Shown: piece by piece, positions 1 through 37,683 of the stretch | How the letters are laid out: every line of letters starts with the position of its first letter | Position numbering within the stretch: the first letter of the stretch is position 1 | Assembly: GCA_025356015.1 (NCBI GenBank) | Contig: JANXYO010000137.1 | Location: 1 to 37,683 of the forward strand | Length of the DNA: 37,683 nucleotides | DNA from: Spirochaetaceae bacterium | Lineage (GTDB): Bacteria; Spirochaetota; Spirochaetia; Treponematales; Rectinemataceae | Direction: 5' to 3' | Translations under genes and position numbers: made by a program | Notes under the pieces: model-generated | Told to the model about the DNA's origin: nothing | What the model saw: the letters and a program-made list of their open reading frames with translations, nothing else | The model's database searches: none

Positions 1-1179
1 CATCTTGGCGTTCCAGGCGGCGGGGAGGTCCTTCACGGCGAGCCGTCCCGAGATGAGCTCTGCCTCGAGCTCGAAGCGCAGGATCACGTGGAGCCCATAG
101 GTCACCTCGTCGGCCTCTGTCCTGATGAAGGAGGGCTCGACCTTGTTCACGGCCTTCACGAAGAGCTCGAGGTCGACGCGGTCCAGGCTCGGCCCCGCCA
201 GGGAGCGCAGCTTGGGATAGTTGGCCTTCCAGAAGGAGTGGGAGCGGCCCACGATGTTCTCCCACATGCGCGACTGCGACTCGTGGACGGCCATGGAAGC
301 CGCCTCGGCGAGACGGGTACCTGCGAAGCCCGGGCCTGGGTCAATTCCGAGTTCGTACAACGCATGACCCGTCTCGTGCATGGTCGAGAACATGCTCGAG
401 GGCAGGTAGTCCTCCATGAACCTTGTCGTGATGCGCACGTCGTCCACACCCAGGGTCGTGGTGAAGGGGTGGGCGGTTGTGTCCAGCCGGCCGCGGCTGC
501 GGTCATAGGCCAGGGCGTCCATGAGCCACTCGCTCACCGCCTCCTGCCTCGGCCTCGGGCACAGGGCATGGAGGCTCGAGTCCTCGACCTGGGGCCGGGA
601 GCGGATCTTGGCGAGGATGGAGACAAGCTCGGTGCGCAGGGCGCCGAAGACCTGCGCGATCTGGGCCTCGGTGCTGCCGGGCTCGTAGAGGTCGAGCAGG
701 ACATCATAGGCCTTCCTGTCGGGGCCGATGCACTCTGCCTTCCGCCGCATGAGGGCCACGACCTTCTCGAGGTGGGGGGCGAAGGCGGCGAAATCGTTCC
801 TGGCGCGGGCCTCGGCCCAGGTCGCCTGCGAGAGGCTCGTGGCGCGGGCGATCTCCTCGACGAGGCTGGCAGGGAGCCTGGTGGCCTGGTCGTAGTCACG
901 GCGCAGGACGCGAAGATAGGAGCGGACATGGGGCTCCAGGGATGCGTCGCCCGAGGGATTCTCCGCGCTCGAGCCGAGGGAGCCGAGGAGCTCTCCGATC
1001 TCGGGCCTGGTCGCCTTCTCGTGGGCCAGGCCCTCGATGAAGGCGAGCTGCTCCGAGCGCTCGCCGATGGCCTTTGGCGGCATGTAGGTTTCCTGGTCCC
1101 ATCCGAGAAGGGCGCCGATGTGGACTATGACATTGCGCCCGCGGTCAAGCTCGACGAGGCGTTCAAGTTCCTTGCGCAT
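1..1179 (-). CDS. M32 family metallocarboxypeptidase (Taq-type), 3' end cut by the window
   Basis: Zinc metallocarboxypeptidase of peptidase family M32, a cytosolic enzyme that removes C-terminal residues from peptides. The frame runs from ATG 1179 to base 1 without a stop, giving 393 residues. The family is about 500 residues long, so roughly the last 110 lie outside the window. The zinc motif HETGH is at residues 268-272, preceded by a DVRITTRF segment typical of the family, and the visible end reads ELISGRLAVKDLPAAWNAKM, also typical. The start is supported by AAAGGAG nine bases upstream. The gene is divergent from recG with a short shared intergenic region. Family assignment is firm; the physiological substrate is unknown. 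Confidence 0.93.
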   Translation of the reverse strand, partial: MRKELERLVELDRGRNVIVHIGALLGWDQETYMPPKAIGERSEQLAFIEGLAHEKATRPEIGELLGSLGSSAENPSGDASLEPHVRSYLRVLRRDYDQATRLPASLVEEIARATSLSQATWAEARARNDFAAFAPHLEKVVALMRRKAECIGPDRKAYDVLLDLYEPGSTEAQIAQVFGALRTELVSILAKIRSRPQVEDSSLHALCPRPRQEAVSEWLMDALAYDRSRGRLDTTAHPFTTTLGVDDVRITTRFMEDYLPSSMFSTMHETGHALYELGIDPGPGFAGTRLAEAASMAVHESQSRMWENIVGRSHSFWKANYPKLRSLAGPSLDRVDLELFVKAVNKVEPSFIRTEADEVTYGLHVILRFELEAELISGRLAVKDLPAAWNAKM

Positions 1180-1211
1180 GCTTAGGGCTCCTTTGCTGAA
1201 GGTCGAGTGCG

Positions 1212-1241
1212 ATCCTAGCATCGCAGCTCGGGCCGCCACAA
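1212..1241 (-). promoter_or_regulatory. Candidate sigma-70-type promoter for the M32 carboxypeptidase
   Basis: On the minus strand TTGTGG (1236-1241) is followed after 18 bp by TAGGAT (1212-1217). The -10 is preceded by TGC, an extended -10 feature. The expected transcript start lies about 25 bp before the ATG at 1179, which leaves room for the AAAGGAG ribosome site. Matches to consensus are moderate. Confidence 0.4.
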
Positions 1242-1303
1242 GGCTGCATGGCATCCCAATCCGTCCTTCCTCCGCCGCGATGGCGCGTGCTATGCTCGCT
1301 CCC

Positions 1304-3382
1304 GTGTTCCTTAGAGAATTGGGCCAGTCGGTCGCCGTCCTCAAGGGGGCCGGCAAGGCCGTAGCCGAGCGCTTGGCGCGCCTGGGCGTCTACACCGTCG
1401 CCGACCTCCTGTTGCGCTACCCTCGCGACTACGACGACAGGAGCATCTTCATCCCATTCTCCCGCTTCGCCCAGGAAGCACGCGTTCACACGGTCGCGAC
1501 GGTGCTATCCCACGAGTGGTTTGGCTTCGGACGGATGCGCACCCTCAAGATCAGGGTCAGCGACGGATCAGGCGCAGCTGTCCTCGTCTGCTTCAACCGC
1601 GCCTTCCTCGAGACGAGCCTCCCTGTCGGCTCCCAAGTCCTCGTGACGGGCAGGTTCAGCTTCCGCTACGGGGAAATCCAGTCCTCGGCCTTCGAGGCCG
1701 AGCGTCTTGACGCCGAGGGCGGGGGCAAACAGGGCATCCTGCCAGTCTACGCCCTCACCGACGGCCTCGCCCAGGGGACAGTCAGACGCCTCGCGAAACA
1801 TGCCCTCGCCGAATACGGCTCGAGGATCGAGGAAGAACTGCCAGCCACCCTCGCCGCGCGGCGCGGCCTCCTCGGCAAGCGGGAGGCCCTCGGCGGCGTC
1901 CACTTCCCGCCCAGCCAGTCCGTCCTCGAGAAGGCGCGCTTGAGCCTCATCTTCGAGGAGCTCTTCTACTTCCAGCTCGCCGTCGCGAGAAGGGCGATGC
2001 GCAGGAAGGAGGCCGCCGTGCCTCGCTCCCCCGTGCGGGGCCTTCTCAAGTCCCGCCTTGTCGAGCGCCTTCCCTTCAGGCTCACTACCGACCAGCTAAC
2101 AGCCTCGGCCGAGATCGCAGCCGACATGGGGGCGCCCCGGCCCATGGCCCGCCTCCTCCAGGGCGACGTCGGCTCGGGCAAGACTCTTGTGGCCTTCCTC
2201 GCCTGCCTCGACGCGATCGAGGCGGGGGGACAGGCGGCACTCATGGCCCCCACCGAGCTGCTCGCGAGGCAGCACGCCGCCACGGCGGCCCGCCACCTCG
2301 AGCCCCTCGGAATACGCCTGGCCTTCCTCTCGGGCAATGTCGAGGATGCGGCCCGAGCTCCCCTCCTCGCGGCCCTCAAGGCCGGCGAGGTTGACCTCGT
2401 CCTTGGCACCCAGGCCCTCTTCTCCGAGGAGGTCGAGTACCGCAAGCTCCGCCTGGCCGTCGTCGACGAGCAGCACCGCTTCGGCGTCCTCCAGCGCCTG
2501 GCCCTGGGCCGGAAGGGCCCCCTCCCCGACCTCCTCATGATGACGGCGACCCCCATACCCCGGACCCTCGCCCTGACCGTCTTCGGTGACCTCGAGCTCT
2601 CCTCGATACTGACGATGCCCCCGGGCAGGAAGACCGTGATCACCCACCTCGCGAAGGCGGGCAACGAGCAGAAGGTCTACGAGTTTGTGCGGGGCCTGCT
2701 TGCCCGGGGGCGGCAGGCCTATTTCGTCTATCCCCTGATCGGGGAGTCGGAGCGGTCGACGGGCGCCTCGATCGAGCTCAAGAATGCCGAGGCCATGGCC
2801 ATGCGTCTGCGCGCCGAGGTCTTCCCCGAATACAAGGTGGGGCTCATCCACTCGAGGCTCAAGGAAGAGGAGAAGCGCAGGACCATGGATTCCTTCGCCG
2901 GGGGCCAGACCCAAGTCCTTGTGGCCACCTCGGTGGTCGAGGTGGGCGTCGACGTCCCGAACGCCGCGGCGATGGTCATAGAGCACGCCGAGCGCTTTGG
3001 CCTGGCCGCCCTCCACCAGCTGCGCGGAAGGGTGGGCCGGGGGACAGAGCAGTCCTACTGCTTCCTCGTCTATTCGGATGGCCTGACCGAGGACGCCAAG
3101 GCGAGGCTGAAGGCCCTGCTCGGCACGACAGACGGTTTCGCCCTCGCCGAGGAGGACCTCAGGATACGCGGCCCGGGCGAGCTCGCAGGGACTGCCCAGT
3201 CGGGCTATCTGCGCCTGACCATCGCCGACCCGGTTCGGGACGCGAAGATCCTCGAGGAAGCCCGCACCGAGGCCTTTGCCCTGATCGAGGCCGACCCCGG
3301 TCTCCTCGCCGCCGAGAATGCAGTCATCCGGGAGGTCCTGAAGAGGGCCAATCCCTTCGGGGAGGCGGCGGCCCAAAACTAG
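1304..3382 (+). CDS. recG: ATP-dependent DNA helicase RecG
   Basis: Superfamily 2 helicase that remodels stalled replication forks and branch-migrates Holliday junctions. From the chosen GTG the protein is 692 residues, the normal RecG size. The N-terminal wedge/OB region starts with the family-like segment LKGAGKAVAERLARLGVYTV. Walker A GDVGSGKT is at 287-294 and the RecG-type DEQH box at 388-391, followed by MMTATPIPRT, TSVVEVGVDVPNA and the QxxGRxGR-type segment LRGRVGRG. The start is uncertain: in-frame ATGs at 1280 and 1292 would add eight or four residues, and none of the three has a clear ribosome site. GTG 1304 was preferred because it aligns with the usual RecG N-terminus. It converges on the basic-tail protein gene across a 58-bp gap. 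Confidence 0.95.
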   Translation: MFLRELGQSVAVLKGAGKAVAERLARLGVYTVADLLLRYPRDYDDRSIFIPFSRFAQEARVHTVATVLSHEWFGFGRMRTLKIRVSDGSGAAVLVCFNRAFLETSLPVGSQVLVTGRFSFRYGEIQSSAFEAERLDAEGGGKQGILPVYALTDGLAQGTVRRLAKHALAEYGSRIEEELPATLAARRGLLGKREALGGVHFPPSQSVLEKARLSLIFEELFYFQLAVARRAMRRKEAAVPRSPVRGLLKSRLVERLPFRLTTDQLTASAEIAADMGAPRPMARLLQGDVGSGKTLVAFLACLDAIEAGGQAALMAPTELLARQHAATAARHLEPLGIRLAFLSGNVEDAARAPLLAALKAGEVDLVLGTQALFSEEVEYRKLRLAVVDEQHRFGVLQRLALGRKGPLPDLLMMTATPIPRTLALTVFGDLELSSILTMPPGRKTVITHLAKAGNEQKVYEFVRGLLARGRQAYFVYPLIGESERSTGASIELKNAEAMAMRLRAEVFPEYKVGLIHSRLKEEEKRRTMDSFAGGQTQVLVATSVVEVGVDVPNAAAMVIEHAERFGLAALHQLRGRVGRGTEQSYCFLVYSDGLTEDAKARLKALLGTTDGFALAEEDLRIRGPGELAGTAQSGYLRLTIADPVRDAKILEEARTEAFALIEADPGLLAAENAVIREVLKRANPFGEAAAQN

Positions 3383-3421
3383 GCCAAAGGCCTTCAGTTC
3401 GGGATGCTGTTTGAGGATGGA

Positions 3422-3442
3422 AGCGGGACCAAGGGCCCCGCT
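3422..3442. terminator. Possible bidirectional hairpin between recG and the converging gene
   Basis: AGCGGG (3422-3427) and CCCGCT (3437-3442) form a 6-bp stem with a 9-base loop, 40 bp after the recG stop. The stem overlaps the stop codon of the convergent gene. There is no U-tract on either strand, so intrinsic termination is doubtful; Rho-dependent ends remain possible. Confidence 0.25.
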
Positions 3443-4202
3443 AGCGGCTGTTGCGGGCCAGTCTGCCGTTCCTGGAGACGGGGGGCTTTGGCGCCGGGGA
3501 GCGGGCAAGCTTTCTCGCGGGGAGCTTGGGCTTGGCCACCGTCCTCTTGGGGGGCTTGGCGACTGTCTTGAGCCTGGTCGCCCCCGCTGTCTTCCTGGAG
3601 GTCCCCTTCTGGGCGGCCTTTGGCCTTGGCCTGGCCTTGACCGCGGTCGCCAGCTTCCTGGCCGCGGCATCCCTCTGCTTCTCGGCGACTTTGAGTTCCT
3701 CCACCGCGCCCTTGCCCCTGGCGAGCACCGACTCCGCATGAAGGAGGTACTCGACAACCCTGGCCTGGGGGGCCCTGGCGCCCAGAAGGCTCAGGACCTT
3801 TCGGAGCTTCCTGCGCATGTACTGGATGGAGGGTATAGTCGCGCCGAAGTGCTCGGCCAGCTGCCAGTCCTTCTGGAGGTACTTGCCATCGCTATCCTTG
3901 CCGTTCGCGCCGAGGAACTCGGTCACGAGGCCTTCTGTCCAGTTCACGGTGCCGCCGCCCGAGTAGTCGTGGGCAGCGAGCCGCCGGCGGGTGCGGTCGG
4001 CAGAGCCCTCCATCTTCTTCTGCTTCCAGTAGGGATGGCGGTTGCGCGCGCGCAGGATATCCTCTTTCGTATAACCCGTCGACTCCATCCACATCCTGGC
4101 CATCCTCGCCTTGGCGGCGGGGCTAAGCTTGGTCCTGAGGGACTTGTCGATGTATTCCTCGGGGCTCTTGGACTCGAGGATGTTCGTCTCTGACTTGGTC
4201 AT
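3441..4202 (-). CDS. Protein of unknown function with a histone-H1-like basic tail
   Basis: A 253-residue protein that I do not assign to a named family. Residues 1-165 look globular and charged. They include an Arg/Lys-rich stretch (RARNRHPYWKQKKMEGSADR, 51-70) and a segment at 109-134, YLQKDWQLAEHFGATIPSIQ followed by MRRKL, that resembles a helix-turn-helix. From about 175 to the end the sequence is low-complexity and about one-third Lys/Arg with Ala, Pro and Thr, containing several KP/AKP-type steps as in bacterial histone-H1-like proteins. DNA or RNA binding, perhaps nucleoid-related, is an inference from this composition. An AGGAG lies about 12 bases before the ATG. The gene stands alone, convergent with recG. 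Confidence 0.75.
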   Translation of the reverse strand: MTKSETNILESKSPEEYIDKSLRTKLSPAAKARMARMWMESTGYTKEDILRARNRHPYWKQKKMEGSADRTRRRLAAHDYSGGGTVNWTEGLVTEFLGANGKDSDGKYLQKDWQLAEHFGATIPSIQYMRRKLRKVLSLLGARAPQARVVEYLLHAESVLARGKGAVEELKVAEKQRDAAARKLATAVKARPRPKAAQKGTSRKTAGATRLKTVAKPPKRTVAKPKLPARKLARSPAPKPPVSRNGRLARNSR

Positions 4203-4278
4203 GTACCAATAATACTCCTATGGATCGGACAATGCAAATTCGCCCAACTCGTGCGTTTTTGGGCGGTTTCCGCCCCCC

Positions 4279-5616
4279 TCATGTCCGCCGCCAGGCCATC
4301 GCGGCGAAGCCCCGTTTCCGCTTCTCGGCGGCGAGCTGCCAGCCCTTCGGCCTGCGCTTCTCGAAGCGGGTGATCTCGGTCGGCCCGGAGACGGCGACCA
4401 GGGTCCCCCCAGTCTTGAGGAGGCGGCCCGCGGCCTCCCAGGCGGGCGTCAGCCAGTCGAACTCGGGGATGACATCCAGGTTGTCGACGATCAGGTCCAG
4501 GGAATGGTCCTCGAGCTCCTCGAGCCTCAAGGCGTCGAGGGCCCGGTAGGCCGGGCGAGAGGAGGAGGGCAGGCCCCCGAGGTTGGCCCCGGTCGCGGCG
4601 AGGGAGAGGAGGTCGCGGGAAGCGGCCGTGATCCGCCCAGGTCCCAGGGCCCGTGACATCCAGAGGGCAGTGTGCCCGAGTCCTGGATTGAGGATGAGGG
4701 CCTCCCTGACCAGGCTGCCCGAGCAGGACCTCGAGCAGAGCTCGGCTGCGAGGGCCGAGGAGTAGCCAATTGTGTCGAATTCGCCGAGACCCCAGAAGCC
4801 CCGGGCGCGGTAGGACCTGTCGGCGAGCTTGTAGGAGGCTTCGGTGCGCAGATAGGAGGAGAGGTCGAGATGCTCCGGATCGAGGTCGAGCCCACTGCCG
4901 CCCCCCTCCCCCTTGGCGGGAGGATTCCCAAGCGCCCCGGCCCGCCCTGGCCCCTCGGCGGGCGCCTGGCTCCCGGCGGGGATCTCAGCCACAAAGACGC
5001 GATGGTTGGCTCCCCTGCCCCTCTCCACGACGGCAAGGCCGGCCTCGGCGATCCACTGCTCGGCGGCCTCCGCCAAAGTATGCACAATTACGACGGCCAC
5101 CCTTCCGCCAGGCCCCAGGGACCCACGGGCCCGGCGGAAGAAGGCCGCCAGGACGGGCGCGCCCGCCTTGGCTGGGAGGTTCGACAGGATATAGTCCCAG
5201 GGACTGCCCTCGCGGCCATCGGCGAGAAGGCCGCCGACGATGCGCGGGGCGGGAAGGGCGAGACGCGTCGCCCCGGTCTCGGGATCGGTCCAGGCTGTCC
5301 GCCCTTTCAGCCTGTTGGCGAGGCGGTTGCGCTCGGAGAAGGCGAGGGCCAGGCTGTCGCGGTCACGCATCGTGACCTCGGCCTCGGGGAAGGCCTTCGC
5401 CATCGAGAGGCCGATCACGCCCGTGCCGCAGCCCTCGTCGAGGATCAGCCTGGAACGGGCCAGGACGGGATCCCGGGCCACCGTCTTGAGGAGGAGCCTG
5501 GTCCCCGCGTCGACCTCGAAGGAGGAGAAGAGGGCGTGGCTCAGGTCGAACCTAAGCTCGGCTCCGTTGAATTTGAAGGGTACCGTCTTGTTGACGAGGA
5601 GGGAGAGGTCAAGCAT
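4279..5616 (-). CDS. Tandem-domain class I SAM-dependent methyltransferase (RsmC/RlmG-like)
   Basis: A 445-residue protein built from two Rossmann methyltransferase-like halves. The N-terminal half has a good SAM motif I (DEGCGTGVIGL, 60-70), an acidic motif II region (RDRDS) and SNLPAK at 145-150 where RsmC/RlmG-type enzymes carry NPPFH. A Gly/Pro-rich linker at about 213-245 joins a second half with a weakened motif I (NPGLGHTALW, 310-319) and VDNLDV at 377-382. In RsmC the catalytic copy is the C-terminal one; here the better-preserved motifs are N-terminal. The substrate is probably RNA by family analogy, but the altered motif IV makes this uncertain. The start has only a G-run directly before it, and the next start is not obvious. 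It lies 53 bp downstream of the EF-P-like gene. Confidence 0.75.
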   Translation of the reverse strand: MLDLSLLVNKTVPFKFNGAELRFDLSHALFSSFEVDAGTRLLLKTVARDPVLARSRLILDEGCGTGVIGLSMAKAFPEAEVTMRDRDSLALAFSERNRLANRLKGRTAWTDPETGATRLALPAPRIVGGLLADGREGSPWDYILSNLPAKAGAPVLAAFFRRARGSLGPGGRVAVVIVHTLAEAAEQWIAEAGLAVVERGRGANHRVFVAEIPAGSQAPAEGPGRAGALGNPPAKGEGGGSGLDLDPEHLDLSSYLRTEASYKLADRSYRARGFWGLGEFDTIGYSSALAAELCSRSCSGSLVREALILNPGLGHTALWMSRALGPGRITAASRDLLSLAATGANLGGLPSSSRPAYRALDALRLEELEDHSLDLIVDNLDVIPEFDWLTPAWEAAGRLLKTGGTLVAVSGPTEITRFEKRRPKGWQLAAEKRKRGFAAMAWRRT

Positions 5617-5669
5617 CCCCCGACTCTACCCCGCCGCCACGGGGGCTATCAATGCCGCCCGAAGGGCCC

Positions 5670-6053
5670 CTAGTCGGCCCTCTGGATGTATTCCCTGCTC
5701 TGGGTGTCGACGAGGATCCTCTCTCCCGCCTGGATGAAAAGCGGCACCCTAAGGACGAGGCCGGTCTCGGTGGTGATCCTCTTCGTCGCCCCCATGGAGC
5801 TGTCCGGCCGGCTGCGCTTGTCGATTCGCGCCACGGTGAAGACCGTCCTGCCGGGGATCCTGACATCGAGGGCCCGGGAGCCCCGCATAAGGAGGGTGTA
5901 GCTCTGGCCCTCCCTGAGATAGGGCCCTCGCTCCTCGTGGCCTGCGAGGGCGAGGGCGATCTGAGCGAAGCTCGCGCCATCGATGAACATGTAGTTCTCG
6001 CCGTCATCGTACTGATACTCGCACTCGACGAGCTCGATCTTCCGGCTGGGCAT
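5670..6053 (-). CDS. EF-P-like protein lacking domain I
   Basis: A 127-residue protein that matches only OB domains II and III of translation elongation factor P. It begins at the domain I/II linker (CEYQYDDGENYMFID resembles the usual YLYxDGxxYxFMD). It continues to the conserved ATKRITTETGLVLRVPLFIQ segment and the C-terminal GERILVDTQSREYIQRA. Full-length EF-P is about 185-190 residues. Domain I, with the modified lysine or arginine that reaches the peptidyl-transferase centre, is absent. It cannot lie just upstream, because cheW ends 14 bp before this start. There is no obvious ribosome site, so translational coupling to cheW is likely. The role is unknown: it could be a divergent paralogue of a full-length EF-P encoded elsewhere. 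Confidence 0.85.
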   Translation of the reverse strand: MPSRKIELVECEYQYDDGENYMFIDGASFAQIALALAGHEERGPYLREGQSYTLLMRGSRALDVRIPGRTVFTVARIDKRSRPDSSMGATKRITTETGLVLRVPLFIQAGERILVDTQSREYIQRAD

Positions 6054-6067
6054 GGAAGGGGGGGACT

Positions 6068-6562
6068 CTATGCCTCGGCGCCGGCCGCCTCTCGTCCCGC
6101 GGTGAGGACAGCTATCTCGTCGACATTGAAAATGCGGTCGATGTCGAGGATGATGATGAAGCCCTCGTCGCGTTTGCCGACACCCTTGATGAACTCGGCG
6201 GCGAGGCGGGTGCCAAAGCGGGGCGCGGGCTCGATGGCGCCTTCCTCGATGTCCACGACCTCGTGGACGGCGTCGGCGAGGGCGCCGACCACAATCTTGC
6301 CGTCGAGGCTCTCGACTTCCATGACGATGATGCTCGTGTCCTTGGTCAAGGGAGTCTCGGGCAGGCCGAACTTGAGCCTTAAGTCGATGACGGGCACTCC
6401 CATGCCACGCAGGTTGATGATCCCCTTCATGAACTCGGCCGTCCTGGGGAGCCTGGTGATCTTGGTGTGCTCGAGCACTTCGCGCACCTTGGCGACCTGG
6501 ACTGCGTATTGCTCGCCATCGAGCGTGAAGGTGAGGTATTGATTGGCGTTCGAGCTTTCCAT
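6068..6562 (-). CDS. cheW: Chemotaxis coupling protein CheW
   Basis: A 164-residue CheW-domain protein, the adaptor that links chemoreceptors to the histidine kinase CheA. It shows the typical strand order and signature segments: YLTFTLDGEQYAVQVAKVRE at the N-terminus, IINLRGMGVPVIDLRLKFGL around 48-67, and DAVHEVVDIEEGAIEPAP in the second sub-barrel. The C-terminal part, including GFIIILDIDRIFN, completes the fold. The start is supported by AGGGGGAAG just upstream. It precedes the EF-P-like gene by 14 bp. A sigma-28-like site lies upstream. A chemoreceptor gene is 26 kb away in this window; CheA is not present here. Confidence 0.95.
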   Translation of the reverse strand: MESSNANQYLTFTLDGEQYAVQVAKVREVLEHTKITRLPRTAEFMKGIINLRGMGVPVIDLRLKFGLPETPLTKDTSIIVMEVESLDGKIVVGALADAVHEVVDIEEGAIEPAPRFGTRLAAEFIKGVGKRDEGFIIILDIDRIFNVDEIAVLTAGREAAGAEA

Positions 6563-6644
6563 GGCTTCCCCCTGGTCGAAATCATCGTAGATGGTAGGAA
6601 TATACTCCGGAACCGGAGCTCTTCATCCTCCGTTTCCCGGCATT

Positions 6645-6671
6645 CTATCGCCGCACTCCCAGCATATTCTA
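6645..6671 (-). promoter_or_regulatory. Candidate sigma-28 (FliA)-type promoter for cheW
   Basis: Minus strand: TAGA (6668-6671), 15 bp, then GGCGATAG (6645-6652). The sigma-28 consensus is TAAA-N15-GCCGATAA, so the match is 3/4 and 6/8 with exact spacing. The TAGA contains the stop codon of the upstream QueG-like gene. The predicted 5' untranslated region of cheW is about 75 bases. A plausible alternative -10, TATATT, lies nearer the gene but has no good -35. Confidence 0.35.
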
Positions 6672-7607
6672 GGCGTGCCGCCCCTCCGCGTCAAACCGGC
6701 CTTGGGCGAGCCGGGCGTTGCGCCTGAAGGTCTCGATCCTCATCCAGCCCAGTCCAAGGGCGCTGCCCTTCAGGACCTCCCTGATCCCCTCCTCGGGGGT
6801 ATCGGCAAGCCAGGCCGCCGGAAGGTAGGGGCCCAGGACGCCCCGGTCTGTCCTGGCCCCGCCATCACAGCGGAAACGGGGACAGAATTCGAGGCAGGAG
6901 TCGCATCCATAGAGCCTGTCCCCCCAGGCCGCCTCGATGGCGGGCGGGAGCTCTCCTGGCCGGGTGCTCCAGTGCTGGATGCAGCGGCTCCTCTGGAAGC
7001 CCCCCTCGAGGGCCCCCGTGGGGCAGGCCTCGACGCAGCGCCGGCATGAGGAACAGGAGGGGGACAGAAGGCCGGGATCGGCGACCTTGACCGCCCCCAC
7101 GGGCGAGAAGGGGAGGAGGAGGACCCCGAGTACGCAGGCAGCCCCGGCACCGGGCAGCATCACAAGGCCGTTCCTGCCCCTCTCACCGAGACCGGCGGCC
7201 ATGGCGAGCTCGCGCTCGGGAAGACCCGAGTTGGAGAGGCATCTCCAGGAATCGCGGCCGCCGGGGAGCTCAGCGGCTGCGGCGAGGAGGGCGCGGGCCC
7301 GCCCTGCCGCGTCCTTGAGCCTGGCCACGAGCTCGCCGTACCAGTCTGCGCGGGCGAAGCGGGCCAGCATGGCGCGCGGGCCAGGCCAGGCGCTGAGCCA
7401 GCCGGGGGACGCGTCGGAGAGCTCGGCGTAGGGCAGGGCAGCGAGGACCGCGCCCCTCGCCCCGGCCAGACCGTATTTGGAGTGGATAGCCGCACCGAGC
7501 CCGGAGCAGGCAGCCTGCAGGTCATCGCCGCCAAGGAAGGCCCAAAAGGGTACTTCCGCCCCAGAGAGGCTCTCCTCGAGGATCTGCGTCTTCCGCTCGG
7601 CTGTCAT
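6669..7607 (-). CDS. QueG-like double [4Fe-4S] protein (epoxyqueuosine reductase family, short form)
   Basis: A 312-residue relative of epoxyqueuosine reductase QueG, the cobalamin and iron-sulfur enzyme of queuosine-tRNA synthesis. All eight cluster cysteines are visible: C185, C188, C191 and C195 (SCSSCRRCVEACPTGAL), then C209, C235, C238 and C242 (WGDRLYGCDSCLEFCP). The C-terminal RNARLAQG matches the family's RNA-x2-ALG motif. QueG has a catalytic Asp in a VDxAPVLE segment; the aligned stretch here reads LSNSGLPE with Ser125 at that place. The tRNA-binding HEAT repeats found in longer members are absent. ATG 7607 was chosen; an in-frame TTG at 7628 is possible. It sits 27 bp after the cNMP-binding gene. 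Calling it a true QueG is therefore not secure. Confidence 0.8.
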   Translation of the reverse strand: MTAERKTQILEESLSGAEVPFWAFLGGDDLQAACSGLGAAIHSKYGLAGARGAVLAALPYAELSDASPGWLSAWPGPRAMLARFARADWYGELVARLKDAAGRARALLAAAAELPGGRDSWRCLSNSGLPERELAMAAGLGERGRNGLVMLPGAGAACVLGVLLLPFSPVGAVKVADPGLLSPSCSSCRRCVEACPTGALEGGFQRSRCIQHWSTRPGELPPAIEAAWGDRLYGCDSCLEFCPRFRCDGGARTDRGVLGPYLPAAWLADTPEEGIREVLKGSALGLGWMRIETFRRNARLAQGRFDAEGRHA

Positions 7608-7634
7608 GTGCTGTCTCGTGGGACCCAAGGTCGG

Positions 7635-8864
7635 CTAACGCGTGGTCTGGGCGTCCTTCCGGGCCTTCTCGATCTTCTGCATCTTGCGGTAGTACTCGGT
7701 CTGCTTCTCGACCTCGGAGACGTCGAGGAGCATGAACTTGTTCTCGGCGAGGCGGATCTTGTTGTTCTCGAGGAGCTTGCGGGTGACGAGGGTTCCCTCG
7801 TTGGCGGGGAGGCCCACCATGCCCACGAGCTCCTTGGGGCCGAAGTCGAAGGTGTAGGTGGCGCCCGGCCGCAGTGGAACCCTGTTGCGCTCGAGCTGCA
7901 TGAGCAGCGCGTCGTAGAGGCGGCCCACCGGATCGGAGATCAGGGTGTTGGCGAGCTGCTTGTAGATGAACCAGAGCCGCTCCGAGAGGAGGGTCGTCAG
8001 CCTCGTGACGATCTGGGGCTGGGTCGCGACCATGCGCTCGAAGTTGGCCTTGTTGACAGCGAGGAGGTAGGCGTCCTCGTAGGCCACGGCGTTGGCCGAT
8101 CTTGGCTTGTTCTCGAGGATGGCCATCTCGCCAAAGATGTCGCCAGACTTGAGCACCGCGAGGAGGACCTCGTTGTTGTCGACGATCTTGGTGATCTTCA
8201 CCGAGCCCTTCTGGATGATGTAGAGCTCGGAGCCGGGCATGCCCTCGCTGAACACCATGGTGTCCTTGGGGTAGAAGCGGTTGAACTCCTCGGTGGAGCC
8301 GTCGAGGTAGACAGCCTTGGAGTAGGGCTTGATCTTGGTCAGGCGCTCCTTGGCGACCTCGACGTGCTGTCCCGAGGGGCAGTGCTTGAGGTACTGGTAG
8401 TAGGCGTAGAAGGCCTGGTTGTACTGGTTCTGCTTGGCGTAGTACTCGCCGATGCGGAAGAGGTGGGAGGGATCGGCCTCGGCGGTGCTCTTGAGGGTGA
8501 TGCGTGTGAGGGCCTCGTCGAGGAAGCGCATGCGCTTCGAGAAGGCCATGATGATCTTCATGGCGACCGGGGTGTTCTTCTCGATGAGGAGGCCGTACTG
8601 GTCGCGGTGCACCGAGATCAGGGTGACGTCGGTCATCGCCTGGGCGGTCTCGATGTGGCTGTGGTTCGACATGGTTGAGACGACGCCGAAGAAATCGCCG
8701 GGTCCGAGGACGCCGCCCTCTTCTTCGACGACCTCTACTTCCTTGGACACCCGCACCTTGCCCTGTCGGATGATGTAGAACCTGTCGGCGTTCTGCTTCC
8801 CCTCGACAATTATGTATGAGTCCTTCTTGAAGTTGACGAACGTTAGCTGGAGCGGACTTTCCAT
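7635..8864 (-). CDS. Crp/Fnr-like regulator with two cyclic-nucleotide-binding domains
   Basis: A 409-residue cytosolic protein with two cNMP-binding beta-barrels. Domain 1 (about 5-120) has a degenerate phosphate-binding cassette (GDFFGVVSTMSNHSHIETAQ, 57-76) with no conserved Glu-Arg pair. A helical, TPR-like stretch with many Tyr residues follows (about 133-180). Domain 2 (about 190-310) has a good cassette, GDIFGEMAILENKPRSANAV, with Glu246 and Arg255. The C-terminus (about 311-385) looks like a Crp winged helix. Proteins of this layout occur in treponemes. One functional and one degenerate nucleotide site is likely; the ligand is not known. The ribosome site AGGA and a near-consensus promoter precede it, and the QueG-like gene follows, probably co-transcribed. 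Confidence 0.87.
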   Translation of the reverse strand: MESPLQLTFVNFKKDSYIIVEGKQNADRFYIIRQGKVRVSKEVEVVEEEGGVLGPGDFFGVVSTMSNHSHIETAQAMTDVTLISVHRDQYGLLIEKNTPVAMKIIMAFSKRMRFLDEALTRITLKSTAEADPSHLFRIGEYYAKQNQYNQAFYAYYQYLKHCPSGQHVEVAKERLTKIKPYSKAVYLDGSTEEFNRFYPKDTMVFSEGMPGSELYIIQKGSVKITKIVDNNEVLLAVLKSGDIFGEMAILENKPRSANAVAYEDAYLLAVNKANFERMVATQPQIVTRLTTLLSERLWFIYKQLANTLISDPVGRLYDALLMQLERNRVPLRPGATYTFDFGPKELVGMVGLPANEGTLVTRKLLENNKIRLAENKFMLLDVSEVEKQTEYYRKMQKIEKARKDAQTTR

Positions 8865-8905
8865 CCTGTTTCCTGACCGGTACCTCGGGGGGCTGGCTTG
8901 GGCTA

Positions 8906-8935
8906 AGTATAGGATCGGCCTCCGGGCGCTGTCAA
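8906..8935 (-). promoter_or_regulatory. Strong sigma-70-type promoter for the double cNMP-binding regulator
   Basis: Minus strand: perfect -35 TTGACA (8930-8935), an 18-bp spacer, then -10 TATACT (8906-8911). Transcription would start near 8899, leaving a leader of about 35 bases before the ATG at 8864 with an AGGA ribosome site. This is the closest match to consensus that I found in the window. Confidence 0.75.
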
Positions 8936-9268
8936 TTGAACGAACAACGCCGGGAATGGCCCGAAATCGCCTTTAGGTCCCGGTCCGGGAGACGATGCGG
9001 GACAGAAAGCCTGCCGAGGGGAGGCCCCGTCCTGGGCGGGGACAGACGGCTCTCGGCCCCGGCACCTGGAGGCCTGCCCGGACTTATATCCTTACGGCCT
9101 AGAACAATACGCGGCAAGCCGCTCCCAGGGGAATTTCGCGGCTGGTCCGGCAAGGCCCTGCCGCGGGGAGGGAGGCACGGGGGAGACCCTGGCCCCGCCC
9201 GTCCTTCCCTGCCGCGGCTGGGGGCTTGCCCGGGCCCTATCTTGCTTATTTCTTTATTTAATAACAAA
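8936..9268. other. GC-rich non-coding gap with nested inverted repeats
   Basis: About 330 bp between the promoter above and the 3' end of glyA holds no convincing gene; the open frames here have no family-like sequence. It contains several strong inverted repeats. GCCGAG (9013-9018) pairs with CTCGGC (9052-9057) and encloses CCCCG/CGGGG (9025-9029 with 9037-9041). CCGCGG (9161-9166) pairs with CCGCGG (9212-9217) and encloses a nearly perfect 12-bp stem. The 11-mer CCCTGCCGCGG occurs twice (9156-9166 and 9207-9217). An AT-rich tract (about 9239-9266) adjoins the glyA stop. A structured RNA or a composite termination region is possible. I found no match to RNase P, SRP or tmRNA signatures by eye. 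Confidence 0.45.
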
Positions 9269-10552
<1,284 letters not shown>

Positions 10553-10625
10553 GCGCTCCTCCTTATGACTATGCGTCGCGCTGCTGTGCTGTGTGCGTTT
10601 CGGTATTGTAAATCGGGTTTCGATT

Positions 10626-12347
10626 TCAGTATAGCCCGGTCACTTCGACATCGCCCCAGAATGAGCTGTAGGCGTCGAGACCGCCCGAGGCTTCCTCGTA
10701 GAAATTCTGCAGCGACCAGCTCCTCTCCTTGACTGTCCTGCGGCCGTCGCTCGCCATAGGGGCGAGTGTGACTGTCCCCCGGGAGAAGGCGAGGTGGCGG
10801 TTGTCGAGGTTGCCAAGATAGCGCGAGCGCTCGTCCCAGGCCACGGCGACCCTGCCCGGTGAAGCACCCGTGCCCAGGACCGGGTCGAGGGGCACCCAGC
10901 CGAGACCGTAGAGGTAGATCTCGACCCAGTAGTGGCGCACGGCCTTCCGGCTCGAGTCGATGAGATAGCCGGCGACCGGCAGGGCCGGCACGCCCGCGGC
11001 CCGAAGGAGGGAGCAGCAGAGGAGGGCGTAGGAATAGGAGTCGGCGCTCCGGTGAGCCAGTGCGTCCTGGAGCCTCGGCCAGTTGCTTCCCTCCTTCCAG
11101 CCGATGTTCCTAAGCATCCAGTCCCAGACCAGACGGGTGGCCTTCCAGGGATTCCTCTCGCTGCCGACGATCCGCTTGGCGAGGCTCATGATCTCTGGCG
11201 CCCCCGAGGCGATGCGGTCATCGGGGGCGGTGTAGGCGGCCATGAGGGCGGGTGGATCCTCGGGTGCTGCCTGCACCCGCTCGGAATCGACATCGGTCTC
11301 GACCGTATACACCGAGACGAGGAGGCTCTGGGTCAGGCTGAGGTCAGTCCCGGTCTGCAGGTCCTTGAGCCGGTAGAGGGCCGAGCCACGGTAGGAGGGC
11401 ACGAAGGGAGGCGGCTCCTGGGCGAGGACCCTGAGCAGTCTCTGGCCCGAGAAATCGGCAGGCAGGGGGACCCAGAGATAGAGCTCGTTCCCGCCCGAGG
11501 CCTTCACCTTGGTGATGCTGACGGTGTTGGAGATCGAATAGCTCCGTCTCTCGGTGAAACGCTTCGCCCCGGCGGGGCTGGTCACCCTGAAGAAGAGGCC
11601 GTTGCTCCTCCCCTTGGCGGCGATGACCGAGACCGCGCCCGATACGGCGCCGTCGGGAACCCTTACCTTGATCTGCTTGTCGGACCAGAGCTCGTAGCCC
11701 AGGTCGGTCTCGGCAAGCGAGACCGCTCCCGAGCCCGCGTCGTCGAGCTGGGGCCCCGGGCCGTTCTCGGGGCTCCAGGAGAAGGCCACCGAGCCCGTCT
11801 CCCGGCTGGCGCCGAAGTCCAGGCCATTGATGACAAGGAGGGAGCCGATGGGTCCGACCTCGGTGGAGAGCGAGGAGATGAGGGGCCCGCCCCGCCCGGA
11901 GCGGTCGCCCTCGGCCCTCACCGGGAGCCTGGCTCGGTTCATGAAGAGCTTGGGATTCGACCGGCCCGAGCGGGTCACGACGCGGACCAGGCCCGAATCC
12001 ACCGAGGCTGGCATGCGGACCGAGATCGAGCTGTCGTTCCAGGACAGGTAGGAGGCGCTCGTGGGGGAGACGCCGTCGAGCTCTACCGAGGAATCGCCCC
12101 GCTCAGTCCCGAAGCTCCTGCCCTCGATCCTGATGATGCCCCCCGGCTCGCCTATCGCGGGCTCGATGCGGTCTATCCTTGGCCTCGAGAGATAGCCGGC
12201 CGCCATGATGCCGGCCGTGAGGACGGCCGCCGCGGCCAGGCAGAACAGGAGGGCTGTCTTGAGCCGGCGCAGGGCCCTTCCCCTCGGTCTCGGGGCTGGG
12301 GCCCTTGTCGAGTGGATGGCATCGGCGGCTGGGAGTTCGAGCTTCAT
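10626..12347 (-). CDS. Membrane-anchored TIG/transglutaminase-like protein, nucleophile Cys replaced by Ser
   Basis: A 573-residue protein with a basic cytosolic N-terminus and one membrane segment (about 30-53), so most of it faces the periplasm. Two IPT/TIG-type Ig domains follow, starting at [20 protein letters not shown] (56-75) and [20 protein letters not shown] (155-174). A transglutaminase-like domain covers about 390-495. Its His and Asp are visible as H472 (RHYWVEIYL) and D488 (WVPLDP). The expected nucleophile position in [18 protein letters not shown] is Ser437, codon TCC, rather than Cys. Cys444 and Cys445 lie further along the helix. The gene may be catalytically dead or use Ser. 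It is the last gene of the sigma-factor operon; its ATG overlaps the preceding stop as ATGA. Confidence 0.85.
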
Positions 12348-12895
12348 TTCCTCGGCGCGTCGGGGCCGGGGGCGGGAGCTGCCTGAGGGGGATTCTGGGG
12401 CGGGTTCTGGCTTGGCTGGCTGTTCTGCGCAGGGACATCGCTGGCCTTGATGACCGATATCTCGACCCTGATCGGTGAGCTGCCATCGGCGGCGACCCCA
12501 AGGGGGTAGTAGTAGACCGATTCGCCGAAGTTCACGGAAACCGTGTCGATCCTGGTCCGGTAGGACATGCCGCCCTCGGTGCGGTGGACCCAGATCTGGG
12601 CCTGGGTCACCAGGGTCAGCTTCCCGGCGTCTGCGTAGAAGGGCGTCACCTGAACCAGGATCACGGCGTTCGTGCCGATGAGCTTGACGCTCACCGGACT
12701 GCCGGGAACCGTGTACTTCACGCTCTGCTCCCGCCAGGGAGCGGCCTCGCCCAAGGGAGGCAGGAGGGCGTCGACCCTCACGGCGAGGGCCTGGCCCTTG
12801 AGGGATTCCGGAAGGTCCTGGGCAATGCTACGGAAGGGTGCGATCGCGGCGAATCCTGCAAGGGCTAGGCCAAAAAGGAGGGGGGAGAGCCTCAA
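12344..12895 (-). CDS. Exported protein of unknown family in the sigma-factor operon
   Basis: A 183-residue protein with a clear signal peptide (hydrophobic stretch 5-20, cleavage probably near SIAQ-DL). The mature part (about 27-155) is beta-rich with alternating hydrophobic residues, for example SVKLIGTNAVILVQVTPFY and RTRIDTVSVNFGESVYYYPL. It ends in a Pro/Gln/Ala-rich low-complexity tail. I do not recognise a family. It overlaps both neighbours by four bases (ATGA-type junctions), so it is translated together with the anti-sigma factor and the TIG/transglutaminase-like protein. A periplasmic partner or sensor for one of them is an inference from location only. Confidence 0.8.
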   Translation of the reverse strand: MRLSPLLFGLALAGFAAIAPFRSIAQDLPESLKGQALAVRVDALLPPLGEAAPWREQSVKYTVPGSPVSVKLIGTNAVILVQVTPFYADAGKLTLVTQAQIWVHRTEGGMSYRTRIDTVSVNFGESVYYYPLGVAADGSSPIRVEISVIKASDVPAQNSQPSQNPPQNPPQAAPAPGPDAPRK

Positions 12896-13521
12896 TTATT
12901 CCCGTCCTTCTGGGCTCCGCCGCCGCCGTTGGCGCCAGGGGGGGCGAGGACAGGGGTTCCCGTCTGCGCCGATGCCCTCATGATCGTGGGGCTGCCCGTG
13001 GAATCGAAGGTCGCCCCCGAGGGAAGCCTTATGGTGAGGGTCACCTGGGCGTCCTTGGAATCAAGGTAGCGGAGCAGGGCGTCCATGCTGGCCGGAGCCG
13101 AGGCGGGCTGGGCCATCTCGGCCGTGGCTATCGCCGCCGCAGAGGGAAGGCGGGGCGATAGGACGCGGGAGGAAGCGATGCCGACCAGGAGAAGGAGGAC
13201 GGCAGCAGCCGCGAGCAGGGGCAGGGGCAGGGTGACACGGGCCGAAAACAGGGAGGGCCGAGCTGAGAAGCTGGAGGGCGAACGCGGCGCCCGCGAGCGG
13301 GCTGTGGTGAAAAGCGCCTCGATGCGGGAATCGAGCCTTCCCACCGCGGCCTGTTCGGCCTCGATGCCCTCCCGCCGGAGCTCGTCGCCGAGGCTTGAGA
13401 AGCGGGACACGGCCCCGGAACAGGCGAGGCAGGCCGAGAGGTGCTCGACTATGCGCTCGCGCCATGGGCTGGGCACTTCGCCGTCGACAAACGCGGAAAG
13501 GAGCTCCCTGTCAGGACACAT
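12892..13521 (-). CDS. Zinc-finger anti-sigma factor
   Basis: A 209-residue single-pass membrane protein. The N-terminus carries the ZAS/zf-HC2 signature H27-x3-C31-x2-C34 (EHLSACLACSG) after CPDRELLSAFVDGE, as in membrane-bound anti-sigma factors that hold an ECF sigma factor in the cytosol. One transmembrane helix is at about 98-117 (LPLPLLAAAAVLLLLVGIAS). The periplasmic part (118-209) is short, contains a beta-rich stretch (DAQVTLTIRLPSGATFDSTG) and ends in a Gly/Asn-rich tail. The start ATG 13521 lies inside the sigma-factor gene, 11 bases before its end, and matches the family N-terminus; the frame also reads further upstream, but those residues show no family match. Release by proteolysis or signal binding is family knowledge, not visible here. 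Confidence 0.9.
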   Translation of the reverse strand: MCPDRELLSAFVDGEVPSPWRERIVEHLSACLACSGAVSRFSSLGDELRREGIEAEQAAVGRLDSRIEALFTTARSRAPRSPSSFSARPSLFSARVTLPLPLLAAAAVLLLLVGIASSRVLSPRLPSAAAIATAEMAQPASAPASMDALLRYLDSKDAQVTLTIRLPSGATFDSTGSPTIMRASAQTGTPVLAPPGANGGGGAQKDGNN

Positions 13522-14071
13522 GTTTCGAATCCTCCCCGAGCTTCGCGAGGAGAGCCTCGCGGGCACGGAACGCCCGGACCTTGACATTGCCTTCGCTGAT
13601 GCCGAGCACCCGGCCGATCTCCTTGTAGCTCAAACCACCGTACTCCTTGAGGACGAGGACGGACCGGAGCTTGTCCGGCAGGCCGTCGAGGCCAGCCCTG
13701 AGCTCCTTCGCCGACTCTTCGCGGATCACGGTTTCGTCAGCCGGCCCCGCGCTGTCGCGCTCTCCCCGCCACCATCGCTCGTATGCCTTGACCTCGCGGC
13801 CCTTTCGCTTTGCGTAGTTCAAGGCCCCGTTCTTTACGACACGTATGAGCCAGAACTTCGCGTCGTCCAGGCTCGGAAAGACCATGCCTTTTTCTATCAT
13901 CCGGGCGAAGGCGTCGTGGACTATGTCCTCGGCCGCCTCGGTGCTCCCGGCGATGCGGAAAGCGACACGGACGAGCATGGGCCCGGCCGTGGCATAGAGC
14001 TTTCTGAGGCCTGCCTCATCCGGCGTCCCGCTCAAGGAAAACAACAGCGCTCTCCTCGGGTTACGCGCCAA
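13511..14071 (-). CDS. ECF-type RNA polymerase sigma factor
   Basis: A 186-residue extracytoplasmic-function sigma factor. Region 2 covers about 25-92, with AAEDIVHDAFARMIEKG at 46-62 and the promoter-melting segment FWLIRVVKNGALNYAKRKGR. Region 4 covers about 125-175 with the helix-turn-helix GLSYKEIGRVLGISEGNVKV (145-164). The start is a TTG with GAGGG five bases upstream; no in-frame ATG precedes region 2. The gene begins seven bases after the cysS stop and overlaps the anti-sigma gene by 11 bases, the usual arrangement of sigma/anti-sigma pairs. Targets are unknown; autoregulation is common in the family but no promoter copy was identified. Confidence 0.92.
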   Translation of the reverse strand: MARNPRRALLFSLSGTPDEAGLRKLYATAGPMLVRVAFRIAGSTEAAEDIVHDAFARMIEKGMVFPSLDDAKFWLIRVVKNGALNYAKRKGREVKAYERWWRGERDSAGPADETVIREESAKELRAGLDGLPDKLRSVLVLKEYGGLSYKEIGRVLGISEGNVKVRAFRAREALLAKLGEDSKHVS

Positions 14072-14078
14072 GCTGCCC

Positions 14079-15503
14079 TCATGCGCGCTTCCAGGTCGTG
14101 CCTGAGCCTGAATCCTCGAGGAGGACTCCCTTTTCCTTGAGCTCGGCGCGCAGGGCGTCGGCCCTGGCCCAGTCCTTCGCTGCCTTCGCCGCAGACCTCT
14201 CGGCTATGCGCTCCTCGATCCAGGCCGAGAAACCGGCCTCGACGGGGGCTCGTTCGGCCGCTGCCAGGGACTCGAGGGCGAGGCCGAGGACCTTGTCCAT
14301 CTCGAAGGCCCCGGCGAGTGCCTCGCCCGAGGGGATCGCCGGATCGCGCAGGAGGCCCCAAAGTTCGGCGAGGGCCCGTGGCGTCGCAAGGTCCTGGGCC
14401 AGGTGGCCGGCGAATGCTTCCATATAGCTGTGCGCGGCGGGTCCCGGCTCGGGAAGGGGGCCTCGCCCCGCCTTCTCCCTCAGGGCCAGGATGCGCTCGC
14501 CCAGGGACCTGCGGGCCGAGCGCGCAGAGTCCAGGCCCTCGTAGGAGAACTGGGCCTGGGAGCGGTAGTGGGCACCGAGGAGGAAGTAGCGGTAATCGAG
14601 GGCCTCGTAGCCCGCGTCGATGAGGGTCTGCAGGGTGAGGAAGCCGCCCGAGGACTTGGACATCTTTACCTTGTCCATGATGATGAACTCGTTGTGGATC
14701 CAGTAGTTGACCCACTTCCTTCCAGTGGCGGCCTCGCTCTGGGCTATCTCGTTGGTGTGGTGGATGGGGATGTGGTCGATGCCCCCCGCGTGTATGTCGA
14801 TCTGCTCGCCCAGGTACTTCATGCTCATCGCCGAGCACTCGATGTGCCAGCCCGGGTAGCCCCTTCCCCAGGGGCTGTCCCAGACCATCGCCTGGTTCTC
14901 GAACTTGGACTTGGTGAACCAGAGGGCGAAATCGGCTGGGTTGCGCTTGTTGGGGTCGATTTCGATTCGCGCCCCGGCCTTGAGCTCATCGAGCTTGATG
15001 AGGGCGAGCTCCCCGTAGCTCGGGAACCTGGTCACGTCGAAGTAGAGGTTCCCGCCGGCGCTGTAGGTGTAGCCCCTCGCCTCGATCCGCCCTATGAGCT
15101 CGATCATCTCGCCTATGTGCTCCGTGGCCTTGCAGACCACGGTGGGCTTCAGGATGTTCATCCTCTCGACATCCCTGAAAAAGGCCTGGGTGTAGAAATC
15201 GGCGACCTCGAGGACGCTCTTGCCCCTCTCGATCGCGCTCCTGAGCATCTTGTCCTCCCCCGTGTCGTCATCGCCCGAGAGGTGGCCCACGTCGGTGATG
15301 TTCATCACATGGGTGACCTCGAAGCCGAAGGAGCGCAGGACGCGCACGAGGGTGTCGTGGAGCAGATAGGGACGGAGGTTGCCGATATGGGCGAAATTGT
15401 AGACCGTGGGACCGCAGCCGTAGAAGCCGACCTTGCCCGGGACGATCGGCCTGAACTCCTGGAGCTCGCGGCCGAGGGTGTTGAAGAGCTTCATGGTCGG
15501 CAT
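14079..15503 (-). CDS. cysS: Cysteine--tRNA ligase
   Basis: Class I aminoacyl-tRNA synthetase that charges tRNA-Cys; 474 residues from the chosen start, a normal length. Signatures are [14 protein letters not shown] with the HIGH-type HIGN at 39-42 and zinc ligand Cys30, the zinc-site segments WHIECSAMS and [15 protein letters not shown], and the KMSKS loop ([11 protein letters not shown]). A C-terminal helical domain ends in an anticodon-binding tail. ATG 15503 was chosen because GGAGGA lies four bases upstream and the family start fits ([10 protein letters not shown]). The frame could be extended to 15596, but this would run into the divergent murB gene. The sigma-factor operon follows without a gap. 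Confidence 0.96.
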
Positions 15504-15525
15504 GCATTCCTCCGGCAGCGCCTTG

Positions 15526-15555
15526 TTGCCGTCCCTCGGTGCGAACGGGTAGTAT
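15526..15555 (+). promoter_or_regulatory. Candidate promoter giving a leaderless murB transcript
   Basis: TTGCCG (15526-15531), an 18-bp spacer and TAGTAT (15550-15555). Only six bases separate the -10 from the murB ATG at 15562. The predicted transcription start falls on or next to the A of the start codon. No Shine-Dalgarno sequence precedes murB, which fits a leaderless message. Confidence 0.4.
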
Positions 15556-15561
15556 CGATAC

Positions 15562-16503
15562 ATGGCGACAGTACGGGACTTCCTCGAAAAAATCAATATA
15601 AGGGCTCACATCGCCCTTTCCGAGCCCATGGCGGCCCACACCAGCTTCGCCATCGGCGGCCCGGCCGATGCCCTGGTGCGTCCCCGGGACCCTGGATCGG
15701 CTGCCGTCCTTCTCGCGGGGGCGAGGGCCGAGGGCATACCCCTCTTCCTCCTGGGCGCCGGGGCGAACATCCTGGTGGGCGACCGCGGCATACGGGGCAT
15801 AGTCCTGGACAGCTTCGCCCTTAGGGCGGTCGCGCCCGGGGGGCCCGGACCGGGCCGGGGGAAGGTCCTCGTGGCCGAGGCCGGCCTCCCCATGGACGAG
15901 CTCTGCCTCGAGGCCCTGGCTCGCGGCCTCGGCGGCCTCGAGAGCTTCGCGGGCATGCCGGGCTCGGTCGGCGGCTCGGTCTTCATGAACGCGCGCTGCT
16001 ACGAGCGCGAGCTGTCCGAGCTCCTCCTCTGGGTCGAGGCCCTCCTGGCCGACGGCCGGACTGAAAGGATAGCCATGCGCCGCGAGGAATGGGGCTACAA
16101 GCGCTCGCCCTTCATGCCGGGGGGCTCCTGCTCCGGCGCCTTCATCCTCAGGGCCGCCTTCGGCCTCGAGCCAGCCGATCCCCCCGCCCTCGCCTGTGTG
16201 ATGCGCGGCAGGCGAGCCGACCGCGAGGCGAAGGGCCACTACCGCCTGCCCTCGGCCGGATCGGTCTTCAAGAACGACAGGAGCCTGGGCAGGCCGACGG
16301 GGAAGCTCCTCGACGAGCTGGGCCTTCGCGGCAGGAGGATAGGCGGGGCCATGGTCTCGCCCTGGCACGCCAACATCTTCGTGAACGCGGGAGGGGCGAG
16401 CGCCGCCGACATGATGGCCCTCGTCGAGCTCGCTATGGGCGAGGCGAACAGGGCCTTCGAGGCGAGGCTTGAGAACGAGGTGATCTTCGTCGGCGAGTTC
16501 TAG
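15562..16503 (+). CDS. murB: UDP-N-acetylenolpyruvoylglucosamine reductase
   Basis: FAD- and NADPH-dependent enzyme that makes UDP-N-acetylmuramate in the second committed step of peptidoglycan synthesis; cytosolic, 313 residues. Visible motifs are HTSFAIGGPAD, the FAD-binding GAGANILVGD (65-74) and GMPGSVGGSVFMNARCY (131-147). Catalytic Ser234 is in LPSAGSVFKN, and the C-terminal catalytic Glu306 is in LENEVIFVG. The short length and SVFKN form suggest the type II (Staphylococcus-like) subclass. It is divergent from cysS with 58 bp between the starts, and no ribosome site is visible. Confidence 0.97.
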   Translation: MATVRDFLEKINIRAHIALSEPMAAHTSFAIGGPADALVRPRDPGSAAVLLAGARAEGIPLFLLGAGANILVGDRGIRGIVLDSFALRAVAPGGPGPGRGKVLVAEAGLPMDELCLEALARGLGGLESFAGMPGSVGGSVFMNARCYERELSELLLWVEALLADGRTERIAMRREEWGYKRSPFMPGGSCSGAFILRAAFGLEPADPPALACVMRGRRADREAKGHYRLPSAGSVFKNDRSLGRPTGKLLDELGLRGRRIGGAMVSPWHANIFVNAGGASAADMMALVELAMGEANRAFEARLENEVIFVGEF

Positions 16504-16556
16504 CCGAAGGCCCGCGCTTGCGGGGGGGAGGGTGGTGGCCTAGACTGTTATGAGCC

Positions 16557-19052
16557 ATGCCACCAACGAGCGAGTTCGTCCAACCCGCGCTGACCATCGC
16601 CCTGGTCCTCGCCGTAGTCCTCGTCGCGCCCTTCCTCGCCGAGCGCGCCAGGCTGCCTGGCTTCGTGGGCATCGCCGCCGCCGGCCTGGTCCTCGGCCCC
16701 CATGCCCTCGCCCTCATCCCCCAGGACATGACCATCTCCTTCCTGGGCAGGCTCGGCCTCCTGTACGTCTTCTTCGCGGCCGGGGCCGAGATGGACTTCG
16801 ACCGCATCGTCCGCGAGCCGCGTTCGGCGACCGCCAGCTCAAGCCTGGCCTTCTTCCTGCCCTTCCTGGCCGCCCTCGGCCTGGGCCTGGGAGTCCTGGA
16901 GCTTGGCCTCCTCCCCTCCCTCCTGCTCGGCTGCGTCTTCGCCGCGAGCCCCCTGGCCTGCGATCCCATAGCCCAGCGCCTTGGCCTCTCCCGCCAGCGC
17001 GCCGTCGTCGCCTCGGTCGCCTCCTCGGCGATAGCCAACAGCCTGGCCCTGGCCGTCCTGGCCGTCCTCGCCCGCGCAACGCGCGGCCTCGAGGGGCCGG
17101 CAGCCGCCTTCCGCCTCGCGATCCTCGTGGCCCTGTGGGCGGCCGCCTCGGTCCTGGTCATCCCCTGGATCGCAACGCGCTTCTTCAAAAAGGTGAAGAG
17201 CGACGGCTCCATCGAGTTCGCCTTCGTCCTCGCCACCGGCTTCGCCTGCGCCTTCGCCGCCGAGGCCGCGGGCCTCGAGCCCCTGATCGGGGCCTTCCTG
17301 GGCGGCCTCCTGCTCAACCGCTTCATCCCCGAGTCGAGCGCCCTCATGAAAAGGCTCGCCTTCGTGGGGGACACACTGTTCGTCCCCTTCTTCCTGATCT
17401 ACGTAGGGGGCCTCTGCGATCCCGCGGCCCTCTACGGGAGCCTGGGCGGTCTCGCCCAGGCCCTCCTCATCATCGCGGCCAGCGTCGCCGCGAAGTGGCT
17501 CGCTTCGGCCCTGGCCAGGCTCTTCCTTGGCTACACCCCGCATGAGAGCGGCATGCTCTTCGGCCTGTCAATGAACCACGCCGCCTTCACCCTCGCGATA
17601 GCCTTTGTCGGATGGGACCTTGGCCTGTTCAACGCGGCGACCCTCGACTCCGTCCTCCTCCTCGTGGCCGCGAGCTGCTTCATGGCCCGCAAGCTCGGCC
17701 GGCGCGCGGCGAAGCAGCTCGCGGCCGTGAAGGGCGAGGCGGAGACGGCGAGGCTGCGTCCGCCAACGCGGGTCCTCATCGCCCTGTCCAATCCCTCCTC
17801 GATAAGGAGCCTCGTCGACCTCTCGATCCTCCTGCGGGAGAGGGGGAGCGAGGCCCCCCTCTTCCCTGTGGCCATAGTCGCCCAGGCCGAGTCGAGCCAC
17901 GAGGAGCTCGTCGGGGCCGAGAACCTCCTTGCCCAGGCCGTCGTCGAGGGAGTCGCGGCCGCGGTGCCGGTCTTCCCCTCGACCCGGGTGAGCATGAACG
18001 CGGCAGACGGCCTGCTCCAGGCCGCGGCCGACAACAGGGCGGGGGTCATCGTCATGGGTTGGAACAGGGCCCCCCGCCTCTCCCACTCGCTGTACGGCAG
18101 CACCATCGAGCAGGTGATCCTCGGCAGCGAGGCCCTGGTGATAGTCGCGCGCATGGTCGCCGCTCTCGGGGCCATCGACCGCAGCATCCTCGTCTTGCCG
18201 CCCCTCACCGAGCGGCATCCCGGCTTCCAGCGCTCCATCGCCATACTCGCAACCTTCCTCAGGAACACGGGCTCGCGGCTCAGGGTACTGACGACGAGGC
18301 CGAACGGCCCGGCGGCCAGGGCAGCCCTGGGGGACTTGCGGGCCCATGGCCAGGTGAAGTTCGCCGAGCTCGAGTCATGGAAGGAGCTCGGCGCGGCCGT
18401 GCGCGACCAGGGCCACGGCAGGATCGCCCTCTTCCTCTTCTGCGTCCGCCCGGGAGAGCCCGCATGGCACCCCGCCCTGGAAAAGCTCCCCCAGCGCCTC
18501 GCCGAGGACCTGGCCGAGGTCCCCCTCTTCCTCTGCTACCTCCCCGAGCGGCCCGAGCCGGCTGGCGCAGGCGTCGAGCTGGTGGCCCTCGACCCGGCCG
18601 CCGCCACCGGATCGGGGATCTTCGAGCGCTCGGCCCTGGCCGGCCGCGTGCGCCCCGCCCTCGCCTCCTCGGCCATCACCGACGCGATACGCGAGCTCCT
18701 TCGCCCGGCCTTCGAGGGGGACCGCAAGGTCCTCTCCCGTCTCACCGGCCTCTTCACCGACATAGCCCAGAAGCAGCCGATCGAGCTAAAGCCGGGCATT
18801 GTCCTCCTCCACGCCCACGTGCACGAGGTGGGCGAAGCCCTGGTCTTCTTCGGGGCGAGGCCCGAGGGTTTCCGCATCCTCGCACTCGACCGGCCCGCGA
18901 AGATCATCGTCCTGCTCTGCGCCCCGGCGGAACAGGGGCCCGAGGAACACCTGCGCGCCCTCGGCGAGATCGCCCGCCTGTTCAAGGACGGCAGGGTCGC
19001 GGGCCTCCTCGGCATCGCGGACGAGGACCTGGGCACGAAGACGCCGGACTAG
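16557..19052 (+). CDS. CPA2-type cation:proton antiporter fused to Usp-like and PTS EIIA-like domains
   Basis: An 831-residue inner-membrane protein. Residues 1-385 form a Na+/H+ exchanger (CPA2/KefB-like) domain with about 10-12 hydrophobic helices, including GFVGIAAAGLVLGPHAL and ASPLACDPIAQRLGLSRQRA. Residues 400-540 (TRVLIALSNPSSIRSLVDLS, later GVIVMGWNRAP) and about 545-690 (RSILVLPPLTERHPGFQRSI) resemble two universal-stress-protein folds. The last 140 residues look like a PTS EIIA type-2 domain: KPGIVLLHAHVHEVGEALVF with candidate phospho-His752, then IIVLLCAPAEQGPEEHLRAL. Cytosolic control of ion exchange by nucleotides or by phosphotransfer is an inference. The gene follows murB by 53 bp; no strong ribosome site is visible. 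Confidence 0.88.
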   Translation: MPPTSEFVQPALTIALVLAVVLVAPFLAERARLPGFVGIAAAGLVLGPHALALIPQDMTISFLGRLGLLYVFFAAGAEMDFDRIVREPRSATASSSLAFFLPFLAALGLGLGVLELGLLPSLLLGCVFAASPLACDPIAQRLGLSRQRAVVASVASSAIANSLALAVLAVLARATRGLEGPAAAFRLAILVALWAAASVLVIPWIATRFFKKVKSDGSIEFAFVLATGFACAFAAEAAGLEPLIGAFLGGLLLNRFIPESSALMKRLAFVGDTLFVPFFLIYVGGLCDPAALYGSLGGLAQALLIIAASVAAKWLASALARLFLGYTPHESGMLFGLSMNHAAFTLAIAFVGWDLGLFNAATLDSVLLLVAASCFMARKLGRRAAKQLAAVKGEAETARLRPPTRVLIALSNPSSIRSLVDLSILLRERGSEAPLFPVAIVAQAESSHEELVGAENLLAQAVVEGVAAAVPVFPSTRVSMNAADGLLQAAADNRAGVIVMGWNRAPRLSHSLYGSTIEQVILGSEALVIVARMVAALGAIDRSILVLPPLTERHPGFQRSIAILATFLRNTGSRLRVLTTRPNGPAARAALGDLRAHGQVKFAELESWKELGAAVRDQGHGRIALFLFCVRPGEPAWHPALEKLPQRLAEDLAEVPLFLCYLPERPEPAGAGVELVALDPAAATGSGIFERSALAGRVRPALASSAITDAIRELLRPAFEGDRKVLSRLTGLFTDIAQKQPIELKPGIVLLHAHVHEVGEALVFFGARPEGFRILALDRPAKIIVLLCAPAEQGPEEHLRALGEIARLFKDGRVAGLLGIADEDLGTKTPD

Positions 19053-19082
19053 GCCGCCCTCCACGGCAGGGCCATCATTTCC

Positions 19083-19112
19083 TTGACCCTCCGCCTGCGG
19101 AGCAAGTACCCT
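19083..19112 (+). promoter_or_regulatory. Candidate promoter with an internal inverted repeat, DUF350 gene
   Basis: TTGACC (19083-19088), an 18-bp spacer and TACCCT (19107-19112), ending 19 bp before the ATG at 19132. The spacer holds the inverted repeat CTCCG-cctg-CGGAG (19089-19102), which could be an operator or simply a hairpin at the end of the antiporter message; no U-tract follows. The -10 is weak. Confidence 0.35.
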
Positions 19113-19131
19113 AGTGGCCAAGGAGGCGCCA

Positions 19132-20016
19132 ATGGACGCCCTGATCCTCGCACTGACCACGGCCTTGAGTCTCTTCCCCTACTTCCTCCTCGCCCTCGCC
19201 CTGTTCTTCCTCGGGAAGTACTTCTTCGACTGGACCACTCCCAGGATCGATGACAAGGCCGAGCTGACGGAGCGGGACAACCCCGCCTTCGGCACCCTCC
19301 TGTCAGGCTACCTCCTGGGCCTCGCGCTTGCCCTGGGCGCCTCCCTTCTCGAGCTCTCTCCCTCGCCCCTCGAGAACCTCAGGGACATAGCGACGTCGGG
19401 CATCGCGTCGATAGTCCTCCTCAGGCTGAGCATGCTCATTGGCGACAGGGTCATCCTGAGGAGCTTCAGCATCAACGACGAGATTGTCAGGGACAGGAAC
19501 CTCGGCGTCGGCTTCGCCTTCGGTGGCCTTATGACCGCCTCTGGCCTCGTGACCGCAGGGGTCATGGCGGGCAGCAGCTCGCTCTACCTCTTCATGCTGC
19601 GCGACATAGCCGTGTACTGGGCCTTCGGCCAGGCCTTCCTCATCCTCTCCTGGTACCTCTTCCGCCTGGTCGCGCGCTTCGACGTCAGGGCCGAGCTGGG
19701 AGAGAGGGACAATCCGGCGGCCGGAGCGAGCCTCGCCGGTTTCTTCGTCGCGACGGGCATCGTCGTCAGGGCAGCCCTCACCGGCGCGGGAAGCGAGCTG
19801 GGCACGGAGCTCCTCGTGAGCCTGGTCCTCGCCGGCCTGGGCCTCCTCGTCCTGGGCCTGAGCAGGGCCCTGGCATCCCTGGTCCTCCTTCCAAGGTCCA
19901 ACTCGGCCGACGAGATCTCGGCCCAGAAGAACACGGCGGCGGCGGCCGTCACGGCGGTCGGATCGATAGCCATCGCAATCCTCTATGCCGCCCTCGTCAC
20001 CTCGCAGGTAAAGTAG
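19132..20016 (+). CDS. DUF350 family membrane protein
   Basis: A 294-residue polytopic membrane protein with about eight hydrophobic segments arranged as two homologous halves. Each half begins with a similar hydrophilic signature before a Gly/Ala-rich helix: AELTERDNPAFGTLLSGYLL near 44-63 and AELGERDNPAAGASLAGFFV near 190-209. This internal duplication is typical of DUF350 proteins (E. coli YjfL is a single-unit relative), whose function is not established. ATG 19132 was chosen over the GTG at 19114 because AAGGAGG sits five bases upstream. Three genes follow each other here with gaps of only 3-4 bp, so this is probably an operon with the secreted Gly-rich protein and the soluble protein. 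Confidence 0.88.
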   Translation: MDALILALTTALSLFPYFLLALALFFLGKYFFDWTTPRIDDKAELTERDNPAFGTLLSGYLLGLALALGASLLELSPSPLENLRDIATSGIASIVLLRLSMLIGDRVILRSFSINDEIVRDRNLGVGFAFGGLMTASGLVTAGVMAGSSSLYLFMLRDIAVYWAFGQAFLILSWYLFRLVARFDVRAELGERDNPAAGASLAGFFVATGIVVRAALTGAGSELGTELLVSLVLAGLGLLVLGLSRALASLVLLPRSNSADEISAQKNTAAAAVTAVGSIAIAILYAALVTSQVK

Positions 20017-20019
20017 GAA

Positions 20020-20739
20020 ATGAAGAAGCCACGGCACCTCGCCCTCGCGGCGATCCTCCTCTCCCTCCTCGCCTTCTTCCCCGACCATGCCTTCGCCCGC
20101 GGTGGCTTCAAGGGCGGGGGCTTCAGGATGGCGCCCTCGATCAGGTCGACCAGCATCGGGAGGTCGGCCACGGCCGGCCGCTCCGGGGGCGGCCTGCTCT
20201 CATGGGGCAGCGCCACAAGGCCTGCGGCCGGCGGCATGACGGGCCAGGCCACTGCGCCCACGGGCAGGTACGTCGCCCCGCAGACGCGCTCGAGCGTCGC
20301 CGCCCAGAGAAGCCTCTACGACTCGGCGCGCTCGAGCGGGACCCTCTTCCCGGGCAAGGCCCAGGCCGCCCAGGCCTTCCGCTCGAGCTACGGCACGCAG
20401 TACCGCTCGACCTTCCCGAGCGAGCCCCAGGTCCGTCCCGACTGGATCCCCGGCTCCACCTATGTGGGAGAACGCCCCGTCAACATAGTCTACAACCAGG
20501 GCCTTGGCGGCTATGGCTACATGAATCCCATGCTCGGCACCTGGATGCTCTATGACGCGATGGCCGACGCCGCAACCATGGATCTTCTCATGAGCCGTCA
20601 CAATTACTACTATGGTCCCCAGAGCGTCTACCTGAGCCACGGCGGCGGCTTCTTCTCCCTCGCCCTGGTCCTCTTCCTCGGCTTCGTCCTCGTCGTGGTC
20701 GCACTAAGGGCCCTGCGCATGGCGCGGGGCCGCTGGTAG
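20020..20739 (+). CDS. Exported Gly/Ser-rich protein with a C-terminal membrane anchor
   Basis: A 239-residue protein of no family I can name. A signal peptide (1-26, cleavage after HAFA) is followed by RGGFKGGGF and a low-complexity Ser/Gly/Arg-rich stretch to about 115. A Tyr/Gly/Met-rich segment follows (YNQGLGGYGYMNPMLGTWML, about 158-177), with NYYYGPQSVYLSHGGG. A hydrophobic helix (about 212-233) and a short basic tail end it, so the C-terminus is probably cytosolic. It starts three bases after the DUF350 gene. Small exported proteins of this style accompany DUF350 genes in other bacteria; that link is from general knowledge. Confidence 0.8.
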   Translation: MKKPRHLALAAILLSLLAFFPDHAFARGGFKGGGFRMAPSIRSTSIGRSATAGRSGGGLLSWGSATRPAAGGMTGQATAPTGRYVAPQTRSSVAAQRSLYDSARSSGTLFPGKAQAAQAFRSSYGTQYRSTFPSEPQVRPDWIPGSTYVGERPVNIVYNQGLGGYGYMNPMLGTWMLYDAMADAATMDLLMSRHNYYYGPQSVYLSHGGGFFSLALVLFLGFVLVVVALRALRMARGRW

Positions 20740-20743
20740 CGCC

Positions 20744-21526
20744 GTGAAGGCCTCTGGCAGGGCCTCGGGGGCCGCAGGCGGACCCGATCGGGACCAGGCT
20801 GGCTACTGGACCGGGATCAATGCCGGGGACTATGTCTGCCTGAGCGACGCCCAGTCCTTCGCCGAGGCTGGCACGGGCGGCCTCGACTACCTCGTCCGGG
20901 AAGTGAAGCGCATCGTGGTAGGCGAGGCGGGCGGCGCACCCTCGGCGCGGGGCCCCGGCGATCAGGGCCCTGAGGGCCTGGTTGCCTACCACCTACACGA
21001 GCTCGAGCGCGAAGGCTCGGGGAGCCTCTACCTTCTGGTCGTCACCGCGGGTGGGGACTTCGAGCTCCGTGTGTACTTCGCCCCGGCCGGCTTCGCCACG
21101 GGAAGCCGGGACCGCCTGGTCGACCTCGGCCAGACCTGGCTCTTCCTCCCCCCGGCCGACCCCGAGGACTTCCTCTCATCCGAGCTCGAGTACGCGCCCT
21201 TCCCCGACCTGCCGCCGGTCCCCGAGGCTGGAGTCGCGGTGAAGCGGCAGTACGCTATGGCGGGCTTCGGCAAGCCCGTGTACGGCTCCTACCCCGGGAA
21301 GGGCGGCCAGATCCCCGCCATCCTCGTCGAATACTCCTGCGAGGACGGGGACGCCCCCAATCCCCTGGTCCTCGTCCTCGAGGAGGGATGGATGGACAGC
21401 GAGGGCAGGATCCTCGACGAGGGCGGCCTTGTCACCACCCTCCTGGGCTGCCGCGTGCAGGGCGGAAGCGTAGAGATCTACCCTTCGGTCAGTACGGCCC
21501 CGTCTGGACGACGCTCTCGCCCCTGA
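20744..21526 (+). CDS. Soluble protein of unknown function in the DUF350 operon
   Basis: A 260-residue acidic protein with no signal peptide or membrane segment, starting at a GTG four bases after the previous stop. It appears beta-rich (LYLLVVTAGGDFELRVYFAP; DRLVDLGQTWLFLPPADPED) and contains two aromatic-rich surface segments. I cannot place it firmly. Its position beside DUF350 recalls the E. coli yjf cluster, in which yjfK encodes a DUF2491 protein, or DUF4178-type proteins in similar clusters. The last 38 bases overlap, tail to tail, the convergent 982-aa gene. The final dozen residues (STAPSGRRSRP) fall in that overlap and are probably not constrained. Confidence 0.7.
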   Translation: MKASGRASGAAGGPDRDQAGYWTGINAGDYVCLSDAQSFAEAGTGGLDYLVREVKRIVVGEAGGAPSARGPGDQGPEGLVAYHLHELEREGSGSLYLLVVTAGGDFELRVYFAPAGFATGSRDRLVDLGQTWLFLPPADPEDFLSSELEYAPFPDLPPVPEAGVAVKRQYAMAGFGKPVYGSYPGKGGQIPAILVEYSCEDGDAPNPLVLVLEEGWMDSEGRILDEGGLVTTLLGCRVQGGSVEIYPSVSTAPSGRRSRP

Positions 21527-24437
21527 GGATGAGCTTCTCGAAAGCCCTGCGGAGCCCGCCCTTGCCGTCCGGCTCCTCGCTGAAGAAGGTGATGTGGACC
21601 AGCCTTCCCTGCTCGGGCTTTCCCGAGAGGATGTTCTGGATGTCGTAGATCGGGAAGCGCTCGGCGAGGGCCTGGGGATCGAAGTGGTAGGAGAAGCGGC
21701 CCTTCTCGACGGGGAGCTCGCCCTGCTCGAGGACAGCGCCGGGCATGAGGGTGACATAGTACACCTTCGCTGCCTGGGAGCGGCCGGCGAGACCCAGGCC
21801 CTTGACCGGGTCGAAGATCCTGTCCGCGGTGTCGAGCCTGAGACCCGAGGCAGCCGGGGCCGCGCTCGCCGACGACAGGGCGTCGACGGGGCCAGCCGCA
21901 GCCGGCTGGGGATCAGTGACGAAGATATAGCCTCCCTGGCTGGGAAGCCCGGGCATCACGCCCGCCATGCCCTGCCACTCAGCCTCGATGGTATAGCGGT
22001 AGACCCTCGCCTGGTCGAGGATCCAGCGCTCGCTGCCCGCGAAGTAGCCGAACTCGTCGCCCTTGCCCTCGACCATCCTCCTGTGCCCATCGGGCCAGAT
22101 GAGGCTGTACCTGATCTGGACGGGAAGAATCGGGTCTATCTGGACCACGGCTGTCATGGGCGCGCCCGCCGCGTAGATCGATCCGGGCCGCAGGCCCACG
22201 AGGTAGAACCTGTGCCCCTTCCCGTCGGGGCCGATGAGGTCCTCGCTTCCCGGGGCGATCACGCGGTTGTTCCTCGTGTCCTTGGGAAGGATGAAGGCGT
22301 TGGCGATGTAGGGCGAGTACTGCGTGGCATAGCCCGAGTGGCGCACCACAACTCCGCCCAGGAGTCGGTAGATGTCCCCGGGCAGGTCGCCCATCGGCGA
22401 AGCCCCGGCCTGCGCCCCGAAATTGGTCTTGCTCGTCGGCCAGTACGGAGCCTTGAAGCCGTCCTCGCCCACGACAAAGCGCGACATGAAACCCGGCCTC
22501 GGCGCCGAGCCATAGTAGTATTCCATCGATGTGATGTACTCGGGGTAGAGATGGGGGGGATAGCCGTTCGAGGTCCTGATCCGGCAGTTGGATCGACCGA
22601 CCCCGGCTATCTGCGCGTCGCTGGAGCCGGCCGTGCTGCCCGGCCCGAAGAGTGCCGTCTTCGATGCCTGGGCCGACTTCCTCAGGACCTCGGGTGCGGC
22701 AGCCGAGGCGGCCTCGTCGCGGTAGGTCCAGGTGAGGACAGGCTCGATCTTGTTGGCCCCACTGCCTTCGCTGGCTATGAGGAGGACATCGCCCGGGTTG
22801 TAGGGGAAGGCGATGTGCTGGAGCTGGCGCTCCAGGCCTTCGCTCCTGTCCCAGCCCTCGGTTTGCGTCTCGCCGCGCTCGAGGTAGTCCTTTCCCGCCC
22901 TGAGCTTCTTGCCGTGGGCCACTATGCCGCTTGTGGTGGAATAGACGATCCCCGCGTGCCGCATCGAGCAGACCCAGAGGGCCCCCTCGCCGTCGGTCGC
23001 GGTCGCCAGAATGCTGGCGAAGTACTCCCCCGCCTCGTCGAGGGGAAAGGGCTTCATGCCCTGGGCGGCCCCGTACAGACCGGCCACCGTCGCCTGTCCC
23101 TCGTAGGAGAGCCGCTTGACCCGCGAGGGCTCTGAATCGGGGTAGAGCTCGCAGTCGACCTTGACCCGGGCTGGCAAGGAGGGGATGAAGACCGTGTCCC
23201 GGCCATATTTCGAACCGACCGGGTAGGGCATCCCCTGGAAGGTGGCTGTCGCCATGGTCATCCGCTTGGCAATCCAGAAACCGTAGCTCCCCCCGCCCTC
23301 AAAACGCCGCCCCGAGCTGTCCTCGACCCAGCCCTCAAGCCTCACCTCGTAGTGGCCGTAGCCCTGGGGAAGCCAGGCGCCGAGCTCCTTTCGTCTCGTC
23401 GTCGGTCCCAGGCCCTTCCAGGCCGCGACGGGGAAGGGGCCTATCCTGGTTTTCCTGCCGTCGGGCGCCGTCACGACTGCCCCTATTTCCCCCCGCGTGG
23501 GATTCCACGAGAACCGGGTGCCCGGATCGATGCTGTCAAAGGGGAAGGATGGCTCAAGGGTGTAGGAGAGCTTTCGCCCCTGCGGGTCGAGCAGGGGTAG
23601 GACCGTCTCGTCGGGGATGATGTTCCTGCTCGACAGTGCAAAACGGCCCGAGTCCTCGCGCGCGACGACTCCCCGCGATCCGTTGGAGTTGTAGTCACCG
23701 AGGATGACCCAGGGCAGTCTGGCCTTGATCGTCCGAGCCTCCACCATCGTCCCATCGACTCCGGGGGCGCTTGCCGGGAAGAGCCGCGAGCAGAAGGTCG
23801 AGACGCTGCCCTTGTCGTCGGCGGCGGGACGGGAGGCGAATGCACCTCCCCAGAGGCTGTAGAGCCGGTTCTTCACGGCCAGGCCTGCGTCGACGCGGAG
23901 CCGGTAGAGGCCCGGGGGCAGGTCCATGGGCAGGCTCGTCTTGAACGAGAAGCGGGAGCGCGTGCCACCCGGGAAGAGGACCTCGCCGGGGCCGACAGGC
24001 TCAAGCCTCCCCCGGCCGAAGACCTCGAGCGGGGTCTTGAAGGAGAAGCCGGTGCGCTGGCTCAGCGCGGCCTGCCAGCCGCCCTCGATGGCCAGGCCCG
24101 AGGGCGTGAGGATCGTGGACATCCTCTCGTCGCTGGCGAGACGCAGCCAGCCCGAGGGGTCGAAGCTCCGCTCGGCTGTGACCAAGAGGACCGCGTTGTC
24201 GGGAACGATGCCGGCTGCCCCGGCCTTCTGCGCGATGTCCCTCGACAGGAGGAGCTCGAGCTCGAGGCTGATCTCCTGGCCGGGCCTCCACTCGGCGGCG
24301 TCGATGCTGCCGTGGACCTTCCAGGAGCCAAAGAGACCCGTGCCGGCCCCCTCGATGACAGCCTGCGCGAAGACGGCGGCCGCGCCCTGGAGAAGGGCGG
24401 CCGCGACGATCAGAATGCGGCGATACCTCGGTTTCAT
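21489..24437 (-). CDS. Large exported protein of unknown family (982 aa)
   Basis: A 982-residue protein with a signal peptide (about 1-24, cleavage near VFAQ-AV) and no later membrane helix, so it is periplasmic or surface-exposed. The sequence is beta-rich, with many aromatic and Gly-turn motifs and an apparent series of Ig- or macroglobulin-like strands. Examples are WRPGQEISLELELLLSRDIA near the start and GDYNSNGSRGV, which resembles a Ca-binding turn, around 245-255. A low-complexity Ala/Ser/Pro segment (about 835-865) separates the C-terminal 120 residues. No enzymatic motif was recognised. ATG 24437 has GGTAGG five bases upstream; an in-frame GTG at 24443 is also possible. It follows the lipoprotein gene by 78 bp on the same strand. 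Confidence 0.8.
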   Translation of the reverse strand: MKPRYRRILIVAAALLQGAAAVFAQAVIEGAGTGLFGSWKVHGSIDAAEWRPGQEISLELELLLSRDIAQKAGAAGIVPDNAVLLVTAERSFDPSGWLRLASDERMSTILTPSGLAIEGGWQAALSQRTGFSFKTPLEVFGRGRLEPVGPGEVLFPGGTRSRFSFKTSLPMDLPPGLYRLRVDAGLAVKNRLYSLWGGAFASRPAADDKGSVSTFCSRLFPASAPGVDGTMVEARTIKARLPWVILGDYNSNGSRGVVAREDSGRFALSSRNIIPDETVLPLLDPQGRKLSYTLEPSFPFDSIDPGTRFSWNPTRGEIGAVVTAPDGRKTRIGPFPVAAWKGLGPTTRRKELGAWLPQGYGHYEVRLEGWVEDSSGRRFEGGGSYGFWIAKRMTMATATFQGMPYPVGSKYGRDTVFIPSLPARVKVDCELYPDSEPSRVKRLSYEGQATVAGLYGAAQGMKPFPLDEAGEYFASILATATDGEGALWVCSMRHAGIVYSTTSGIVAHGKKLRAGKDYLERGETQTEGWDRSEGLERQLQHIAFPYNPGDVLLIASEGSGANKIEPVLTWTYRDEAASAAAPEVLRKSAQASKTALFGPGSTAGSSDAQIAGVGRSNCRIRTSNGYPPHLYPEYITSMEYYYGSAPRPGFMSRFVVGEDGFKAPYWPTSKTNFGAQAGASPMGDLPGDIYRLLGGVVVRHSGYATQYSPYIANAFILPKDTRNNRVIAPGSEDLIGPDGKGHRFYLVGLRPGSIYAAGAPMTAVVQIDPILPVQIRYSLIWPDGHRRMVEGKGDEFGYFAGSERWILDQARVYRYTIEAEWQGMAGVMPGLPSQGGYIFVTDPQPAAAGPVDALSSASAAPAASGLRLDTADRIFDPVKGLGLAGRSQAAKVYYVTLMPGAVLEQGELPVEKGRFSYHFDPQALAERFPIYDIQNILSGKPEQGRLVHITFFSEEPDGKGGLRRAFEKLILRGESVVQTGPY

Positions 24438-24487
24438 GTCCACCTACCCGGGATGAAAGCCTAGCACGGCGGCCGGGAAATATCATT

Positions 24488-24508
24488 CCTTCCAGGTGGA
24501 CAGGAAGG
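24488..24508 (-). terminator. Weak hairpin after the lipoprotein gene
   Basis: Eight bases past the stop, CCTTCC (minus strand) pairs with GGAAGG across a 9-base loop, followed by AATGATATTT. The stem is short and the U-content weak, so partial read-through into the 982-aa gene is likely. Confidence 0.3.
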
Positions 24509-24515
24509 GAGGTCT

Positions 24516-25337
24516 TTAGTACGAGGACAGGCTCGTGCCCACGTTGCTCTCCACCTGGACCAGTTCCCCGCTCGAGGTCTTGCCGTCCTTGGCGGAGGTG
24601 AAGACCATCTTCACCATGTAGCCCGGGGCCTTGTCACTCACCCAGATCTCGGACTTGCCCGAGGCCTTGGGATCCTGGTAGAGATAGTGGTCGGCGGTGA
24701 AGCTGCCTCCCTTTACCTGGATGTCCTGCTTGCCCACGAGATAGCTCGCCATCTCGGCCCTGGTCCTCGGCATGCCCGAGGGGCTCTGGCCCTGCTGCTG
24801 GCCCTGGGCCGGCACAAACTCGCCGACTGTCTTGGTGTCCGGATCCTGATAGCGGACCTTCTGGACTGTGCCATCGGCGCCGACGAGGAACTCGAAGAGG
24901 ACCTTGTCCTTGCCCGTGTCCAGACGGAAGCGCCACCACTGGGACTTGTCGCCGTTCACCTTGAGGAGGGCCCTCTCGAGGCTGAGCTGTTCCCCCGGCC
25001 TGGCCGTGCCGGCAAAGTTCCACACAGTGCCCTGCCCCTGCTTGTAATTCGACTCTCCGTAGCCGAACCAGCCCATCGACCACATGCCTCCATAGAAGGA
25101 GTTGAACTGGTACTGGTAGGCGACAGCCGGGCTTCCCGACGAGGCGGAGCGGCTCGGGGCAGCCTGGGCCGAGCCTCCGTTCCCCGCGCCCTGATCAGGG
25201 GCCGCCTGCGCGTTGGACGGAGCCGGTTTTCCCATCGCCGCCTCAACGACGCCCCCGAGGCTTGAGCAGCCAGCCATCGCCAGGGCGAGCACAGCCATCG
25301 CGGTCATGAGGGGCCAACGCGTCGATCCTCTATCCAT
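24516..25337 (-). CDS. Predicted lipoprotein of unknown function
   Basis: A 273-residue protein with a lipoprotein-type signal sequence: basic N-terminus, hydrophobic core and LAMAGCSS with Cys at 23. Met at -3 is not the classical lipobox residue but is acceptable by relaxed spirochaetal rules. A Gln/Ala/Ser-rich linker (about 35-70) leads to a beta-rich domain with YQYQFNSFYGGMWSMGWFGY, WWRFRLDTGKDKVLFEFLVG and GYMVKMVFTSAKDGKTSSGE. I do not recognise the family. The start is set by GAGGAGG with nine bases to the ATG; the frame extends upstream to 25502 but that part overlaps the terminator of the OmpA gene. A possible -10, TATTAC, lies about 40 bases before the start. Confidence 0.8.
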   Translation of the reverse strand: MDRGSTRWPLMTAMAVLALAMAGCSSLGGVVEAAMGKPAPSNAQAAPDQGAGNGGSAQAAPSRSASSGSPAVAYQYQFNSFYGGMWSMGWFGYGESNYKQGQGTVWNFAGTARPGEQLSLERALLKVNGDKSQWWRFRLDTGKDKVLFEFLVGADGTVQKVRYQDPDTKTVGEFVPAQGQQQGQSPSGMPRTRAEMASYLVGKQDIQVKGGSFTADHYLYQDPKASGKSEIWVSDKAPGYMVKMVFTSAKDGKTSSGELVQVESNVGTSLSSY

Positions 25338-25436
25338 GGTATCCAACCTCCTCGAGAGATGCTGAGTGGAAAAGTAATACATTGCGCCGGCTAATGGAAA
25401 GGCTCGCCCGCAGGGTATTGGGTCCTCCAGAAGGAA

Positions 25437-25500
25437 TAAAAAAGGCGCCGGGAAACCGCCCAACGGACCCATGGCCCGCCAAACTGGATCTCCCGGCGCC
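25437..25500 (-). terminator. Intrinsic terminator of the barrel/Ig/OmpA gene
   Basis: A perfect 10-bp stem, GGCGCCGGGA with TCCCGGCGCC (plus-strand 25491-25500 and 25444-25453), is followed on the minus strand by TTTTTTATT. The loop is unusually long (37 bases, 25454-25490) and may fold further. It lies about 40 bp after the stop codon and is the clearest intrinsic terminator in the window. Confidence 0.8.
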
Positions 25501-25538
25501 ACTGGCGCCCGATCGCCGCCATACCAGGCGGCGGCCGG

Positions 25539-28500
25539 CTACTGCTTCTTTATGAGGATGAACTCCACCCGCCTGTTCTTCCAGCGGTTCTGGGCGTCCT
25601 GGAAGTCGACCACCGGGCTGCTCGAGCCCAGGCCGGCGGTGGTGAGCCGCTTCTCGTCGACCCCGTTCTGGACCAGGAGCTTCTTGACGAGCTCGGCCCG
25701 GCCCAGGGAGAGGGGAATGAGCTCCTTCTGCTCCTCGGCGGCGGCCGCGGCGGCCGATGCCCCCGTGATCTTGGCCGCGCTGTTGGCGAAGCCCTCGATC
25801 TGGACCTGGTACTCCTTGAACTTGTTGAGGCTCGCCGCGATGCGCGCCACTACCTTCGCGTTGCGCGCCAGGGTTTCCTGGTCGAGACCCACGAAGTCGG
25901 GGAAATTAGCCCTGAACACGATCGAGGGCACCTTTATCTTGAGCTTGTCGCCCTCCCTGATCACCAGGATGTCGACGGTGATCGTGCCGTCGACCCTCAC
26001 CGGGTTGCCCAGCACGTCGCTGGCCGTGAAGGTGAAGGGGTAGTCGGTCGCCGACTCGACGAGCTCGCCCTTCGATGAGCGGCCGTCCCAGGCTATCAGA
26101 GAGGTCGGCGTGCCCGTGCCCTCCCAGCTCATGAAGGAGCGCTGGTTCGGAGCGCCACCCGCCGGAGCCCCCTCGACCACGGCCTGTTCGAAGATCTCGA
26201 ACTTCCAGGTCGCTATCTCGCTTAAGTCCTTGACCGCGAGTCCGATGTGCAGCTCGTTGTTCGTGGAGTAGTCGTCGGGGCTGAAGATGTCGGGGGTGAT
26301 CTTCACCTCGGCCTTCGGTCCCTCGGTGTTGACCAGGATCTTCGCCGTCCTGGCCTCGGGGTGGTCGCCCTTGGCGTAGTCGACATTGAAGACGCCCGTG
26401 TACTCGCCCTGGCTGAAGTTGCCCGCGGTGTCCCTGCCGTCCCAGACTATCTTCGAGGGGATGTCCCCGCCCTGGCCGCCGTAGACGCTGCGCTCGACCC
26501 CGTCCTTGTCGACGAGGGCGAAGTGCCAGGAGTCGATACCTTCCCGGAGCTTGACGATGAGGGTAAAGACCACGCTGCGCTTGTCGGCGTCGCCCGTGGG
26601 CGAGAGGCTCGTGGCCGAGGCCGTGACGAAGACCTGGGTGGGCCTCTTGTCGACGGCGATGTAGGGGATGGCCCCCGTGCCCTTGTTGCCGGCGGCGTCG
26701 GTCGAGGCCACCTCGTATCGGTAGCCCCCGTCCTTCACGAGGTTGCCGGCCTCGTCGGTGCCGTCCCAGGAGAAGTTGCCCGCCTGGCCCTTCCAGTTCC
26801 AGGTCCTGATGAGGGTCCCGTCGGTGGAGACGAGCCTGCCCTCCCAGTCATCGCCTGGCAGCGATTTCTGGCTGAAGGTGACGGTCTTTTTGCGGCTGCC
26901 CTCGGTGGGGGAGAAGAGGAGGGGCTCGGCAGAGACCTGGATCGAGGGCGGGACGGAGTCGAGGAGGAAGGGGCCCGCCTGGGACTCCGCCGTGTCCCCG
27001 TTGAGGTAGGCCACGCTTATGCGCGCGAGGTAGCGGCCGTCGGGGGCCTTGCCCTTCGAGTCGGTGCTGCCGTCCCAGGTGAAGGTCTCGGGCACGCCGC
27101 GGCTGTCCTTCCAAGTGCGCACGACGCTGCCGGCGGCGAGGCCGGTCACGTCCTGGGCGGAGATGGAGAGCTCGTATGACTTGACCTTGTCGTTGCCCTG
27201 GACCTGGGAACTGAGGGTGAGCCTGTTGCGCGCCGCGCCGATGAGGCTGCTGAAGGCCTTGAGGTCGGCGAGGAGTCGCACGGCCTTCTTCTCGGTGTCG
27301 AGGGAGACCGAAACAGTGTTCGAGGTGAAGGAGTTGCCTGCCCCATCCAGGGCCCTGAGCCTATAGGTGTAGACCCCGTCGGGAACCGGCTTGCCGCCAT
27401 CGTCGGTGCCGTCCCACTCGATGCGGGCTTCCGGCAGGGGGGAGTAGGCCCAGGTCCTGACGGCCTTGCCCTCGGCTCCCAGGACCTCGGCCGTCCACTT
27501 GGCTTCCTTGGCAGCCTTCTGGGAGAACTGCACCGAGTTCTGGCCTGCCGCTCCGGCCGGGTTGAAGGCCGGCCTGTCGGCGGTGACAGAGCCCGAGGGG
27601 GCGGTGATGTCGAGGACGAAGGCGGGCGAGAGCGCCTTGGTGGTATAGCCGTTGAGATAGGTGACGGTTATCTGGGCCGAGTACTTGCCCTCGCTCAGAG
27701 TCTTGAGGTCGGTCCCGCGGCCGTCGAAGCTGTAGCGCTCCTTTGGCCCCTCCGTTCCCTGGCCCGAGGTGAACCAGACCTCGCGCTTTGAGGCGTCGAG
27801 GACGGAGAGGCGCCAGGAGACCAGGCCTGAGCGTACCGGGACGACCGGGAAGAGGGTCTCGGAATCCTTGACCCCGTCTGCGTTGGGGCTGAAGGCGGCG
27901 AGGTCGATGACAACATTGACCGGAGGCTGCTGGGTGTTGATGATGATGTTGTCGAGGCGCCTTGTGGTCGTGTTGCCGGCTCGGTCGGTGGCCGTGATCA
28001 CATAGGAGTAGACACCGTCGGGCACGACCTTGCCGTCGTCGCCTGAGCCGTCCCAGCCGAAGTCGGCAGGGGCCAGTGCCTTGTACTCGACCGTCCTCGC
28101 CGTGCCGCCCGCCGCATCGAGCACCCTGGCCTTCCAGAGGTCCTCGGCCGTGCCTGTCTGCTTGATGAGGAGGCTGTCCTTGTTGCCGTCACCGTCGGGG
28201 CTGAAGATGGGAGGGCTCTCGGCGAAGCTGACTTGGGCGGCGGGGGGAGCCACCTTGACGACGACGGGGAAGGGCCCCACGGCGCCGCGGTTGCCGTTGT
28301 CGTCGACGGCCTCGATGAAGGCGCTGTAGTTGCCGTCGCTCACGACCTGGCCCGAGTCGGCGACTCCGTTCCACACGAGCTTGTCGGGGATGGGCACGCC
28401 CTTCTTGACATAGACCAGGCGGTCCCAGAGACCCTTGAAGCCATCGCCCTCGGGCCGCGACTCCTTGTTGAAGATCTTCCTGACGTCCTTGCCCTTGTCG

Positions 28501-29684
28501 TCCTTGATCGTGAAGGTCCAGCCGACGATGTAGCGGGGAGCGGTGATCCTGACCGGGATCTCGAGGAGGTCCTGGATCCCGTCGTTGTTGGGGGAGATGT
28601 AGGCTGGGCCGTAGCTCGAGGAGGGGAACTTCGCGACGATCCTGGGCGGCACCTTGGCCGCCGAGCCCATGGGCAGGGATGCGCCGATGCCCATGGCCCA
28701 GAGCTTGCCATAGAGGGGGGCGACAGTGAGGGCGGGCTTGAGGTCTGCCGACTCGAAGCCCTGCTTGGCGAGGAGGGACTGCTTGGAGCCGCTCTGGAGC
28801 GGGATGGTGGCGCTCAGGCCGATCGCTGGCATGAAGCTGCGCGCGTTGCCCTTGGAGAGCTCGAGGGCGCTGAAGCCCCAGCCAAAGCGCAGACCCACGA
28901 CATCGCGCCAGGTGAAGCTGGTGGACACCGTGGTGATGAGGTCGGCGAAGGTCGGGACGGAGAAGTCGAGGCCGATGCCGGCCTTGACGTCGGCGGTCCT
29001 GATGAGGAGGGCGCGGGCCCCGAGGCCAAAGGCGAAGGGCGGGGGATAGGCGCTCGCGCTTCCCCCGTTGAGGCCCGTCGCGGGCGAGGGAGTCTCGTAT
29101 CCCTTGCCGATGTTGGTGAAGGTCGCGCCCCAGCGCAGCTCCTTGAAGAGGCCGACATCGCCCAACTTGTGGATGATGCCCAGGTCAAGACCCGCGCCCC
29201 ATCCCGAGCCCCCGTTGGTCCCGAGGGTGAGGCCGAGGCCGGCGCCGACGTAGAAGTTGGGGAAGAGGTCCTTGGCGATGGTGGCGTGGGCCTGGCCCAT
29301 CGTGCCGAGGGGTAGATCGCTCATCGCGCTTGGCGTCGTGATGAGCCGCAGCCCGCCTCCCCAGACCGCGTAGGGAGTGGGGAGGGACAGGCCGAGGGAG
29401 GCCGCGGCGCCGTAGCCCTGGGAGGAGAAGTCGCTGATGCCCACGAGGCTCGCGTCGAGGACGGGCCTCTGCTGGCCGGCCGAGGCGGCCGGGTTGAGCC
29501 AGTCGGCCCAGGGCGCGTCGAGGGCCGTGGCCGTGGTTCCGTAGGGGATGGCGGCGGCGGATGGGAGGATGGGGACGAGGCTGCCCCCGGCAGGGGGATC
29601 GTATGCAAGCGCGGCCACCGGCAGCAGGGACGCGAGGAGCGCCGTGACGAGGATGCGGTGGGCGAGCGATCTTACCGAGTGCAT
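25539..29684 (-). CDS. Giant outer-membrane protein: beta-barrel, eight FlgD-like Ig repeats, OmpA domain
   Basis: A 1381-residue exported protein. A signal peptide (about 1-27, ending VAALA) is followed by a roughly 300-residue barrel-like region that opens like PorV/FadL-type barrels (WADWLNPAAS) and has alternating strands. Residues about 400-1230 hold eight repeats of 105-120 residues with the core WDG-x8-GxY...AxDxxGN, as in FlgD-type Ig domains. Near the first two repeats are Asp/Asn-rich turns (SPNNDGIQD, FSPDGDGNKD). The C-terminal 120 residues form an OmpA-like peptidoglycan-binding domain with LSLGRAELVKKLLVQNGVDE and NRWKNRRVEF; an Ala-rich insert interrupts it. AGGAGGA precedes ATG 29684. 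It is 74 bp from the upstream TIM-barrel-like gene and closed by a strong terminator. Confidence 0.9.
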   Translation of the reverse strand: MHSVRSLAHRILVTALLASLLPVAALAYDPPAGGSLVPILPSAAAIPYGTTATALDAPWADWLNPAASAGQQRPVLDASLVGISDFSSQGYGAAASLGLSLPTPYAVWGGGLRLITTPSAMSDLPLGTMGQAHATIAKDLFPNFYVGAGLGLTLGTNGGSGWGAGLDLGIIHKLGDVGLFKELRWGATFTNIGKGYETPSPATGLNGGSASAYPPPFAFGLGARALLIRTADVKAGIGLDFSVPTFADLITTVSTSFTWRDVVGLRFGWGFSALELSKGNARSFMPAIGLSATIPLQSGSKQSLLAKQGFESADLKPALTVAPLYGKLWAMGIGASLPMGSAAKVPPRIVAKFPSSSYGPAYISPNNDGIQDLLEIPVRITAPRYIVGWTFTIKDDKGKDVRKIFNKESRPEGDGFKGLWDRLVYVKKGVPIPDKLVWNGVADSGQVVSDGNYSAFIEAVDDNGNRGAVGPFPVVVKVAPPAAQVSFAESPPIFSPDGDGNKDSLLIKQTGTAEDLWKARVLDAAGGTARTVEYKALAPADFGWDGSGDDGKVVPDGVYSYVITATDRAGNTTTRRLDNIIINTQQPPVNVVIDLAAFSPNADGVKDSETLFPVVPVRSGLVSWRLSVLDASKREVWFTSGQGTEGPKERYSFDGRGTDLKTLSEGKYSAQITVTYLNGYTTKALSPAFVLDITAPSGSVTADRPAFNPAGAAGQNSVQFSQKAAKEAKWTAEVLGAEGKAVRTWAYSPLPEARIEWDGTDDGGKPVPDGVYTYRLRALDGAGNSFTSNTVSVSLDTEKKAVRLLADLKAFSSLIGAARNRLTLSSQVQGNDKVKSYELSISAQDVTGLAAGSVVRTWKDSRGVPETFTWDGSTDSKGKAPDGRYLARISVAYLNGDTAESQAGPFLLDSVPPSIQVSAEPLLFSPTEGSRKKTVTFSQKSLPGDDWEGRLVSTDGTLIRTWNWKGQAGNFSWDGTDEAGNLVKDGGYRYEVASTDAAGNKGTGAIPYIAVDKRPTQVFVTASATSLSPTGDADKRSVVFTLIVKLREGIDSWHFALVDKDGVERSVYGGQGGDIPSKIVWDGRDTAGNFSQGEYTGVFNVDYAKGDHPEARTAKILVNTEGPKAEVKITPDIFSPDDYSTNNELHIGLAVKDLSEIATWKFEIFEQAVVEGAPAGGAPNQRSFMSWEGTGTPTSLIAWDGRSSKGELVESATDYPFTFTASDVLGNPVRVDGTITVDILVIREGDKLKIKVPSIVFRANFPDFVGLDQETLARNAKVVARIAASLNKFKEYQVQIEGFANSAAKITGASAAAAAAEEQKELIPLSLGRAELVKKLLVQNGVDEKRLTTAGLGSSSPVVDFQDAQNRWKNRRVEFILIKKQ

Positions 29685-29758
29685 GCCTTCCTCCTGTGGA
29701 AAGAGAGAGCGCGGATTAAATGCTTCGTCATAAGGATAGCGCGGCCCCGGGGCCCCGA

Positions 29759-30856
29759 CTACTGGTAGATGACCAGAACGGGACGGGGCTCGAGGGCGAG
29801 GACATCGGGGGGGGTGAGGAGGGGATCGTCGTAGCCTGCCCCGGGGACCGTGGTCTTGAAGAAGAGCTTGAAGCCCTTGAGGGGCATGTTGGCGGCCCTC
29901 GCATTGAAGGAATACGCGCTCTTCTTGATGGCGGGGGCGCCGAAGCCGTCGGCCGTATGGATGAGGAGGACCCGCTCGAAGTCGGCCTTCACCCGCTCGC
30001 GGCCCTCGATCATCTTGTCCTTGAACTGGTGAACGACGAGCATCTTGATGCCGGGGATGCCCTCCCTGTCCATGTAGCGCTGGATGGCTGCCTGGGCCGA
30101 GTTGAGCTCCTCGGCGCTGATTCCGCCTATCTCCTCCATGGGGGCCGTCGTGCGCCACTCGGGATCGAGGGCGAGGTGGACGTTGGGGTACTTCAGGAAG
30201 GGCAAGAGGCGGCTCACCGCCTCGTCCACGGAGTACTTCCCGATCTGGTGGTCGATGAACACGATCATGCCGCGGCTTCTGGCGTACTCGATATAGTCAA
30301 GGGCCACCGATTCCTTGAGGTAGCCTATCTCCCCCTCGGGCCAGCAGGTGCCGTAGATGAGGTAGAAGGCGGGAATCACCCCCGTCGGCCCGTTCGCCTC
30401 GTCGTAGAGCCTCGAATAGCCCTCGAGGAGGTCGGCGAGCTGCTCCTTCGGGTACTCGCCGAGGATGCCCATGCGTTTGGAGCCGGGCTTGCCGTAGAAG
30501 GCGACGATCTGGTTGTTCGCGAGGAGGGGGAGCCTCGCCTCGAGCCCGGTGCCGGGGCCATTGGCCTCGCCCTCGTCGAATATGTCGGTGGGGAGGGGGG
30601 CGGCTGACGGCACGATGCTGGGGTCGTAGAGGGCGGGGAACCAGCGGTAGGCCACCTTCGCGGCGATGGATCCCGTCGGCATGGCTCCGCCTGAGGGAGC
30701 CGCCATCGCCGTCTTTACAGTGGCCTGGCCGGCTGGGCTCCCGGCCGGAGCCTCCCTTGCCAGGGCCGAATCGCCCGCCCCGACGGCCAGGACCCCACCC
30801 GCGAGGCCGGCGATGGAAAGCATGAGGGGGAAGAGCAGGAAATTGCTTGGGCGCAT
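29759..30856 (-). CDS. Exported TIM-barrel-like protein of unknown function
   Basis: A 365-residue protein with an N-terminal signal or anchor segment (about 5-28) and a disordered Ala/Gly/Pro linker to about 65. The rest has alternating strand/helix pattern of a TIM barrel: QIVAFYGKPGSKRMGILGEY (116-135), VIPAFYLIYGT, MIVFIDHQIGKYSVDEAV, VHLALDPEWR (226-235) and MLVVHQFKDKMI (272-283). Acidic and His residues at strand ends (D202, H203, D231, E233, H276) resemble a sugar-hydrolase-like active site. From memory, similar proteins of unknown function occur in actinobacteria; I have not verified this. ATG 30856 has a weak GGAG; longer starts to 31150 overlap the divergent gene. It is likely co-transcribed with the barrel/OmpA gene. 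Confidence 0.78.
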   Translation of the reverse strand: MRPSNFLLFPLMLSIAGLAGGVLAVGAGDSALAREAPAGSPAGQATVKTAMAAPSGGAMPTGSIAAKVAYRWFPALYDPSIVPSAAPLPTDIFDEGEANGPGTGLEARLPLLANNQIVAFYGKPGSKRMGILGEYPKEQLADLLEGYSRLYDEANGPTGVIPAFYLIYGTCWPEGEIGYLKESVALDYIEYARSRGMIVFIDHQIGKYSVDEAVSRLLPFLKYPNVHLALDPEWRTTAPMEEIGGISAEELNSAQAAIQRYMDREGIPGIKMLVVHQFKDKMIEGRERVKADFERVLLIHTADGFGAPAIKKSAYSFNARAANMPLKGFKLFFKTTVPGAGYDDPLLTPPDVLALEPRPVLVIYQ

Positions 30857-30953
30857 GTCTTTAGGGGCTCCGGCGTGATAGGGTCGATTCTGAGTATCGG
30901 CAAGATGGACCGGGGACTGTAGGCCGAGGGCCTGGGAGCCGACAATATAGCAC

Positions 30954-32411
30954 ATGGCCACGAAAAGACCTGCTCGCGCGGCTTCAGTCGCGATCCTCTC
31001 CTCCTTCCTCCTCGTCGCGGGCTCGTGGTCGGCCCTCGAGGCCGCCGGCCCGGCCACCGGGCCCCGCCCCGCCCCAGACCCCCGTCCTGCACTGGCGGGA
31101 ACGCCCCCCCTTCCCGGGGACAGGGCCTTGAGGCTCATCCCCGAAAGCACCCAGCTCAGGAGACGCTACTGGGACGGCTTCTTCGGGGCCTCGGCCGCGA
31201 CGGCCCTCTCCAAGTCCCCCACCACGGTAAGGGGCGAGGACAGGGATTTCCGCATCCTCTCGACGAGGGACGGGGCCTTCTACTACCTCATCGCCGCAGC
31301 CCTCCCCGATTCGCCTCCTGGCCCGGGCTCTGGAGGGTCTGGTGGGCCCGTCCTGTACTCACAGGGAACCTGGATCATAAAGCGCTCCGTCGCGGGCGGC
31401 CTCCCTGTCCAGGCAAAGGTCTTCCTCAGGTCGGACACAGGCAGCTTCATCAGGATCTACCCGGCAGGCGACCGTTCGATGCTTGACCTTGTCCTCTACG
31501 GGGGGGTGCTCAACCGCGAGGTACCCCTCCCCCTGCCCTTCGACCAGGCCTGCCGCTCGAGCCTCGCCGACATTGTCTCTTGGACGGCCGCGAGCGTCGA
31601 ATGGGGACTCCTCTCCCCCAGGCCGGGGCTCTATTCCAGCCTGCGCTCGGTCGTTGCCACGATACGCTCCCGCCTGAGCGGCCTTCGCTACGCCGATGAC
31701 GGGGCCATGGACGAGGCCGGCAGGCCCGTTCTCATCCGCAACGGTGAGCCCCAGGCCGGGGAGCCGGGCCTCAACTGCTCGGGCTTCGCGAAATGGGTCG
31801 TCGACGGCTTCTACCGGCCTCTCACCGGCATGCTCCTCGACCCCAGGGCCATGGCGGCGCGCCATGTCGACCTGCGGGGCTCGAACCTCGCGGCGGCCTA
31901 CGAGGAGGAGCTCGATCCCTTCTTTGGCCTGGACTGGACGAGGAACCTCGGCCTGGCCCTCGCGAGGGCCAGGGACCCGGCAACGAGCCACCAGCTCGGC
32001 GACGGCGACGTCAGGGTCTCGCCCTTCGCCCTGGTGGCAAGGCCGATCGAGGCGGCGGCGGTGAACGGCGGGGCTCCCTACGACCCCTACCCGGTCTACG
32101 ACGCGAACCGGGGCTACGCGGCGGCGGGCCTCAAGTCCCTGCTCTACGTCCTCGCCCTCAGGGAACCGGGTTCCCTCTACCTCGCCAGCATCTCCCGCAA
32201 GGGCGGAGGCGAGATCTTCGGCCTCAGGCGGCACTACCACGTGGCCGTCCTCGCGCCCTACTTCGAGGAGGGCGGCCAGTTCACGGTCTCCGTCTTCGAG
32301 AGCGACGTGGAGACGGGTCTCGATGCCCTCATGAAACGCCTGGGCGGGGACTTCGTGCACCTCGTCAGGCTGCCCATCGAGGGCGCCTTCGAACCGCCAT
32401 CCCTCCCCTAG
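30954..32411 (+). CDS. Exported NlpC/P60-like cysteine-hydrolase candidate
   Basis: A 485-residue protein with a signal peptide (about 1-31, ending ALEAAG) and a Pro/Ala-rich linker. LNCSGFAKWVVDGF, with Cys275, matches the NlpC/P60 catalytic motif DCSGFVxW. The following RRHYHVAVLAPYF (His427/His429, in the order Cys then His) suits the partner histidine. About 150 residues separate the two, longer than in typical NlpC/P60 domains, so an insertion or a permuted variant is likely. The role would be cleavage of peptidoglycan peptides or another amide in the envelope; this is inferred from the motif. No clear ribosome site; AT-rich bases just before the ATG. The gene is divergent from the TIM-barrel-like gene with 97 bp between. 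Confidence 0.75.
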   Translation: MATKRPARAASVAILSSFLLVAGSWSALEAAGPATGPRPAPDPRPALAGTPPLPGDRALRLIPESTQLRRRYWDGFFGASAATALSKSPTTVRGEDRDFRILSTRDGAFYYLIAAALPDSPPGPGSGGSGGPVLYSQGTWIIKRSVAGGLPVQAKVFLRSDTGSFIRIYPAGDRSMLDLVLYGGVLNREVPLPLPFDQACRSSLADIVSWTAASVEWGLLSPRPGLYSSLRSVVATIRSRLSGLRYADDGAMDEAGRPVLIRNGEPQAGEPGLNCSGFAKWVVDGFYRPLTGMLLDPRAMAARHVDLRGSNLAAAYEEELDPFFGLDWTRNLGLALARARDPATSHQLGDGDVRVSPFALVARPIEAAAVNGGAPYDPYPVYDANRGYAAAGLKSLLYVLALREPGSLYLASISRKGGGEIFGLRRHYHVAVLAPYFEEGGQFTVSVFESDVETGLDALMKRLGGDFVHLVRLPIEGAFEPPSLP

Positions 32412-32428
32412 CAGGATGTTGCGTGATA

Positions 32429-32434
32429 TATAAT
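32429..32434 (+). promoter_or_regulatory. Consensus -10 element (TATAAT) upstream of the chemoreceptor
   Basis: TATAAT within GATATATAATTG stands out in this GC-rich DNA, 86 bp before the chemoreceptor ATG. No -35 sits at the correct distance. A second, weak sigma-28-like arrangement lies nearer the gene (GAAA-N15-GCCGGATC), which matches only partly. Confidence 0.3.
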
Positions 32435-32520
32435 TGAGAGAAATCCCTTGCTTCCGCGGCCGGATCGACCAGACTATCTCTTGATGCCGGCCAGGAAGGT
32501 ACCTCTCCCAGGAGCTGCAT

Positions 32521-34944
32521 ATGGCAAAACGTGATGGACGAATTCCCCTCTGGGTTCTGCTCATAGTCCCCTACGCCCTGGTCTTCCTCATCTCCATAGG
32601 CTCGATAGGGGCGAGCGCCATCCTCGCGGGTCGCGCGACCGTCCAGTCCCTGACAAACCTCCTCGCGTGGAGGACCTCGGGCGAGATCGAGGGGCGGATC
32701 AGGTCCTTCCTCCAGGCGCCGGCCATCCTCGTCGACAGCCTTGAGCGCCTGGGAGAGGACGGCTCCATCCGGATAGACAGGCCAAGGGAGCTGCGCCAGG
32801 TCCTCTACTACATGACGGGCCTTACTCAAGAGGCCGCGAGCGCGTATTACACCGACTCCCTTGGCAGGCACGCAGCCGTGAACCGCGCAGTCGACGGCAC
32901 CGGGCTTTTCGCGGTCAAGGACGAGGCGACAAAGGGACTTCTTGAGACCTACACCCTTGCCTCGGGTGGAAAGGCGGCCAGGCTCGAGAAGGCCAGCGCC
33001 TTCAATCCCGCCGAAAAACCCTCCTACGTGGCCGCGGCGGCCAGCATGAATCCCGGTTGGACCGAGGTCTACGTGGACGACGAGAGCCGCGGTCCCGTTG
33101 TCGCGGCCTATGTGCCCCTCAAGGACCCAGCCGGGGACCTGCGCGGGGTCTTCGCAACCGAAGTCCCCCTCGACGCACTGAATGCCCGGCTCAAGGCTGC
33201 CGTGGCCGGCGGCAGCACCCAGGCCTTCCTCCTCACCGGCAAGGGGGAGGTCGTCGCCACCAGCACTGGCGATTCTGTCACCAAGGAAGGCGAGGGCGGG
33301 GCCCTCATCCTTCTTCCCGCGAAGGAGAGCGCCAACCCCGTGTTCGCCAAGGCCGCGGGTATCAAGGGCGCGGACGCCGTCAGCGCCGCGAGCGAGGGCA
33401 ACTCGACCTGGGTCTCGGAGCTCAAGACCGCCGAAGGCACCTACTTCGTCAGCTCGAGCCCCTTCACGGACTCGAGGGGCCTTGACTGGCGCATCGTCGT
33501 CGTCGAATCGGTCTCGGTGGCGATGGATATCCTCTATACGAACCTCAGGATCGGCTTCGTGGTCGGGGCCTTCGCCCTGGCCCTGGGCCTCGGCGTCATC
33601 ATCCTGGTCACGAGGAGCATCTCGAGGTCGGTGGGCCACATAAGGTCGAGCCTTTCCTCCCTGGCCGAGGGCGACCTCCGAGTCGGGAACTCCACGACGA
33701 CCGTCACCGAGATCGGGGCGATCCAGAAGGCCGTCGTCGAGCTCTCGTCGGGCCTGTCCACCATCATCCTCGACGTCCGCCAGGCCGCAGAGAAGAGCGC
33801 CTCGACCGGCGAGATCCTCGCGGCCCATTCGGCCGAGTCGGCCGCGACCATCACCGAGATATCGGCGAATATCGTCTCCATGAAGGGCCAGACGCAGAGG
33901 CTCGACGGCGCCGCCGAATCGGCCGAAAAGGCCAAGGATGCCATCCTCAACGCCACCCGCACGGTCGCGGGCTCCGTAAAGGATCTCGAAGGGGCCATCA
34001 AGACCTCGGTCGGCCTCATCAAGAGCATGGCCGAGGACCTTCGCGGCCTCTCGGAGAAGGCCGAGGTCCAGCGACAGCTCGCTTCCAGGGTCTCAACCCT
34101 CGGGGCCGAGGGCAGGAACTCCGTGGAGGGAGCTGTCGCCTCGATGAGGACGATGGAGGAGAGCGCCGGCAAGACCCTCGAGCTCGTCGAGATCATCAAC
34201 GGCATAGCCGAGCAGACGGGCCTGCTTGCCATGAACGCGGCCATAGAAGCCGCCCACGCCGGTGACGCGGGGAGAGGCTTCTCGGTCGTCGCCGAGGAGA
34301 TCAGGAAGCTCTCCGAGAGCACGGCGGAGAACGCCCAGGGCATCAGCAAGACCATCGAGGAGACCTCGATAGCGGTGAGGGAGGCCGGTTCGACGACCGA
34401 GCTGACCCGTGAATCCATAGGGGCCGCGATAGACGGGATCGACCGCATGATCGTCGAGCTCGCCGCCGTGGCCGAGTCCCTCGTGACGCTCGCGCGCAGG
34501 AGCGACGAGATCCTCGCCGCCATCGACACCCTCTCGAAGACGGCGAGCGGGCTCTCCGGCGCCTCCGACTCCCTTGGCCAGGAGGCCGAGGTCATCGCGA
34601 GGACGGTCGAGGACGTGCGCAAGCTGAGCTCGGAGAACCGCAACGCCGCCGAGGAGGTCGCGATGGGAATCCACGGGATCGACGAATCGGCCAACATGCT
34701 CTCCGAGCTATCGCGGGAGAACGCCGACACCGCGTCTGCCATCAGGGTGGCTGTCGGGCGTTTCCAGCTCGCAGGCCCGGGGGCTGGGCCCACCGAGCCC
34801 ACGGGCGGCCAAATGGCCCCCGACGCTTCGCAGGCCGACCGGCACAAGGAAGGCGGCCAGCACCCAGGCGAGCAGGCCCCCGCGCCGGGGGCACAGGCGG
34901 CCGGCACCGAACGCGGCATCGCCATCAAGCGGGTGTCCGCCTAG
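32521..34944 (+). CDS. Methyl-accepting chemotaxis protein (Cache/HAMP/MA)
   Basis: An 807-residue inner-membrane chemoreceptor. One membrane helix is near 10-37 and the second at 343-363. The large periplasmic part between them contains a Cache-type sensor ([20 protein letters not shown]). HAMP follows ([20 protein letters not shown]). The long signalling coiled coil has its hairpin tip at 557-590: [20 protein letters not shown] then [17 protein letters not shown]. Canonical tips read NLLALNAAIEAARAGE, so Gly for Asn and Met for Leu are small deviations. The C-terminus is a Pro/Gln/Gly-rich tail ending GIAIKRVSA and lacks the CheR-binding xWxxF pentapeptide. AGGAG stands six bases before the ATG. 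Ligand unknown. Confidence 0.95.
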
Positions 34945-34978
34945 GCGAGCTCCCGGGCCCCGGTCCATAATCCCTCCC

Positions 34979-35779
34979 ATGCGAGTCCATTTCCTCGGCT
35001 CGGGCACGAGCTTCGGCGTGCCCGTGATCGGCTGCTCGTGCAGGACCTGCGTCTCGACCGATCCGCGCGATGCGCGATACCGTTCCTCGGTCCTCGTCGA
35101 AGCCGAGGGTGCGACGGTGCTCGTCGACGCGGGCCCCGAATTCAGGCTCCAGGCGAGGCGGGTCGGCCTCGGCCAGAAAGGGCGCCTGGAGCGCCTCGAC
35201 GCCCTCCTTCTCACCCACTCCCATGCCGACCACGTCGCGGGCCTTGACGACGTCCGCCCCCTCACCAACGACAGGATCCTCCCCGTCTACGGCAACGCCG
35301 AGGCCATCGAGGAAACCCGCTCCCGCTTCGAGTACGTCTTCAGACAGACCCAGGTGGGGGGCGGCAAGCCCCGCATCGAGCTCTTTCTCGCCTCGGGAGC
35401 GCTCGACATCGGGGCCCTGAGGATCATCCCCCTGCCCCTGCTCCACGGCGCTCTGCCCATCCTGGGCTGGAGATTCGGGCGCTTCGCCTACATCACCGAC
35501 TGCTCGGCCATCCCCGAGCCCAGCCTTGCGCTCCTGCGCGGCGTCGAGGTCCTCACGATCAACGGCCTGCGCTGGAGGCCGCACGCCACCCACTTCAGCG
35601 TCGACCAGGGCATCGAGGCGGCCAGGCTCGTGGGGGCAAGGGAGACCTGGCTGACCCACATCGCCCATGACGCCACCCACGAGGAGCTCGAGGAGCATTG
35701 CGCGAAATATGGCGCCGATGTCGGCGCCCGTCCGGCCTGGGACGGCCTGGTGATCGAGATCGGCTCCGATGTCGGCTAG
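34979..35779 (+). CDS. MBL-fold metal-dependent hydrolase (PhnP-like)
   Basis: A 266-residue cytosolic metallo-beta-lactamase-fold protein. The active-site motif THSHADH (H80, H82, D84, H85) and further metal ligands H156 (LPLLHGALP), D174 (FAYITDCS) and H227 (LTHIAHD) are visible. A structural CxCxxC site at 19-24 (GCSCRTC) matches PhnP-type phosphodiesterases, as does PHATHFSVDQ. Known relatives hydrolyse cyclic phosphodiesters; the substrate here is unassigned. The gene starts 34 bp after the chemoreceptor, with a weak ribosome site, and its last 11 bases overlap the next gene. The operon continues through the DUF4129-type protein to moxR. Confidence 0.9.
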   Translation: MRVHFLGSGTSFGVPVIGCSCRTCVSTDPRDARYRSSVLVEAEGATVLVDAGPEFRLQARRVGLGQKGRLERLDALLLTHSHADHVAGLDDVRPLTNDRILPVYGNAEAIEETRSRFEYVFRQTQVGGGKPRIELFLASGALDIGALRIIPLPLLHGALPILGWRFGRFAYITDCSAIPEPSLALLRGVEVLTINGLRWRPHATHFSVDQGIEAARLVGARETWLTHIAHDATHEELEEHCAKYGADVGARPAWDGLVIEIGSDVG

Positions 35780-36707
35780 GTCGCGGCTTCGCAGGACCCT
35801 GCTTTCGGTGGCGGCCCTCGCCGCCCTCGGCCTCTGCGCCCTTGTCGTCTCGCCCCGGCCCCGGAGCGGCCCCTCCCCCTCCTCCGTGCTGGAACTCCTG
35901 CGCTCGGCCCTCGAGAGATCAAGGTGGATCGCCGAGCCCCTGTTCGGCCTCCTTGTCGGCGCCTCCCTCGCGAGCCTCGTGGCCCTCATCGTCCTCGGCA
36001 TGGTCCAGGGCAGGAAGGGCGGTGCGAGACAGGGCCGGAAGCGCAACGCCCAGATCGTCGTCATGGCCCTCGTCATCCTGGCCGCCTGGTACATCGCGCA
36101 GAACAGGCGGACCGAGCAGGCCCCCCCTCCCGGCCTTACTCCCCCAGCTCCCGCGGCAGCGGCCGCCGATGCCCCACAGGCGGCCGCCGGGCCTCGCTCC
36201 GCTCTCGAGCCCCGGGCCACTCTGCCACCCGCCTTCCTCTTCCCCGCGGCCTTGGCCCTCGGGGCGGCCCTCTGCCTCGCCTTCGTCGCCGCGATCGCCT
36301 TGAGCGACCGAGGCGCGCCTCCCGCCTCCACCGAGAGCGAGCTCGCCGCCGCGGTCACCGCGATCAGGCGGCGCCTCGAGCTCGGCGACGAGATCAGGGA
36401 TGCGATCGTCGCCTGCTACGCCGAGATGTGCGCCCTCTTCCAGGGAGCGAGCGACAGGGCGGCCAGCCTCACCGCAAGGGAGTTCGCCGCCCTCCTCGCC
36501 GACGAGGGCGCCACCGAGGGCGAGATCGCGGCCCTCACCGCGAGCTTCGAGAAGGCGCGCTATTCCAACGAGGCCTGCACCGAGGAGGACCGCGAACGCG
36601 CCCTCAATGCCCTCGCCTCGATCGAGGAGAGGCACGCGGGGGATCCTGGCAGGACAGGAGAGGCCGGCAAGGCCACAGGGGGCGAGGGCGCCGGGGGCCG
36701 CGCATGA
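35769..36707 (+). CDS. Membrane protein with a C-terminal DUF4129-type domain
   Basis: A 312-residue protein with an N-terminal hydrophobic segment (about 10-28), further likely helices at 54-78, 94-110 and 150-177, and a Pro/Ala-rich linker at 115-145. The C-terminal 100 residues match the DUF4129 pattern found beside MoxR/DUF58/transglutaminase genes: IVACYAEMCALFQGASDRAA, LTAREFAALLADEGA and FEKARYSNEACTEEDRERAL. It overlaps the MBL gene by 11 bases and the next gene by four (ATGA). DUF4129 proteins are of unknown biochemical function; the MoxR context suggests a role in assembling or activating a membrane complex. Confidence 0.8.
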   Translation: MSARSRLRRTLLSVAALAALGLCALVVSPRPRSGPSPSSVLELLRSALERSRWIAEPLFGLLVGASLASLVALIVLGMVQGRKGGARQGRKRNAQIVVMALVILAAWYIAQNRRTEQAPPPGLTPPAPAAAAADAPQAAAGPRSALEPRATLPPAFLFPAALALGAALCLAFVAAIALSDRGAPPASTESELAAAVTAIRRRLELGDEIRDAIVACYAEMCALFQGASDRAASLTAREFAALLADEGATEGEIAALTASFEKARYSNEACTEEDRERALNALASIEERHAGDPGRTGEAGKATGGEGAGGRA

Positions 36708-37192
36708 GCTCCTGGTCTGACTTCCTCCCCGCGGCCGGCCGCCTCATTGCCGCCCTGTGGATCCTCGGCGCTACCCTCGTCCTCCTCCTGCGTCAGCACC
36801 ACGGACGCCCACGCCGGCGCACCGTGAGACTCAAGGGCGGCCCCGCCCGCGAGGGTCCCAAGAGCCTGGCCCGCCTCCTCGAGGACTCGGTCACGAGCGC
36901 CTTTGGCCGCGACAGGGTCGCCGAGAGGCTGCGCGGCCTCGGCCGCGACCTGGTCGCCCTCGAGCGGGGCCAGGACGACGCGGGCGCGAGGGCCGCCATC
37001 AAGGCGGGGGACTGGGAAGCCGGCCAGGGCCTCGTCGCCTACCTCGAACGCGACTGGATCAGCGGGCCAAGGCGGAGGCGCCTGTGGCCTTCCTCGGTTC
37101 CCGAGAGCCATCCCGAATTCCTGGGCCAGACCGAGACAGCACTAAGAGAGCTCGAGGCCCTGCGCTTCGCGGAAAAAGGAGACAAGCGATGA
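36704..37192 (+). CDS. Small membrane-anchored protein in the MoxR operon
   Basis: A 162-residue protein with an N-terminal membrane helix (about 8-28, AGRLIAALWILGATLVLLLR), a basic stretch and a helical domain rich in Arg, Glu and Leu. No family was recognised. It starts inside the stop of the DUF4129-type gene (ATGA) and ends inside the start of moxR (ATGA), so the three are translationally coupled. The same frame is open far upstream, but that part is a shadow of the DUF4129-type gene. The name of the function is left open. Confidence 0.75.
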   Translation: MSSWSDFLPAAGRLIAALWILGATLVLLLRQHHGRPRRRTVRLKGGPAREGPKSLARLLEDSVTSAFGRDRVAERLRGLGRDLVALERGQDDAGARAAIKAGDWEAGQGLVAYLERDWISGPRRRRLWPSSVPESHPEFLGQTETALRELEALRFAEKGDKR

Positions 37193-37683
37193 ACCGCCAG
37201 AACGAAGGCCAGGATCCAGGCCGCCCCGGCCCGGCCGAGGCGAGGGCAAGCTGCAAGGCCATCCTCGACGAGCTCGAGCGCGCAGTCGTCGGCAAACGGC
37301 CCTTCCTCGAGCGCCTCCTTGCCGCGGCCATCGCGGGCGGCCACATCCTGATCGAGGACAACCCCGGCCTCGCGAAGACCCTGGCAGCGAGAAGCTTCGC
37401 CCGTGTGCTCGGCTGCGAGTTCAAGCGCATCCAGTTCACCCCCGACCTCCTGCCCGCCGACATCACCGGGGCCTATATCCTCGACAGGAAGGAGGGGGCA
37501 TTGAGGCTGCTCAAGGGCCCCGTCTTCGCCAACTTCGTCCTGGCCGACGAGATCAACAGGGCGCCCCCGAAGACCCAATCCGCACTCCTCGAGGCCATGG
37601 AGGAAAAGCAGGCCACCCTCGAGGGCTCCACCCTCGCCCTGCCCTCGCCCTTCATGGTCATCGCGACCCAGAACCCCATCGAG
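37189..37683 (+). CDS. MoxR family AAA+ ATPase, 5' part
   Basis: The first 165 residues of a MoxR ATPase, cut by the window edge. The Walker A region is EDNPGLAKT (about 56-64), and FTPDLLPADITGAYI and the Walker B/sensor stretch FVLADEINRAPPKTQSALLE follow, then EAMEEKQATLEG and the sensor-1 region VIATQNPIE. MoxR proteins act as chaperones that assemble metal-containing or membrane complexes, commonly with DUF58 and von Willebrand A-domain partners. Here they are expected downstream of the window. The ATG overlaps the previous stop, with AAAGGAG upstream. Confidence 0.93.
   Translation, partial: MNRQNEGQDPGRPGPAEARASCKAILDELERAVVGKRPFLERLLAAAIAGGHILIEDNPGLAKTLAARSFARVLGCEFKRIQFTPDLLPADITGAYILDRKEGALRLLKGPVFANFVLADEINRAPPKTQSALLEAMEEKQATLEGSTLALPSPFMVIATQNPIE

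Follow-up and report, generated by a model that had tools for sequence, protein, structure and literature searches.

Can a transglutaminase-like domain that carries serine in place of its catalytic cysteine still work as an enzyme and, if it cannot, what is the protein for? The question is raised by a gene of a Spirochaetaceae bacterium (assembly GCA_025356015.1) located in the window analysed here, i.e. the whole stretch of 37,683 nucleotides of contig JANXYO010000137.1, forward strand. A first-pass annotation made from the sequence had proposed either a dead scaffold or a serine-nucleophile variant, and had favoured a sensing or structural job at the end of a sigma/anti-sigma operon.

Architecture and predicted fold of the transglutaminase-like protein

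The gene (positions 10,626-12,347, minus strand) encodes a protein of 573 amino acids with the domain order membrane helix, TIG, TIG, beta domain, Transglut_core and C-terminal segment. The open reading frame and the two TIG domains of the first-pass annotation were borne out by the ORF check and by Pfam, and an AlphaFold model built from an input of 69 sequences reached a mean pLDDT of 89.7. The N-terminal membrane helix (residues 24-54; 12,186-12,278, minus strand) is a helix in this model; in many relatives a lipobox signal takes its place (60 of 202 matches with a simple pattern, same-genome duplicates counted). It is followed by the first TIG domain (residues 56-126; 11,970-12,182, minus strand), which matched the TIG domain of cyclodextrin glycosyltransferases (CGTases) in a structure comparison (Z about 14). 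The second TIG domain (about residues 155-256; 11,580-11,885, minus strand) was delimited by a second Pfam TIG stretch and the strands of the model, and the beta domain preceding the core (about residues 260-353; 11,289-11,570, minus strand) by model strands and the alignment of model residues 263-573 with the solved structure 3isr.

The Transglut_core domain (residues 388-489; 10,881-11,186, minus strand) matched Pfam PF01841 with an E-value of 2.4e-15 and 57.1 bits against a Pfam cut-off of 23, and was recovered at the same place of the protein when the whole genome was searched. The model superposed on 3isr with a Z-score of 18.9 and an rmsd of 3.5 Å over 256 residues, giving a papain-like transglutaminase fold. 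The protein is thus a PF01841 member by sequence as well as by fold, and lacks the defining catalytic feature of the active members: Ser437 (codon TCC; 11,037-11,039, minus strand) occupies the site of the catalytic Cys according to the codon check, the model and the profile alignment, whereas His472 (10,932-10,934, minus strand) and Asp488 (10,884-10,886, minus strand) of the triad are present. All these residue and codon positions agreed with the first-pass annotation. A family motif located after the triad (residues 509-524; 10,776-10,823, minus strand) was recognized in the alignments and is common to Cys-bearing TIG-transglutaminases of another spirochaete class. Two further weak Transglut_core matches above the Pfam cut-off were found in the same genome (C132:435-728 and C138:148507-148710).

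Position and variability of residue 437

In the transglutaminase fold, the canonical position of the nucleophile is the start of a helix. When a profile of 22 relatives was aligned with the solved enzymes 3isr and TgpA (6g49), the family's 'gds' fell on GVC and GFC, with the Ser on the motif Cys, and in the AlphaFold model the helix 437-450 begins exactly at residue 437. Alignment and model alike therefore identify residue 437 as the nucleophile position, and they indirectly answer the possibility that Cys444 or Cys445 (both codons TGC) would lie next to His472 instead.

The order was represented by 59 genomes, of which 57 (33 of 34 genera) yielded relatives in a protein search with the 573-amino acid sequence; the two genomes without a match were an 82%-complete one and a 1.14-Mb T. 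pallidum-like one. A profile search extended the family to other orders of the class Spirochaetia and to Borrelia-like genomes. The eighty named loci from the contig search, which was seeded by a 10-row alignment, belonged mostly to Treponema and Spirochaetes MAGs, plus Breznakiella homolactica, which has Ala at 437. No relatives were found among the viral contigs searched for a viral origin. All matches were aligned to the family profile, on which the assignment of residue 437 depends in the most divergent members.

Among 159 distinct orthologues of the class Spirochaetia, column 437 held Ser in 58, Ala in 46, Pro in 34, Thr in 7, Met in 5, Ile in 3, Asn in 3, Val in 2 and Gly in 1. Cysteine, which would have spoken against the first-pass reading, was present in none. 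On a quick FastTree tree built without column 437, with parsimony changes counted over 531 columns, this column changed 45 times, exactly as the median column. On the same tree His472 changed three times and Trp484 twice, and Gly460, Trp474 and Asp488 never. As column 437 changes like a median column, whereas the other pocket residues hardly vary, no nucleophile constraint acts at this site. His472 was kept in 153 of the 159 orthologues and Asp488 in all of them; in the six orthologues with Tyr for His472, residue 437 was Ser in five and Asn in one. Ala occupies position 437 in the closest relative recovered, at 62-64% identity, and two proteins 95.7% identical to each other differ at this site, with Pro (CCC) in L110 and Ser (TCC) in L137.

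Purifying selection on the gene is indicated by dN/dS values of 0.06-0.29 in 14 close pairs, two of which are the same genomes fetched twice. These values, together with a non-Cys residue at the site in all relatives, ruled out a sequencing error or a pseudogene. A column scan of the 159 orthologues for other nucleophile candidates revealed no further Cys or Thr conserved above 80%, and the conserved Ser columns (130, 248, 522 and 562) lie within the TIG domains (two) or after the triad (two), none of them at the helix start. The opening turn of a helix readily accommodates Ser, Ala, Pro and Thr, which adequately explains the frequency of Ser at 437. On the evidence of the alignments, Ser437 is a helix-start residue, one of many fillers of the position, and not a nucleophile.

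Cysteine-bearing relatives and alternative nucleophiles

Seventeen more distant proteins carry Cys at the nucleophile column. Two of the genomes concerned, from another class of the phylum (L187, G127:C587; L190, G109:C97), encode transglutaminases with a GDC motif and, like the Spirochaetia family, the C-terminal motif YFGNxDNxHIAFSxG; the TIG domain was confirmed in the L187 protein, and Cys-bearing genes stand in tandem in this locus. Judging from their sequences, proteins of the L187/L190 type are likely the intact sister form and a living likeness of the ancestor. A binary count of Cys versus non-Cys gave two changes on the quick tree, which is unrooted and contains one oddly placed long branch (L218). 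The most likely scenario from these sequences is a single loss of Cys basal to the Spirochaetia family, the direction of change being inferred.

The serine-nucleophile variant would be a Ser-His-Asp transglutaminase or hydrolase working through Ser437. It would fit the status of Ser as the commonest residue of the column and the retention of His and Asp, and papain-like families with a conserved Ser for Cys have been discussed as possibly active (PMC10318531). Menin, DUF2145, DUF2272 and DUF3750 resemble the spirochaete family in having a non-Cys residue at the nucleophile site and keeping the other two residues (PMC10318531). However, their Ser is conserved, whereas the spirochaete site is variable, Ser (58/159) having given way many times to Ala, Pro, Met, Ile and Val; the sequences thus place the spirochaete protein outside these Ser-for-Cys papain-like families. 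The conservation of Ser437 in orthologues, which the first-pass annotation had proposed as a check, therefore turned out low, and the Ser/Pro swap at 96% identity, the Ala of the nearest relative and the persistence of Ser in most orthologues without His472 point the same way. Since a nucleophile would be conserved and column 437 is not, this reading was rejected as a function of the family and can be regarded as extremely improbable. A nucleophile relocated to Cys445 (or Cys444) has a practically negligible likelihood. Both cysteines are present in the 573-amino acid protein and Cys445 recurs in 90 of the 159 orthologues, but the remaining orthologues have Thr, Ala, Val, Asn or Ser there, and Cys444 occurs in only 2 of the 159; moreover, the intact enzymes of L187, L190 and L218 possess Cys at 445 in addition to the catalytic Cys, and in the model Cys445 lies two turns farther along the helix. 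The dead-scaffold half of the first-pass proposal is thereby supported, with orthologues lacking Cys at 437 and swapping Ser freely for Ala, Pro, Thr, Met, Ile and others, and a non-catalytic protein is close to certain.

Genomic context and its exceptions

The gene belongs to a sigma/anti-sigma cluster, as the first-pass annotation had stated, and both the Pfam assignments of the neighbours and their conserved order confirmed this; the cluster is encoded on the minus strand. Upstream lie U183 (12,344-12,895, minus strand), an exported beta-sandwich protein whose start overlaps or abuts its neighbours (model pLDDT 83; upstream in 71 of 71 loci), a conserved zf-HC2 anti-sigma factor with one membrane helix (12,892-13,587, minus strand; Pfam PF13490, NCBIfam anti-sigma below cut-off), a conserved ECF sigma factor (13,511-14,071, minus strand; Pfam Sigma70_r2 and r4_2) and cysS (14,079-15,596, minus strand; Pfam tRNA-synt_1e), which was upstream of the sigma factor in 57 of 60 loci. 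Downstream lies glyA (9,269-10,552, minus strand; Pfam SHMT), which occupies this place in 12 of the 52 loci and also in the Borrelia-like genomes. The position at the operon end is less certain, as glyA lies 73 bp further on in the same orientation and the transcript may run on. ECF sigma, anti-sigma, U183 and pseudo-transglutaminase genes were in this order on the same strand in all 71 loci that had 2 kb or more of upstream sequence, and the same gene order was also found in other orders of the class. A promoter scan across the cluster found none.

Several observations concern the neighbours themselves. The sigma and anti-sigma ORFs share 77 bp (13,511-13,587) if the anti-sigma factor begins at its first ATG; a later Met start (MCPDRELL) would suit the orthologues better. 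The U183 family had no Pfam, NCBIfam or PHROG match. The U183 model resembled the C-domain of T2SS/T3SS/T4P secretins (Z 8.5-10.5, 27 of the top 28 rows). An assignment as a secretin domain was rejected, as the match was one of fold only, none of 53 members had a Pfam secretin match and comparing profiles between U183 and same-clade secretins gave a negative result. A two-domain cyclic-nucleotide-binding (CRP-like) regulator is encoded two genes downstream of the pseudo-transglutaminase (7,635-8,864, minus strand), and such a regulator recurs downstream of the gene in other orders of the class.

The cluster is broken in some lineages. One examined genus (L079, and L243, which bears the T. pallidum genus code) lacks U183, so that the anti-sigma gene is directly followed by the pseudo-transglutaminase. 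Borrelia-like genomes (906-kb chromosome, murB-cysS-X-glyA) kept the pseudo-transglutaminase between cysS and glyA; sigma, anti-sigma and U183 are absent from the locus, and no relative of the sigma factor was detectable in these genomes. In the Borrelia-like loci (L240, 2,852-4,414; L241; L242), the gene appears squeezed between cysS and glyA like the scar of an ancestral operon. Conversely, the T. pallidum-like genome kept cysS, sigma and anti-sigma (L239, 4,018-5,254) and has pta where its relatives have U183 and the pseudo-transglutaminase. The sigma-24 of T. pallidum is TP0092 (PMC4368718), and the T. pallidum-like locus would correspond to the TP0092 locus. At the loci read in five genomes of family f13, cysS, sigma and anti-sigma were followed by unrelated genes, and the sigma factor was found in 16 of the 18 searched genomes of f13 and f16. 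The pseudo-transglutaminase is thus separable from the sigma cluster in both directions, and it follows that neither needs the other in those lineages. An obligate component of an ECF sigma/anti-sigma system would share its operon, as in 71 of 71 loci, and never occur apart from it, contrary to what was found; since the link is broken both ways in other lineages, an obligate sensing role is weakened.

Functional interpretation and related proteins

The family shares its fold, the His and Asp of the triad and the motif HxWxE...GWxxxD with 3isr of Cytophaga hutchinsonii and TgpA of Pseudomonas aeruginosa, and with TgpA also the membrane-anchored periplasmic domain (PMC3507681). It differs from both by the lack of the catalytic Cys (0/159), by its two TIG domains and by its sigma/anti-sigma neighbourhood. 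Most known transglutaminase domains without enzymatic activity are eukaryotic, e.g. Cyk3, EPB42 and FBXO21 (PMC10318531, PMC4758748). The transglutaminase-like domain of fungal Cyk3 has no Cys but retains His and Asp across orthologues; it needs both for its function and activates chitin synthase (PMC4758748). By contrast with the spirochaete protein, Cyk3 is a cytoplasmic cytokinesis protein with an SH3 domain and a chitin synthase regulator, and no kinship beyond the fold is claimed; the spirochaete protein may work like Cyk3 without being a member of the Cyk3 type.

Taken as a whole, the protein is very probably a class-wide pseudo-transglutaminase, a non-catalytic envelope scaffold or binding protein that uses its His-Asp pocket and whose Cys was lost in the common ancestor. 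Anchored in the membrane and facing outward, it would have kept its transglutaminase-fold domain as a non-catalytic module after the loss of Cys. The pocket, together with both TIG domains, may bind an envelope partner, either a peptide or an enzyme of the cell wall, and the architecture and the eukaryotic precedent suggest a scaffold or allosteric regulator acting as the Cys-less Cyk3 domain does on chitin synthase. The protein would be made together with the ECF sigma/anti-sigma pair, which probably answers envelope stress. Pocket binding, for which Cyk3 provides the analogy, is clearly less secure than the absence of catalysis, and the conservation of His and Asp could also reflect plain fold stability.

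Two other readings concern this pocket-binding part and overlap with the preferred explanation. The protein might be a periplasmic sensor or co-regulator in which ligand binding to the dead pocket releases or shields the anti-sigma factor, thereby switching the ECF sigma factor. The order fixed with sigma and anti-sigma in 71 of 71 loci and reaching other orders of the class, the membrane anchor and the exported domains fit such a role, which is nevertheless doubtful given the Borrelia-like genomes with the gene and no sigma factor and the T. pallidum-like and f13 genomes with the sigma factor and no gene. Alternatively, the domain would be a mere structural spacer with an unused pocket, His, Trp and Asp being kept for fold stability. 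Trp474, Trp484 and Gly460 are indeed conserved in addition to the triad residues, but a spacer would not require the nucleophile's two polar partners to be retained almost completely once the nucleophile itself was gone, and the same two residues are functionally required in Cyk3 (PMC4758748), so that this reading is rather unlikely. The preferred non-catalytic scaffold could also be extended to a bacterial counterpart of Cyk3, in which the His-Asp pocket would be a periplasmic receptor gating the ECF sigma/anti-sigma switch (T. pallidum sigma-24 operon type), with a second, sigma-independent envelope role in Borrelia; this extension is speculative and improbable as a whole.

No earlier description of a spirochaete TIG-transglutaminase family was found in the open-licence literature searched. 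The family indicates that a bacterial class kept a dead transglutaminase across genera, in a fixed operon with a sigma factor of the envelope-stress type. It also provides a clean case of triad decay, with one residue lost and two frozen, in which the use of the dead active site is open to testing. Labels of an active transglutaminase or a cysteine protease, which the gene is likely to bear, are thereby corrected.

Apparent orthologues are present in Lyme-disease spirochaetes, where the gene is hypothetical or mis-labelled as a 'CGTase domain' protein. BB0600 of Borrelia burgdorferi, a TIG-containing protein encoded between cysS and glyA, is likely the Borrelia orthologue according to its TIG domain and its locus, which differs from that of the window by lacking sigma, anti-sigma and U183. 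The gene bb0600 has been listed as having a 'CGTase' domain (PMC2845121), a label that would be explained by the match of the family's TIG domain to the CGTase TIG domain.
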